Source: Corynebacterium choanae (GTDB taxonomy: Bacteria > Actinomycetota > Actinomycetes > Mycobacteriales > Mycobacteriaceae). Taken from it: 64,000 nucleotides of DNA. Position 1 is the stretch's first letter. Each line of letters begins with the position of its first letter. The notes under the pieces are model-generated. The model did not search any database, was not told the DNA's origin, and saw only the letters and a list, made by a program, of their open reading frames with translations. The position numbers and the translations under genes are program-made. Shown one piece after another: positions 1 to 64,000 of the stretch. The stretch lies in the NCBI RefSeq assembly GCF_003813965.1, contig NZ_CP033896.1:2232001-2296000 (forward strand). Reading direction: 5' to 3'.

Positions 1-425
1 AAGAAGCCTGCACACATAGCGACACCGCCCACGAGGGACAGCCAGAAGCCCAGTGCGTTCAGACGCGGGAAAGCCACGTCAGGTGCGCCAATCTGCAGCG
101 GGAGGATGTAGTTAGCAAAACCCCACAGGATTGGCGTGCCGTACAGCAGCAGCATCAAGGTGCCGTGCAGAGTAAACAGCTGGTTGTACTGTTCGTTTGT
201 CAGAAATTGCAGACCCGTGTGGAACAGCTCAGCACGGATCAGCAGGGCCATGAGACCTGCAACTACGTAGAACACGTAGCTCATGAGCAGGTACATCAGA
301 CCGAGGTTTTTGTGGTCGGTGGTAGTGAGCACCCGCCACGCAAAGTTACCTGGCCGGCCATTGCCCATTGGGGCTGGCCGTGCCGGGGCGACCGAGTGGT
401 CTACCCGAGGCACTACTGCGGTCAT
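1..425 (-). CDS. ctaD: cytochrome c oxidase subunit I, N-terminal part (runs off the window)
   Basis: This is the first ~141 codons of the haem-copper oxidase catalytic subunit, an integral membrane protein of the aa3 oxidase that reduces O2 at the end of the respiratory chain. The translation shows the usual actinobacterial start: a short polar N-terminus, then [17 protein letters not shown] leading into the first transmembrane helix, then the [20 protein letters not shown] segment, whose His is an expected haem a ligand. The start ATG (423-425) is preceded on the minus strand by GGAGGAATCT, a strong ribosome binding site. The 3' end lies beyond position 1. In C. glutamicum, as I recall, ctaD lies directly beside nrdF; here about 13 kb, mostly one giant gene, separates them. 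Confidence 0.95.
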
Positions 426-1317
426 AGATTCCTCCTGAATTACGCGTTAGTCCCCCACAGGGAACCAATCTAGTTTTCACGCTGGTTTGATCGTAGTGGA
501 CTAAGCGACTGTATTTCCACTGATCCCACCTGCTAATCCGCCGCATCCCGCCCGCCAACCTGATTCTGCAGTAGGCTCATCAAAACACCTGCCAAGTGTT
601 TTCTTCACGTCCCCCCAGCGCGCAGGAACCCCAACTCGCTTTCTTGTGATATGGCCCACCTTTAAGCTTGGGTTCAGGAAGGGGGATTTTTCGTTGGACA
701 GTTTTCCCGCTTTACCCCCAACTGCGATCAATCTTTCGGTGGATACAGGCGTGTCGCGGAACTTTTTTGATCACTGTCACTGTCCACACCGAAGCAGCCG
801 CCCCCGAATGGCTGCGTCCACCGAGAATCGATTGAACATCACGGCACCGGCTGTACCATTGTGGTTCCGCAATAGCGGCCGTCACGCGGGTTTGACTGGT
901 GAGTGCCAGGCGTCGCAGTGACGCACCCGCCCCCTTCCCCTCCCCCACCGCCGCTACAGTGGCAGCGCTGACACATTACGCACGATCCATGGCACCAGCT
1001 ATAGAAATCCGAAGGCACCTGAGAAATGTTCTATCTCAGCGGCCACGGCCGTCCTGTTAGCCATCTTTGAAACCGTAGATCTGTTCTCGATGAGGCAAGC
1101 TTCTCCCGGGTGGGTTGGGTGCAAACCGTTGCGTCGAACATCCACCTGCGAAACGTTGCTTGCAACACCCATAGGATGCACAGCTGCTGCGGAAGATATA
1201 TTTGCACACCTCAGTGCACCGAAAACATTGCGACGCATCCAATACGGGCACGAAATCTAGTATCCGTATCCAGACCCAGGACGCTGCTGTAACACCGGCT
1301 ACTTTCGCCCCACTGCA

Positions 1318-1361
1318 CAATCCTCACCAATAGAGGCAACAATCCTCACCAGTAAAGGCAT
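1318..1361. repeat. 22-bp imperfect tandem duplication
   Basis: Two adjacent units (1318-1339 and 1340-1361), both beginning CAATCCTCACCA, match at 19 of 22 positions. The first unit can fold as a small stem with CCTC and GAGG arms. The repeat lies just beyond the hairpin that follows the giant surface-protein gene. Its function is unknown; it may be a replication-slippage product. Confidence 0.6.
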
Positions 1362-1370
1362 CCACAATGC

Positions 1371-1414
1371 GCAATCCCCGCCAGTACCGTGACCAGGTAC
1401 GTGGCGGGGATTGC
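1371..1414 (-). terminator. strong hairpin, likely terminator of the giant surface-protein gene
   Basis: Perfect 12-bp arms GCAATCCCCGCC (1371-1382) and GGCGGGGATTGC (1403-1414), with a further GTACC/GGTAC pairing inside (1384-1388/1396-1400). It starts 58 bp past the stop of the giant gene, which is read leftwards. No U-run follows on the minus strand, so the terminator role is inferred from position and stability. Confidence 0.65.
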
Positions 1415-1472
1415 TCTTCCTGCAGTTAGCTACAGGAACTTTGCTGCAATTTGCAGCTAGCCGGGAAGCTGC

Positions 1473-4400
1473 CTACTTGTCGTCGCGTCGACGGCGTTTT
1501 GCTGCCAGCAGCAGCACACCAATGATGACAAGGAGGAGAGCAACAACCAAGAGTCCGATTACATTTGCACCAGTGAGGGCAAGGTTGGAATCCGACGCAG
1601 AATTGGATTGCTGCGAGGTGGGCGAGTCTTCCACTTCGGTCTGCGGGGCGACTGGTTGCGGCTCCGGGACTGGGGTCGGTGCAACAACCGGTGGTACGGG
1701 CAATGCCGGGGTCATCGTGCCAAGAATGGGGATGATCCCTACGGCAGCGATGAGCCATGCCCAATCCGGAATCGAAGATCCGGAAGACGATCCAGTCGGC
1801 GGAACAGTCGGTGTTGCAGGCTGCTGTGGACGTAAGACATAAAGCGGATCGCTGCCTGTCACGTTCGTAGCGGTTTCCGTCGACTCCGCGGAGGCATTCA
1901 CTGGAATGTTGACGGTTTCTCCGGCGGGCACCGTGACTTCAACGTTCACAGTGACGGTTTGTCCGACACCCAACACCAGCGGCGGGAGGGAAGGATCATC
2001 ACTGAAGACAATTGTCCCTTCGGGCGTGATGCGCAGCATCGGGCCGTCCGCCGGAATACCTGCAGTCGGTGTCGTCTGCTCACCACCGGTGAGGGTAAAG
2101 GTCTTCCCGTCATTAACAGTGAGTCCCTCAACTTTGGGCACCACATGTTCTAGTGGTTCACCGCCATCGTTGGTCAAAGTCACTGTTGCGGTAACAGTTT
2201 CCGCTTCCGCAGGAACCGAAACTGGATCGTTTGGATTATTTCCGTCGCCTGTTTCAATGCTGTCGATGAAAATCTTCGCACCAAGCTGCGGCGCTGCAGT
2301 GTGCGGGCGCCGAGTATAGAAGGCATCCTCAGCACTGACTTGATTCTTGGTGCTTTGATCGATAGCGGTGATGGTCAATGGGGTGTTCACCCCGATTTGA
2401 CTTGCATCAACACTGACCGTACCAATGATCTGCTGCCCTTGGCTGAGTTCAAGGCGTGGCCAGTCTTCATTATCGCTAAGCACTACCAGTCCTTGCGGGT
2501 TGATCCGCAACACCAGTCCGGGGCCGTTGTTGGCCGCCGGGGTTGGAGTGAGAGGACGACCGGCGGGATCAGAGACAGTAAATACCGTCTCGCCCACATT
2601 CGAATTCGGCACCGTCACTGTGATGTCGCTCAGTGGAGCTTCCCCACTATTGGTCATCGACACCGTCACCGGGAAGCTTGTCTGCCCAGGTTCGAGCGTA
2701 ATCTCAACCGCGGATTCGGGTGTTTGCCCGTCCTTCTCAGACACCGAATCTTGGAAAATTTTGCCGGTAATCGCGGCGGTTTGCGCATTCGGGGTCGTAT
2801 ACAGCGGATCAGTGGCTACAAGCGGCTTCTTCGACTCATCATCGGTGGCAGTTGCCTTTACTGGCGTATTACTTCCGACCTGTGACGCTGCAACCTCAAC
2901 GGTAGCAGTCACTGTCTGCCCCGGCTGAAGCACAAGTGCTGGCAGCGATTCGTCGTCACTGCGCACAATTACTCCATCGCGAACCCGCAGCACGGTTCCT
3001 GGCACATCCGTTGCAACGGTCGGAGAATCCGCGCCAGGTCCAGTCAACGTGAACGACACTGTCGCAAAGTCCACCCCGGGAACCTCAACACCGACACCAG
3101 CCAGTGGTGATTCGCCAGCGTTCTCCACCGTAATAGTGGCCGTAAATGGTTTATTAGCCGATACCACTACTGCCGATTCAGCATCCTGCCCGTCGCCGGT
3201 TTCCACGTCTGTATGGAAAATCTTGGCAACAAGTCCACTGTCGCGGGCTACCACTTCAATCGAGGCAGTGGCTGTGCGCTCCGTGGTGGAGACCCCTTCG
3301 TGGCTGCCGCTGGTTGCGGCAGTGTTCGTGGCGCTACCGGCGGCCAGCTGTTTCGAAGTCACCGTTTCCTCTGCAGTACAGGTTGTCGATTCACCGATAG
3401 CCAACGTGCCGTGACCGTCAAGGAACGCTTGATCAGCACACTGCAGCGTACCGCCACGTGCGATCACACCCTCGTCGATGACGACCACATCTTCTAGTGC
3501 TGTAGGTCCAGGATTACGCACAGTAATGCGGTAGCTGATCGCATCACCAACCCGGACTGGTCCTTGAGTTATTGGCGTCTTAGTGATCTCGATGGCAGGT
3601 GCACCAGTGGAGACATCTGCATTGTCCTCGTTTGAGACAATCGGATTTTCGCTGGTACCGACATTTTCAGGATTCGCATTCGACTCGCCGCGGGCAGGCA
3701 CCACCGAAGTTGCGGTAGCAACATTATTGACCCGCTTGGCGTGAACATCGTCAGCGGTGATAGTCATCGGCGCCGATCGGCACTCCGTCTTCGCTCCTGG
3801 GGCGAGCGTAGTCTGCTCACAAGTGATATCGACGCCGCGATCAGCAAGCAGCTTGTCGTGAATAGTTACCTGCGTAATCGTCACATTGCCGTTGTTGGTG
3901 ACGGTGAATGCATATTCCACCTGTTCACCTTCGACATACACCTGCTGCTTGTCCTTAATCTCCTTTTGCAAGGTGATATTCGGACTGTATGCCACCGGCA
4001 CCTCTGCTGAGACAGTGACAGGTTCAACCTTCTTCGCCCCATATTCGGCACTTGCCGATGCGGTATTGACTATCCGATCGAACCCGTCAACCTCATCTTG
4101 AGTCACCTGCTTGTCAAACTCACAGGTAACGTGGTCGCCGTTGTGCTGCAGGGTCGCCCCGGTTGCAGAAGCTAAGACTGCATCGTCGCTGCAGACAATG
4201 TTTGTAACCGTTGCATCGCTGAGCATTGCATCCACGAGCGTCACCCGCTCCGCTGGAGTGTTGCCCTTGTTCGTCACCGTTATGGTGTAGTGAATCACCG
4301 TGCCAACATCCACCTTATCGCCTGCTGGAACATCGTGAGTTTTCACAATCTCCAGCACCGGCAACCCAGTGGAGAAGGTGGCATCGTCGCTGCTGGTGAC

Positions 4401-7400
4401 ACGTTCTGCCACCGGGACGCTGCTATCTTGCGATGGGGTGAGCGCTGTCACTGTTGCCGTATTCTTCACATTTTCGCCAGCGGCAGCCTGCTCCGCGGTG
4501 ACCGTCCACTTCTGCGGAGTACAACTCGTCGAGGCGTTCGGCGCCAGTGGATCAATGTCACAGGTTAGTGGCGCATCACCGAACATGGGATCAGTGATTT
4601 GCAAATCGTGCAGGGTGACATCACCGGTGTTGGTCACCGTGAATTGGTAAGGCACCACATCGCCTTCGGTGAACAGCAGAGTGTCCGCATCGATTGCCTT
4701 TTCCAGTCTTACTGAAGCAACCTTGGACACCGGCACTTCGGTCGATGCTTCTGCCGTGACCGGTACCTTGTGCTTGGCGTCCTCATCAGTGTTGGTGCTT
4801 TCCGTAGGGATGCCGTTCGAGACAGCAGTGGCCGTAGCGGTATTCAGCAGCGGCTTCCCACTGTCAACATCATCCTGGCTGATCGCCCGGGTAGCGCTAC
4901 AGGTCACCGAGTCACCTCGCTTCGCCAGTGTCACACCGACACCTGACACGACAGCATCCTCTTTGCCCTGTTCACATTCGAAGTCTGTAGGGGCAAACAT
5001 TGGATCAACAATGACCACCTGTTCCAATGGCACGTCACCCATGTTGGTGGCAACGAGCGTATAGGTCACCTTATCCTTCGCTTTCACCGGAGCAGAACCA
5101 GCATCACTGCGCTTTGTGAGCACCAGCTTCGGCTCTGCGACTGGCACCGTCTGCGAGTCGTCATCGCTGACTTTGTTGTTTTCATCAACCCCGGCAAGGT
5201 TAGTGCGATCCATCGGTGCCACACCAGTTACTGCCGCATCGTTGATGAGTTTGCCAGAGCTGTCTGCTGCTTCTTCACGGGTGATCGTGTGCTTTGCAGT
5301 TGTGCACGTCATCGACTTGCCAGGAGCAAGTTCGGACGCCGGGCAACTGATCTCATCATCGGCAAACATCGTGTCAGTGACAACAATATTCGACAGTGTC
5401 ACCAGGCCAGTGTTGGTCACCTGCAGGGTGTAGACGACTTCGTCGCCTTCCACATAGGTTTCCTTCACATAGTCAGCGGCAACCAACTTCTCCAAGGTGA
5501 TACCAGCCAAGGTGGCGTTATTGACCGTGGCTGTTGCAACCTGGGTGGATGTCCGCGTTGTGTCCGGATCCGTTGGATGCGGCAGCAGCCGTGAAGCAGT
5601 TGCCGTGTTCACCGTTGTGTTTGCAGCATCAACCTGGGTTTGTGCAATGGTGGTCTGTGCGAAACACGTGACTGATTTACCCGGATCAATGGTGCCAACC
5701 GCATTGGGTGCAACACCTGCACCTGCAGGGCGGTTGCCAGCTTTTGCATCGTCAAGCGAAACGTCCGCATAGCAGGCGACTTCTTGAGCGTCGGCAAATT
5801 GGGCATCATCAACTTCCACGCCAACAGCTGGAGCATTCCCACCGTTGGTAACCACTACTGCCCACTCGACAACAGAACCGGCTTGCACTTCCGGTTCCCC
5901 TGCCGCGTTAAGAACACCACCGGAAACAATCCGCGCATGTTTTTCAATTGCAAGCGCAGGTGTACCGGCGTTGAAGCTAGCTGTCGCAGGCGCCGATTCC
6001 ACCTTCGTACCGGAAGGATCTTCACCAGTGGCCGTAGCAGTATTGAGCCGCAATGATGCGTCAGCATCAGCTGCCGCCTGCTCTTCGGTGACCTGAACAG
6101 TCGCCCGACAGGTGGTTTTCTCACCGGCACCAAGCGATGTCTTGGCACACTGTGGTGTTGTTTGACCAAGCTTGTCATCGCTAATCGCAAGATTGTTGAT
6201 GGTGCGCTGACCAGAATTGGTCACAGTAAACAGATAGGTGAGTTCGTCACCAGCCTCATAGAGCGGCTGCTGGTTCTCAATCGACTTCACCAAGGTAAGG
6301 GCAGCATCCTGCTTCAACTCTGCGGAGTCTTGGCTGGCATTACCATACGGACGGGCATGGAATGAACCATAGGCTTCCGCGTTGTTGGTAATCGATTCGA
6401 CAGAGTCAACCATTGCTTGGGTGATCTTCACCTTCGAGGTACACGTTGTCGATTCTGCAACCCGCAGCGTCGTACCGGACTGAGATACAAGCTCAGGTCG
6501 ACTCGGACACTCGACGACTGGAGAGACTCCCTCGAAGTATTGCGCTAACGCGTCTGTAAGGGTCACATTCTCCAGATCAACGGTGCCAGAATTTTGCACC
6601 GTGATGTTGAAGGTGGCAACATCCCCAACCCCAAATGGTCCAGGCTGGCTCAGGTCAAGCGACTTTTGCACCTGCAAGGCCGCTTCCCCGATAGCAATGA
6701 AATCGTCACTAGTATCGGAAACTTGTTCATCAGGGAAGCGATCTTGCGGCTTATTCGCCGTCACTGTTGCCGTGTTCTCGATGAGATAACCATTCAGTAC
6801 TTTCTCATTAACGGTGACTGGCTTCGACTGACATGTCCGCTGCTCTCCTGGTGCAAGCGTTGCAAACTGACAATTCTCCAATTCATATCCAGCGTTGGAT
6901 AGCAACGGATCGGTGACGACCACATCAGTCAACGTCAACTCACCAGTGTTTTCAACAGTGAACTCATATTGCACCGTATCCCCTTCAACAACGCCTTCCG
7001 GCTCGCTGAAGTGGGTCTTCTTTAACGAGATACTCGCCTTGTTAGAAGTGGTGACCTTCGCATCATCGGTATCTGTTGTGTAGTTATTCCCATTAGCATC
7101 GCCATATTGCGCATATGCGGTGTTGGTGAATTCGGAATGCTCATCAACAACATCTTGCGGGAAATGGGTCCGCGCCAAACAGACAGCAAGAACACCCGGT
7201 TTAATCAAACCGAAGTTTTCAAAGCCATCACGCCGTTCGTAGCGGTCAGGTTCGTTGTAGATATAACAGTAGAAGTGCTCAAGCCCCCACCGTTTGATCT
7301 CATTATCGAAAAGCTTGCCGGTAGTGACATCTGCATTGCCGATGTTTTCCATCACAATGCGGTAGTAGATCGTTTGACCCGGTCGCACCGGTTCGGTGAC

Positions 7401-10400
7401 GAGATCACCGTCAGGCAGCAACACTTCCTTTTCGAAGGTAAGCTCCGGCGCACCAACCTGGACGCTCGCTGAGCCTGTGGCCGGTGACGGATCAATGCCG
7501 CCAGCGCCCTTACCAGTGACCGTGGCCGTGTTAGTGAGTGTCTTTGGTGTTGTAGCTTCATCAGCCGATTCCTGCTTGGTGTCTTCGAGTTTCACCGTAT
7601 AGAAGCCAGTACAAGTGAACTCTTCACCCGGCGCAATGATCGCATCCTCATTGGCGGAGCAATCCAACGTGCCCAGCATCGGATCTTGGATTTGCACATC
7701 CTTGATAGTCGTATTGCCTTCATTGCGGGCAGTTAACGTGTATTGCACCTCAGTGCCTGGCAGCAGCACAGCATCAGCGTCGACAAGCACATTTTTCGCC
7801 AGGGAAAGGCGCGGCTGAGCAGGTGGCGGAGTGATGGTCGCTATATTATTCGAGCGATCATCATCCTGAACAGGGGTATCTACAGCTGCCCCATTATCGC
7901 CAATGACCTGCGCCTTTGCAGTTGCTGTGATGCTATTGACGAGGTTTTTCGCCCGGTCAATATCGGCTTGTGTGTAGGTAACCTGCACATCACAGTTCAC
8001 TTTGTCACCCACTTCGAGCGACAAGGTGCCACTAGAACCGACCACATCGTTGGTTTTCGCGTTGACGCAAGTACCGACGGTGAGGTCTGCTGAGCCTTCG
8101 TCACGGCCAGATAAGGAATCCGTCACAGTGACTTCATTAAGGCGTACATCACCCTTGTTTTCCAAGACAATACGGAACGTCATCGACCCGGAATTTTCCA
8201 AAGTCCCTGGCGTTTCTTTTACCGCTTCACCCTGCGCATTGAGCACAAACTTTTCAGCATCCAACTGTGGTGTGGCCGGAATTGGGCGCACAGCTGCTTC
8301 GGCCCGTACAGGCTCCAGAGTAACCAACTCAGTCGAACCGGACTCGCGGTATTGCGGCACTGCAGAGACAACGTTGGTCTCTGTCTGTTGCTCGGCGAAG
8401 AATTGCTTATCGACAATAAACTTGCCCACGCAGTAAAACTTTTGCTTTGGCGCCAGGGAATCAATGGTGAACTCGGTAGCGCCCTGCTGAGCCGCCGGAT
8501 TTAAGTTCTCCAAGTTTTCACCGCACACTAATGGCACTTCTTGGCCACTGCGACTAAACCTGTCAGCTACCCCAATCCCAAGCAGCGTCACATTTCCGGT
8601 GTTTTCCATGGTGACAGTGAAGGTGCCTTCATCGCGAGGCTTTAAAGCTTGACTATCGACGCCGTTAATCACCTTTTCGATCTTCATACCAGGCTCAGCA
8701 GCCACCACGTTGACTTCCGCGGTGTCCTTCGCGGAAACTTCCCGACCCTCGTATCTACCTGCAATTGATGCCTCATTTTGTAAGGCTTCTTGAGCGTCCA
8801 CATCCTGTTGTGTGACCTTGTAGCTCACCGTACAGGTATAGCGATCATTCGGCTGTAGTACGGCACCACCAACCAAGTCAATGGGTCGCGGCGACTCCAT
8901 TTCCTGCGACTGCACAGTACATATGACATCTATCTTGCGAGCCGCTGCCCACGCATCGGTGAGAATAACCGATTCCAATGGGACATTCCCTGTATTCGAG
9001 CCACTGATTGTGAATGTAGCTGTACTACCGACCGCATACTTCGTTGAACTATCGGCGGATTTCTCCAACGTGATGTTGGGTTCAATCTGCCGAACCGCGA
9101 AATCAACATTCACAATATTGTTCACAGAGCCGTCAGATGCCTTCGGCACGGTAAACGGAACCGTCTTTGCAACCACAGCCTTCGGATCTGTTGATCCACC
9201 ATCGATCACGTTCGCAACACTGATCGAGCTGCTGCCAGGAGACGCGGCCGGTAGGAAGGAATAGTTCTGGATAAACGTTGCTTGATACGAACTATCCACC
9301 CGCAATTCCACGGTGTATCCAGTTCCTGGAGGCACCTTCGGGAACTTATAGTTACCTTGCCCATCAACCTCGACAACCAGGTCTTTCCCGTTGACTTGGA
9401 CTGGCTGACCATCACTGTCTAGCAGATGAGCAGTAACCTTTCCCGCTGGGATGCTGGCCAGTTTGCTACTGTCTTTCGTGATCTCAGTGTCGGTGAGCCC
9501 AAGGTCATAGATCGAACCACTCACCGCTGGAGCAATAGTAATTGCCTGCAGGTCGCAGTTGAATTGCTGATGATTTGGATCATCTGCTTGCTCTTGGGTC
9601 TGTGCCGCACATGTCTCCGCATCGGGCACCTTGATCAAGTCTCGGGTGGAGCCCAAAGCAAAGTTCTTCACGATACCAACGTTGCTGCCAGTAACCCTAA
9701 GCTTTAACGTCACTGTGGCTTTTTTCGCAGAGCCTTCGATATTGTCCGGCGAGACAACCCCTCGATCAGTAAGCAAACCTGGGAACCAGACGATGTGACC
9801 CCCGTTATCCGCAGTCAGTTCCCCTTCATCATCGGCGATAGCCTCGTCGAGCGCGGCATCGTGGTAATCCGTTACCACATCACCGACAGTTTCATCCTCC
9901 ACGGTTTCCACATATTCCAAGCCGGCAGGAATCAAATCTCGGATCATTGGCGACTCTAACACGATGCCCTTTTCAGCAGTTTGCACCGAAATCTTAAAGA
10001 GCACATAGTCGCCGACGCCCAGCACGTAATCGCCAGGATCTGCACCGTCGAACGCCTTGTCGGCTGTATCGGTTCCGCCGCCATTGCCAGGAAGAATCAC
10101 CGATTTATTAATTTTCAATTCGGGTGCATACTTCACCCGCGCCACAGCGGGAGGAACAGTGCCCAGATCGACACCGCTGTCAGAGTTCGAAGCCCGAAAC
10201 GACGCACGGTTAATAGCAATGTCGTCGTCACCAATGCCAGTGCCGTTCGCGTCATTCTTCGGCATCTTCATATTGACTTCGACAAATGCCGGGCCAAGCA
10301 CCAACCCGGTGAACTCTATCCGGAAGTAGCGAACCTGATCCCAGGCAATACCCTTGTCGGCAAGCTGCTCTGCAGTATGCCATTCGCCTAGTGCGTTGAA

Positions 10401-13163
10401 TGTGGTGCACTCAGTTTTCGATGCCGGGAATGGCCCGGTTTTCTGCTCACCCATTTCGGGCCGGCAGGGATCAGAGGAAGTCGAATAGTAGACAGTTCCC
10501 TTCAGAGGCGTTCGAGACCACTGCCCCGAATCAGCATCAAATTTGTTGACCGATGGCAAAGCAATCGGTCCGGTCAACGTTGGCACCAACGTGTTTTCGT
10601 AGGTCTTATCGCCCCCCTCAACCAGGTTTCCATGCTCGTCGTACGTAGGATATGTACCGGCGACTGCTTCCTGATCGCTCTCAATATGGTTGAGCTTCGT
10701 CCATGATTCGCCTGTTGGTAAGGCGTCGTAGAGCACATAGTCCTTGAGCGGGCGAGAACTTTCGCCACCGATTTGCACATAGAAGCTTGCATCGTCGTGA
10801 GCGTAGGACACATCGGCGCGCTCCTCATCCTTCGGCAACCAGGTTGACCAAGGAGCGTTCTCTTCATCTCGGTCACCCTTCGCGAATTTCCGAATAACCG
10901 CCGTAGAGTAGGCGCCAATGGTGACGGGCGCAGTTGACTGAGACCAGCGATGCTGAGTTGAGCAGTCTTTATCTCCCCCTTCAGCAGCTGGATCGCCACA
11001 CAACCTCGGATCGGGGATCGTGGTGAGTGTGGGTTCAAATTTCAACTCAGGGTTATCTGCTGTGAGATAGGCAGCAATCGCCGGTTTCGCTGAGTCAATT
11101 GCGCCGTCGTAACTGCCGTCGACGGCGTTTCTATTCGTAATTTTGTAATAAAAGATACAGGCTCTACCGCTCTCGCCTGGCAGCACCATATTTTCAGGAA
11201 CTGTAAACTTCCACAGTTCACCCCCGGAAGCAGAACCTAGCGGCACTTGCTCCCACTGAATCTTGTTCACATCCAGAGGCACTTGACCTTCTGCAACATT
11301 GCCTACCGAACAGACCACATTTTTCGACGTCGACGAGGGGTCAAAGTGCATTCCGAACGGAATTTCGACATATCCCATTGGCCGTAGTGCATCCAAACCC
11401 AGGTTAATCAGCCTAATACCCAGGGTCGCGGTATCGGAGGCCTCGTTGATGGTGCTGTCTTTATTGGTGTCAATTTCGATTTGCGGCTGGACGCGCTGCG
11501 GATAAATCTCGATGACGTCCGGATCCGTGGCAGTAATAACATTGCCATTGGATGGCGTAATTTCCAGTTTTGCGTCATTACCCAGATGAATGTAGTCCAG
11601 GTCGCCGAACATTTCAGTTGGGTAATCAACCGGCCCTCCGGCTCGGAATACTAATTCAGAGTTTGCTGGAACGTTTTTAAACGTAAACTCAAATCCCGTC
11701 GCCTTAAAACCCTCTGGTTTGTTCAATTCATAGGCTTTGAACGAACGGTCTTCATCCGCGGGGAAGGTCTGGCTAGGCGCTTTGTTGCCGTCTTTGTCGA
11801 CCAGAACGACCTGCAGTTCCGGGTGGCCACGCACCAGACTTGGTTTACCATTTTCGTCATACTTGATTAAGTCGATTTGCCGAACCGACAGACCCTGGAA
11901 ATTCATGTAATAGTTGTCGTCACCACCTGAAACCTCACATTCGAAATTTTTGTATTCCGTTTGAGATTTTGCGTTGTAATGGAGACACTTCTGCGGCCGC
12001 AGCTCGTCGATGATCTTGATGTCGCCATCGACATAATTCCCAACCACAAACTCGTAGGTTGCTGTTTGTCCGTCGTAGGTTTTCATCCGCGAAGATGGTG
12101 TAGAGCGCTTTGTAAACCTAGATCCGACTGTGCTTTCGATTCGCAGGGGTGCTTGCTGGTCAACCGCAATACCCGGATCCCCTTCTTGATAAGTTTTGCT
12201 CCCATCGATGCTCTGAATGGCAACCCCGTCAGTCCAACCAATTTTTGCCGGAGGCAGCGGCCCTACTGGCGCATCATCTTTCACGCGAACCCACAACTTG
12301 ATTTCTGTTGTCAGATTCGTAGAAACCCCATAATCCAGTGTTTTATCGACAGTTACACGAACGCCTTTATCAGTTTTCTCAATATATTGAGCGCCGATAA
12401 AACGAGAAGGGTCAACTACCCTGAACTGCCCCCTTCTGTCATTGACGATTTCCTCATAGGTGTAATTGTCTCGGCTGTCTAATTCTGGGTTGAGGACAGC
12501 GAGGAGTTCTACTTCTTCCGGAAGTTCAACGTCGAAAGAACCGGTCACACCATTTCGGCCGATAGCATTTTTCGATATATAAACAGCTGAAAGTATCAAG
12601 GTTGAGCCGGGTAACGTCCTTTTAGCATTGTAACCGATTCGGAATTCGGTCTGTGGGGAACCCGTCAGCTCTACCTGAGTCTTACCGGTTACTTCATGGC
12701 CGTCTTTGGTGATTTTCCAGTCGACTTCCTCGACACCAGCAAACGCAGGGTTATCTCGTGTCGTCCAATAGAGTTGGAGCGATTGAACACCGGGACCGCT
12801 ATATTTGTAGGTCACCGTCGGATTGTCCGAGGCGGCATTTTCGATCGCTAAACCACTGGGGATGGTCTGAAGCACCGCATTGAACCCAGCGATCTTCGGT
12901 CGCTGAACTTCAATCTTCATGCCATCGCAACCAGCCGATGCACAGTTGATATTGAATTCCAGCGCTAAATTCCCTTTGGTCGGAACCGGCTTGGAGGTGA
13001 CCTCGACGGATTGCAGTCCGTCAATGGCAGTGGCTGCCCGTGCTACTGCCGGGTGAACTACTTGCACACCAACGGCGACTAGCACTACGGCACATAGCAA
13101 TGCGAGCAGCCTACTGAGATCTTTTGACCGTTGAGCTGATTGGGGGACTCTAGGTTCCAACAT
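1473..13163 (-). CDS. giant sortase-anchored surface protein with 15 consecutive DUF11/DUF7507-like repeats
   Basis: A secreted wall-anchored protein of about 3,896 aa, one uninterrupted frame. I chose ATG 13161-13163 because GAGGAAATC precedes it; an in-frame ATG 21 codons upstream lacks a site. Layout by rough residue: signal peptide 1-43 (hydrophobic core, then AVARA-ATA); non-repetitive head about 44-1010; one divergent repeat about 1010-1210; an SdrD B-like segment about 1213-1350; 15 consecutive repeats of about 130 aa (1357-3308); three different repeats of about 155 aa beginning with a KIF motif (3308-3774); a Pro/Thr/Ser-rich linker; sortase-type motif LALTG (3861-3865), hydrophobic helix and RRRR tail. 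The 130-aa units carry VTNTG, TDxxF and LAPG motifs and each holds two cysteines. Such repeats usually form stalks for adhesion or biofilm; the ligand is unknown. No sortase gene is in the window. Confidence 0.9.
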   Translation of the reverse strand: MLEPRVPQSAQRSKDLSRLLALLCAVVLVAVGVQVVHPAVARAATAIDGLQSVEVTSKPVPTKGNLALEFNINCASAGCDGMKIEVQRPKIAGFNAVLQTIPSGLAIENAASDNPTVTYKYSGPGVQSLQLYWTTRDNPAFAGVEEVDWKITKDGHEVTGKTQVELTGSPQTEFRIGYNAKRTLPGSTLILSAVYISKNAIGRNGVTGSFDVELPEEVELLAVLNPELDSRDNYTYEEIVNDRRGQFRVVDPSRFIGAQYIEKTDKGVRVTVDKTLDYGVSTNLTTEIKLWVRVKDDAPVGPLPPAKIGWTDGVAIQSIDGSKTYQEGDPGIAVDQQAPLRIESTVGSRFTKRSTPSSRMKTYDGQTATYEFVVGNYVDGDIKIIDELRPQKCLHYNAKSQTEYKNFECEVSGGDDNYYMNFQGLSVRQIDLIKYDENGKPSLVRGHPELQVVLVDKDGNKAPSQTFPADEDRSFKAYELNKPEGFKATGFEFTFKNVPANSELVFRAGGPVDYPTEMFGDLDYIHLGNDAKLEITPSNGNVITATDPDVIEIYPQRVQPQIEIDTNKDSTINEASDTATLGIRLINLGLDALRPMGYVEIPFGMHFDPSSTSKNVVCSVGNVAEGQVPLDVNKIQWEQVPLGSASGGELWKFTVPENMVLPGESGRACIFYYKITNRNAVDGSYDGAIDSAKPAIAAYLTADNPELKFEPTLTTIPDPRLCGDPAAEGGDKDCSTQHRWSQSTAPVTIGAYSTAVIRKFAKGDRDEENAPWSTWLPKDEERADVSYAHDDASFYVQIGGESSRPLKDYVLYDALPTGESWTKLNHIESDQEAVAGTYPTYDEHGNLVEGGDKTYENTLVPTLTGPIALPSVNKFDADSGQWSRTPLKGTVYYSTSSDPCRPEMGEQKTGPFPASKTECTTFNALGEWHTAEQLADKGIAWDQVRYFRIEFTGLVLGPAFVEVNMKMPKNDANGTGIGDDDIAINRASFRASNSDSGVDLGTVPPAVARVKYAPELKINKSVILPGNGGGTDTADKAFDGADPGDYVLGVGDYVLFKISVQTAEKGIVLESPMIRDLIPAGLEYVETVEDETVGDVVTDYHDAALDEAIADDEGELTADNGGHIVWFPGLLTDRGVVSPDNIEGSAKKATVTLKLRVTGSNVGIVKNFALGSTRDLIKVPDAETCAAQTQEQADDPNHQQFNCDLQAITIAPAVSGSIYDLGLTDTEITKDSSKLASIPAGKVTAHLLDSDGQPVQVNGKDLVVEVDGQGNYKFPKVPPGTGYTVELRVDSSYQATFIQNYSFLPAASPGSSSISVANVIDGGSTDPKAVVAKTVPFTVPKASDGSVNNIVNVDFAVRQIEPNITLEKSADSSTKYAVGSTATFTISGSNTGNVPLESVILTDAWAAARKIDVICTVQSQEMESPRPIDLVGGAVLQPNDRYTCTVSYKVTQQDVDAQEALQNEASIAGRYEGREVSAKDTAEVNVVAAEPGMKIEKVINGVDSQALKPRDEGTFTVTMENTGNVTLLGIGVADRFSRSGQEVPLVCGENLENLNPAAQQGATEFTIDSLAPKQKFYCVGKFIVDKQFFAEQQTETNVVSAVPQYRESGSTELVTLEPVRAEAAVRPIPATPQLDAEKFVLNAQGEAVKETPGTLENSGSMTFRIVLENKGDVRLNEVTVTDSLSGRDEGSADLTVGTCVNAKTNDVVGSSGTLSLEVGDKVNCDVQVTYTQADIDRAKNLVNSITATAKAQVIGDNGAAVDTPVQDDDRSNNIATITPPPAQPRLSLAKNVLVDADAVLLPGTEVQYTLTARNEGNTTIKDVQIQDPMLGTLDCSANEDAIIAPGEEFTCTGFYTVKLEDTKQESADEATTPKTLTNTATVTGKGAGGIDPSPATGSASVQVGAPELTFEKEVLLPDGDLVTEPVRPGQTIYYRIVMENIGNADVTTGKLFDNEIKRWGLEHFYCYIYNEPDRYERRDGFENFGLIKPGVLAVCLARTHFPQDVVDEHSEFTNTAYAQYGDANGNNYTTDTDDAKVTTSNKASISLKKTHFSEPEGVVEGDTVQYEFTVENTGELTLTDVVVTDPLLSNAGYELENCQFATLAPGEQRTCQSKPVTVNEKVLNGYLIENTATVTANKPQDRFPDEQVSDTSDDFIAIGEAALQVQKSLDLSQPGPFGVGDVATFNITVQNSGTVDLENVTLTDALAQYFEGVSPVVECPSRPELVSQSGTTLRVAESTTCTSKVKITQAMVDSVESITNNAEAYGSFHARPYGNASQDSAELKQDAALTLVKSIENQQPLYEAGDELTYLFTVTNSGQRTINNLAISDDKLGQTTPQCAKTSLGAGEKTTCRATVQVTEEQAAADADASLRLNTATATGEDPSGTKVESAPATASFNAGTPALAIEKHARIVSGGVLNAAGEPEVQAGSVVEWAVVVTNGGNAPAVGVEVDDAQFADAQEVACYADVSLDDAKAGNRPAGAGVAPNAVGTIDPGKSVTCFAQTTIAQTQVDAANTTVNTATASRLLPHPTDPDTTRTSTQVATATVNNATLAGITLEKLVAADYVKETYVEGDEVVYTLQVTNTGLVTLSNIVVTDTMFADDEISCPASELAPGKSMTCTTAKHTITREEAADSSGKLINDAAVTGVAPMDRTNLAGVDENNKVSDDDSQTVPVAEPKLVLTKRSDAGSAPVKAKDKVTYTLVATNMGDVPLEQVVIVDPMFAPTDFECEQGKEDAVVSGVGVTLAKRGDSVTCSATRAISQDDVDSGKPLLNTATATAVSNGIPTESTNTDEDAKHKVPVTAEASTEVPVSKVASVRLEKAIDADTLLFTEGDVVPYQFTVTNTGDVTLHDLQITDPMFGDAPLTCDIDPLAPNASTSCTPQKWTVTAEQAAAGENVKNTATVTALTPSQDSSVPVAERVTSSDDATFSTGLPVLEIVKTHDVPAGDKVDVGTVIHYTITVTNKGNTPAERVTLVDAMLSDATVTNIVCSDDAVLASATGATLQHNGDHVTCEFDKQVTQDEVDGFDRIVNTASASAEYGAKKVEPVTVSAEVPVAYSPNITLQKEIKDKQQVYVEGEQVEYAFTVTNNGNVTITQVTIHDKLLADRGVDITCEQTTLAPGAKTECRSAPMTITADDVHAKRVNNVATATSVVPARGESNANPENVGTSENPIVSNEDNADVSTGAPAIEITKTPITQGPVRVGDAISYRITVRNPGPTALEDVVVIDEGVIARGGTLQCADQAFLDGHGTLAIGESTTCTAEETVTSKQLAAGSATNTAATSGSHEGVSTTERTATASIEVVARDSGLVAKIFHTDVETGDGQDAESAVVVSANKPFTATITVENAGESPLAGVGVEVPGVDFATVSFTLTGPGADSPTVATDVPGTVLRVRDGVIVRSDDESLPALVLQPGQTVTATVEVAASQVGSNTPVKATATDDESKKPLVATDPLYTTPNAQTAAITGKIFQDSVSEKDGQTPESAVEITLEPGQTSFPVTVSMTNSGEAPLSDITVTVPNSNVGETVFTVSDPAGRPLTPTPAANNGPGLVLRINPQGLVVLSDNEDWPRLELSQGQQIIGTVSVDASQIGVNTPLTITAIDQSTKNQVSAEDAFYTRRPHTAAPQLGAKIFIDSIETGDGNNPNDPVSVPAEAETVTATVTLTNDGGEPLEHVVPKVEGLTVNDGKTFTLTGGEQTTPTAGIPADGPMLRITPEGTIVFSDDPSLPPLVLGVGQTVTVNVEVTVPAGETVNIPVNASAESTETATNVTGSDPLYVLRPQQPATPTVPPTGSSSGSSIPDWAWLIAAVGIIPILGTMTPALPVPPVVAPTPVPEPQPVAPQTEVEDSPTSQQSNSASDSNLALTGANVIGLLVVALLLVIIGVLLLAAKRRRRDDK

Positions 13164-13530
13164 GATTTCCTCACTGTGAGCCGGTCCGGGAATGGGGTTT
13201 TTCTGCCAGCAGGCAGAAAATTCCATGATTCTAAGCTATCACCTACAGAACACACAGCTTTTTATACAGGGGTGCGCAGCAAATTCTCTATGTCGGGTTA
13301 ACCCAACTTCGAACCAACCCACTTGTCGACGAGGGCGGTATTTTCCCAGGTCAGCACAGCAAATCGTTCGCGCAAACAGTGACAGACACCACAGATGCCG
13401 GCGCAAAATGATGAGCATTTGAGATTACTTAAAGGTATTAGATAATCACTTTTGATTCAGCCACAGCGCAAAACGGCGCCGCCTGCACAGTGCAGACGGC
13501 GCCTTGCTGCGTTTTCAATCCCTAGAGGAG
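13164..13530. other. intergenic region between nrdF and the giant gene
   Basis: It holds the nrdF terminator (13475-13503) and must hold the promoter of the giant gene. An AT-rich stretch at 13404-13460 and a perfect 10-bp palindrome GGGTTAACCC (13295-13304) are visible. I could not place a convincing -35/-10 pair. The palindrome could be an operator, but no known regulator motif fits it. Confidence 0.5.
13475..13503 (-). terminator. terminator of nrdF
   Basis: Arms GGCGCCG-c-CTGCAC (13475-13488) and GTGCAG-a-CGGCGCC (13490-13503) form a nearly perfect 14-bp stem. On the minus strand it is followed by GTTTTGCG. It lies 28 bp past the nrdF stop. Confidence 0.85.
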
Positions 13531-14559
<1,029 letters not shown>

Positions 14560-15125
14560 CTATGGTGTGGATCGTGGTGGACATCGAGCAGAGGCGATGG
14601 TTCTGGTTGGCGACTGAACACACCGCATCTGGCAGTGATCTTCTCATCCTAGTGAGACTGACATCAGGGCGAACAACGTCCCCGTCACTATCCGGATTGC
14701 CGCTGCTTACACCCCCTGAATCCGGAAGGTTTCACCCTCTTTTGTAGGCAGAGCAATCACGCCGAAACACATTCGTCACCGAAATGGTGACATTCGCTGC
14801 GCTGTTTGAGCCATCGCCGAACTTGTGAGCAGCAAGCCCGATCGGTTTTGTTGAGCAGCACATGATGCGTGACGGTTTTCAATCTTCGAACTCTGCAGCT
14901 AAAGAAAAGCCCACACCTGGTGCAGCAGCTGGACATCTGGGATTGGTGGTGGCTACCTGCCGGGTCTTCCGGTCAGCACGATGCCGGAAGCCAATCGCCG
15001 TCAGACGAGCCCCAAATCACCCGCCTAAGCTGTGTTCTTCGTCACATATCGAGGTCTTGACCACTCCCCCGCCGACGCTCCCGATCTGTCACCATCCCTA
15101 TTTGGTTTTTACCAGCATCTAATTC

Positions 15126-15144
15126 ATAGGTATTCAATACTTAT
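15126..15144. promoter_or_regulatory. 19-bp palindrome upstream of ftn
   Basis: ATAGGTATT-C-AATACTTAT is an interrupted inverted repeat with 8 of 9 arm positions paired. The 9-1-9 geometry is that of DtxR iron boxes, but only about 10 of 19 bases match the DtxR consensus. It lies about 200 bp upstream of ftn and could serve either divergent gene. Confidence 0.3.
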
Positions 15145-15295
15145 CTAACTGTTTTTCATCACTTCACGTTATCGCAGTTCGATGACGGTTTTGTGACACT
15201 CGCCACCCACAGCAAGACTCCTTCAAGGGGCAAGATTGCCTGCCGCCAAGCCATCGCGCAGCGTCGCGAAGACCTGAAAAAATGGCGCCTATCCG

Positions 15296-15314
15296 GCAGG
15301 TTTGGATAGCCTGC
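15296..15314. promoter_or_regulatory. candidate DtxR box before ftn
   Basis: GCAGGTTTGGATAGCCTGC has the AGGTT...TA.CCT core of the corynebacterial iron-regulator motif, with about 11 of 19 matches to the full consensus. It ends 33 bp before the ftn start. In C. glutamicum DtxR is known to regulate ftn, so the position fits. No promoter hexamers were placed. Confidence 0.4.
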
Positions 15315-15347
15315 ATTGTGGTGCGAGACGTGGTATTCGTCGTTAGC

Positions 15348-15860
15348 ATGAGTGCCATGCGAATTCCTGAACAACTTGCTGAAGCAATGAACCGTCAAGT
15401 CACCGCCGAGCTGGAAGCAGCCATGGTGTACTTGCAATTGTCCTACATTCTTGATGATCTCGGCCTCGCCGGCATGCGCGACTGGATGAAAGCCCAGTCC
15501 GATGAAGAACTCACCCACGCGGCGGCGTTCTCCCAGCATCTGCTCGACCGGGGTCATATGCCAGCAATCGGCAACATCGGCCCGATCAAACTGGATTGCA
15601 GCACCGCCCTCGACTGCTTCAAAGCTTCCCTGGAGCATGAGAAGAAAGTCTCCGGCATGATCCGTGACCTCACCACGCTGTCTTATGACGAGCGTGACTG
15701 GGATTCCCGCCCACTGCTGGATCAGTTCCTGGCCGAGCAAATCGAAGAAGAAGCCTCAGTCGGTGAAATCGTCGACCGCCTAGAGATCGCAGGCGACAAC
15801 GGCTCCGCGGTGCTGTTCCTCGATAGCGAACTGGCTGCCCGTGGTTCCGGCGACGAGTAA
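15348..15860 (+). CDS. ftn: ferritin
   Basis: A 170-aa iron-storage protein of the non-haem ferritin family, which assembles into a 24-subunit shell, oxidises Fe2+ and stores it as mineral in the cytoplasm. Ferroxidase-type residues are present: E21 in TAELEA, Y28, and E54 and H57 in EELTHA, with later acidic helices (LEHEKK, EQIEEEAS). The start is ATG 15348; an equally possible ATG lies three codons on (15357). The frame stays open upstream, but that stretch does not resemble a ferritin. A DtxR-like palindrome lies just upstream and a classic terminator follows. The ctaD-nrdF-ftn order is conserved in the genus. Confidence 0.95.
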   Translation: MSAMRIPEQLAEAMNRQVTAELEAAMVYLQLSYILDDLGLAGMRDWMKAQSDEELTHAAAFSQHLLDRGHMPAIGNIGPIKLDCSTALDCFKASLEHEKKVSGMIRDLTTLSYDERDWDSRPLLDQFLAEQIEEEASVGEIVDRLEIAGDNGSAVLFLDSELAARGSGDE

Positions 15861-16179
15861 ACCATCGTCTCTCTGTCGCACAGACTAGATAACCCCATAG
15901 CCCGCCAAGCTTCCCCATACCGGGTGCTTGGCGGGCTATCTTTTTGCTCTTGGCTACTGGGGGTACATTTGGCAACCTGGTTGGACTCCCCGTGCAGTGC
16001 CAGTGTCGCAGCTGCCACGGCAGCGCAGCATCCACTGCGTCACCGCGGCCACTAGTGGCAACACAGATGCCCTGGTACCTAACACTTGACTGTTCTTGAC
16101 GCCTGATAGCGAAGAGAACGCAACCTGTGCGCAGGTAAGCTGCTGGGGTTACCCAAGTAACAGCGTCTGCAGTTGTGAA
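15861..16179. other. intergenic region between convergent ftn and lpdA
   Basis: It holds the ftn terminator (15897-15944) and then about 230 bp with no recognisable gene. A weak ACCTG...CAGGT hairpin near 16126 could end lpdA transcripts. Against C. glutamicum gene order as I recall it, a rearrangement junction falls in this gap. Confidence 0.5.
15897..15944 (+). terminator. intrinsic terminator of ftn
   Basis: A perfect 14-bp stem, ATAGCCCGCCAAGC (15897-15910) and GCTTGGCGGGCTAT (15926-15939), is followed by CTTTTT. It begins 37 bp after the ftn stop. Confidence 0.95.
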
Positions 16180-17592
16180 CTAGCCCAAATCGTCAGGGGC
16201 AACCAAACGCCGGGCAGCTTCAGTGATAGAACCTGACAGCGACGGATAGACCGCAAACGTGCTGGCCAAATCCTCAACCGTCAGCGCGTTATCGACCGCC
16301 ACCGCAATCGGGGTGATCAGCTCACTAGCAGTTGGAGCCACCACCACACCACCGATCACCAAGCCGGAAGACTTCCGACAGAAAATCTTCACAAACCCAT
16401 GCCGCAGCGACCGCATCTTCGCCCGCGCATTCGTTTTCAACGGCAGCGTAATCGTCCGCGCAATCACATCCCCATTGTCGATCTCTGCCTGGGTGACCCC
16501 AACAGCCGCGATCTCCGGGCGGGTAAATACAGCAGTAGCCACGGTCTTCAACCGAATCGGGCTGACCCCCTCACCTAAGGCGTGATACATCGCAATACGA
16601 CCCTGCATCGCGGCAACCGAGGCGAGCGGGAACAAATCGGTGCAGTCACCAGCGGCATACACCCCTTGAATATTCGTCCGCGAAACGCGGTCGACTTTAA
16701 TGTGGCCGCTCGGCGTGGTTTCCACCCCCACAGACTCAAGTCCTAGCCCCTGCGTATTCGGAATCGAACCAACCGTAATTAGCGCATGAGAACCAGCGAT
16801 TTCTCGCCCATCAGCGGTGCGAACAATCACCCCCTGCCCGTCTTCGGTGCGCACCACCGAATCAACCCGGGCATGTTTCTCCAGAGACACACCCCGTTCG
16901 CTAAGTACCGCCTCCAACGTGTCAGCCGCATCAGCATCATCGTGAGGCAAAATCCGGTCGCGGGAGGCAACCATCGTCACCTTCACCCCAAGTTCGGCAA
17001 AAGCAGAAACAAACTCAGCACCGGTTACCCCTGAACCGACAACGATGAGATGCTCTGGCACATCTTCAATGTCATACACCTGTCGCCAGGTAAGAATACG
17101 TTCCCCATCAGGTTTCGCACCAGGCAGAATACGCGGCGAAGCACCTGTTGCCACCAGCACCAGATCACATTCGATGATCTCTTCCGACTCATCCGGCTTG
17201 GAAACCGCAATATAGTGCGTGGTCTGTTTGTGGTTATAGTCGTCAAACCGGGCACGTCCTTTCACAAGCCGCACCCCGGCATCTTCCATCTGCTGGTAAA
17301 TATCCTGCGACTGGTCGCTGGCCAGCGCTTTCACCCGCTCATTAATTTCATGCAAATGCAGCAAATCGCCGGTGCCGGACTTGTCAAAGCCCATGTCATC
17401 AGCGCGCCGCAGATCCGTTTTAATACCGGTTGCGGCAATAAACGACTTCGACGGGACACAGTCGAAAATCACCGCCGACCCACCGAGACCCTGTTCCTCG
17501 ACGAGCGTAATTTCGGCACCATATTTCCGACCGGCAAGGGCTGCCTCATAGCCGGCTGGCCCGCCACCGATAATGACAATTCTTCTCGACAC
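16180..17592 (-). CDS. lpdA: LpdA-type NAD(P)H flavoprotein (quinone reductase-like), not a dihydrolipoamide dehydrogenase
   Basis: A 470-aa flavoprotein of the pyridine nucleotide-disulfide oxidoreductase family. It has the N-terminal FAD motif GGGPAGYEAA, a central NAD(P) motif VVGSGVTGAEF, the second FAD motif VYAAGDCTD and a C-terminal dimerisation domain. The redox-active CxxxxC disulfide of true Lpd enzymes is missing: the segment reads GGSAVIFDCVPSKS, with one cysteine. This matches mycobacterial LpdA (Rv3303c), known as an NAD(P)H:quinone reductase. I infer the same type of activity here, with an unknown physiological acceptor. The ATG at 17590-17592 gives the expected N-terminus directly before the FAD motif. 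Confidence 0.85.
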   Translation of the reverse strand: MSRRIVIIGGGPAGYEAALAGRKYGAEITLVEEQGLGGSAVIFDCVPSKSFIAATGIKTDLRRADDMGFDKSGTGDLLHLHEINERVKALASDQSQDIYQQMEDAGVRLVKGRARFDDYNHKQTTHYIAVSKPDESEEIIECDLVLVATGASPRILPGAKPDGERILTWRQVYDIEDVPEHLIVVGSGVTGAEFVSAFAELGVKVTMVASRDRILPHDDADAADTLEAVLSERGVSLEKHARVDSVVRTEDGQGVIVRTADGREIAGSHALITVGSIPNTQGLGLESVGVETTPSGHIKVDRVSRTNIQGVYAAGDCTDLFPLASVAAMQGRIAMYHALGEGVSPIRLKTVATAVFTRPEIAAVGVTQAEIDNGDVIARTITLPLKTNARAKMRSLRHGFVKIFCRKSSGLVIGGVVVAPTASELITPIAVAVDNALTVEDLASTFAVYPSLSGSITEAARRLVAPDDLG

Positions 17593-18115
17593 TGGTTGTT
17601 CACTCCACGTTGCGGTTTTTCACCAGCCTCACCGTCACCTTCTTCTTAGCCTGCCCACAGCTGTCCGGCACCCCAGATGGCTAGGGCTGCGGCATGAACT
17701 GCTCGAAACCAATCGAAGAAAACGGTCGACTGTGATTGTTGAGATGAAAACTCGCTGCTAATCGTTGTTGTTGCAAATTGCTACTGGCGCCAACCTGTCG
17801 CCGCGAAGCAGGAAGTTTATCTATCCCTGACGCAGTACCGTCCATGGGCGCACAGCACTGTCCCTCACTCTACCCCACCCCACCCCCAACCGAGCAGAAT
17901 CGGACACCAAGTGGGGTGACAGTGTGAGTCTTCGATCCCCACGAGGCCAGATGACAAGTCACTGTTGTCGTGACAGCACCGCTGCTACACACCGGAAAAT
18001 CCTGCTACGGCGAGCCAAGCAGGTAGCTACAGCAACCCATTCTGCTGGCGAAACGTTCCAGCATGCATTTGCCTGCTAGGTGCCGCCGGTGTGGCATCGA
18101 CGATGTGTCGTGTCG
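17593..18115. other. intergenic region upstream of lpdA
   Basis: About 520 bp between two leftward genes. It must include the lpdA promoter and the end of the amidohydrolase transcript. I found no gene, no strong hairpin and no recognisable operator. Confidence 0.5.
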
Positions 18116-19309
18116 CTACGGTTGAGCAGGTTGCAAAGTCGGCACCCAGCCTGCATCCCATGCCGCCACAACAGATCCAAATAGTCGCACCCCAACCTCG
18201 AGTGCACGCTCATCAACTACCAGATCAGCCCGGTGAAGATCCGGTTTTTCGCCTTGCCCGTTCCAGCACCCTAACCGCGCCATCGACCCAGGCACATGCT
18301 CTAAATACCAGGAGAAATCCTCCCCACCTGACGACTGTGGTGCCTGCACCACCGCATGCGGGTCAATACTGGTTGCCGCATGAGCAAAAAATGCGGTCGC
18401 CACCTCATCGTTCACCACTGGTGGCACCCCCTTGGTGTACACCACCTCGTGAGTGACGCCAGTAGGGGCAAGAATGTCAGCAATCAGTTGTCGAACTGTT
18501 TGCTCAATTGTGCGCCAAGTGGCGATATCGGCTGTCCGAACCGTACCTGAAATACTTCCCGATTCCGGGATCGCATTTGCCGCATAACCGGCGTTTATCG
18601 TGCCAAAAACAAGTACAGTACCTGTCCGCGGATCAATGCGGCGGGACAATAGCGCCGGCAATTGTGTCACCACACTAGAAAGCGCATACACCACGTCGGC
18701 GGTAATTTGCGGCCGGGAAGTGTGCCCACCCGGTCCATGAACTTTCACCTCAAGCACATCCGACGCTGAAGTGATCGCACCGGTGCGCAGCCCAATGGTT
18801 CCGGTTCGCAGCTTCGGTTCCGCATGGGCAGCAAAAATCGCAGCCACATCATCGAGTGCACCCCACGAAATCACCTGTGGCGCCCCGCCGTCCATGACTT
18901 CTTCTGCTGGTTGGAAGATGCAACGAACCGGCTGCGTGAGAGGCGCATCTGCTAACGCGCAGGCAAGTCCCATCACAATGGCTGTGTGCAGATCATGGCC
19001 GCAGGCGTGCATCACTCCAGCAACTGTGCTGGTAAACGGTTCTCCACTGGCTTCCGTAATCGGTAATGCATCAATATCAGCCCTGATCGCAATTCGATCA
19101 CCGCTAGCCGGACCGATATCGACCATCAACCCTGTTCCCGGGAACCGGGTGACCGCAAGCCCATGGGTTTGCAATGTAGTGGCGATAAAATCCGTGGTGG
19201 AATGCTCCATGTGGGACAACTCTGGATGCGCGTGAAGATGCCGTCGCCATTGCACCATCTCTTCGCCGTGGGCGGCGAGCCAACGGTTAATATGCGCCTG
19301 TAATTGCAT
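18116..19309 (-). CDS. M20-family amidohydrolase (hippurate hydrolase/IAA-amino acid hydrolase type)
   Basis: A cytoplasmic di-metal peptidase or amidohydrolase that cleaves N-acyl amino acids or similar amides. Family motifs are all visible: HAHPELS, DIDALPI, HACGHDLHTA (metal ligands Cys and His), FQPAEE (catalytic Glu), HGPGGHTSRP and GGEDFSWYL. The start at ATG 19307-19309 gives 397 aa, normal for the family; a frame 43 codons longer is open but its extra residues do not look native. GGGGAG lies very close to this ATG. In C. glutamicum a related amidohydrolase gene sits near upp, as I recall. The substrate cannot be told from sequence. Confidence 0.88.
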   Translation of the reverse strand: MQLQAHINRWLAAHGEEMVQWRRHLHAHPELSHMEHSTTDFIATTLQTHGLAVTRFPGTGLMVDIGPASGDRIAIRADIDALPITEASGEPFTSTVAGVMHACGHDLHTAIVMGLACALADAPLTQPVRCIFQPAEEVMDGGAPQVISWGALDDVAAIFAAHAEPKLRTGTIGLRTGAITSASDVLEVKVHGPGGHTSRPQITADVVYALSSVVTQLPALLSRRIDPRTGTVLVFGTINAGYAANAIPESGSISGTVRTADIATWRTIEQTVRQLIADILAPTGVTHEVVYTKGVPPVVNDEVATAFFAHAATSIDPHAVVQAPQSSGGEDFSWYLEHVPGSMARLGCWNGQGEKPDLHRADLVVDERALEVGVRLFGSVVAAWDAGWVPTLQPAQP

Positions 19310-19784
19310 GTCTCCCCAAGCATTTCCGTTGTGTCGAATAATGAAGTGATTTGCCGATCGAATAGTCAAGCAGGCAACACCAGCAGCAACCCGGTGGCAG
19401 ACAGCTGTAAGAAACCAGTCGGAAGTGTATCCCACCACAATACTGGGTAGGATCCATCATTCGGCTTCCAGCTGTTCACAGCCCAAACCGGTCAACAACC
19501 GGTTAGGTACTCATCGGCCAATGGCGCAAACAGGCGCCCCACCAGTCAACCTGTGCAGGTGACTTAGCGGTGTGTTGTGGTTGTATCCCACCGCAAGAAC
19601 TGTCCGCCGCGTTCCAATCGACGCAGGAACGCTGCAATGGGCTTGCCGCCGACCAGCCGGCCGGTGAAGCCGCTGGAGGCGCCACTATGCGGTGCTGTGC
19701 CGACAACCGGAAACAAACCGAGATATGCAGGGCGTGCCGGTGCGTTAATTAAAGCCAGTGCCAGTCTCCTGCGCAGGCTGAAAC
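19310..19784. other. intergenic region between amidohydrolase and upp
   Basis: About 475 bp upstream of the amidohydrolase and downstream of upp. A 7-bp inverted repeat AACCGGT...ACCGGTT (19486-19504) is the only structure I see. It could be a weak terminator for upp or an operator. No gene is recognisable. Confidence 0.5.
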
Positions 19785-20423
19785 CTAGTGCAGATCAATA
19801 TTGCGTGGACCATACAGCCGGTCGCCGGCATCGCCTAACCCTGGAACAATATAGGCGTCCTCGTTCAAATCCGGGTCGATCGTCGCAGTCACCAAACGGA
19901 CTGGAAGACCAGATTTTTCCAAGGCGTCAACCCCCGCCTGGGCACTGACCATACACACTGCTGTGATATCCGTAGCACCCCGCTCATGCAGCAGCCGCAG
20001 CGCATGCAGCATTGAGCCTCCGGTGGCCAACATCGGATCGATTACAAACACACTCCGCCCGCTGAGATCCTTTGGAAGCGCCTCTAAATACGGAACCGGT
20101 TCATGGGTTTCCTCGTCGCGGGCAAGGCCAATAAACCCAACCTGTGCATCAGGGATCATCGACAACGCCGGATCAACCATTCCCAACCCGGCGCGAATCA
20201 CCGGCACAATAATTGGAGGGTTTTTCAACCGGCTGCCGGTAGCAACTGCCACCGGGGTGGCACAGTCAAATGTTTCTACGGCAAGTCCACGGGATGCCTC
20301 ATAAACAAGCATTGCGCCGAGATCAGCGAGGGCGGCGCGGAAACCAACATTGTCGGTGCGCTTATCGCGCATGATGGTCAAGCGGGAAGCGGCCAGCGGA
20401 TGGGTGACGATATGGATCTGCAT
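19785..20423 (-). CDS. upp: uracil phosphoribosyltransferase
   Basis: Salvages uracil by joining it to PRPP to give UMP, in the cytoplasm. The 212-aa protein has the family markers: the N-terminal [13 protein letters not shown] segment, the PRPP loop in [13 protein letters not shown], and the uracil-binding C-terminal stretch [15 protein letters not shown]. Start ATG 20421-20423 has no ribosome binding site directly before it. TTAGACTTAATAACT precedes the ATG, so a leaderless transcript with a TAGACT -10 element is possible but unproven. It is divergent from the helical-protein/NlpC pair at 20488. Confidence 0.95.
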
Positions 20424-20487
20424 AGTTATTAAGTCTAAAACGTTTCCCCCGGAACCGAACACCCAAGGTGCAAAGTCATACGAAACT

Positions 20488-20847
20488 ATGACCACAATGC
20501 AGCACAATCAGCAGCCTGCGACAGCATATGCCCAGCAGTTAGCCCTCGACGAACAACTCGCGGCACAGTGTTTGACCGTTTTACGCGACTATGCCGCAAC
20601 CTTGAGCAGTCTTGCCGGGGCAGCCCCACCGACAATGACAGAGGTCACCGGACTGTTTGGCGCCGCCCACCAGGAAGCAATGCGGGACTATCAGCAAGTA
20701 ATCGACCAATGTGCAGCGGTAGTAACGGACACCGTTGACTACATGGACAATTTTATGGCCACCGCCACACAGCTCGATGCACACCTTGCAGAATCATTTG
20801 ATCGCACAGCAGCTAGCCAGCACGAATTTATTCGACAGGAATGGTGA
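20488..20847 (+). CDS. small all-helical protein, possible WXG100/EspC-like partner
   Basis: A 119-aa acidic protein that looks helical throughout: long runs of Ala, Gln, Leu and Asp with heptad-like spacing and very few glycines outside LAGAAPP and LFGAAH. It has no signal peptide and no membrane segment. Size and helix pattern resemble ESX-associated proteins of the EspC/WXG100 type, but I see no clear WxG turn or YxxxD/E secretion signal, so that link is only a suggestion. The start is ATG 20488 (a second Met follows three codons on). Its stop overlaps the start of the NlpC/P60 gene by 7 nt (ATGGTGA), so the two are probably translationally coupled and act together. Confidence 0.7.
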
Positions 20848-22025
20848 GCGAATTGCCGCCGACGATAGATCCAATCGCCGAGGTCACATCGCTTATCACC
20901 GCGATAGGACAGCAGGCCGCAAATACACAGCTACCGGCAGTGGACTTCCCTTCCCTGCCGCAGGAAGCGGCAACGCTTGCACACATGACAGGTGCCGAAC
21001 CAACCCTGCTTACAGCCGCGTGTACACGACTGCAAGAAGTCGGCGACCAAATCAACCACATCAATGCTGGCTGTCACGATCACCTCGCCGTGTTCATTAG
21101 CAGCCTAGATCGGCTCGCCGACAAACTTAACCAACAGGTTGCGCACATCCAGGGTTTGCACACGATCTATGGTTCGATGTTCCCAGTGGCTGAGTTACTG
21201 CGCACCGTCGCCGCGACCGCTGCGGAAACAGTGGCCGCCATAGAACACCAATTCCATGAAACGCTGACACCGCTGACTATCGCTTTACGACAAGTCCAAA
21301 CAGAATGCCAGGACATAGCAGCACTGTTGCGCAATCATCACGCAAAAGGCATCCCGATCCCGGATGTCAATACTGACACCGCCCTTGCTGCTGCCGTTGC
21401 TGTTCGTAGCGCACTCCGTGTCCCTGATTCACCGATTGCAACCGATCAAGCTTCGACCGCAGCACTGACCCAAGCGGCCTCGGTGATAAACGAACCGTTG
21501 CGCACGATTGCCGCGCCGGTGGCTGCCGGGTTTACTGCTGTTCCAACCGGGCTACTGCGATCCTTAGCAATACCGCCGCAAACTCTGCAACCACTAGCTG
21601 CCATGGTTACTCCTGCGTCGGCGGCTGATGTTCCAACCAGTAGCCCCACCGCTGTAGGGACTGCCACTGAAGAGCAACGACGCCGTGGACAGCAGGCCGC
21701 AAATGCTGCGCTGTCGGCAGTTGGAACTCCCTACCAGTGGGGTGGGAATACCCCGGGGAAAGGACTTGACTGTTCCGGGTTAACCAAATGGGCTTGGGCG
21801 CAAGCAGGTGTCGACATTCCACGGCTTGCGCAGCACCAAACAGTCGGCAGTCCTGTTGCGTTCCATGCCATGATCCCCGGTGATCTGTTGGTGTGGGATG
21901 GACATGTGGCCATGTATGTCGGCAATGGGCAGCTCGTGGAAGCAGGTAACCCGGTTAGCGTGTCACCAGTGCGTACTACCAACAGCGGCATGAAGTTTTA
22001 CGGCTGTTTCCGTCCCACTGGATAG
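20841..22025 (+). CDS. NlpC/P60-domain hydrolase without signal peptide
   Basis: A 394-aa protein with a helical N-terminal part (about 1-200), a low-complexity Ala/Pro/Thr linker and a C-terminal NlpC/P60 domain (about 275-394). Catalytic residues are visible: C311 in LDCSGLTKWA, H355 in WDGHVAMYVG, and a polar residue expected in VEAGNP. NlpC/P60 enzymes usually cut D-Glu-DAP bonds in peptidoglycan stem peptides. There is no N-terminal signal peptide, although the substrate lies outside the membrane, so export by a non-Sec route or with the upstream protein is implied. It overlaps that gene by 7 nt. C. glutamicum has similar genes next to upp, as I recall. Confidence 0.85.
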   Translation: MVSELPPTIDPIAEVTSLITAIGQQAANTQLPAVDFPSLPQEAATLAHMTGAEPTLLTAACTRLQEVGDQINHINAGCHDHLAVFISSLDRLADKLNQQVAHIQGLHTIYGSMFPVAELLRTVAATAAETVAAIEHQFHETLTPLTIALRQVQTECQDIAALLRNHHAKGIPIPDVNTDTALAAAVAVRSALRVPDSPIATDQASTAALTQAASVINEPLRTIAAPVAAGFTAVPTGLLRSLAIPPQTLQPLAAMVTPASAADVPTSSPTAVGTATEEQRRRGQQAANAALSAVGTPYQWGGNTPGKGLDCSGLTKWAWAQAGVDIPRLAQHQTVGSPVAFHAMIPGDLLVWDGHVAMYVGNGQLVEAGNPVSVSPVRTTNSGMKFYGCFRPTG

Positions 22026-22433
22026 CCCCGCTGTTGTCGTCGGCTGTACAAGAATCACCGGCACCTCTCCTTGCAGGGTGCAACACTCAGCGTTACCTGT
22101 TGGAGCCACTAACTTGCACTTCGCCAACCCTTGGCAGGGATCTCGGGGATCGGTGATGCTACTCGTCAGGGAAAACAACCTGATACGTATTTCCTTGCTG
22201 CAAGGAACACTGCGGTTGCCTGCCATGGTTTCCCTGCTGGTCGAACACCACTGATTTTTAGTTGTGAATTTTATGTTTCGAAACATCTCCGTTTTCTGCC
22301 CGTACGCTGGTGTTTTATCCTCATATCATGCTTGGATGCAGCGAGGATGAACTGGGATGCGATCCCCTGCAACTGTGGCTAAAGTGCAGCCGGTAAATGA
22401 CTCTCACGCTTGCCCCCGCTAGGATTTACCCTC
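22026..22433. other. intergenic region
   Basis: About 400 bp between two rightward genes. A short perfect inverted repeat TTCCTTG-ctg-CAAGGAA lies at 22191-22207, without a following U-run. I see no gene and no clear promoter. Confidence 0.5.
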
Positions 22434-23669
22434 ATGGCACACAATGGACCAGATCACATCATCCCTTTGCAGGTGTCGCTCACAGCTGGCGACTTCTACA
22501 CCCTGTGGGCTCCGAGTTGGAAAAGCAGGGGCGAGGAATGGCAGGCATTTCTCGGTAAGGGTGATGCACTGACCATGTTCACCAGCCCCGGGGCAGTGCT
22601 GCACTTCCTGGAAACCGAACCACATCATGATCTTGCCGACCATCCACGCTGGGAAGCCTTCCAAGCAACCGGCGATCAGCGGGTCAACCCGGGCACTATT
22701 GGCGGCAACATCGATCTCATCGGGGTTCCTGCGCTGTTAGCCGACCGTCCGTCACACGAGAATGTTTCCGCGGTTGCCCGAGCCTTCCAGGTGGCACGCA
22801 GCATCGGCGACGTGTTGGCTCTGACCACAGTGCAATCCTTCTTCGCTTCCTATTCTGTGCTGAACAATGTGGAACGAGGCGCCGACCACTATGCCGACGA
22901 AGGCGGTGCCGCCGAGTGGAGCTCGGTGGGTCGGGTGATTCTCTCCAACTGGGATAGTGTCGTCGATGCTATCGATGAAGCAGTAGAGATTTATCCCATC
23001 GATAGCGACACAGAATCAGCTGCACAACAGCGGGTAGAAACTGCGCAGAAAGCCGCCGATGAAGCCCGTGAGCAGCTCGAAGCACAGCGGAAAGCGGCAG
23101 CTGGCAGCGTTGACCCTTATGACGCATCGATTTGGGGGCAAGCCGGCATCGATCCGGTGAAAATCTCTATCGACGGCAAGATTCTTTACACCCTGCGCAC
23201 CTATGTGTCAGGTCAGCCGGTGTTCCTCGGTCACTTCGGGGAGATCTACACCTTCAACTCGCGTAAAGCGATGGTGCGATGGCTGGCTGAACATTCCGAA
23301 CATGACTTGGCGAAACTTGCCACCTGGCCGGATGTCATGATGCAAGTCAACAATGGCACCCTCGAGGCGATGGTCCATCCGGATAACGCTTATTCTTTCC
23401 AGGGTTTGACGCAAGATATTGCGGCCGGCCCGGATTCGGTGGACACCACACAGATGCGTCAAGCCTACGAGCTGCTCGCTGACGCAGCAGACTGGGCGCG
23501 CGACGACGGAGTGAACTCGGTGCTGGTGGCTAACCCAGAGCTGCAGCAATACATTTCCTACATGTTGGGGGCTGCCGGTGGCTATCGTCCATCCGCTCCG
23601 TACACCAAGGAAGCTGACGGCTGGCATCTGCTGGAGGAAAACCTCACCAAACGGTTCAGCAAGTTTTAA
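22434..23669 (+). CDS. conserved hypothetical protein
   Basis: A 411-aa protein that I recognise only as a type of conserved corynebacterial hypothetical. Visible features: an N-terminal globular part with many Trp (FYTLWAPSWKS, GEEWQAFLG), an alanine/glutamate-rich coiled-coil-like stretch near residues 205-225 (QKAADEAREQLEAQRKAA), then a C-terminal globular part with a second FLGHFGEIYTFNSRKAMVRWL motif that resembles the first domain. No signal peptide or membrane helix is seen, so it is probably cytoplasmic. Start ATG 22434 has AGGA about 12 nt upstream. A terminator follows at 23816. Function unknown. Confidence 0.8.
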   Translation: MAHNGPDHIIPLQVSLTAGDFYTLWAPSWKSRGEEWQAFLGKGDALTMFTSPGAVLHFLETEPHHDLADHPRWEAFQATGDQRVNPGTIGGNIDLIGVPALLADRPSHENVSAVARAFQVARSIGDVLALTTVQSFFASYSVLNNVERGADHYADEGGAAEWSSVGRVILSNWDSVVDAIDEAVEIYPIDSDTESAAQQRVETAQKAADEAREQLEAQRKAAAGSVDPYDASIWGQAGIDPVKISIDGKILYTLRTYVSGQPVFLGHFGEIYTFNSRKAMVRWLAEHSEHDLAKLATWPDVMMQVNNGTLEAMVHPDNAYSFQGLTQDIAAGPDSVDTTQMRQAYELLADAADWARDDGVNSVLVANPELQQYISYMLGAAGGYRPSAPYTKEADGWHLLEENLTKRFSKF

Positions 23670-23815
23670 CCCCCGGGGATAATCGCTGCACGACCCGGTG
23701 CTCATCTGTGTGCTGGAAGGCACCCGGTTGATACCGTTGGTTGTTTGCAGTGACCTGCCGGTCAGTCAACAATTCGGGGGATCACTAAGTTGGCTTGGTT
23801 TCCTGGAATATTGCA

Positions 23816-23866
23816 CACCCCAGCCTGTTCGGGCGCTGATTGCACCCGATCATGCTGGGGTGTTTT
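23816..23866 (+). terminator. terminator between convergent genes
   Basis: Arms CACCCCAGC (23816-23824) and GCTGGGGTG (23854-23862) are followed by TTTTC. The loop contains a further TCGGG/CCCGA pairing. It serves the rightward hypothetical gene and lies before the end of the convergent adenosine deaminase gene. Confidence 0.8.
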
Positions 23867-23932
23867 CGATGGTTGCACTGCCGGGGAACAGGTGCGCTGT
23901 GGGGCAGGCTTTTCCCATCTGTGCGGCGCGTG

Positions 23933-25177
23933 TCAGCGTTGGATCGTTGCCACGATTTCGCGGGCAGGTTCGAGATATTGTTTCCTGAGTTGGTCCACTA
24001 CAGCAACCGGTCCGAAGGCAGCGTCGAGTGCTGCTGCCTGCATGTCGATGATCTGTGCCGGTGAAAGTGTGAAGTGGTGGGCGGCGGTGGCGAGTTCGCT
24101 GGCGAGGGTGACACCACTGATAAGTCGATTGTCGGTGTTGATTCCGGCGCTGATGTGGTTTTCGAGCAGCGTTGGCAGCACATGATTGTCCAGTGTGTCG
24201 ACTGCCCCGGTTTGGAGATTCGAGGTTGGGCAGCATTCGATGTGGATGCGTCGCTGCTCAATGGTGCGGGCAAGAGGTCCTAGCTGCCACGGGCTGGTTG
24301 GGTTGCTGGTGGGCTGTATGTCGTCGCAGATCGCACAGCCGTGGCCGATTCGGCCGGCACCGGCGTCGATGGCTTGTTTGATGGAATCGACTCCGGCGGC
24401 TTCGCCGGCGTGCATCGTCATCGGTATTGCGTAACGGCGGATAAGTTGGAGTGCGGCAGTGTGGGTGTGGGGAAGGAATCCGTGTTCAGGTCCGGCCAGG
24501 TCGAATCCGACGACGTGTGCAAGTCGCGGAGTCATGTGTTGCACCTCGGTGTAGCTGGGGTTGTCGTCGAGTTGTGGTGATGCTTGTTGGCGCATAGCGC
24601 GCACGGTGGCGAGTGCTGCTTGTTGAACATCGGTGGGGTCTTGCCGCATACCGCAGACGAGCAGTCCTACCCATTGACTGTCGGCACGGTCGGCTAACGC
24701 CGTGGCTACAGCAGTGTTGGCGACGTGAAGTACTTCGTCGTAGGTCATGCCGCCGCGGGTATGCAGTCCGGGGGCGAACCGGATTTCTGCATAGATTATG
24801 TGTTGGCGGGCGAAGTCTTCGATTGCTTCGGTGATTACGCGGGTTAGTGCTTCCGGGGTTTGCATCACCGCGGTGGTGTGGCCGAAGGGGATAAGGTACT
24901 CCTCAAGGGATCCGGAGTTTGCTTGCGCATGGAGGATCGTTTCGAGGGTGTGCGCGTCGCTGCTGGGGAGTTTGGTGTAGCCGCATTCGGCGCTCAGGTC
25001 GATGAGCGTTTGTGGCCGCAGTCCCCCGTCGAGATGATCGTGGAGAAGTACTTTCGGCATGGCGGTGTAAAGGTTGTGCTGCTCGTCGGCTTCGCCGGGG
25101 TGGGTGCAGGCTTGAGTGAACGCGGCAAGAATCTGTTCGCGATAGTTTGCAGTAAGCGGGCTGTTGCTGGGGTTCAT
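23933..25177 (-). CDS. add: adenosine deaminase
   Basis: Zinc enzyme that converts adenosine or deoxyadenosine to inosine or deoxyinosine in purine salvage. Motifs of the family appear in order: LHDHLDGGLRP (HxH zinc ligands), MHAGE (zinc His and catalytic Glu), IGHG, and GINTDN in place of the usual STDDP-type motif near the C-terminus. Length 414 aa, slightly above the family norm. Start ATG 25175-25177 was chosen because the 31 codons further upstream look non-native. It is divergent from the carboxypeptidase gene and has no obvious operon partner. Confidence 0.92.
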   Translation of the reverse strand: MNPSNSPLTANYREQILAAFTQACTHPGEADEQHNLYTAMPKVLLHDHLDGGLRPQTLIDLSAECGYTKLPSSDAHTLETILHAQANSGSLEEYLIPFGHTTAVMQTPEALTRVITEAIEDFARQHIIYAEIRFAPGLHTRGGMTYDEVLHVANTAVATALADRADSQWVGLLVCGMRQDPTDVQQAALATVRAMRQQASPQLDDNPSYTEVQHMTPRLAHVVGFDLAGPEHGFLPHTHTAALQLIRRYAIPMTMHAGEAAGVDSIKQAIDAGAGRIGHGCAICDDIQPTSNPTSPWQLGPLARTIEQRRIHIECCPTSNLQTGAVDTLDNHVLPTLLENHISAGINTDNRLISGVTLASELATAAHHFTLSPAQIIDMQAAALDAAFGPVAVVDQLRKQYLEPAREIVATIQR

Positions 25178-25347
25178 GGTGTGTAAGCGTAGTGGCAGAT
25201 CCTTGCGGTGTGGGGTTTCCGCGGGGTTGCCGGTGGTAAATAACCGGCTGCGGGGTGTGACGTGCCGCAAGGTTGGTGTCGCTTGATAGCTGTGTCGGCG
25301 ACCCTGCTGGCTGCATTGGAGAGGGCGGTGTTTTAGGCTTGTTCACC

Positions 25348-26679
25348 ATGACAGTTTCTGCGGTACGGCCGCTGCTGGTGGGGCTTGCCTTGGCGGTGGC
25401 CGGTAACCTGCTTCCGGTTTCACTTCCGACAGCTAGCGCGTTTACTCCGCCAACTCGTACTGCTGCCCCGGATACGTCCCGGTGCCCATTTCGGTTCAGC
25501 CCGCCGCCGGCGGTGGATACTTCTGAAGTGCCGAAACCTGGTCAGACTTCCCCTGCCGCGCTGCCGCTGCCGGCTCACACCCCGGGCGGGAAGGGGCTGG
25601 AGAGTTGCGATATTGTCGCCGCTGCAGGGTTTGCTGTTCCAGAAGAGCTCACTGCAGCATCGTGGATTGTGTTTGATATTGATCGGGGCACAGTGCTTGC
25701 CGCGAAGGATCCACATGGACGATATCGTCCAGCGAGCATTATTAAAGTGCTCTTAGCGCTAGTTGCGATCGACGAGCTTGATCCCACCACCCGCTATACG
25801 GCAACCCGCGCCGATGCCGACATGGAAGGCTCCCGGGTGGGGCTTGGCGCCGGCGGTGTCTATAGTGTCGATGATTTGCTGCACGGGCTGGTGATGAGTT
25901 CCGGCAATGATGCAGCGCACGCCCTCGCGCAGCTGCTGGGTGGTGATCAGGCCGCGAATGGAAAAGTCAATGCGCTGGCGAAGAAACTAGGCACAACCGG
26001 TACTTTTGTGGCGAACTATTCCGGGTTGGATGGCCCCGGTCAGATGACCACCGCCTTCGATATGGCGTTGGTGTATCGGAAAGCCTGGTTAACGAATGCG
26101 TTTGTGCGGCTGGTTACGACCAAGTCGGTAAACTTCCCCGGCTACGGGGACAATCCCGGGTTTGAAGTGTGGAATGACAACGGGTTGCTGTTTTCCGACG
26201 AGGGTTCCCTCGGCGGGAAAACAGGTTACACCGATGATGCTTTGCACACCTATGCGGGTGCGGTAGAACGCAACGGCCGCCGACTTGCTGTCGTGGTGTT
26301 AAACACCACCATTGATGCAGGTCGCGCCTGGGAGCAGGGGCAGCGACTGCTCGACGCAGGGTTTGCCACCGCACCCACTGCCTCCATCGGAACAGTGACG
26401 CCGGCACCGGCCACCCCGCCGACGGGTGAACCAACCGATCCACCCACCAAACACTCCTCCACAAGCACCATCCCACCGGTGCCGACCACAACTGCGAATA
26501 ATGAAGCCGCAACAAGATCAGCACCCTCCTCCCCTGGAAACACCCAGCCGGCTGCGGCATCGTTTACCAGTTCATCCCGCCTGCTCGGCACAGCCGCCTG
26601 GGTGGTCGTCACACTAGTGGTCATCGCAGTGCTGCTGCTCAGCCGCTGGCAGCGGCGTCGACAACCACGCCACCAGTAG
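25348..26679 (+). CDS. D-alanyl-D-alanine carboxypeptidase, membrane anchored
   Basis: A penicillin-binding protein of peptidase family S11 that trims the terminal D-Ala from peptidoglycan stem peptides on the cell surface. The 443-aa protein has a signal peptide (cleavage near TASA-FT), a proline-rich spacer, and the catalytic motifs S130-I-I-K133 (in RPASIIKVLL), SGN (SSGNDAA) and KTG (GGKTGYT). After the catalytic domain come a Pro/Thr/Ser linker and a C-terminal transmembrane helix with a basic tail (SRWQRRRQPRHQ). Start ATG 25348 lies directly before the signal peptide. The next gene begins 78 bp downstream and also encodes an envelope protein, so the two may be co-transcribed. Confidence 0.92.
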   Translation: MTVSAVRPLLVGLALAVAGNLLPVSLPTASAFTPPTRTAAPDTSRCPFRFSPPPAVDTSEVPKPGQTSPAALPLPAHTPGGKGLESCDIVAAAGFAVPEELTAASWIVFDIDRGTVLAAKDPHGRYRPASIIKVLLALVAIDELDPTTRYTATRADADMEGSRVGLGAGGVYSVDDLLHGLVMSSGNDAAHALAQLLGGDQAANGKVNALAKKLGTTGTFVANYSGLDGPGQMTTAFDMALVYRKAWLTNAFVRLVTTKSVNFPGYGDNPGFEVWNDNGLLFSDEGSLGGKTGYTDDALHTYAGAVERNGRRLAVVVLNTTIDAGRAWEQGQRLLDAGFATAPTASIGTVTPAPATPPTGEPTDPPTKHSSTSTIPPVPTTTANNEAATRSAPSSPGNTQPAAASFTSSSRLLGTAAWVVVTLVVIAVLLLSRWQRRRQPRHQ

Positions 26680-26757
26680 CCGACCGTGCGAACCGCTGCC
26701 CGGTGCTGCAGCTACCTCACGCCACCAATCTTTCTCTAGGAACCCCGGGATACGCCA

Positions 26758-27855
26758 GTGAATCGTTTTGCTTGTCGCAGTGCTGCGGTAGCGACCGCTG
26801 CCCTGCTGCTTGTGGGTGCCGCGCCGGGCGCAACCGCGGCGACCACACGAGTTTCTTTTCCACTCACCTGCCAGGCGCAATCACCTATTGCCGTCGGTGA
26901 TCTCACCACCACCATTGACCCGGTGTATGTGTCAATAACTGCACCCCGCCAACTCGAGGTCGGGAAAGAAGCAACCGTCACTCTTGTGGTGCATCCGGTG
27001 CGCATCGACATAGGCAAACTTCCCCTGCGGGGGGCGCTGCAAGAGGCCAGCCGCATCAAGGTTGATGTTCGCTTCACCGGTGCACGATCAATTCAGGCAT
27101 CCACCGCCGAACCGTCTGGAACCATTACAGGTTTGCAAGCCTTCGTCGTCGACGATCAGGGCAATCCTCGCCCCACCGGGCAGATTGTGCGAATGGCCGG
27201 GGCGGACAATGCCACGATTGGGTTATCACCACACCGCGGCAGCGAGTCGACTGCGGGCGCCACGCTACCGCTGAGCCAAGGAACAATGGAGCTGTCGTTC
27301 CCACCAGTGAACGTTCGCTTCACCCCGGAGTCCACCGCCGCCGTAGTCATCGGTGTAAATACTGCCGGTACGGCCGCACAGTTCGCCCACCGGGACAATG
27401 CGTTAACCCTGCTGTTGCACGCGACTGCCCCACTTGTTGGGGATGTGTGGGTGCCAGTGATGTGCTCCCCGCGGCGGGACAACAACGCTGCTCTCGCATC
27501 AACAGCCACTGCGTTACTGCGTATCCCTGTTGTTGATCCGGCACGGCAAACAGCACGGACGAACACTGCCCGCGCAACAACTCCCAGCACCAAAACTCCC
27601 ACCACTGCATCGACTACCACCAGGCGGCACACTGCACAAGACACCACCACGCAGACGGGGTCGGCTGGCTCATCGACCGCTACCACGCAATCTTCAAAAA
27701 CTTCGCCGGCCGACAGCGCAGAGATACCGGCAACTACCGACGCCGCCCCACGGCAACAAGTAAAACGCTGGACACTGGTGGCGTGGCTTGCCGCCGGTGT
27801 CATAGTTTCAGGCGGGCTACTGGTTAGCCGCGCCACGCGACGCCGCCGCAAATAA
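26758..27855 (+). CDS. secreted membrane-anchored protein, paralog A of a three-member envelope family
   Basis: A 365-aa protein with a signal peptide (cleavage near GATA-AT), an N-terminal domain of about 210 residues bounded by C38 and C236, a Thr/Ser-rich linker (about 260-330) and a C-terminal transmembrane helix with an RATRRRRK tail. The domain shares the order TC...VGK..TV...GL.AF.V....P.G.I.R.A.ADNATI..SP...CSPR with the protein at 32814, so the two are clear paralogs; the protein at 35217 is a more distant third. The two cysteines probably form a disulfide. The start is GTG 26758 after AGGAACCCC. No enzyme motif is visible and the function is unknown. Confidence 0.8.
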   Translation: MNRFACRSAAVATAALLLVGAAPGATAATTRVSFPLTCQAQSPIAVGDLTTTIDPVYVSITAPRQLEVGKEATVTLVVHPVRIDIGKLPLRGALQEASRIKVDVRFTGARSIQASTAEPSGTITGLQAFVVDDQGNPRPTGQIVRMAGADNATIGLSPHRGSESTAGATLPLSQGTMELSFPPVNVRFTPESTAAVVIGVNTAGTAAQFAHRDNALTLLLHATAPLVGDVWVPVMCSPRRDNNAALASTATALLRIPVVDPARQTARTNTARATTPSTKTPTTASTTTRRHTAQDTTTQTGSAGSSTATTQSSKTSPADSAEIPATTDAAPRQQVKRWTLVAWLAAGVIVSGGLLVSRATRRRRK

Positions 27856-28223
27856 CGAGCACACTGCAACAGACATTGCCGTGCACAATGGTGTTGCACC
27901 ATCGGACCCTGTTCCAGGCTCTTTATGCCATCCCAGTTCCAGCGATCGCTGGTGGAACACCACCTACGCGACCCTCCCACCCCACACCGCACCTATCACA
28001 CATAGCGCAGGCTGGTCGCCCAGACAAAGGAACGTTGCAGCTAACAGTGAACAGGCAGCACCCATTCCAGACTGGGCAGTGTGCAGACCCAGCTCACACG
28101 AAAGCCGCCGCCACAACACTGTGACAGCGGCTTGCATGGTTACCTGCCAAGCGTGATACCTGGCAAAACCCTTATCGGGTGCACACAGCCAAGCGCTGCA
28201 GATCCCCGCCAGTGGAGCAACGA
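27856..28223. other. intergenic region between convergent genes
   Basis: About 370 bp between the ends of paralog A and yihY. I see no gene and no strong terminator; only short weak inverted repeats are present. Confidence 0.5.
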
Positions 28224-29318
28224 TCAGTGACGCCATACGTTGCGCAGCGCAAGCACTGCGGCGCTCACTACTGCACCAGCAGCGAAACCGGTGGAAACCA
28301 GCGAGGATTTATCCCGCATCCGATCGACAGGATCAACTTCGTTGCGCACCCGAATCACAGCCGGTTCGGGAGCGGGAACCTTCGAGCGTGCCAGCGACTC
28401 GTCGGTGGTTGCAGTCCAGGCGCAGCAATAGAGCAAAATACGCCACACAAAATAGAACAGCACCATCACACCAATGATCGGACCGAAGGTTGCACCTGCT
28501 GGGTTATTCAACGCATTAGAGAAGAACAACGACCCGATCTGTTTGAAAATTTCGAAGGCTACCGCGCCAATGGCCGCCCCCTTTGCCGCAGACCGCCACG
28601 GCACATCGGTGCGCGGCAAATATTTCAACAGCCACAAAAAGACAAGGTAGTTCGCAATCAAACCGATAGCGATAGCCACGACTTGGGTGATGACATCAAT
28701 ACCGGGGATCTGTTCCAAACCGAGGAACTCCAAAACGTAGCGGGTCAACCCGGAGGATCCGACCGCGGTAATACCAAAGGCGATAATCAGCGCCACAAGC
28801 AGCATCAACAGACCCACCAGATCCATGAGTTTGCGGCCAACAAACCCACCGGCGATCGGGTTGGCTTTCCACATTTTGCTTGCGCCGTAGCGAAGATGGT
28901 TCATCCACGACAGCCCCGACCACAGTGCTGTTAAACCACCGATACCGGCGATTGCGCTGCGCTGTTCAATCGCGGTGTCAATCACCTCATTGAGGGTGTC
29001 GCCAACGGTCCCGTTTACTGTTTTAGTGATCTCGTCTTGGATCTGCCGCAGCGTATCTGGGTCGTTGACCAACGCAAATGCGGCACCCGCGAACAGCAGC
29101 ATCAAAATTGGGAACATCGACAGCACCGAAAAATAGGTGATGCCGGCCGCGTATTGGTTGCCGCCCATTTTGGCGTATCGCTCCTGCATGAGCATGAGAT
29201 GATCGAACCAGCCCCACTTTTCGCGGAGCTCTGCAATCTTGCCCGGCTCATCCTCGTGGGTGCGCTCAATACCGTATTCGTCAGTGTGTTTACTATCAGG
29301 TTTGGTAGAAACCGCCAC
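28224..29318 (-). CDS. yihY: YihY/BrkB-family inner membrane protein
   Basis: A 364-aa integral membrane protein of the YihY/virulence factor BrkB (formerly RNase BN) family, whose role is not settled. The family pattern is clear: a polar N-terminus, YAAGITYFSVLSMFPILMLLF, an extracytoplasmic loop, then several hydrophobic helices (LVGLLMLLVALIIAFG, VVAIAIGLIANYLVFL, IIGVMVLFYFVWRILLY), and a final hydrophobic stretch with RNVWRH. The start is GTG 29316-29318 with AAAGGATT at good spacing. In C. glutamicum the homolog (annotated yhjD) is, as I recall, next to trpS; here a 10-kb block separates them. Confidence 0.9.
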   Translation of the reverse strand: MAVSTKPDSKHTDEYGIERTHEDEPGKIAELREKWGWFDHLMLMQERYAKMGGNQYAAGITYFSVLSMFPILMLLFAGAAFALVNDPDTLRQIQDEITKTVNGTVGDTLNEVIDTAIEQRSAIAGIGGLTALWSGLSWMNHLRYGASKMWKANPIAGGFVGRKLMDLVGLLMLLVALIIAFGITAVGSSGLTRYVLEFLGLEQIPGIDVITQVVAIAIGLIANYLVFLWLLKYLPRTDVPWRSAAKGAAIGAVAFEIFKQIGSLFFSNALNNPAGATFGPIIGVMVLFYFVWRILLYCCAWTATTDESLARSKVPAPEPAVIRVRNEVDPVDRMRDKSSLVSTGFAAGAVVSAAVLALRNVWRH

Positions 29319-30350
29319 AGGAATCCTTTTCTTCTTCGCTTCGCCGCATCATTGCGACGTTCGGCATCACAGTGTGGATGTTGTTGTGTTCGCGGGGAAT
29401 GCCCACAGCCGGGTTGCTGGAAAGCGATCCTGCTGCAAGTGCCCGCCGCGAAAGAGACCAACCTGGCATGATACCGGTCGCATCGGTGTTTCTCCCAGCT
29501 CGGGTGGGTGAAACTGGTCAAACGTTACGGAAGCGCAATACTCCAGGGACTGTTTGTGGCATACTTGCCGACTTTGCGGTAGCGAGATGCTCTCCAGTGC
29601 GTCATCCGGCCATCAACCGCTTGCCCTTGCAGGGACAACGATCCCCCACTCCAACACAGGGCGGCACCCCCCTCACCATCTCCGCAACCTGTCTTTAGTG
29701 AGGTGCTTGCCCAACCCGCATCAGGGGTGCTTCCCGCGCAAGGGAATACAAGAGTGCATCGACAATGCACTTTATTTGTCAGACACCCGCATGGAGTGCG
29801 GGTAATTCGCCATACCCACCACAGGAGGTCGCCTAAACCAATTAGGTGATAGCAAAACCGCTGGTAACTCGGGCGTGTTAGTGATGTAACAGCAAATGGG
29901 CAGATGTCTGGCAGATCACAACACGAACGCAATTGCCCCCGTTAATGGGTGCTTTCCAAGGAAAAATTCACCCCAGGTTATACCGTGCGGGGGTAGCAAT
30001 AGGGAACAAAATCCCTGGTTGGAGCATTTACCCCGTGTCCGTTTTGCCCACTTTTCCCAAATGCTTCACAAAGCACAACTGTGGCCAGTAGGTTTGCTTC
30101 CCAAGCTCATCTGCTGCTTCACATTCGGCTGCAACTTGTGACGGTGATTGCATCGCACCTGGCGCAGAAGGCAAGCGGTGCCCCATCCGGGATCGAATGT
30201 CCCAGATACCCCGGCTACCTGATGGGCGTCTGCAAGTCGGCACTCCCTTCACCGGCGTCATTGCGCACCCTGATGTGTGTGACATGGCACAGGTGCACTT
30301 CACCGCCAACATCTTGCGTTCTCATTTGGAAAGGAACCTACGAAACTCAC
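29319..30350. other. long intergenic region upstream of DUF485-mctC
   Basis: About 1 kb between divergent yihY and the mctC operon, without a recognisable gene. It contains a cluster of small hairpins and palindromes: TTCCC/GGGAA (29731-29746), GTGCAT/ATGCAC followed by TTTATTT (29754-29777), CCCGCA/TGCGGG (29786-29802), CGCCTAA/TTAGGTG (29830-29848) and TGTTA-N6-TAACA (29876-29891). A further TGTGA-N6-TTGCA lies at 30137-30152. The last two have the geometry of GlxR (CRP-type) sites. Confidence 0.55.
29876..29891. promoter_or_regulatory. candidate CRP/GlxR-type palindrome
   Basis: TGTTA-GTGATG-TAACA is a perfect 5-6-5 inverted repeat with 8 of 10 arm bases matching the GlxR consensus TGTGA-N6-TCACA. 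It is about 460 bp from the DUF485 start, which is far for direct control, so confidence is low. Confidence 0.25.
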
Positions 30351-30695
30351 ATGACGAACCCCGCTGTCCCCCAGCGTCGGATCCCCACCGAGGCGGAGTT
30401 TATCGCCATGGAATCGACGCCCCAGTTTCACCAGCTTCGCTCAACATTCCGGAAATTTGCCTTCCCGGTCACCATCGCGTTTCTCGCCTGGTATCTCTTC
30501 TTCATCGTGGTGGCAACCTATGCCTACGACTTCGTCACCACTCCAGTATTCGGCGTTATCAACGTTGGCATGATCCTCGGTCTTGCCCAGTTCGCTACCG
30601 CCGGGTTGATCACATGGGCATATGTCCGTTTCGCTGATCGCACCCTTGATCCGTTGACCGCCGAAATTCGGCACGAATTAGAAGGAGGTGCCTAA
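30351..30695 (+). CDS. DUF485 small membrane protein, partner of the monocarboxylate transporter
   Basis: A 114-aa membrane protein with two transmembrane helices (FPVTIAFLAWYLFFIVVATYA and VINVGMILGLAQFATAGLITWA) and the DUF485 pattern STPQFHQLRSTFRKF. In many actinobacteria DUF485 genes sit directly before acetate/monocarboxylate symporters; here the next gene begins 3 nt after the stop. A role as accessory subunit or modulator of that transporter is inferred. Start ATG 30351 has GGAAAGGA about 16 nt upstream, longer than usual spacing, so the start is not certain. Confidence 0.88.
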   Translation: MTNPAVPQRRIPTEAEFIAMESTPQFHQLRSTFRKFAFPVTIAFLAWYLFFIVVATYAYDFVTTPVFGVINVGMILGLAQFATAGLITWAYVRFADRTLDPLTAEIRHELEGGA

Positions 30696-30698
30696 CAC

Positions 30699-32321
30699 AT
30701 GAGGACACATCTACTCGCCCAAGAAGCTGTCGATACCGGCAATCCGCTGCTCAATATTGGCATTTTTATTCTTTTCATCGTCGTCACCATGACTGTGGTG
30801 GTGCGCGCTACCCGGAAAACCTCTCAGAAAGGCTCCGACTTCTACACTGGTGGCGCATCATTTTCCGGCTGGCAAAACGGGCTGGCGATCTCCGGGGACT
30901 ATCTGTCCGCGGCCGCGTTCCTCGGCGTAACCGGTGCAATCGCCCTGTACGGCTATGACGGATTCTTGTATTCGGTGGGCTTCCTGATTGCGCTGCTTGT
31001 CGCCTTGGTGCTGGTTGCTGAACCGTTGCGAAACACCGGCCGATTCACTATGGCTGACGTGTTGTCTTTCCGACTCAAGCAGCGGCCGGTACGTACTGCT
31101 GCGGCGATCTCCACACTGTCGATTTCCTTGTTCTATCTCATCGCCCAGATGGCTGGTGCTGGCGGTTTGGTTGCACTGCTGCTCGGTATTCAAGGCAAAG
31201 TCGCCCAGTCTGGGGTGGTCGCCATCGTTGGTGTGCTGATGATTATCTATGTGCTTGTCGGTGGCATGAAAGGCACCACATATGTGCAGATGATCAAAGC
31301 AGTGCTGCTGGTCGGCGGCTCGATCATCATTACCGTGCTGACATTCTGGGTAGTCAAGGGCGGTTTCAATGAGGTGCTCACCCAGGCAGTCGCCAATCAT
31401 CCCAAAGGTGAAGCAGTGCTAGGCCCTGGTTTGAAGTACGGCAAAAATGAGCTCACCAAGCTCGACTTCATCTCCCTTGGCATGGCGCTGGTGTTTGGCA
31501 CCTCGGGTCTGCCTCACGTCTTGATGCGGTTCTACACTGTGCCAACCGCCCGGGAAGCCCGCCGCTCAGTGACGTGGACAATCGCTATTGTTGCATTGTT
31601 CTTCCTGCTCACCGTGGTGATGGGTTTTGGTGCGGCGGCACTCGTTGGCACCGATGCGATCACCAGCGCCCCAGGTGGGGTGAACTCCGCGGTACTGTTG
31701 TTGTCCGCGAAAGTCGGCGGCACCATCTTTATGGCCTGTATTTCTGCGATTGCCTTCGCCACTATTTTGGCGGTGGTGGCAGGGTTGGCGATTACTGCTT
31801 CCGCATCGGTGGCTCACGACATCTATAACTCGGTGCTGCGCGACGGCAAAGCAACCGAAGAAGAACAAGTCCGGGTTTCCCGCATCACCGTGGTCGTCAT
31901 CGGTATTTTGGCGATCGTGCTCGGCATTGGGGCGATTGGGCAAAACATTGCCTTCCTGGTCGCCTTGGCTTTCGGTATTGCCGCCTCGGCAAACCTGCCA
32001 ACGATTCTCTATTCGCTGTACTGGAAGCGGTTTAACACCACCGGTGCCGTGTGCAGTATCTATGGTGGGCTGCTCACCAGTGTGATTCTGATCATTTTCT
32101 CCCCGGCAGTGTCCGGCACCCCAACGTCGTTCCTTGGCGAGAATATTGATTTTGCCTTCTTCCCCCTCACGAATCCGTCGATTATTGCCATCCCAATGGG
32201 CTTCCTGCTCGGAATTGTGGGCACCCTGTTAGGCAAACCAGATAACTTTGCTGGGAAAGCCGCCGAGATGCAGGTTCGCTCGCTGACCGGTGTGGGTGTG
32301 GAGAAAGCAGTCGCCCACTAG
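30699..32321 (+). CDS. mctC: sodium:solute symporter family monocarboxylate (acetate/pyruvate/propionate) transporter
   Basis: A 540-aa SSS-family permease with about 13 hydrophobic helices. It closely fits ActP/MctC: DFYTGGASFSGWQNGLAISGDYLSAAAFLG near the N-terminus, FTMADVLSFRLKQRPVR, GGMKGTTYVQMIKAVLL, and FGTSGLPHVLMRFYTVPTAREARRS. MctC in C. glutamicum is known to import pyruvate, acetate and propionate with a cation. It follows the DUF485 gene by 3 nt, and GGAGG lies 10 nt before ATG 30699. A stable hairpin follows at 32333. Regulation by RamA, RamB or GlxR is known for the C. glutamicum gene or its relatives; here only weak candidate sites are visible. Confidence 0.92.
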   Translation: MRTHLLAQEAVDTGNPLLNIGIFILFIVVTMTVVVRATRKTSQKGSDFYTGGASFSGWQNGLAISGDYLSAAAFLGVTGAIALYGYDGFLYSVGFLIALLVALVLVAEPLRNTGRFTMADVLSFRLKQRPVRTAAAISTLSISLFYLIAQMAGAGGLVALLLGIQGKVAQSGVVAIVGVLMIIYVLVGGMKGTTYVQMIKAVLLVGGSIIITVLTFWVVKGGFNEVLTQAVANHPKGEAVLGPGLKYGKNELTKLDFISLGMALVFGTSGLPHVLMRFYTVPTAREARRSVTWTIAIVALFFLLTVVMGFGAAALVGTDAITSAPGGVNSAVLLLSAKVGGTIFMACISAIAFATILAVVAGLAITASASVAHDIYNSVLRDGKATEEEQVRVSRITVVVIGILAIVLGIGAIGQNIAFLVALAFGIAASANLPTILYSLYWKRFNTTGAVCSIYGGLLTSVILIIFSPAVSGTPTSFLGENIDFAFFPLTNPSIIAIPMGFLLGIVGTLLGKPDNFAGKAAEMQVRSLTGVGVEKAVAH

Positions 32322-32813
32322 GAGTTACTGTGGTTTGCTGCACCGGTGGTCACCGGTGAAGCAAACGCTATCCCGGGGTTTTGCCCGCATCAGCTCGCCC
32401 CGTGCAGCATTGCCATGTGCTTGCCCCACGGTTATTGCATAACTTCACCGAGTGCACCGCGCCGTTTCTTGTGAGAACACCAGCTGTTGATCCCCCAAGA
32501 CGGTGCGGTGCATTGCGCTGCTAATAGCGGCTGTACTGCGAACCTTCAGCAGTCACGCTACCCGTTTAGGGGATTGAACAAATCGTTGTTGCAGCATCTG
32601 TCGTAGGGTATAGGCAACGGAGTGGTGATCCTAGGGCTACTACCGCAATGTTTAACGACACAATACGGTCGTGGATTCGCGGGGTAACAGGTGGCCGTGC
32701 AGGCATCCCCATCCCCCCGAAATTTGTGAAGTTATTGCGAACCGCAGGTGTGCTGTCGCTGGTGCGTGGGTCTCAGGCAAACAGCCGCAACAGTCGTCTG
32801 GTGAGGAAAAATT
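32322..32813. other. intergenic region downstream of mctC
   Basis: About 490 bp. It holds the hairpin after mctC (32333-32366) and must contain the promoter of the two surface-protein genes. No other gene is recognisable; short frames near 32650 lack any coding character I can support. Confidence 0.5.
32333..32366 (+). terminator. hairpin after mctC
   Basis: Arms GTTTGC-tg-CACCGGTG (32333-32348) and CACCGGTG-aa-GCAAAC (32351-32366) form a two-part stem 12 bp past the mctC stop. No clean U-run follows directly (GCTATCCCGGGGTTTT), so it may act with a protein factor or simply protect the 3' end. Confidence 0.65.
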
Positions 32814-35165
32814 GTGAAGATGCGTCCCTTTACTGCAGCTGTCAGTGCGTTGGCAGTCGGCTTGCCGCTCATGGTTGTGCCAACGAGTGCACATGCGGCG
32901 GAGGTCACCAATTCGGTGACTTATCCGCAAACCTGTCGGGCTATCCCTAACCGGTTGGCGGATCCGCAGGATAATCGGGGGCAAGATGTGCGGATTGAAA
33001 CGACCGCCCCGGCCACGGTTGAGGTAGGGAAAACCATCACAGTGAAAATGAAGGTCAACACCGGCAAAACGGTGCTTGACAAGCTGCCGTTTGGGGCGAG
33101 AGTCACCGATAATGCGCGGCTGAAAATAGATCTTGCCCTACCGGATGGCTTCGAGCTGCAAAGTGCACTGTTGAGTTCGGATACCAATGTGCAAGGGTTG
33201 AGCGCATTTACCGTCAACGAGCGGGGCGAAAAAGACCCGAATGGGCGGATTTTACGGTTGGCGAGCGCCGATAATGCGACGATTGCGAACTCGCCGAACG
33301 CCAGTGTCACTGGTGCCGGCAACGCCAATAATCATGTCACCGGCAGCACGCTTGAGTGGTTGCTGCCAACATTGACTATGCGGCTCAAAGCCACCAAACC
33401 TGGTACCGCGTCCCTGGGGCTGCGGCACAAGGGCAGTGCGGAGCAGTATGCTTCGCCAACCAGCTACATGACGTTTAACGTGGTAACCGATGCTGGTATT
33501 GCAGGCACCGTATATGCCGCAACCTACTGTTCACCGCGAACCAGCCCAACCGCCCCCTTCTTTGACGGTGCCCGTCATTTGTTTGACTTTACGGTGATCG
33601 ACAAGCAACCCGCCCAGAAGGTGACAGTCAATCTGGCAACTGAGCGGGTCGCAGCCGGCGAATTATCACCGGTGACTGCGACTGTCACCCCGGCTGATGC
33701 CGCAGGAACAGTGACATTTACGGCAGCTGATCGCAGCGTCACTGCCCCGGTGGTTGCTGGGCGGGCAACAGCCAATATGGTGTTTCCTCAGGCAGGGCAG
33801 CAACCGGTGCAATTGGCGTTCACCCCTCGCGATGCGGAGAAATTCCTCCCTGCACAAGGCACAGGCACGGTGGAAGCCGGCGCCCGACCAGCCGAGTTGA
33901 CGATTATGGCGCCGCGGCGGGTCTCCCCCGGCAGCGAGGTCACCATTCAGGTTGTTACCCCTGCAGCAGCAACCGGTAAGCTCGTGTTTTCCAGCGATGG
34001 CAAGACGCTCGGTTCGGCGGATATTGTTGCCGGACAGACAAGTTTCACCTTCAACGCTGGCAACACCGAAGCAAGCCGCACAATTGATGTGGCCTACCAA
34101 CCAGATCAGGCAGCTTCGTTGGCTCCGAACACTGCTTCGGTGACGATCCAGGTGGAAGAAACAGCTGACACCACCCTTACGTTGGCTGCTGACGCTACCG
34201 CTGTGCCAATCGGATCGACGACTGCGCTTACCGCCACCATCACCCCAGCCAAAGGCACAACGGCTCGCGATATTCGCGGCACCCTCGCGGTCACTGTCGG
34301 CGGCCAGACGATTCGCCACACTGTCACTGGGGCGACCAGCACTGTCGATCTTCCTGTCAGCGCCGCCGGCCAACAGCAGGTCACCGCCGTGTTTTATCCG
34401 GAACCCGATAGCCGCCAGACTATTGCCACCGCAGAAACTGCCATTGTCGGTAAAACCACAGGTTTATCCCTGCGGCTTACTCCACCGGCGACAGTCACTG
34501 TTGGTACACCGGCGATCGTGCAAATCGCCGCAGTGACCAGTGACCAATTCCCGGCGCGTGGCACAGCGACCGCCACCGTACATGGGCGCACCACCAGCGC
34601 AAACTTGGTTGACGGTGTAGCCGAGTTGCCGGTAATACTCACCGATACGCAACCAACTCCGGTGACAGTAACGGTCACCGATCCACAGGGTCTTACCGCT
34701 ACAGAAACATTGACCTTGCGGGCCGAACCGTCCTTGGCAAACGATGATATTTTCGCCACCGATATAGTGCTTGATCTGCCCGAATCGGGGAAAGCGAACA
34801 CCTTCCTCACCGGTACAGCGACAGTGACAACCAGTGGCCGGCCAACCGATGGCGGCTATGTTTCGGTGCAAGTAGATGGCGCCGCTCTGCAGCGCGACGG
34901 AAAACCGGTGGCAATTCCAGTAGTCAACGGCAAGGCTGCATTCCAAGTGAACTTTGCAGTCAATGGCACACATCAGGTGCAGGTCGTTTACCACAATGAT
35001 GCTGGCGATTCCGGCAATGGCGTAACCAGCATGGTGGTGATCACCGGTGGCCGCACCCCGGCTACTGGCACCGAACATCAGCCCACCGGAATCATGGCAT
35101 GGTTTACAAAACTCATCGAATGGTTCACTCATCTCTTTTCCGGCGGCAGCTCTTCTGCGAGCTAA
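32814..35165 (+). CDS. secreted Ig-like repeat protein, paralog B of the envelope family
   Basis: A 783-aa exported protein: signal peptide (cleavage near SAHA-AE), an N-terminal domain bounded by C41 and C239 that is paralogous to the protein at 26758 (shared GL.AF.V and ADNATI..SP stretches and CSPR end), then about four Ig-like or Big-type beta domains (for example TTLTLAADATAVPIGSTTAL). It has no LPxTG motif and no transmembrane helix; instead it ends with an amphipathic aromatic segment, GIMAWFTKLIEWFTHLF, then GGSSSAS. How it is held at the surface is unclear. The start is GTG 32814 after GAGGAAAAATT. The related gene at 35217 follows after 51 bp, probably in one transcript. Confidence 0.85.
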   Translation: MKMRPFTAAVSALAVGLPLMVVPTSAHAAEVTNSVTYPQTCRAIPNRLADPQDNRGQDVRIETTAPATVEVGKTITVKMKVNTGKTVLDKLPFGARVTDNARLKIDLALPDGFELQSALLSSDTNVQGLSAFTVNERGEKDPNGRILRLASADNATIANSPNASVTGAGNANNHVTGSTLEWLLPTLTMRLKATKPGTASLGLRHKGSAEQYASPTSYMTFNVVTDAGIAGTVYAATYCSPRTSPTAPFFDGARHLFDFTVIDKQPAQKVTVNLATERVAAGELSPVTATVTPADAAGTVTFTAADRSVTAPVVAGRATANMVFPQAGQQPVQLAFTPRDAEKFLPAQGTGTVEAGARPAELTIMAPRRVSPGSEVTIQVVTPAAATGKLVFSSDGKTLGSADIVAGQTSFTFNAGNTEASRTIDVAYQPDQAASLAPNTASVTIQVEETADTTLTLAADATAVPIGSTTALTATITPAKGTTARDIRGTLAVTVGGQTIRHTVTGATSTVDLPVSAAGQQQVTAVFYPEPDSRQTIATAETAIVGKTTGLSLRLTPPATVTVGTPAIVQIAAVTSDQFPARGTATATVHGRTTSANLVDGVAELPVILTDTQPTPVTVTVTDPQGLTATETLTLRAEPSLANDDIFATDIVLDLPESGKANTFLTGTATVTTSGRPTDGGYVSVQVDGAALQRDGKPVAIPVVNGKAAFQVNFAVNGTHQVQVVYHNDAGDSGNGVTSMVVITGGRTPATGTEHQPTGIMAWFTKLIEWFTHLFSGGSSSAS

Positions 35166-35216
35166 GGTGCCCCACTACTTCCACTAACGAAACGTGAAAA
35201 AAGGTAATTTTCGACC

Positions 35217-37427
35217 ATGTTTGTGACCCGTCCAGCTCGCCGCCGCAGTGTAACTGCGCTTACCGTGATGAGCCTCACCGCCACCCTGCTGCAAAGCCCT
35301 GCCCTTGCGGCAACCACTTCTACCCCGCTTACCCATCAATGTTCAGTGCTTGGCAGAACTAGCTTTTCCCCTATTACGGAGGATGTGCAGGTTGATGCGC
35401 CGGAGGAAGTCGCCGTCGGGGATACGTTTACTGTGCGTATCAGCCCGGGGGTGATGAGTGTCGATAAACCGGTGTGGGGGCTGAATTATCGCCTGAGTAT
35501 CCCTGCTCCTGCCGAGGCGAAACTCGTTGGGGAGCCACGGCTGGTCAGCGAAGGATCAGGACTGATTGGGGGCAGTCCACGGGTGACGACGTTGCCGCCT
35601 CTGCGACAGCTCATCGTCGATGGTGGGGATCGCCCGGGAAGTTTTCATCGGCCGAGGGATCCTTATGGTTGGCAGGCGCAAGGTGGCGAGTTTCAATTCC
35701 CTGCCATCGAAATGACATTCGAAGCGCTTCGAGCTGGTTCCTTACACTTCGGCTACTATAACGAGATCCTTACCCCGGATTTCGCGGCTATCTCTTATTC
35801 CACTACCGGCTCTAGTCTGTTAAATCCTGTGGTCTACTGTCGCGGCAATAAGCTCGCTACGGTAACAGTGTCCGACACCCCCGCCGAAGCTGCCCCTACT
35901 ACCACGACGTTTACCGACGGTGCGGAAACACAGGTTGCCGCATCTGGCGGTGAGATCACCCTGCCAGTTCAGGTCACCGGTGATGATGGTACAGCGGTGA
36001 CCACCGGTGAGGTGGCAGTAACTTTGGACGGTAGACCGGTGGAAACCACGGCCCTTTCCCCGCAGGGGGGTATCGCGGCGATAACAATCCCAATTCCGGA
36101 AAACACCACCGCAGAGCCGGTGACATATTCGCTTACAGCTCACTATCTTGGTACTGACCGTTATCAGGAGTCGAGTGCCATGCATCGGATTGTTGTCGCT
36201 GGAACCTCCGCCCCAGCACCGGCACCTGTCGAAGAGGTTGCCACCACGACGACACTTGCTGCTCGTGCCGGCGATCTGATCGACAACGCCACCACTGTGG
36301 CATACACGTTGCAGGCAACAGTCACCGCTGCCGTTGGCACTGTTCCTGACGGGGCGGTGGTGAAGTTCACCGAACACGGCCAAACTTTGGCGACAGCCGT
36401 TGTCAGCAACGGGGTTGCAACAGCCCAGGTTGCGTTGGGGGAAGATGCACAGCACAGGATTACTGCCACATTGCAAGATGTTGATCTTGCCGGGAAACGC
36501 TATCTTGCATCTTCTGATACGCAGGTGGTGGCGGTGCCTTCCACGGCAGTGGAAACCCCGGAGGTGACCACCCCAATCCTGCCTATGGAAGAAACCACGA
36601 TCACGCTGTCTGCTGCCGCGGAGACGCTTGCAGTTGGTGCCCCAGTGCCGCTGACTGCCACTGTTACAAGCCCGCAAGGCAAGCGTGCCGGCATTGTGGT
36701 TACCTTCCGGGATAATGGCCGCAATATTGGTCAAGCAACTACGGATGCATCGGGTGTTGCCACGTTTGCGGCACCGGTAACCGTTGATGGGCGTCACACG
36801 TTTCACGCAGTAAGTGCCGATCAGCCGACCGATACTGTGCTGCTGCTGGGAGCATCTTCTGCTGATCTCACCCTGGCCACCCGGCCGAAAACCACGATCA
36901 ACAATGCGACGATCAGCCTTACTGCTGCCCCACAACAGCCGGTTGCCTTCGGCGACACGGTGACACTGACAGCAACAGTTACCCCGGCGACGGTAGTCAA
37001 CAATGCCTGGGTGAGTTTCTATGAGGGCGACACACTGCTCGCCGATGTGCAGGTTGATCCTGCCACCGGCACCGCCTCGTTGCCGGTGGTTGCTACCGCG
37101 ACGCGAACTCTCACCGCCCGGCTGAATCCGGGAACAAATACGCAAGTTTCCTACAATGGAGCGGACAGCGCACCGGTCACGATCACCCCAACTAGTGACG
37201 ACTATCGGTTCGTCATTGACCCGAACGATCCGGCAACGCCAGGCAACACGGCAGGTTCTTCTGCCGAAGGTGCCGGGCAAGGCTCCTCGGACACGGAATC
37301 ATCGTCCCCCATGCCGGTGCTCGTTGTGTTGGTGTTGGCTATTCTTGCCGGCGGACTAACTCTGCTGCCGCCGGTGCGTCAACAGTTCAACCTGCCACCA
37401 CTGCCACCGCTGATCCCGCTTGGTTAA
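35217..37427 (+). CDS. secreted membrane-anchored Ig-like repeat protein, paralog C
   Basis: A 736-aa protein with a signal peptide (cleavage near PALA-AT), an N-terminal domain with C42 (LTHQCS) and C208 (VVYCRGN) in the same places as in the proteins at 26758 and 32814 but otherwise diverged, then several Ig-like repeats (TTTLAAR, TTITLSAAAETLAVG, TISLTAAPQQPVAFG). It ends with a hydrophobic helix (VLVVLVLAILAGGLTLL) and then a proline-rich tail, FNLPPLPPLIPLG, unlike the usual short basic tail. Start ATG 35217 has AAAAAAGG upstream. It is probably in one operon with the gene at 32814. No enzymatic motif is seen; a structural or adhesive role is inferred. Confidence 0.85.
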   Translation: MFVTRPARRRSVTALTVMSLTATLLQSPALAATTSTPLTHQCSVLGRTSFSPITEDVQVDAPEEVAVGDTFTVRISPGVMSVDKPVWGLNYRLSIPAPAEAKLVGEPRLVSEGSGLIGGSPRVTTLPPLRQLIVDGGDRPGSFHRPRDPYGWQAQGGEFQFPAIEMTFEALRAGSLHFGYYNEILTPDFAAISYSTTGSSLLNPVVYCRGNKLATVTVSDTPAEAAPTTTTFTDGAETQVAASGGEITLPVQVTGDDGTAVTTGEVAVTLDGRPVETTALSPQGGIAAITIPIPENTTAEPVTYSLTAHYLGTDRYQESSAMHRIVVAGTSAPAPAPVEEVATTTTLAARAGDLIDNATTVAYTLQATVTAAVGTVPDGAVVKFTEHGQTLATAVVSNGVATAQVALGEDAQHRITATLQDVDLAGKRYLASSDTQVVAVPSTAVETPEVTTPILPMEETTITLSAAAETLAVGAPVPLTATVTSPQGKRAGIVVTFRDNGRNIGQATTDASGVATFAAPVTVDGRHTFHAVSADQPTDTVLLLGASSADLTLATRPKTTINNATISLTAAPQQPVAFGDTVTLTATVTPATVVNNAWVSFYEGDTLLADVQVDPATGTASLPVVATATRTLTARLNPGTNTQVSYNGADSAPVTITPTSDDYRFVIDPNDPATPGNTAGSSAEGAGQGSSDTESSSPMPVLVVLVLAILAGGLTLLPPVRQQFNLPPLPPLIPLG

Positions 37428-37637
37428 CCTATATGCGCCTGTGAACAGCCTGTGGTGAGCGAGCCTTGTCACCAGACTATGCGGTGGCACGGTGACTTCA
37501 GCGGCAACCCCTTGCCTACGAGAATCGTGCCAACCAGCCTGGTGGTCAGCAGCCACACTGCCCCGTGGCGGTAGCCTGCAACAGCAAAACCGGCACGCCT
37601 GGTAACCCCCGCGCAGCTACTTGGCCGGCGCACGGCG

Positions 37638-38261
37638 CTAGCGCACATCCCAGTCCATGGATCCATCCAGCTGTGTAGTGGTTTCTACCTGACGGTGCAA
37701 CTGGGCGGCCGGACCGGTTGGTGGGCACAACGCTGTCACCCGGGCAAAACCTTCATCGCTAACCATTCGCGCAAAAATCTTGGCACACACTTCCGCATCA
37801 GCTGCCGCATTGTGATGGCGGAATCGTTGCGCCGGAAAATACTGTTGATAGATCACAGGCAAGGTATGGCGCCGCAGATCAGGGAAAAGTTTTCGCGCCA
37901 ATCGCAGCGTACAGAAGCGCCGATTGGGCAGGCTCTCAAGCTGGTAATACAGATCCAAGTCAGTGAGCACATATCCGTCGAAGGCCATATTGTGGGCTAC
38001 GAGGGGATCATCGCCGAGCAACGCCCGAATCTGCGGATGCACCTCCTCCCACGTTGGCGCATGCTGCACATCTGGTGCAGTAATCCCATGGACACGCACA
38101 CAGCGGGGACTGAAGTGTGCAACCTGGGGATGCGGTTTCAGCAGCGTGGAGAAACGGTCAACGACAGTACCGGTAGCTGTCATTTTCACTACCGCCACAG
38201 CACAGGCGGAACCCCGACATTCATTCGCCGTCTCAAAGTCGATACTGACAAACGTATCCAC
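37638..38261 (-). CDS. DnaQ-like DEDDh 3'-5' exonuclease
   Basis: A 207-aa exonuclease-domain protein similar to the proofreading subunit of DNA polymerase III. The DEDDh residues are visible: D8 and E10 in SIDFETAN, Asp in AHNMAFDGYVL, and His/Asp in HHNAAADAEVCA. It is a single-domain protein without the BRCT or GIY-YIG extension found in some relatives. The start is GTG 38259-38261 with AGGAGG about 10 nt upstream. The true replicative epsilon subunit cannot be told apart from repair relatives by sequence alone. Confidence 0.88.
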   Translation of the reverse strand: MDTFVSIDFETANECRGSACAVAVVKMTATGTVVDRFSTLLKPHPQVAHFSPRCVRVHGITAPDVQHAPTWEEVHPQIRALLGDDPLVAHNMAFDGYVLTDLDLYYQLESLPNRRFCTLRLARKLFPDLRRHTLPVIYQQYFPAQRFRHHNAAADAEVCAKIFARMVSDEGFARVTALCPPTGPAAQLHRQVETTTQLDGSMDWDVR

Positions 38262-38544
38262 GCGGTGCGTCCTCCTGGCAACAACTCGATTCCCCGCTCA
38301 GATAGCTGATCCGACACTCCGTCGCACAGCTCATGGTGTCTCATACTGCGCTAGGCCGGCACGCCACTGAATCAACAGCGTACTCTTTGGGTCCTGCCGG
38401 GTTGATAGCTCCCCTTGTTGTATCTGGGCAAGCACCGTTACATCTGGGCAAGCAGCTACTGGTGATAGTCGTTCAACCGTATGCTCGACGGCGCACACGA
38501 GCAATACTGCATCCAGCCCGCAACAGTCGTCCGTTGCTACCTGG

Positions 38545-39969
38545 TTATTGCGTCCGTGCCGGGCTGATGCGGTACATGTGCCCCATCGTTGCCTGCCAAT
38601 AGGTGCCGTCAGGGGTGATCATTCCGGTGAGCTCCATGGGTTCATCAACTGGCCACCAACCTATCGGCTGACTAAAGCTCACTTCGCCGGTCGCTGCAGC
38701 AATGCCCTGGTAGATAATTTGCGGGGAATCCGGTTTCGTTGCTAGCGAATAAATCATCCCATCGGCGGTGGACAGAATCGGGAGTGTTGCGATGCGGGCT
38801 GCGGTCTCATAGATCCTTTCGCAGCGACCATCGTGCACATCGATGCGAGTCAATCCCCCAACAAAGGGCGTCAACAGGGGCTGCGGTGTTCCGGCTACTG
38901 CCAGCGGCGGATACACAAAACCATAGGTCGATGGGATAAAGACACTGTTGCCCATGGCCATCAACGAGTTTTCCGTCCCTTTGCCGAAGCGTTGAAAAGC
39001 CTCAGCGGAACACACTGGGGTGCCGGTTGCCGCCTCAAACACCTGCAGCATTGGGGACGGATCAGCATTATCGACGATCGCCACATATTCGTGATGCTCC
39101 CCGAAAATGGTGGGGGTTGTCCCGGAGCCCCACGATAATTGGCCAGGTTTCAGCCGCGGACCGCGATCATATTGCGCCTGCCACACAACCTGTGGATCAG
39201 CGTCAACTGCAGCCTGCACCTCGTAGAGGGCGTGGGTAGTCAACACGCTCATTCCCGCCGGTCGGGAGGTTAAACCGTTGGCCACCAGCTCCCCGCCAGG
39301 GGTGTGATTGCCCAGTGCAAGTACCCGAGTGCGACCAGTGCTGTCCACATAGCCGACGACAGCATCACGAGTAACAAACCAGATGCGGCCTTGCTGGTCG
39401 GGTTGCAAACCTGCCACAGGACTGCTGGTGCCAAGCTCCTCCAACGCAATGCGCCGCTGCTCGGCTAGGATATATCGATCATCGTCGGTGCGCTGATGGG
39501 TGATAAACACAATATTGTGGCCTTCAGCGAGCACAATTTCGTCCGTGTCGTGAACAAACCCGTACACACCCCCAAACAGGCCGGTTTTCCGTAATTCGTG
39601 TACGGCAAGAATTGCCCCGGTGTCCGGATCAAAAAGCACCACCGATGGGGCAACCGGGGTGATCCCGAAGCGCAGCCCCACATATTGTGTGCACAGCGCA
39701 GCGACCATCCCGTCACGGAAAGCAAACACTGTAGAGCAGGCACCGGCAGGCATACTGTGCGCAATGTCGACTGTTGCACCAGGACCTGGATAGTCAATCG
39801 CGTCGGAGGAGTTGAAATCCCGGTGCATGAAGCGTGTCGCAGTCGTCCCACTTGCCGCATTGGTTGTTTCGGGTGTTGCAACAGCAACCCCACCGGCGGT
39901 AAGGCTAACTAGCAGTGCCAAGCAGGCACCAACAATGGCACGAAACAACCGGGCGTTCATAGAACTCAT
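38545..39969 (-). CDS. secreted protein, likely beta-propeller fold, function unknown
   Basis: A 474-aa protein with a signal peptide (about residues 1-31, cleavage near VAVA-TP). The mature part has repeating patterns typical of propeller blades, such as VVLFDPDTGAILAVHEL, GRIWFVTRDAVVGYVDSTGR and DGMIYSLATKPDSPQIIY, with several cysteines. I cannot name a family. Start could be ATG 39969 or the ATG three codons on; neither has a strong ribosome site. It lies 47 bp downstream of trpS in the same direction and may share its transcript. Confidence 0.75.
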   Translation of the reverse strand: MSSMNARLFRAIVGACLALLVSLTAGGVAVATPETTNAASGTTATRFMHRDFNSSDAIDYPGPGATVDIAHSMPAGACSTVFAFRDGMVAALCTQYVGLRFGITPVAPSVVLFDPDTGAILAVHELRKTGLFGGVYGFVHDTDEIVLAEGHNIVFITHQRTDDDRYILAEQRRIALEELGTSSPVAGLQPDQQGRIWFVTRDAVVGYVDSTGRTRVLALGNHTPGGELVANGLTSRPAGMSVLTTHALYEVQAAVDADPQVVWQAQYDRGPRLKPGQLSWGSGTTPTIFGEHHEYVAIVDNADPSPMLQVFEAATGTPVCSAEAFQRFGKGTENSLMAMGNSVFIPSTYGFVYPPLAVAGTPQPLLTPFVGGLTRIDVHDGRCERIYETAARIATLPILSTADGMIYSLATKPDSPQIIYQGIAAATGEVSFSQPIGWWPVDEPMELTGMITPDGTYWQATMGHMYRISPARTQ

Positions 39970-40016
39970 GCTACTCGCAGGACAACATTGACCACCCGGT
40001 TGTGGGGATGGGAGCG

Positions 40017-41057
<1,041 letters not shown>

Positions 41058-41072
41058 TTATCTTAAACCTGT

Positions 41073-41121
41073 CCTGCCGTGTTGGCAGGCAGTGGGTCAG
41101 CACCTGTGGAATCTGCCTGCC
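41073..41121 (-). promoter_or_regulatory. possible alternative-hairpin leader of trpS
   Basis: Read on the minus strand, three segments come in order: GGCAGGCAG (41113-41121), CTGCCTGCC (41084-41092) and GGCAGG (41073-41078). Segment 1 pairs perfectly with segment 2 (9 bp), and segment 2 can instead pair with segment 3 (6 bp), giving two exclusive folds just before trpS. No U-run follows and no Trp-rich leader peptide is visible, so regulation is only a possibility; it may also end the xth transcript. Confidence 0.3.
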
Positions 41122-41279
41122 ATCTACTGCACCACCGGGCATGGGTTACCCCAGCGGTGGATGCTTTCCTCTACCAGCTGGCGCTAAGCACACTCAGGAT
41201 GCTTCAGTTGCCGCTGTGGAGGAATCGTTGCCGCAGTCCGCAGCATGCGGGGAGTTCGAAACAATGCTGAGCAACAAGA

Positions 41280-42188
41280 CTATTGGTAGGTCACCAAGAG
41301 CGGGGAATGATCCGACCAGCGCAGATCGTAACGTTCTGCTTTGTCGACCCGGGTCGACTGTGCCCGGCGCGCCATCGACGGTGTGGCGGCTTGCAGGTCA
41401 ATCCGCCAACCGGCATCAGTGTCGAATGCTTTGCCCCGATAGGTCCACCAGGTGTAGGGGCCGTCGCAGTCACCGTTGAGTTCACGGGCAACGTCAACCC
41501 ACTGCGGTGTTGTGGCAGGTGTGCGGATTGGTTTGGTGGGAACATAGTCGACTGCACCGGCAAACTCGCCGTGACTACCCACTTGGCTTTCGCTATCTGG
41601 TGCCACTCCGAAGATGGCATCCATAAAGGCCCGCTCGTCGGGCAGGAATCCGGCTTTGTTTGTGTTGCTTTTGTCGTTTTTCAGGTCTTGTCGCCGGTGG
41701 CAGATATTCCAGTCTCCGCCAATAACCATGTGTTCGTGGCTGTCCGCGAGTTCTGCCAGGTGGTCTTCTAATTCGTCGAGGAAGCGATACTTTTCGTCTT
41801 GTTTCGCAGTTCCCGCTGATCCACTTGGCAGATACAGCGATCCGACGGCGATCCCTAAATCCGGGATGGTTGCGGTGATGAGGCGTCCGTGGTCGGTGAA
41901 GCTGCCCATTCCTGTGGTGATGTCCGCAAGTTTGTAGCGGGAGAGGATACCGACACCGGCATGGCCTTTTTTCACTGTCGAATCGTGGCCGGCATACTGC
42001 CAGCCGTCTGCGAGTAGTGGGGCTAAGGCTTTGCGGGTGAGCTCCTCGTTGGCGCGGACTTCTTGCAGCACGATGACGTCAACTTCGGTGTTGTTCACCC
42101 ACGGGATGAATCCGAGGTTTTCTTCCGAGCGCTGTTTTACTGCTGCCCGGATGCCGTTGACGTTGATGGTTGCAATGGTAAAAGCCAT
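41280..42188 (-). CDS. xth: exodeoxyribonuclease III (AP endonuclease family)
   Basis: A 302-aa enzyme that cuts DNA at abasic sites and removes 3' blocks during base excision repair. Motifs of the exonuclease III family are present: TINVNGIR, LQEVRAN (metal-binding Glu), GDWNICHRRQD, GAVDYV and RWSDHSPLL (catalytic Asp-His). Start ATG 42186-42188 was chosen because the protein then begins MAFTIATINVNGIR as expected; an ATG three codons upstream is also open. It is divergent from icd. Confidence 0.93.
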   Translation of the reverse strand: MAFTIATINVNGIRAAVKQRSEENLGFIPWVNNTEVDVIVLQEVRANEELTRKALAPLLADGWQYAGHDSTVKKGHAGVGILSRYKLADITTGMGSFTDHGRLITATIPDLGIAVGSLYLPSGSAGTAKQDEKYRFLDELEDHLAELADSHEHMVIGGDWNICHRRQDLKNDKSNTNKAGFLPDERAFMDAIFGVAPDSESQVGSHGEFAGAVDYVPTKPIRTPATTPQWVDVARELNGDCDGPYTWWTYRGKAFDTDAGWRIDLQAATPSMARRAQSTRVDKAERYDLRWSDHSPLLVTYQ

Positions 42189-42320
42189 GGCGATCATTCT
42201 ATGACTTCCCCCGGTGTGGCTGTGATTCGGGCACCATAGGTTGGGTTGTTGTGGGCTTTCCCATGGCGCGTTTGGGGTAGTTTGGGGTCAATTTTGATGG
42301 GTTTTACCCCCGTAACGCGG

Positions 42321-44655
<2,335 letters not shown>

Positions 44656-44748
44656 ACAGCACCTCAACAAACCGCACCTAAACCGGTTGCCGCTCGCAGG
44701 CGCATCGTTGCGCTGACCCGCGGCGGCGACGCGTGTGGGGTGCACTCA

Positions 44749-44790
44749 CTACCCTCAGGATCATTTCGATGATGCTGGGGGTAGTTTCTT
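44749..44790 (+). terminator. intrinsic terminator of icd
   Basis: Sixteen-base arms (44749-44764 and 44769-44784; CTACCC...ATCAT against ATGAT...GGGTAG) pair with one mismatch and one wobble around a TTCG loop. TTTCTT follows. It is 94 bp past the icd stop. Confidence 0.9.
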
Positions 44791-44840
44791 GTCCTCCCTT
44801 CTGATCAGCGCAATCTGTTTCCGGCAAGGGGTGTGCTAGA

Positions 44841-45812
44841 GTGCCCGGAATGCCAATCATTGAAATGACCAATGTGACCAAGGTGTATCCGTCGCGGCGG
44901 AAACAACCGGAAGTCCGTGCCCTTGACGGGTTAGATTTAACAGTGGAGCAGGGCACTGTTCGCGCCTTGTTGGGGCCGAATGGGGCGGGAAAGACAACCA
45001 CCGTCAAGGTGTTGTCGACATTAACCACTCCGACGAGTGGCACAGCGATCATCGATGGGGTGTCGGTGATCGATCATCCGCAGCAAACCCGCCGTATGAT
45101 TGGCGCGTCTGGCCAGTACGCGACGGTTGATGAGAAACTGACCGCCCGGGAGAATCTTATGCTGATCGCCCGGCTGTTCCATCTAGGTTCACAAGGGGCG
45201 AAACAGCGCACAGCTGAGCTTCTTGAGGCGTTTAATCTTGTTGAGCCTGCTGACCGGCCGGTTGGTGGATTCTCCGGGGGTATGCGTCGCCGCATCGACT
45301 TGGCTGCTTCCCTGGTGAACGATCCAAAGATTTTGATCCTTGACGAGCCCACCACTGGCCTTGATCCGGCAGCTCGCCTCGCCCTGTGGGAGATCATTCG
45401 GCAACGGGTAGCTGCCGGCACGACGTTGCTGCTCACTACCCAATATTTAGAGGAAGCCGATCAGTTAGCTGACGATATTTCAGTTATTGATCACGGTCGG
45501 GTTATCGCTGAAGGCACCCCTGACGAATTGAAAGCACAAGTTGGCGGGCAACGCATCTCGGTTACCTGTCAAACCGATGAGGCCATTGGCCAGCTCACCA
45601 ATATTGTCACCGCGACCAGTCATGATCCGCGTTCTGTCGTGACGAAAGGACGCACCGTTTCCGCGGCAGTCCATGACGGTCAGCACGCACTTGCTGCGGT
45701 GCTCGCAGAAACCAACGCGGCCGGAATCGCGTTGCACGATGCAGGTATGCAGCGGCCCACCTTGGATGACGTGTTCGTCACCTTAACTCAATCCGATTCG
45801 ACGAGCGCGTAA
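44841..45812 (+). CDS. ABC exporter ATP-binding protein, DrrA family
   Basis: A 323-aa cytoplasmic ATPase of the daunorubicin-resistance (DrrA) type ABC exporters. It has Walker A GPNGAGKTT (from residue 45), signature FSGGMRRR, Walker B ILILDEPTTGLDP and the switch His in LLLTTQYLEEAD, where His is replaced by Gln/Tyr context as is common in DrrA. The C-terminal part (ALHDAGMQRPTLDDVFVTLT) is typical of the family. GTG 44841 is favoured by AAGGGG 9 nt upstream; ATG 44850 is the alternative. The permease gene starts 22 bp downstream. Substrate unknown. Confidence 0.92.
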   Translation: MPGMPIIEMTNVTKVYPSRRKQPEVRALDGLDLTVEQGTVRALLGPNGAGKTTTVKVLSTLTTPTSGTAIIDGVSVIDHPQQTRRMIGASGQYATVDEKLTARENLMLIARLFHLGSQGAKQRTAELLEAFNLVEPADRPVGGFSGGMRRRIDLAASLVNDPKILILDEPTTGLDPAARLALWEIIRQRVAAGTTLLLTTQYLEEADQLADDISVIDHGRVIAEGTPDELKAQVGGQRISVTCQTDEAIGQLTNIVTATSHDPRSVVTKGRTVSAAVHDGQHALAAVLAETNAAGIALHDAGMQRPTLDDVFVTLTQSDSTSA

Positions 45813-45834
45813 CGCGGCAAGGGGTAACAATCTT

Positions 45835-46617
45835 ATGACTTGGTTTATTGATTTCTATGCCGTGCTAGTACGGAACCTGCAGCGTCTAAAACGCACCCCA
45901 GAGGTGGTGATTTTCGGCCTTATTCAGCCGATCATGTTTGTGCTGCTGTTTAGTCAGGTTTTTGGCGGCGCTATTGCTCTACCAGGGGCAAGCTATATTG
46001 ACTATATGCTGCCCGGTATTCTCGCTCAGAGCACCATTTTCGGGGCTTCCGTATCGGGCATGATGATTGCGCAAGATAAAAAAGACGGCATCATGGATCG
46101 CTTCCGGATTTTGCCAATCTCCCGGAGTGCGATTATTTTCGCCCGCGCCACCGCCGACGGGCTGATCAACGTTATGTCGGCAGCTGTCATGGTGCTCACA
46201 GGGCTGGCCTTAGGCTGGCGTGCACACACCAGCCTGTGGGAATTTTTGGCCGGTTTCGGTTTGCTTGCCCTGTTCGGATGGGCGTTTAGCTTCCTGCTGA
46301 TCTTCCTAGGGTTCGCAGTGAAAACCCCGGAGGCGTTGAACTCGGCATCGTTTATCGTCATGTTCCCTGCAACATTCCTCTCGAACGGGTTTGTGCCGAC
46401 ACAAACCATGCCGAAGTTCCTTTCCACAATCGCCACCTGGAATCCGGTGTCGGCTATTGTGCAGGCTGTCCGGAATTTGTTCGGCGGCAACGGGGATCTT
46501 CCGGTCCCGGATGTTTGGGCAATGCAGCATCCCGTGTTGTTCGTCCTGATTGCGTCAACGATTTGTGTCGCAATTTTTGCCCCACTATCGGTCTCCCGGG
46601 TATCCACGCACACTTAA
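45835..46617 (+). CDS. ABC exporter permease, DrrB/ABC-2 family
   Basis: A 260-aa membrane protein with six hydrophobic segments and the ABC-2 pattern QPIMFVLLFSQVFGG, DYMLPGILAQS, and GIMDRFRILPISRSA. It pairs with the ATPase encoded just upstream to form a small exporter, likely of a hydrophobic compound or lipid. Start ATG 45835 has AAGGGG about 12 nt upstream. A nested hairpin terminator follows at 46661. Confidence 0.92.
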   Translation: MTWFIDFYAVLVRNLQRLKRTPEVVIFGLIQPIMFVLLFSQVFGGAIALPGASYIDYMLPGILAQSTIFGASVSGMMIAQDKKDGIMDRFRILPISRSAIIFARATADGLINVMSAAVMVLTGLALGWRAHTSLWEFLAGFGLLALFGWAFSFLLIFLGFAVKTPEALNSASFIVMFPATFLSNGFVPTQTMPKFLSTIATWNPVSAIVQAVRNLFGGNGDLPVPDVWAMQHPVLFVLIASTICVAIFAPLSVSRVSTHT

Positions 46618-47078
46618 ACCGGTGCCGCTTCAGCGGGGCGCAAGCACCGCAACCTTCAGGCAGGGTCTGTCATCCTCAGGTGTTTTCACCACTGTGGATA
46701 CCAGGCCCTGTTTTTGCGTCTCCCCAGGGTCATGCGATAAGCCGCTGGCATTTGACGCCGCTGTAAAACCAGTGCCACGACTGTGTGATTCCATGCCCCC
46801 ACCAACGGCGCCATCGAGCCGATACTTGTTTCGCTCCAATGCTGCACAGGGCGGCAACCGAAATCGCGCCACCATCTCAGCCCATCGGGGTCTGTGATAG
46901 CGAGCAAGGGCATGAAAAACCCTGCTACAGCAATCGCATCGAGGCACCTTGCAGGTGGTGTTTTTACGACAACCTGCGAGGCTGATTTGGTGTAGCAGGG
47001 TGAAACCATGTGGCAGCTGGCGCAAAGTGCGCAGCGGGGTGCGATGCGCAGCCAGGAAAAGTTGAGGTGCGAAGGAAA
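46618..47078. other. intergenic region between convergent exporter and pit genes
   Basis: About 460 bp. It holds the exporter-operon terminator (46661-46715) and, further on, a short hairpin CACCT-TGC-AGGTG (46945-46957) followed by GTGTTTTT, which looks like a second rightward terminator. No gene is recognisable between them. Confidence 0.55.
46661..46715 (+). terminator. nested-hairpin terminator of the ABC exporter operon
   Basis: CAGGGTCTG (46661-46669) pairs with CAGGCCCTG (46702-46710) with one G-U pair. Inside lie ATCC/GGAT and GGTG-TTTT-CACC stems. TTTTT (46711-46715) follows directly. Confidence 0.88.
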
Positions 47079-48683
47079 CTATCCGAACACTGCCCGTAGC
47101 GCGAGCACACACAGCGAGGCGATTACCGCCGCTACCGGCAACGTGATTACCCAGGCCATACCGATCGGTTTCATGAGCTTCCAGTTCGCGGCACGGTTTA
47201 CCACACCAACGCCGAGCACGGCACCAATCAAAATGTGGGTGGATGACACGGGAATACCCAACACTGATGCGAGCATCACTACACCTGCAGCAGCAAGTTC
47301 CGCAGAAAATCCGCTGGCAGGGTGCATTTTCGTCAAGTCAGAACCCACCGTTTTGATCACATAGCGGCCAATAAACCACAGGCCGCTCACCAGCGCGATT
47401 CCCATGGTAAGCATCGCTGCACCAGGAACTGCTACTTTCGCGTTGACAGCATCGGTTTTCAGCACATCGATTACTGCCGCAAATGGCCCGATAGCGTTGG
47501 CAATATCGTTGGATCCGTGAGAAAACGCGAATGCTGAAGCGGTAAACACCTGCATCCAGGAAAACAGCGTGAACGTGGAACGATCGAGTGCTTGTCGTTT
47601 CAGGGTGCGGGCAAAAATTGATACAGCCATCCACACCGAAACTGCCACCATACCGAGGATGACATAGTTGCCAACCGCAGAAATCCCTAGATGCAGGTTT
47701 TTCAGGCCTTTAAACAACAGCATCGAGCCGATAACCACTGATCCGAGTGCCGCAAGAATTGGCACCCAGGTTTCCAGTGCGCGGTGGGCTTGCACATCAT
47801 CAACTTGGGTGTTGATGCGGTGGAGTTCTTTGTAATAGTTCGACTCGAGGGCGTTGGGATCGTAGCTTTCCTGTGCCATGATCTGGGCGTCACGCACCAT
47901 GGCGTTGGTGTAGGAAATCTGTTGAAGTTCGTCAAGGCGTGCGAAAGCAGTTTTGTGTTTGGTGCGCAGTTCGGCCCGTTCAAGTTTGATTTTCCGCAGC
48001 GACTGGTCGGCGTTTTCGTTGTAGACCAGAATATATTTTTTCACCAGGGAGAACAGCAGGAATGCGACGACCCCGCCAAGTACTGGGCTGATCACCCAGG
48101 AAGCGACAATTGAGGCGATTTTATTCCATTGCACCATCTCCCAGCCGCCGGTTCCGGTGACCAAACCAATGGTGACAGCAGCACCAACAATACCGCCGAC
48201 AATGGAGTGGGTTGTCGATACTGGCCACCCTAAGCGGGTGGCGATGAGTAGCCACAGTGCCGCCCCGAGCAGGGCAGACATCATAATGAATGCGAAATCC
48301 ATGGGTTGCAGGATCTCTGGATCGAGTTTCACGATCCCGGAGCGCACTGTGTCGGTCACGTCGCCGCCGGCAAGCACTGCCCCGCCGACTTCGAATACGG
48401 CGGCGACCAGCAGGGCTTGTTTGATGGTTAATGTGCCTGCACCTACTGAGGTGCCAAAGGAGTTTGCGACGTCATTGCCACCGATATTGAATGACATGAA
48501 CACTGCAAACACGATGGTGATCAACAAAATGGTTTTGTTTGCATTCGGCCCGGTGTAGCCGAATGACCAGAATGTAAACCAGATCAGGGCAATGGCGAGG
48601 AGCCCCCCGAATACGAGATGCCACCACAGGTCTTTGCCCTCATTTGGGGCGGCTAGTGGCGGTGCATCATGTGCAGTAGACAT
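47079..48683 (-). CDS. pit: inorganic phosphate transporter, PiT family
   Basis: A 534-aa secondary transporter that takes up phosphate with a cation. The duplicated PiT signatures are clear: [16 protein letters not shown] in the N-terminal half and [16 protein letters not shown] in the C-terminal half, plus [10 protein letters not shown] and [10 protein letters not shown]. About ten helices surround a long cytoplasmic loop (about residues 235-305). Start ATG 48681-48683 has AAAGGAAC upstream and was preferred over a frame 19 codons longer. Confidence 0.93.
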
Positions 48684-49192
48684 GGATGTTCCTTTTTGAA
48701 ATCTCTTTCGATGCGTCGCAGCAAAGAGAGCCTGGTGCATCGGTGGATATGTGACAACGCGTGCGTCGTTGCATGAAGTAGTTAAAGCAACGGAAGTAAA
48801 CAGTTGGTTAACACCCCCGGCTACCTGCCGTTCATATGCGATCTACCTGCACAGATAGCAACAGTTCACCGGGTCAGTGGAGCATAAAAATACCCCCAGA
48901 TGAGGATTCCATGATCAGTGCCGGCCGCTGTTTTCCAACCGATATAGGCGCTTGCGATCATCAGGCGGCTGCAAGGTACCTGCCTGTTGGTGCGGATCCT
49001 TCCAGTTGTTCTATTTCCACACTTTTCTTTCAAAAAGCCTGATAGCCCAGTGCCGTTCGGATGTTGCCGATAATGGTTGCGACAGCGGTGATTGCTCGTC
49101 GGCCGGTGATGCTTGCCGGGTCGTGCTGGGGACGTGTTTCGTCAATTCCTCCGGTGCGGCGCTTTCCTTCCACACTTCCACGCGGTGGAATA
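48684..49192. other. intergenic region upstream of pit
   Basis: About 500 bp between two divergent genes. Near 48781-48812 there are three similar elements, GTTAAA, GTAAAC and GTTAAC, spaced 15 and 11 bp, which might be a response-regulator repeat (phosphate control would fit pit), but the match is loose. No gene is recognisable. Confidence 0.45.
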
Positions 49193-49936
49193 ATGGCCAC
49201 TATGCATGCTCGTTTCCATTTTCGCTTGTTGACTGTTGCTCTTACCTGCTGTGCCTGGTCATGGTGTGCCCCCACAGATGCGGGGGCAGTGACGGTCACC
49301 GCCGATACTGAGCAGCAGGTGTGCGTGGCTAATTTCGCCGATGGCCAACCGACAACTGATTCCTTTTTCTCCCAGCTGCAGGCCGATGCGATCGATCGGC
49401 GCCTCGCCGAACTTGACCAGGCTGATCCGGGGTTAGCCGCTGCTATTCGCGCCTATGATGCAGGTGATCCGACAGCAGCAAGTCCAGGCGAATTACAACA
49501 ACGCATCGGAGTGGCCGGCGGTCGCGAAGGATTGGGGCAACTGATCACCACCTCGGCGGCGGATGCTGGGGTACCAACTGATCGCACCGCCACCCCTGAG
49601 GTGCAACGATTCACTATTGCGGAAGCTGACAACACCATCGCGGTTACGGCTGTTGATCCAGCAGCTGATGTGCTGGGAGAACTGCAAGCAGTAGCCGCCA
49701 ACGGGTTCCGGCTCGATGAGATCAAAGCAGCGCTATTTGCCGAGCGTCAAGAGGCATTCAACGCGATCCAAACCCAACTCCACGACCAGCTCGTGGATTG
49801 TGTGGAGACGTTACGCCCACGGCCGTGGCTTTCCGGACCGAAGATTCTCATCACTATTGCCATGGTGGGGGCAGTCGCGGTCGCCCTATTAGCGATCCGT
49901 AACGCACGTCGCCCGGTGCGGCATGCCAAGCGCTAA
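49193..49936 (+). CDS. secreted membrane-anchored protein, function unknown
   Basis: About 247 aa. A signal peptide (LLTVALTCCAWSWC, cleavage near DAGA-VT) is followed by an acidic helical ectodomain rich in Ala, Asp and Gln with C-terminal DCVETLRP, and a transmembrane helix (ILITIAMVGAVAVALLAI) with a basic tail RNARRPVRHAKR. I do not recognise the family. ATG 49193 has GGTGGA very close; ATG 49202 is an alternative start. It stands alone between pit and metY. Confidence 0.75.
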   Translation: MATMHARFHFRLLTVALTCCAWSWCAPTDAGAVTVTADTEQQVCVANFADGQPTTDSFFSQLQADAIDRRLAELDQADPGLAAAIRAYDAGDPTAASPGELQQRIGVAGGREGLGQLITTSAADAGVPTDRTATPEVQRFTIAEADNTIAVTAVDPAADVLGELQAVAANGFRLDEIKAALFAERQEAFNAIQTQLHDQLVDCVETLRPRPWLSGPKILITIAMVGAVAVALLAIRNARRPVRHAKR

Positions 49937-50231
49937 CATCGGGCGTGAAGCCACCAACTTGAGGAACAGACCAAGCAGTTCAAAATGTTGGGAACAAAGC
50001 GGTTCAGCAACCATCCAAATCAACCGGGGGTAACCGCCAAAAAATAAGCCCCATCCAGTCTGTTTACAATTTTTCACGGATACGGTTTCACCGCCCTGTT
50101 GCGCTAGACAGCTCTGTTCATTAGTGTTGCTAACAACATCGACCGAAAGCGCACAGCTCAGTTCATTTATGGCTTGTTTTTGGCCTGCTATCAGGCTGCC
50201 GTTGTGCACACATGAACACCAGGAGAAACCC
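49937..50231. other. metY upstream region
   Basis: Almost 300 bp holding the metY promoter. A McbR-like repeat lies at 50105-50120. No gene is visible, and I found no riboswitch-like fold. Confidence 0.5.
50105..50120. promoter_or_regulatory. candidate McbR operator before metY
   Basis: TAGAC-AGCTCT-GTTCA matches 8 of 10 arm bases of the McbR consensus TAGAC-N6-GTCTA and lies 111 bp before the metY start. McbR is the known methionine/cysteine-pathway repressor in C. glutamicum and controls metY there. The six-base spacer is identical to that of the metQ site at 63603. Confidence 0.5.
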
Positions 50232-51557
50232 GTGACCACCAAATACAACAACTCCGAGGCAAACCAGTGGCAATTCGCAACCCGTGCCATTCACGCCGGC
50301 CAACCTGTTGACGGCGAAACCGGCGCCCGGAATCTGCCGATCTATCTCACCTCGTCGTTTGTGTTCAACTCGGCCGATCACGCCCGGCAGCGCTTCGCCC
50401 TGGAAGATGCCGGCCCGGTCTACTCCCGGCTCACCAACCCGACCGTTGCCGCCGTCGAAGAGCGGCTCGCCTCCCTCGAAGGTGGCGTTCATGCGGTGCT
50501 TTTTGCTTCCGGGCAGGCCGCCGAAACGGCAGCGATCCTCAATATTGCCGAAGCAGGATCCCACATTGTGGCGTCTTCTCGGCTCTACGGCGGCACCTAT
50601 ACGCTGCTCGATGTGACGTTGCGTCGACTTGGTATCGAAACCACCTTTGTTGCCAACCCGGATGACCTCTCCCAGTGGGAAGACGCCGTACAGGACAACA
50701 CTGTCGCATTCTTTGGGGAAACCTTCGCCAACCCGCAAGCCGACGTACTCGACATTCCAGCCGTTGCCGAAGTTGCCCACCGCAACCAAGTGCCACTAAT
50801 TATCGACAACACGGTAGCCACCGCCGCTGTGGCCCGGCCGCTCGAACTCGGCGCCGATGTCGTGGTCGCATCCACCACCAAGTTCTACACCGGTAACGGC
50901 TCCGCGCTGGGCGGCGTGCTCGTCGACGGTGGCAAGTTCGACTGGACAGTTGAGCGCAATGGCAAACCAGTCTTCCCTGGTTTTGTCACCCCGGATGCCG
51001 CCTACCACGGTCTCAAATATGCTGACCTGGGCGCGCCCGCCTACGGCTTGAAAGCACGAGTCGGTTTGCTGCGGGACACCGGTGCCGCACCTTCCCCACT
51101 CAACGCCTGGATTTTGGCGCAAGGCCTCGACACCTTGTCGCTGCGTATTGAGCGTCACAACGAAAATGCAGCGAAGGTTGCCCAGTTCCTCGATGCAAAC
51201 GATCTCGTTGCAAAGGTGAACTATGCAGGTCTGCCTTCCAGCCCATGGCACAAGGTGAAAGAAAAACTTGGCCTGCAGCACACCGGTTCGGTGATCTCTT
51301 TCGATCTCAACGGTGGCCAGGAGGAAGCCTGGAAGTTCATTGATGCGCTCCAACTGCACTCCAATGTGGCCAACATTGGTGATGTGCGCTCCTTGGTGGT
51401 ACACCCCGCCACCACCACCCACTCCCAGCTCGACGAGGAAGGCCTCAAGGGCGCCGGCGTCACCCCCGCCACGGTTCGCTTATCGGTAGGTATCGAAAAC
51501 ATTGACGATATTCTTGCCGACCTGCAGCGCGGATTTGATGCCATTAGCGGTTCGTAA
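50232..51557 (+). CDS. metY: O-acetylhomoserine sulfhydrylase
   Basis: PLP enzyme that turns O-acetylhomoserine and sulfide (or methanethiol) into homocysteine (or methionine). The 441-aa protein has the Cys/Met metabolism family pattern: ATRAIHAGQ at the start, LYGGTYTLLDVTLRRLG, DNTVATAAVARPLELGADVVV and the PLP lysine in STTKFYTGNGSALGG. I start it at GTG 50232, after AGGAGA, since the 36 codons upstream look non-native. metX follows about 320 bp on. A McbR-like operator lies upstream. Confidence 0.95.
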   Translation: MTTKYNNSEANQWQFATRAIHAGQPVDGETGARNLPIYLTSSFVFNSADHARQRFALEDAGPVYSRLTNPTVAAVEERLASLEGGVHAVLFASGQAAETAAILNIAEAGSHIVASSRLYGGTYTLLDVTLRRLGIETTFVANPDDLSQWEDAVQDNTVAFFGETFANPQADVLDIPAVAEVAHRNQVPLIIDNTVATAAVARPLELGADVVVASTTKFYTGNGSALGGVLVDGGKFDWTVERNGKPVFPGFVTPDAAYHGLKYADLGAPAYGLKARVGLLRDTGAAPSPLNAWILAQGLDTLSLRIERHNENAAKVAQFLDANDLVAKVNYAGLPSSPWHKVKEKLGLQHTGSVISFDLNGGQEEAWKFIDALQLHSNVANIGDVRSLVVHPATTTHSQLDEEGLKGAGVTPATVRLSVGIENIDDILADLQRGFDAISGS

Positions 51558-51875
51558 AGAGTTCCATGCCCACCGCCCTGACAACACTGATGAGCACCAT
51601 TCCCGCCAGTGTGAGCACCGCGATCGCTGCTGACACAGAAAGCCAGCTCATCACCGCAGTGTACGGCGCAAGGCTAACCTAGGAATGTCTCTCCCTCTTA
51701 TCGTCGCGCACGGTAAGAGGGATTGGTCATATCCGGCGCGGGTAGCGACAGTGCAACGTCCGGCACTGACGACGATCATCGGGGCGCTGATTCCGGCCTC
51801 CCCAACCACTGCCTATTGCCGCATAGCAGCTACAGTAGACACGCCCACCATGGTTCATTTTGAAAGGCACTGACG
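51558..51875. other. metY-metX intergenic region
   Basis: About 320 bp. It contains a DtxR-like half-site near 51671 (GGCTAACCTA) but no second half. A seven-codon frame (ATG 51850 to TGA 51873) ends two bases before metX. No convincing McbR site was found. Confidence 0.45.
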
Positions 51876-52955
51876 ATGGCTCAGACGCACACAGTGACAA
51901 TTCCCCACTTCGTCACCGAAGCTTCCGTGGAACTGACCCATCTCACCGCCGCCTATGCGATGTACGGAACACCGCACATCCAGCCCGATGGGCGCAGCAA
52001 CATTCTGCTGGTCGAACACGCCCTTACCGGCGATCATCAGGTCGACCAGTGGTGGGGGCCGGAAATCGTCGGACCGGAAGGGGTATTTCGCACCGACCAA
52101 TACTGTGTACTGTCAATCAACACACTGGGCGGATGCATGGGCACCACCGGACCTGGCAGCATCGCCCCCGATGGGCAGGCCTACGGCTCCCGCTTCCCTG
52201 CCCTGACCATTCGCGATCTTGTCCATTTCGAAGCAGCCGTCCTCGACGAATTAGGCATCAGGGAGGTCGCTGCGGTGATTGGCGGCTCAATGGGTGGGGC
52301 GAAAGCCTTGGAATGGACATTGCTCTACCCGCAGCGGGTTCGCGCCGCACTCGTACTTGCAGTGTCCGCCCGGGCATCCGCCTGGCAGATCGGTATTCAA
52401 AAAGCCCAGATGACAGCGATCACCCGTGATCCGCACTATCTCAACGGGGACTACTATCACACCGAACACACCCCGCAGCAGGGGCTGGCCGCCGCCAGGA
52501 AGATCGCGCATCTCACCTATCGCGGTGAGCTAGAGATGGATGAACGCTTTGGTACCGACGCCCAAACCGGGGAAAACCCATTAGGGCCGACACTTGCGGA
52601 TTCGGGACGTTTTGCGGTCGAATCTTATCTCGACCACCAGGCCAGCAAACTCGTGGAACGCTTTGATGCCGGCTCCTACATGATTCTCACCGAAGCATTA
52701 AATCGGCACGATATTGGCCGCGGGCGGGGTGGACTGAATAAAGCATTAGCATCGTCGACGGTGCCAACCTTTATCTGCGGGGTTGATACCGACATTTTGT
52801 ACCCCTACCATCAGCAGGAACATCTCGCCCGAAACCTTGGCAATCTGATCGGCATGGCGAAAATTACTTCCCCATGCGGACATGATGCCTTCCTCACCGA
52901 GACTCGGCAGCTCGTACAGATCATGCACCGCTTCATAACACGAATCAGCACCTAA
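51876..52955 (+). CDS. metX: homoserine O-acetyltransferase
   Basis: Transfers acetyl from acetyl-CoA to homoserine, the first committed step of methionine synthesis in Corynebacterium; its product feeds MetY. The 359-aa alpha/beta-hydrolase-fold protein shows EHALTGDHQ, the nucleophile elbow GGSMGGAKALEW, the acid VDTDILYP and the histidine CGHDAFLTE. Start ATG 51876 has AAAGG 8 nt upstream. The ATG lies two bases after the stop of a seven-codon frame, which is probably chance. Confidence 0.96.
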   Translation: MAQTHTVTIPHFVTEASVELTHLTAAYAMYGTPHIQPDGRSNILLVEHALTGDHQVDQWWGPEIVGPEGVFRTDQYCVLSINTLGGCMGTTGPGSIAPDGQAYGSRFPALTIRDLVHFEAAVLDELGIREVAAVIGGSMGGAKALEWTLLYPQRVRAALVLAVSARASAWQIGIQKAQMTAITRDPHYLNGDYYHTEHTPQQGLAAARKIAHLTYRGELEMDERFGTDAQTGENPLGPTLADSGRFAVESYLDHQASKLVERFDAGSYMILTEALNRHDIGRGRGGLNKALASSTVPTFICGVDTDILYPYHQQEHLARNLGNLIGMAKITSPCGHDAFLTETRQLVQIMHRFITRIST

Positions 52956-53074
52956 CCCGCAAGGCAGGTTCGCTGCTGAAACACTCCCGATCCGCAGCGG
53001 CTAGCGACACCGCTACCTGCACAAGATCAGCGCTGACCGCCTAAATGTCGCATCCCCTGTGAACACAACGCAAA

Positions 53075-53120
53075 GCGCTGGGATCATCAGCGAAGATACT
53101 CACTGTCTGCATCCCAGCGC
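53075..53120 (-). terminator. hairpin between convergent metX and DUF2892 genes
   Basis: GCGCTGGGAT (53075-53084) pairs with ATCCCAGCGC (53111-53120). On the minus strand TTTGCGTTG follows, so it best serves the leftward DUF2892 gene, but it could also slow metX transcripts. Confidence 0.65.
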
Positions 53121-53160
53121 GCTACAGTTACCTGGCGATCATTACACCACAGACAAGTAG

Positions 53161-53361
53161 CTACTTGCTCACCTTGCAGGTGTTAATCCTAAACAAGGTG
53201 TACAGCGGGCAGAAACCGGCAACTGCGGTCACAGCCATGATTGCGGCAACAACCCACAGCACAATTGACCACACACCCGTGGTTGCCATGGCTCCGACAA
53301 CAGCCGCGACGGCGACAATGGCACGGCCTAGACGATCGATAGTGCTTTCATTTCGTTTCAT
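53161..53361 (-). CDS. DUF2892 small membrane protein
   Basis: A 66-aa protein with two hydrophobic segments and the DUF2892 pattern: basic start MKRNESTIDRLGR, then a final GFCPLYTLFRINTC motif with two cysteines. The domain occurs alone or fused to rhodanese domains (YgaP type) and is often linked to sulfur metabolism, which would fit the nearby met genes, but its role is unproven. Start ATG 53359-53361. Confidence 0.85.
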   Translation of the reverse strand: MKRNESTIDRLGRAIVAVAAVVGAMATTGVWSIVLWVVAAIMAVTAVAGFCPLYTLFRINTCKVSK

Positions 53362-53915
53362 GTGCCAAGATCCTATCGGCAAATCTGCTTCCCTCCTACG
53401 ACACGGTGAACACGAGCGGCCGTAAGTAGCAATATTTTCCCAGCTGCGCCCCAAGCAGCCTGCACAAACACCTAGTAGGTGATCTGCCACACAGTGACCG
53501 CAGTGCACCACGAACATTCACACTCTGTGGTGTTCTTTGCTGCCCCATCCTTCGTTGCGCAACTGGCGTCACTGCCCCGCGACATTAGGCACACCGGCGC
53601 TGATACAGGCGGAATAACCCCCCCGTAGACGAAGTGTCTACCGCGGCATGCTGAGCGGAAAACCACCACCGTATTTGCGGCGGTGCCGGTCTCCTTAGCG
53701 CTGTACATATGCTGACTCGTAGCCCCAATATGCAACACAACGACAACCAAGCAGGTATCTCCTCCACATGTGTCGCACGCATTGCAGCTGCCATATATTC
53801 TTCCAGCCGCCATGGCGCATAAGACCCGCAGCATCCATGGGGTGTGTACGCCCGACCCCGGTCACACTGGGATGAACAGTGCACCCTGCAGCGAATCGCC
53901 ACCGGGGATGTACTA
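53362..53915. other. intergenic region upstream of the DUF2892 gene
   Basis: About 550 bp between two leftward genes. Frames of up to about 120 codons are open but have no recognisable protein content, odd composition and no good start sites. No hairpin with a U-run is seen. Confidence 0.45.
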
Positions 53916-54365
53916 TTAGCTTCCCAGCGAGTCGACGCTAAGCGCCAAATACGCCAACAGTCCCCCGGTCAACGCACAAAACATGGCGTCCTTTTTTGGG
54001 GTTCTAATCGCTAAAATCCCCAGCCGTGTGCGGCTGACTGTGCAATGCAACCAAGCCAGCCACAGCATGCTCAGCCCCAGGGTAAACGTTGCCCGCCGCC
54101 AATGATCCGTCAACACGAAAAACACTGCGGTCACCAGCCCCACCAGCAATCCGCCAACTAGCAGCCGTTGCAGCACAGGTGAACAAGCAACAGGAAGCGC
54201 GACAGCTTTCCTCCCACTTGCCGCAGCAGGCGCAGCCTTCACTACGGTTTTCCCATTCAGCTTGACCGAGGATCGACCACGTGCTGCCCTTTCACCAGGA
54301 GAGGTTCGACTTGTCTTCGCCACCCCAGGAGAACAATGTTGCTGCGCGGGTTGTTCATCAACCAT
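53916..54365 (-). CDS. DUF3017 membrane protein
   Basis: A 149-aa protein with a basic, Ala/Ser-rich cytoplasmic N-terminus and three hydrophobic helices (LLVGGLLVGLVTAVFFVL, ATFTLGLSMLWLAWLH, AMFCALTGGLLAYLALSV). The order folD then DUF3017 is a known actinobacterial arrangement and supports the call. It begins 17 bp after folD and is probably co-transcribed with it. Function unknown. Confidence 0.82.
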   Translation of the reverse strand: MVDEQPAQQHCSPGVAKTSRTSPGERAARGRSSVKLNGKTVVKAAPAAASGRKAVALPVACSPVLQRLLVGGLLVGLVTAVFFVLTDHWRRATFTLGLSMLWLAWLHCTVSRTRLGILAIRTPKKDAMFCALTGGLLAYLALSVDSLGS

Positions 54366-54382
54366 GACCGGTGCCCCGCACA

Positions 54383-55243
54383 CTAGTGGGTGATGCCGGC
54401 GAGTCGCTCTGCGCGCTCCACCACATTGCGCACCAAAAAAGCCCGCGTCAACGGCCCCACACCACCCGGATTCGGACTGACAAACCCGGCTGTATCCCAC
54501 ACCGATGGATGCACATCACCGAAAAGTTTGCCGTCTTTGCGGGAAACCCCAACATCTAAAATCGCAGCCCCCGGCTTCACCATATCGGCAGTCAGCATAT
54601 GCGGAACCCCCGCCGCAGCCACCACAATATCAGCGTTGCGTGTATGGGCGGCAAGATCCTTCGTCCCCGTGTGGCACAGTGTCACCGTCGCGTTTTCACT
54701 GCGCCGCGTCAGCATCAACCCGATCGGACGCCCCACAGTCACACCACGACCAATCACCACCACTTCAGCGCCGGCCAACGGCACATCGTAGCGCCGCAAC
54801 AAATGAATGGCTCCATTCGGGGTGCACGGCAACGGCGCCTCATCCCCAAGCACTAGTTTGCCAAGATTCACCGGATGGAGCCCGTCGGCATCTTTTTCCG
54901 GATCAATCGCCGCCAACACCCGATTTTCATCTAAATGCTTCGGCAGTGGAAGCTGCACAATATAGCCGGTGCACGCCTCATCGGAGTTCAGCTCAGCAAG
55001 CACTTCCTCCAGCGCTTCCTGGCTAATGTCAGCAGGCAGATCCCGCCGAATCGATTCCACCCCGATCTCTTGACAGTCCTTATGCTTCATCCGTACATAT
55101 GCTTGGCTGGCAGGATCCTCCCCCACCAATACGGTCGCCAAACCAGGGATAACGCCACGATCCTTCAACGCAGCAACCCGGGCTTGTAAATCGGCAACAA
55201 TCTCGGAACGGTAGCGGTTTCCGTCAAGTTTTTCGGCAGTCAT
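54383..55243 (-). CDS. folD: bifunctional methylenetetrahydrofolate dehydrogenase/cyclohydrolase
   Basis: Interconverts methylene-, methenyl- and formyl-tetrahydrofolate with NADP, supplying one-carbon units for purines and methionine. The 286-aa protein has the family motifs [16 protein letters not shown] (catalytic Tyr and Lys), [25 protein letters not shown], and the nucleotide-binding [16 protein letters not shown], ending with [14 protein letters not shown]. Start ATG 55241-55243; the longer open frame upstream looks non-native. It is divergent from trmL. Confidence 0.96.
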
Positions 55244-55335
55244 GGCCTTTAGTATTCCATTACTTCGCCACCGGGCGAACGTACCCCCACCCGTTCGGGG
55301 ACTCGCCGCCGCCGATCCCACTACGATGTGTCAAT

Positions 55336-55812
55336 GTGAATAGCCCAATCGTGCACATTATTTTCGATCAACCCAAAATACCGCCAAACACAGGCAACGC
55401 GATCCGTCTCAGCGCGATTACTGGTGCACATCTGCACATTGCAGGCCCGGTCGCGTTCACCTTTGACGACAAGAATCTGCGGCGCGCCGGCCTGGACTAT
55501 CACGATCTTGCAACTGTGACTGTGCACGACAATCTTGCTGCAGCATTCGCAGCAATCGGTCCTGCCCGAGTGTTTGCGTTTACCGGCAAAGCCACAGTCC
55601 GCCACACCGATATCGCCTACGAACAGGGTGATGTGCTGCTCTTTGGCCCGGAGCCGACCGGGCTCGACGACGCGGCGCTGCAGCATCCCCGCATCACCGA
55701 ACAGGTACGAATCCCAATGCTGCCGTCCCGGCGCAGTTTAAACCTGTCGAATGCGGCAGCCATCGGCGTCTATGAGGCGTGGCGACAATTATCGTTTCGG
55801 GGTGCTGTCTAG
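55336..55812 (+). CDS. trmL: tRNA (cytidine/uridine-34-2'-O)-methyltransferase, SPOUT family
   Basis: Methylates the ribose of the wobble base of leucine tRNAs, using S-adenosylmethionine. The 158-aa protein has the three SPOUT motifs: PPNTGNAIRLSAITGAHLHI, LLFGPEPTGLDD and RSLNLSNAAAIGVYEAWRQL, which make the trefoil-knot cofactor site. The length is typical of TrmL, which has no extra RNA-binding domain. Start is GTG 55336. The 3' end overlaps the convergent membrane-protein gene by 24 bp. Confidence 0.93.
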   Translation: MNSPIVHIIFDQPKIPPNTGNAIRLSAITGAHLHIAGPVAFTFDDKNLRRAGLDYHDLATVTVHDNLAAAFAAIGPARVFAFTGKATVRHTDIAYEQGDVLLFGPEPTGLDDAALQHPRITEQVRIPMLPSRRSLNLSNAAAIGVYEAWRQLSFRGAV

Positions 55813-56529
55813 CAACCATTGCCGGGGTGCAGCAACCCCGGCGCGACGCAGTGCGTAGCGGGCAAGCCGATCAACCAGGATTGGATCGGAAAGCAGCTGG
55901 GATTCCCACATCCCATCAAGGTCAGTGCGCAGTAAACTTTTTTCACCCTCGGCCGTGTATCCCCCTGCCGATGGGGTGGCGATGGTGTGTGCAGGCCATT
56001 CAATGAGCTGGGCAAGCTCCCGCGGGGAGGCGGTAAACAGCACTCGGGTAGCGAAATACTGTTTACTCAATCCACGGTCGAGCAGCTGCAGCATACCGCG
56101 GCGGCGCCGAATCCCGCCGAGCCGGGCATATCCATAGGTCACCACAATCAGCAACACGGGAACGGCCGCGGTCAACACACCGGTGAACACAGCAACATGA
56201 TGAATAGCAGTGGCCTGGTCAGCCACCGCCATCGTGAGTTTGTCGGTGGCATCTCCTGCCCCGGCGAACGGGCTGGCAAGCTTGTCGCCCAACACAGGCA
56301 CGCCATCAACTTTGTCCCGTGCAGTGTCCAAATTCGCCCCCAGGCTTTGCGTCGCCTGCTCAATACGCTGCAATGGGGCAGCAATATTGTTGATGACCGC
56401 ATATATCGCTTTGCCAATACTGACCGCCACGATGATCGAGCAAATAACAAGAAGATCACCGATAACAGTGCTCAGAAAACGCACAGGTTGAGCGGAGTAC
56501 CAGCCCCGGAACACATGATCGGTAGCCAC
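55789..56529 (-). CDS. predicted membrane protein, function unknown
   Basis: A 246-aa protein with two membrane helices (about residues 20-45 and 112-132) flanking an Ala/Asp-rich loop with coiled-coil character, then a basic cytoplasmic C-terminal domain (RRRRGMLQLLDRGL and LIEWPAHTIATPSAGGYTA). The position beside trmL and folD may be conserved in the genus. The start is GTG 56527-56529. I cannot assign a family. It overlaps trmL tail to tail by 24 bp. Confidence 0.75.
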   Translation of the reverse strand: MATDHVFRGWYSAQPVRFLSTVIGDLLVICSIIVAVSIGKAIYAVINNIAAPLQRIEQATQSLGANLDTARDKVDGVPVLGDKLASPFAGAGDATDKLTMAVADQATAIHHVAVFTGVLTAAVPVLLIVVTYGYARLGGIRRRRGMLQLLDRGLSKQYFATRVLFTASPRELAQLIEWPAHTIATPSAGGYTAEGEKSLLRTDLDGMWESQLLSDPILVDRLARYALRRAGVAAPRQWLLDSTPKR

Positions 56530-56920
56530 TTAGGAACTCCTCACGCCGAAGTATCACAGCCGCCGACGACAACCGTCGGTGCGGCACAATCTGTCCCATG
56601 GTACCGCCTGGCAACATCGCCCCTGCCACTGGAGGGACATCCCCGCAGAACGCTTTGCACTGTTTTGGCACCCCAGCTGTCACCCATCATGGCATTGTGC
56701 AGTTGGTGTTTGTTGTTTGCTCACTGTCGGGGAGGACTCCCGCATGCTTGCCGAATGCGCCTGATGGTTACTGGTGCGCAGATCAAAGTGGTGGTGCAAC
56801 ACTCTGCACCCGCCGGATCCGCGATACCATCGCCACCGACGGGTGCATCAACACAGATTCAACTATCACCACTGGTGCTGATTTCCCCTAGTGCACACCC
56901 GGGGACGCAAAGGCTGCACG
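56530..56920. other. intergenic region
   Basis: About 390 bp between two leftward genes. The short frames here carry no recognisable protein; no strong hairpin or operator is seen. Confidence 0.45.
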
Positions 56921-57673
56921 CTATGGTGCACCCATGGTGGCAACCATCCACGGGATGACTGCAACAACAAGAAAATTGTTAAGAATATGCGCCAAATAGG
57001 ACAACGCAATCTGTTTGTGTGCCGCTAAATACAGCAGCGTGAAAATCACCGCCATCGGCAGATACGCCATGATTTCTGCAGGTTGATTGACGTGAATCAG
57101 CGCAAACGCCACCGCCGACAGGCTAGCAACCAACCAAGTTGGCGCGAAAGCAGAACATTTGCCGATAAGAATATGGCGGAAAATAATTTCTTCCACAAGC
57201 GGGCCGATAATCACAAACAACGCAACAGTCGCCCACAGCGGCGCCTGCTGGATTGCTGTTTGCAGCTTCTGTTCATTTTCCGCTTCAGTCACCGGCCCCG
57301 TGAGCTGGCTGGCAATATTGTTGAGCACAATAATCACCACCGGGCTGACGATAATCGCAATGATCTTTAGCCACGGCCGGCTACTAAACGTAGAGCGGAA
57401 GGATGCAATGACCGCCCGCCCATAGAAAGCAATACCGAGAATTGCCGGCAGCGCATACATGATCACTGATGCCCAAAAAAGATTATTGAACGGGGCAGGC
57501 AGCGTCGTGGTGAGGAAGGTTTCCGTGCCGGGCAGCAGTACACATAACGCATACGTTGCAAGCAGCACCGGGATTTGCCAGCGATCCTGCCGGGATAGCC
57601 GCGTCGGAGATTGCGTCACCGAAACTTGGGGATGAAGTATTTGTTGGTCAGTCACAATTGAAAATTGTTGCAC
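56921..57673 (-). CDS. CPBP-family intramembrane metalloprotease
   Basis: A 250-aa polytopic membrane protein with the CPBP/Abi motifs: EEIIFRHIL (EExxxR), FALIHVN (FxxxH) and HILNNF (HxxxN), which would form the zinc site within the membrane. About seven helices. These proteins include Rce1-like proteases and bacteriocin self-immunity factors; no bacteriocin genes are nearby. The start is uncertain: GTG 57671-57673 or GTG 57653-57655. TATAAA on the minus strand (57699-57704) is a possible -10. Confidence 0.85.
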   Translation of the reverse strand: MQQFSIVTDQQILHPQVSVTQSPTRLSRQDRWQIPVLLATYALCVLLPGTETFLTTTLPAPFNNLFWASVIMYALPAILGIAFYGRAVIASFRSTFSSRPWLKIIAIIVSPVVIIVLNNIASQLTGPVTEAENEQKLQTAIQQAPLWATVALFVIIGPLVEEIIFRHILIGKCSAFAPTWLVASLSAVAFALIHVNQPAEIMAYLPMAVIFTLLYLAAHKQIALSYLAHILNNFLVVAVIPWMVATMGAP

Positions 57674-58022
57674 ACTGCAGCAGACCGCTGGTGCTGTTTT
57701 TATAGTTCTGCCAAGGATCTAACAGCAACATTGCAGGCAGGCTCCAGCAGCCCCAGCCGCATCCCAGGCGGTAGTGCACAGCAGACTAGCCGCGCGACCC
57801 CAGCACCATTTTGGAAAAACACGAACACGCCAACCAGCGTCGTCGAGTCTTGCCTGCAGGATGTGCCGACAGTGGTGTTGCTGCTTTTGCGCCGCGTTGC
57901 AAATCTTTTCGTTTCAGCGCGAACACTACCTGTCGCGGCGTGTCCACACCGAGCGTCGCCGCCACTACAAGGATGAGGGTCTTCGGTGTCTTGCTGTCGC
58001 GAGTGGGGAGCGTCCCCGTTGG
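57674..58022. other. intergenic region
   Basis: About 350 bp between two leftward genes. A short GGGGA/TCCCC hairpin (58005-58017) lies directly after the VanW-like gene stop, without a U-run. Nothing else was found. Confidence 0.45.
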
Positions 58023-59711
58023 CTAGCCGCAGCGAACAATCGGTTGCGGATCGTACACCGTGGTGGTGGTTTCTTGGGAGATCACTGCACCAGACAGATC
58101 CCGAATCGTGCGGGTGTCACTGGTGGTGAAACCTTGCGCCCCACCGGATGGAATACAGTTCGCGCCGGGAACTTGCAGCGGCTGTGGGCTGGTGTAGTTC
58201 CACCGGCCACCATTTGCCGATTGCACCTCGACGGTTTTCACCCCGTACATGCTCACCGTGATCGCACCCCCACCAAAGTTTGTGCGGATCAGCACCGGAT
58301 ATGGGGAGGTGTTTTTAAACTGCAGGTCGATCGCACCTTCGAACACGGTTGCTTCCCGACCGGCTGGATAGCGGGAAATATAGTAGGAGTGCGGGGTATG
58401 GGTGACGTCTTGCATGCCGGCGAAATATGCGGCGTTATACAAGGTGGTGGCAAATTGGCTAATACCGCCACCGACGGCTTTGTCGGCGTGACCGTTGAGG
58501 ATGATCCCTGATTCGACGAAGCCTTGGGCAACCCCACGCGGCCCGGTGTAGCCGTTGAGGGAGAATGTTTCACCGGGTACCACCACTGCCCCGTCGACCA
58601 TTTGCGCAACCCGGGCAATGTTGGTGCCCGACGGCCCGGAGAAGCCGCTGGTGGTGAAGCTAGAGATTTGCTGGTCGAAGGTGGCTTGCTGGGCTTGTTC
58701 GGTGGTGTAGGTGGCTGGAATGTCGGTGTAGTGTGCGGCGAAGGTTTTTGCGGTCTCGTCGTTGGCTTTCGCCGCCGGGGTGAGAACTCGCTGCTCAAGG
58801 GTGTCACTGATTGCTGCCCAATCGATGCTTACCCCGTCCACTGATGGGGTGACATCAATGCCGCTGCCGGTGACAGCAATTTGTGCATTGCGCATTGGGC
58901 GTTCGGTCGACAACAGCTGGTTGCGGAGATATTCCACCGCCCCGTCCCGGTCGAAATGACGCACCAGTGTCCCGTCTTCATTGGGGAAGGTAAGCCAACG
59001 ACCGACGTCGGCTACGGGCAAGGTGGCTTCTACTTCATCCCGGCCGGTGATCACAATGGGGGCGCTTACTGCTGCTTCGGCTTCGCCGCGCAGGCGATCC
59101 ACTGCATCGTCGGTGATGGCAGGCGCAATGGGGGTGGGGGTGACGGTGACGGGTTCACCACTGAGCCAAAACGTGCTGAGTTGTTGTCGAACATCATCCC
59201 GGTCGACGTCTTGACCATCGACGGCGTCGGTGGTGTGGACGCTGCCGTCGGCAATCCACAGTGCCCCGTCGATAGGATCCCGGTGAAGTTCGTGTACCAC
59301 ACCGTCCAAGACTGGGTTGAGTTTCGTGTCATCGACCTGGGAGACAACCCCTACTTCGTGGGTGCGAAACAGTCCGGTCAGACGTGTGAACGGATTGTAG
59401 GTGGGTTCCCCGGCCGCGGCGAGTGTTGCTGGAAGATCGACGCTTAGCCCAGCTTGTTGAGGTTGCACCGTGGTGGTGGCGTCACCGGCCACCACGGTCA
59501 CCGGGCTGGTGGAGGTGGCGGCAAGCTCTTCGGCAAGCAGCGCTGCAGCTTCCTCCTGGGTTTTCCCACCGATAGCGATATCTGCGACGGTGACCCCACG
59601 GGGAATGCGGTCGTGCATATATGCGGTATCCGCCCCGTAGGCGATCGCTCCCGCCAGGGCGATTCCACCGACTGCTACTGCCCATTTTGTTGCCGTTTTC
59701 ACCTGCCCCAC
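58023..59711 (-). CDS. VanW-family protein with peptidoglycan-binding-like repeats, membrane anchored
   Basis: A 562-aa envelope protein with an N-terminal signal anchor (WAVAVGGIALAGAIAYGADTAY). It has two tandem PG_binding_4-like domains (about residues 80-330), each with the DV..W and LTVDG-like patterns, then a VanW domain (about 370-500) with GETFSLNGYTGPRGVAQGF, GGGISQFATTLYNAAYFAG and HSYYISRYPAGREATVF, and a C-terminal tail with cysteines. VanW is found in some vancomycin-resistance clusters, but the domain is common in Gram-positive envelope proteins and its activity is unknown. Start is GTG 59709-59711 (or GTG 59700-59702). Confidence 0.88.
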   Translation of the reverse strand: MGQVKTATKWAVAVGGIALAGAIAYGADTAYMHDRIPRGVTVADIAIGGKTQEEAAALLAEELAATSTSPVTVVAGDATTTVQPQQAGLSVDLPATLAAAGEPTYNPFTRLTGLFRTHEVGVVSQVDDTKLNPVLDGVVHELHRDPIDGALWIADGSVHTTDAVDGQDVDRDDVRQQLSTFWLSGEPVTVTPTPIAPAITDDAVDRLRGEAEAAVSAPIVITGRDEVEATLPVADVGRWLTFPNEDGTLVRHFDRDGAVEYLRNQLLSTERPMRNAQIAVTGSGIDVTPSVDGVSIDWAAISDTLEQRVLTPAAKANDETAKTFAAHYTDIPATYTTEQAQQATFDQQISSFTTSGFSGPSGTNIARVAQMVDGAVVVPGETFSLNGYTGPRGVAQGFVESGIILNGHADKAVGGGISQFATTLYNAAYFAGMQDVTHTPHSYYISRYPAGREATVFEGAIDLQFKNTSPYPVLIRTNFGGGAITVSMYGVKTVEVQSANGGRWNYTSPQPLQVPGANCIPSGGAQGFTTSDTRTIRDLSGAVISQETTTTVYDPQPIVRCG

Positions 59712-59901
59712 CCTACCGGGTGGAAGGAATCACCCCCAAAGCACCATCTGTTTTCCGGCACACCCTGTTGGTGTGACACGCCCGTTGGCTTCCCCGGAGG
59801 TTGTGCCGTTACTTCCGCCGGGTGGTGCGCACCGGGGATTGGTATTGGCCAGTATCTTTCAGACCTGGCGGATAACATTGTGGGTCGGTGGATGTGGCTG
59901 G

Positions 59902-62900
59902 TTAGCGGAAATCGCGGGATCCGCGGGTGAGATATTCCGCCAACGGTAGGGGGGAGAGTTTGTCGGCAACAATACTGACTGCACCTGAAGCGTTTTCCAC
60001 AATGCCACGAACAGTGAGGGCTTTCGCAGTGCGGGCAAGTTTTTCTTGGCGACGCCACAGTCCTTGGGAAACCACAATATTCATCAAGCCGGTTTCGTCT
60101 TCCATTCCAAAAAAGGTCACTCCACCGGCGGTTTTCGGGGCTTGACGGTGGGTGACCATGCCGGCGATGGTAACCCGGGTGCCGTGGGCAACAGTAGATA
60201 GTTGTGCCGCAGGGATGATCCCTTCAGCTTGGAGAGCATCCCGCAGGAGGGCCAGTGGCTGATCTTCTACCGTGATGCCGGTGGCGGCGATTTGGGTGGC
60301 AGCAAGTTCAAATGCGCTCATTCCTGGTAATGGTGGCGGTGTCACCGAGGAAAGTCCGGCAAGCATGCCGGGCTGTTCGGTGGCTGCCACCCCGGCTTCC
60401 CACAGGGCTTGCCGGCGTGAGAGTCCAAAATCAGCAAAGCAGCCGGCTTTCGCCAGGGCGGATGCTTGCGCCACGGTGAGCTGTGCCCGGCGCGCCACGT
60501 CGGCGATGGAGCAGAATTCACCGTCGGCTTCCCGGGCGGCCACGATCCGGTCGGCGGCGGCACTGCCAAGTCCGTTGACGCTGTCCAAACCGAGACGGAT
60601 TGCCCCGTTGGGGGCTTCGGCTTGGGCGTTGGAGTGTTGGATGCTCACCGGCAGGATGGTGACTCCGTGGCGGCGGGCATCACTGATCAACGATTGGGGA
60701 GAGTAAAACCCCATTGGTTGTGCCCGCAGGAGGCCAACACAGAATTCAGCTGGATAAAAATATTTAAACCAGGCGGAATAGTAGACGAGGGCGGCGAAGG
60801 ATTGGGAGTGGGATTCAGGAAATCCGTAGGCGGCGAAGGCCACCATTTTTACCCAGAGGGTTTCGGCGATGTCGCCGGTGATGTTGTTGGTTTCGGCAAG
60901 TCCGGTGAAGAAACGCTGTTTGAGGCGTTCCATTTTTCTCACCGAGCGTTTATTTCCCATGGCGCGGCGGAGAGAATCGGCTTCCGCCCCGGTGAATCCG
61001 GCGGCGTCGCGAGCTATTTGCATGAGTTGTTCTTGAAAGAGGGGAATGCCAAGGGTTTTGCGGAGGGCGCCTGCAAGGACGGGATGGTCATAGACGACTG
61101 GTTCTTCCCCGTTGCGGCGCCGAATATAGGGGTGCACACTGCCGCCTTGGATTGGCCCTGGGCGGATGAGGGCGACTTCGACGACAAGGTCGAAAAAGCA
61201 ACGGGGTTTTAACCGTGGGAGGGTTGCCATTTGGGCGCGGGATTCCACTTGGAACACCCCGACTGCGTCGGCATTGCAGAGCATGTCGTAGACCCGGGGA
61301 TCATCCGGGTCGATCGTCCACAGGTCGATGGTGATGCCGCGATGTGTAGCGACTTGGTCGACCATGTGGTGAAGCGCTTCGAGCATGCCAAGTCCTAGCA
61401 GGTCGAATTTGACAAGTCCGGCGTAGGCGCAGTCGTCTTTATCCCATTGGACAACGCTGCGACCGGCTTTTCGTGCCCATTCGGTGGGCACGACTTGGGC
61501 GACTGGCCGGTCACAGATCACCATGCCGCCGGAATGAATACCGAGGTGGCGGGGTTGTTCTTGGAGTCCTGCCGCCAGCGCGAGCACATCAGCAGGTGGT
61601 TCGTGGGTGCCTTTCGCCCACGTGTCGCAGGCACCTTGGGGATATCCAAGAGCACGGCCAGCATCCCGGATAGCGCCTTTGCGACGATAGGTGATGACGT
61701 TGGCGACTTGGGCAGCATTGTCTCGTCCATAGGTGTCGTAGACGTATTGGATGACTTCTTCCCGCCGGGTGGATTCAATATCAAGGTCAATATCGGGCGG
61801 CCCGTCCCGTTCCGGGGAGAGAAAACGTTCAAAGAGCAAACCGGCGGCAACCGGTTCAACAACAGTGATCCCCAGAGCGAAGCACACCACCGAGTTGGCG
61901 GCAGAGCCGCGTCCTTGACAGTAGATGTTATTGCGGCGGCAAAAGTCGACAATGTCACAGACGATGAGGAAATAGCCGTCGAATCCGAGTTGGCTGATGA
62001 TGGCAAGTTCGTGGGCGATATGGGTTTGGGCGCGGGTATACAGTGCCGCCGGGCGGGTGGCGTAGCGCTGCGGGGCACGTTCGTCGACAAGGTGGCGCAG
62101 CCACGAGGCATCGGTGTGGCCAGGTGGAACAGCAACATTGGGAAGCTGGGGGGCGATGAGTTCGAGCGGAAAGCTGATCGAGGCCGCAAATTGGACAGTG
62201 TGCTGCAGAAGTGCCGCGGTCTCGGGCATTGCCCGCAGCAGGGTGGCGCCGCCGCGGATCCATTGGCCGCCCATTGCAGGCAGATCACCCCGGTGAGTGG
62301 TTAAATCTTCCCGCTCCCGGAGGGCATGTTTGGCGGCAGCGATATGGAGTTCGTCGCGGGTGGCAGCATTTGGCCGCGCGGAAACAATCATGGCTAAACC
62401 GAATCGTTGCGCACATGCAGACAGCAGCCGAAAATTATCGTCATCAGTGGGGCTCATCGTGTACACATGACAGCACACAACTGATGCCGCTCCGAAGGCT
62501 GCGACGAGCGTGTCGGCCGCATCAATCCAACTGGCATCCAAGAGCACATACACATCATCGCCAAGGGCTGCTGCTAGCTCCTCGAGTGGTGGATAGCAGG
62601 TGCGGTCTTTCTCCCCGGCAGCCATGCGAGCACGGGCAATAACCTGTGAAAGCCGCTGATAACCGACCGGGCCGCGACATACCACTGGAAGAATGCCCAA
62701 GGGGTGGGAAAGTTCCGCACCAAAAACCGTATCGATACCCACTTCGGCTGCGGCTTGGGCTACTTGCGCGGCACCATAGAAACCATCTCGGTCAAGTAAA
62801 CCGATAGCGGTAAGGCCTTGTGCTTTTGCTGTCCGCACCATTGCCTCCGGGGTGGAAGCCCCGTAGAGAAAATGAAAACAGCTACTAGCCCACACTTCCG

Positions 62901-63099
62901 CGAAGGGAACAGTTGACCCAGTTTTCGACGATGCACCACTAGCCTGTTCGTTCGAATCATCCCCATTTTCTAGGGAAGACTGCTCGCCAGAAGGCGTGCC
63001 TAAATATCGTGGGGAAAGTTTCCCTTTATAGGCTTGATCCAGTTCTTTCCAACTCAGCGACTCCCCATTAATTCCCACCGGTGTCGGCTGCCATCGCAT
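59902..63099 (-). CDS. dnaE2: error-prone DNA polymerase III alpha subunit homolog
   Basis: A damage-inducible C-family polymerase used in translesion synthesis with ImuA'/ImuB in actinobacteria. The 1,065-aa protein (start ATG 63097-63099, after AGG) has a PHP domain (about 65-290), a polymerase core with PDIDLDIES (catalytic aspartates) and GRGSAANSVVCFALG, the tandem HhH region, and a C-terminal OB fold (TRVTIAGMVTHRQAPKTAGG). The PHP motif is badly altered: EVWASSCFHFLYGAS stands where an HxH motif is expected, and LLDRDG where TDHDG is usual, so metal-dependent exonuclease activity is unlikely. imuA' and imuB are not in the window. A LexA-like box lies 21 bp before the start. Confidence 0.93.
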   Translation of the reverse strand: MRWQPTPVGINGESLSWKELDQAYKGKLSPRYLGTPSGEQSSLENGDDSNEQASGASSKTGSTVPFAEVWASSCFHFLYGASTPEAMVRTAKAQGLTAIGLLDRDGFYGAAQVAQAAAEVGIDTVFGAELSHPLGILPVVCRGPVGYQRLSQVIARARMAAGEKDRTCYPPLEELAAALGDDVYVLLDASWIDAADTLVAAFGAASVVCCHVYTMSPTDDDNFRLLSACAQRFGLAMIVSARPNAATRDELHIAAAKHALREREDLTTHRGDLPAMGGQWIRGGATLLRAMPETAALLQHTVQFAASISFPLELIAPQLPNVAVPPGHTDASWLRHLVDERAPQRYATRPAALYTRAQTHIAHELAIISQLGFDGYFLIVCDIVDFCRRNNIYCQGRGSAANSVVCFALGITVVEPVAAGLLFERFLSPERDGPPDIDLDIESTRREEVIQYVYDTYGRDNAAQVANVITYRRKGAIRDAGRALGYPQGACDTWAKGTHEPPADVLALAAGLQEQPRHLGIHSGGMVICDRPVAQVVPTEWARKAGRSVVQWDKDDCAYAGLVKFDLLGLGMLEALHHMVDQVATHRGITIDLWTIDPDDPRVYDMLCNADAVGVFQVESRAQMATLPRLKPRCFFDLVVEVALIRPGPIQGGSVHPYIRRRNGEEPVVYDHPVLAGALRKTLGIPLFQEQLMQIARDAAGFTGAEADSLRRAMGNKRSVRKMERLKQRFFTGLAETNNITGDIAETLWVKMVAFAAYGFPESHSQSFAALVYYSAWFKYFYPAEFCVGLLRAQPMGFYSPQSLISDARRHGVTILPVSIQHSNAQAEAPNGAIRLGLDSVNGLGSAAADRIVAAREADGEFCSIADVARRAQLTVAQASALAKAGCFADFGLSRRQALWEAGVAATEQPGMLAGLSSVTPPPLPGMSAFELAATQIAATGITVEDQPLALLRDALQAEGIIPAAQLSTVAHGTRVTIAGMVTHRQAPKTAGGVTFFGMEDETGLMNIVVSQGLWRRQEKLARTAKALTVRGIVENASGAVSIVADKLSPLPLAEYLTRGSRDFR

Positions 63100-63119
63100 G
63101 CGCAACAGCCTAGCGTTAG

Positions 63120-63135
63120 TCGAACATTTGCGCAA
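63120..63135. promoter_or_regulatory. candidate LexA (SOS) box upstream of dnaE2
   Basis: TCGAAC-ATTT-GCGCAA has a perfect left half of the actinobacterial SOS box TCGAAC-N4-GTTCGA and 9 of 12 arm matches overall. TATATT on the minus strand (63134-63139) is a possible dnaE2 -10 overlapping it. dnaE2 is a known LexA target in mycobacteria. Confidence 0.45.
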
Positions 63136-63320
63136 TATAATCACCACTCCGCACACCGGTGAGTGTTCACAACCGCCACCGACCCCTGCCCAACCTTGCA
63201 AACCCGCCAGCGAAAGTAGCGCTTTCACCCATCCGCCTATCCATCAAGATTTGCTAGCTGCCATTCACCACCCCCACTCCCCCATTCAGGCAGCATGAGC
63301 CAGTACCGCAACAAAGAAAG

Positions 63321-63342
63321 TGAACCAAGCGGTTCAGTTTTT
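63321..63342 (+). terminator. orphan rightward terminator upstream of metQ
   Basis: TGAACC-AAGC-GGTTCA (63321-63336) is followed by GTTTTT. No rightward gene lies upstream of it, so it may end a small RNA or an antisense transcript, or attenuate a long metQ leader. Confidence 0.6.
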
Positions 63343-63550
63343 CCCGTAAACCCCCTTAGAAAATCGCAAACTAGACCGCTAGGTCACCCCCTGGCGACAC
63401 ACTGTGGGAAAGGACACACCATTGCTCACATGTTTCTAAAGTCACATCAATACCCGGGCGCGAACTGGCATTTTCCTACATTTTTCCCCTCGTCCAGACT
63501 TGCGGACAGGCAAAAATCGTCACCCAACCGTGCCCACATTCACCGCCAAC

Positions 63551-63566
63551 TAGACCGAGCTGTACA
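63551..63566. promoter_or_regulatory. candidate McbR operator 1 before metQ
   Basis: TAGAC-CGAGCT-GTACA matches 8 of 10 arm bases of TAGAC-N6-GTCTA. It covers the place where a -35 would lie if TACATT (63585-63590) is the -10. Confidence 0.45.
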
Positions 63567-63602
63567 CAACTAATTGCGGGGTGCTACATTCTCAGCAAGC
63601 AA

Positions 63603-63618
63603 TAGAAAGCTCTGTCTA
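63603..63618. promoter_or_regulatory. candidate McbR operator 2 before metQ
   Basis: TAGAA-AGCTCT-GTCTA matches 9 of 10 arm bases of the McbR consensus and ends 18 bp before the metQ ATG. Its spacer AGCTCT equals that of the metY site. It lies 52 bp from the first site, about five helical turns. Confidence 0.6.
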
Positions 63619-63636
63619 GAAATTGAGGTTAATCCC

Positions 63637-64000
63637 ATGAACATCCGTCGTAACACCGCCGTCGCCAGCGCCGCCCTCGTAGCCGCCGTGTCCCTGGCTG
63701 CCTGCTCCTCCGATAGCGCCGAGACCACCACTTCAAGCGCCTCCAGCGCTGCCGCTGAAGCCACCAGCAAAATCACTATCGGCACCACCGACGCGTCCAA
63801 GTCTGCCTGGCAGGTCTTCGAACAAGAAGCTAAAGATCAAGGCATTGAACTCAACGTTGTATCCTTCAACGACTACACCGTGCCCAACAAAGCCCTGTCT
63901 GAAGGCCAAATCGACGTCAACCTCTTCCAGCATCTGAAGTTCCTGTCGGAATATAATGCCAACACCGGCGACAACCTTGTACCAGTCGGCGCCACCGAAA
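63637..64000 (+). CDS. metQ: methionine ABC transporter substrate-binding lipoprotein, N-terminal part
   Basis: The first 121 codons of an NLPA-family lipoprotein that captures methionine for the MetNI importer. A lipoprotein signal peptide ends in the lipobox LAAC (Cys about residue 23), followed by a Ser/Thr-rich linker, then KITIGTTDASKSAWQVFEQEA, VVSFNDYTVPNKALSEGQID and NLFQHLKFL, typical of MetQ. The gene runs off the window; metN and metI are expected nearby. Start ATG 63637 has GAGG upstream. Two McbR-like repeats flank its presumed promoter. In C. glutamicum metQ is also next to dnaE2, as I recall. Confidence 0.92.
   Translation, partial: MNIRRNTAVASAALVAAVSLAACSSDSAETTTSSASSAAAEATSKITIGTTDASKSAWQVFEQEAKDQGIELNVVSFNDYTVPNKALSEGQIDVNLFQHLKFLSEYNANTGDNLVPVGATE

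Follow-up and report, generated by a model that had tools for sequence, protein, structure and literature searches.

Fibrillar adhesins with stalks of CLIPPER or CLIPPER_2 domains (DUF11, PF01345, and DUF7507, PF24346) are the closest described systems to the protein analysed here. As reported in PMC12617251, they combine a signal peptide, tandem units with Lys-Asp-Asn triads, a sorting signal and great length. In that account the isopeptide bonds of DUF7507 are predictions, one such bond has been shown in a DUF11 crystal structure, and disulfides are reported for 34.9% of DUF7507 domains. LAXTG is reported as the substrate of class E sortases (PMC5148588). More distant parallels are the SpaA-type pili of Corynebacterium, which bring together Ig-like isopeptide domains, a sortase and disulfides, and the staphylococcal SdrD-type MSCRAMMs, which carry an Ig-like head on a stalk with a wall anchor. 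Here we describe a giant gene in a 64,000-nucleotide stretch of the Corynebacterium choanae genome (the window; positions 2,232,001 to 2,296,000 of NZ_CP033896.1), together with its paralogues and relatives.

The giant gene and the nrdF-ctaD locus

The gene occupies 1473..13163 within a single minus-strand ATG frame of the window's open-reading-frame list (1473..13226; 3,917 aa), and the translation of these 3,917 codons contains no internal stop. An ATG at 13163 has GAGG upstream and is where a typical signal peptide begins (read directly); we therefore take it as the start, which gives 3,896 residues in one frame, in agreement with a previous sequence-only reading. Residue numbers below follow the 3,917-aa frame, and the coordinates of genes and protein features in the window all refer to the minus strand. 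The signal peptide, read by eye from the translation, spans residues 22-65 (13032..13163).

Both neighbours named in that reading are on the same strand and are recognised by their models: nrdF upstream (13531..14544; 479.7 bits with the class 1b NrdF model, cut-off 355) and, downstream, the first 141 codons of ctaD (3..425; CtaD model E 6e-38), a piece that, at 141 codons, scores under the full-length cut-off. An inverted repeat after the stop codon (arms 1371-1383 and 1402-1414, minus strand, read directly) is a possible terminator. Just past the gene's end there is also a 22-bp repeat present twice (1317-1360). The family genes have a GC content of 0.53-0.58, that of the gene described here being lowest (0.534), and the remainder of the window has 0.57; this is not decisive as a sign of foreign origin.

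Place specificity was judged from searches of 242 Corynebacterium genomes with nrdF and the beginning of ctaD. From the matches listed, 150 for nrdF and 117 for ctaD were used, those for ctaD in genomes with no listed nrdF being omitted; 112 genomes are in both sets, and in 111 the two genes share one contig and strand. The gap between them, among the matches listed, is below 1 kb in 100/111 genomes. The biggest gap, 13.1 kb, is the one here; next come G208 with 10.2 kb and G070 with 5.0 kb, and by eye no LAxTG giant is among the frames of the latter two inserts. G112, the closest genome by both genes among the matches listed (nrdF 93%, ctaD 89%), has a gap of 860 bp. Among the genomes compared, the giant is specific to the nrdF-ctaD place, being found there in this genome only (1/111), and to that extent the proposed species-specific insertion stands. 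The picture of a lone insertion does not, as the gene (A) is one of six giants (A to F) in its own genome, which also holds a stalk-less seventh member (G).

Head, stalk and anchor

The head covers residues 66-1036 (10119..13031). The earlier reading had called it non-repetitive and proposed profile and structure searches. The profile gave only weak Pfam matches, and the predicted model shows a string of Ig-like beta-sandwich domains whose fold resembles those of pilins and adhesins; by the model, the ~970-aa head would be built of successive Ig-like domains that fall in no known Pfam family. A sequence search of the PDB with the head profile gave 0 matches, and no adhesive Pfam family was recognised in ten heads. 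A DUF11 match in head B is weak and under the cut-off (16.0 vs 24.6). TIGR04226 (Isopeptide-forming fimbrial domain D2) matches paralogue E, and has no match in the window protein at E 0.01. In the last head domain, K780, D834 and N1006 are invariant in 10/10 heads, as is a PCRP motif across species; the triad of the second head domain is kept in 9/10 and lost in the window protein (I197, V233, A327). Behind the head lie a domain with Lys-Asp-Asn positions (residues 1037-1235; 9522..10118) and a region that is CnaB/SdrD_B-like by eye only (residues 1236-1380; 9087..9521), both with no Pfam hit.

The stalk (residues 1383-3308; 3303..9080) consists of 15 DUF7507 (CLIPPER_2) units, each with two Cys and Lys/Asp/Asn; the DUF7507 model matches the protein with 650 bits (cut-off 27) in 14 stretches. 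Three cysteine-free Ig-like repeats follow (residues 3346-3791; 1854..3191). Across the six giants exactly two cysteines are found in 82/82 stalk units. The isopeptide triad positions are likewise filled in 82/82, 76 as KDN and 2 as KEN by alignment, the Lys of the remaining 4 lying beyond the aligned stretch, where it was located in the sequence. Since every unit has both the triad and the two cysteines, double cross-linking by an isopeptide and a disulfide bond is predicted from the sequence. The cysteine pair is not special to this head family, because giants of other Corynebacterium species have it in 117/120 units (seven proteins scored; G011 excluded). A two-unit stalk model is confident (pLDDT 91.7); used in a structure search, it returned generic Ig-like proteins, with no CLIPPER structure among the matches listed. 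The stalk profile gave weak matches only in the PDB, the best being to SPB1 pilin (E 0.08) and grappling hook protein GhpA (E 0.22). As a separate observation, which bears on recycling of the disulfide oxidase, the VKOR family was unmatched in the C. choanae genome and matched in the C. glutamicum control.

The chain ends in LALTG at residue 3882 (1569..1583), followed by VIGLLVVALLLVIIGVLLL and then KRRRR; this membrane segment with its RRRR tail (1476..1562) closes the sorting signal. Signal peptide (by eye), DUF7507 stalk and LALTG tail are thus all present, as expected of the secreted, LALTG-anchored stalk protein described earlier. A look for sortase genes elsewhere in this genome, also suggested there, yielded one class C and one class E gene, the latter scoring 252.7 bits with NF033747 (cut-off 160). 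From its sequence, the giant is a predicted class E sortase substrate and would be anchored to the wall.

A further hydrophobic segment precedes the anchor (residues 3816-3849; 1680..1781; core WLIAAVGIIPILGTMTPAL). The LAxTGA DNA pattern occurs at 28 places in the genome (21 for the reversed control pattern), of which 12 are in-frame sorting signals; 11 passed our filter, and paralogue C, which failed it, was added by hand. All 12 proteins, a pilin with an LARTG tail among them, have a hydrophobic stretch before the motif (best 15-residue mean 2.07-2.70), against a baseline of 3/557 ectodomain windows at 2.0 or above. In two LPxTG pilins taken for comparison the best values are 0.75 and 1.23. 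The feature is weaker in other Corynebacterium species (2/13 proteins reach 2.0), and in a further protein set 2.0 is reached by 0/33 outside the head family and 1/6 within it. Beyond the head family, four LAxTG-anchored proteins of the genome (L066, L082, L088, L089) carry a segment of the GSSAGSILPVVLGLGALAGI-type or similar. The genome also has a pilus cluster (2707191-2715492) with a VWA protein (1,353 aa), a SpaA-type pilin (540 aa), a class C sortase and, with a LARTG tail and a pre-anchor segment, a 307-aa pilin.

It is tempting, if rather doubtful, to suppose that Corynebacterium proteins linked to peptidoglycan by the class E sortase cross the mycomembrane by a proline-rich hydrophobic segment some 40-60 residues before LAxTG, and that the giants do likewise, with the head ~100 nm outside. 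The idea is suggestive and contested. One version, in which species lacking mycolates would lack the segment too, was rejected: the head protein of G024 has no segment, yet that genome has Pks13 and FadD32 over the cut-off, which weakens a simple mycomembrane rule. Two esterase-family (mycolyltransferase-like) genes are found there as well. Parts of the C. choanae genome were scanned for a Pks13 motif, with no match. We found no description of such a route in the titles and abstract openings of the literature searched. The segment offers a testable answer to how a peptidoglycan-anchored protein passes the corynebacterial outer lipid layer.

A family of seven and its relatives

Searched against its own genome (2,986,773 bp), the window head gave nine matches in seven genes. 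Besides A, these are B, C and D (3,914, 3,399 and 3,944 aa), in tandem at 2786491-2822163 and flanked by a queuosine precursor transporter and tgt; E (2520946-2532480; 3,844 aa); F (2637673-2649261; 3,862 aa); and G (533066-536764; 1,232 aa), which has head and anchor without a stalk. The six giants (3,399-3,944 aa) occupy 68,658 bp, or 2.3% of the genome, and all 88 of its DUF7507 matches sit in six open frames that agree in length with the giants.

In best local alignments the giants are pairwise 32-39% identical, mostly near full length, coverage being shorter for C-F and D-F. The stalks have 15 units in A, E and F, 13 in B and D, and 11 in C. Units 1-9 find their best counterpart in another paralogue at the corresponding position in 258/270 comparisons. 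For A's units, identity at corresponding positions (units 1-11) is 42%, versus 31% both at non-corresponding positions and within A itself. Because the paralogues are colinear repeat by repeat, we conclude that a whole giant gene was duplicated, from an ancestor that was already giant. Recent exchange between paralogues was rejected, the longest common exact DNA being 25 bp. In the head tree, the seven heads form one group (support 92/93), with the stalk-less G inside it, beside B and F (99/98); G thus most simply lost its stalk. Strong support is found at only 2/8 inner branches of this tree, and two long rows leave its root unsure. A check for phase variation, confined to homopolymers, found no run of at least 7 in the 400 bp upstream of the seven genes or in their first 200 bp.

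Elsewhere, the head profile matches 7/242 genomes of the genus, with a full head in five (C. choanae, G018, G024, G043 and C. pygosceleis, G139) and a partial one only in G086 and G199; a sample of the family (401 genomes, 31 genera) gave 3 matching genomes, every one a Corynebacterium. First-look filters on both searches make these counts lower bounds. The window head returned four proteins from 5.8 billion, and the G024 head as query three further relatives. A search with the full-length alignment listed 120 of 152 matches, among which the head is present in the C. pygosceleis protein only, one other having a weak head score (E 2.7e-4). In a profile search of the contigs of named genomes, the window head matched none and the head alignment C. 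pygosceleis only. As judged from these sequences, the head family appears rare and patchy in Corynebacterium, with other species mounting the head on other stalks. The nrdF of C. pygosceleis is 92% identical to that of C. choanae while its single head gene is only ~24% identical, so the family has either diverged very rapidly or lost many of its members.

DUF7507 itself is found at E 1e-10 or better in 23/242 genus genomes, several of which encode proteins of 3,050-4,452 aa with other heads. Some individual loci may be recorded. In G018 the head gene is broken into two frames, of 1,055 and 2,130 aa (L043, 597-10288). C. pygosceleis has a tandem DUF7507 pair (L062, 1561-16177; 2,278 and 2,284 aa, 72% identical) with another head. 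In G112, the close genome mentioned above, a 4,394-aa DUF7507 giant with another head (C9:315001-335000, L056) lies in a mycolate-synthesis neighbourhood, between an accD-like carboxylase gene and pks13. In G011 an antisense frame of 4,415 codons without a stop overlies most of the giant gene (L058, 3749-16996, plus strand), a warning against calling genes by length.

Function and comparison with known systems

The six giants do not vary evenly. Mean pairwise identity is 27% at residues 66-195, 30% at 196-365, 28% at 366-575 and 32% at 576-770, then 49% at 771-1036, 47% at 1037-1235, 40% in the stalk and 34% in the C-terminal repeats. In 100-residue windows the stalk drops as low as 28-29%, at 3001-3300, a region with units missing from B, D and C and a disturbed alignment, and the C-terminal repeats fall to 30-31% at 3601-3800; the outer 700 residues are thus the longest poorly conserved stretch, not the sole one. 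Divergence is concentrated in the outer head relative to the head base and stalk.

As the six giants keep the stalk order while their tips differ, we think it probable that they form a repertoire of class-E-sortase-anchored fibrillar adhesins whose tips bind different partners. The signal peptide would direct secretion, and the class E sortase would join LALTG to the cell wall. The 15 DUF7507 units, each with a predicted Lys-Asn isopeptide and one predicted disulfide, would make a stiff, protease-resistant stalk. Head, stalk and last repeats would amount to ~26 Ig-like domains, or ~100 nm at an estimated ~4 nm per domain. The stalk would present the N-terminal head, its outermost domains would bind the partner, and the six tips, reaching past wall and lipids, would recognise different ones. 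Bond formation, anchoring, surface exposure and binding are all inferred from anatomy, which adhesion or cell-cell contact would fit.

A self-associating scaffold is an unlikely alternative, in which stalks or heads associate, among themselves or with the copy on a neighbouring cell, holding biofilm or chains of cells together, and tip variation makes for kin-specific sticking; no homotypic interface is known, and the outer head (27-32%) is more variable than the whole stalk (~40%). Still less likely is a surface coat, with ~100-nm fibres shielding the cell from phage, predators or host molecules and the outer parts under escape selection. Six large genes taking up ~2.3% of the genome and divergence biased to the tips would suit such a shield, but it needs no conserved head base, where the invariant K780, D834, N1006 and PCRP motif lie, and G retains head and anchor with the stalk gone. 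That the frame is an artefact of a frameshift or misassembly, or the gene a decaying pseudogene, is scarcely credible: members can break, as the two-frame head gene of G018 shows, yet the window frame is intact, and five more giant frames of like length, intact and mostly colinear, in the same single-contig genome make an assembly error unlikely.

The repertoire of adhesins also offers a natural series, in which six paralogues near 3,900 residues differ in stalk length (11, 13 or 15 units) and tip sequence, and the family in the presence of a stalk. With it one can ask what a bacterial tether gains from being long and doubly cross-linked. A search of the PMC literature for giant, DUF11 or LPXTG proteins of Corynebacterium found no paper.

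Several differences were found between these giants and their nearest counterparts. First, the other Corynebacterium DUF7507 giants (G112, G113, G165, G011, G012, G084) have a LAxTG or LPxTG tail and, as here, two cysteines in almost every unit (scored in G112, G113, G165, G012 and G084). Their match to the head profile is limited to chance-level pieces, apart from G084, where 54 model positions match weakly (E 4.5e-5); G011, covered by the whole-genome head search only, was unmatched. One protein per locus was fetched, C. pygosceleis having two in tandem. Second, the head relatives (C. pygosceleis G139, G043, G024, G018) share the ~970-aa head and a LAxTG-like anchor, but their stalks differ: SdrD_B and related families in C. 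pygosceleis, 20 SdrD_B stretches in G043, 12 in G024, and SdrD_B-like by eye in G018. The pre-anchor segment is absent or weak in them. Third, unlike SpaA-type pili, which are class C polymers, each giant is predicted to be a single chain anchored by the class E sortase, and the genome's own pilus cluster with its class C sortase is separate from the giants. Fourth, membership in the SdrD-type MSCRAMMs was considered and rejected: the head searches found no N2-N3/SdrG domains and no SdrG or Big family match, and by eye there is no Ser-Asp region.

The order of a fibrillar adhesin is present: signal peptide (by eye), repetitive stalk, sorting signal. Compared with the CLIPPER adhesins, however, the head fits no Pfam family and, in the searches made, turned up in Corynebacterium alone, six colinear paralogues share one genome, and the cysteine pair is in 82/82 stalk units, versus the 34.9% of DUF7507 domains for which PMC12617251 reports disulfides. 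The giants would thus belong to a known class of molecule, the isopeptide-stabilised fibrillar adhesin, though with unusual features: six colinear copies in one genome, a new head family set on exchangeable stalks, and a divergence that is greatest in the outer head.
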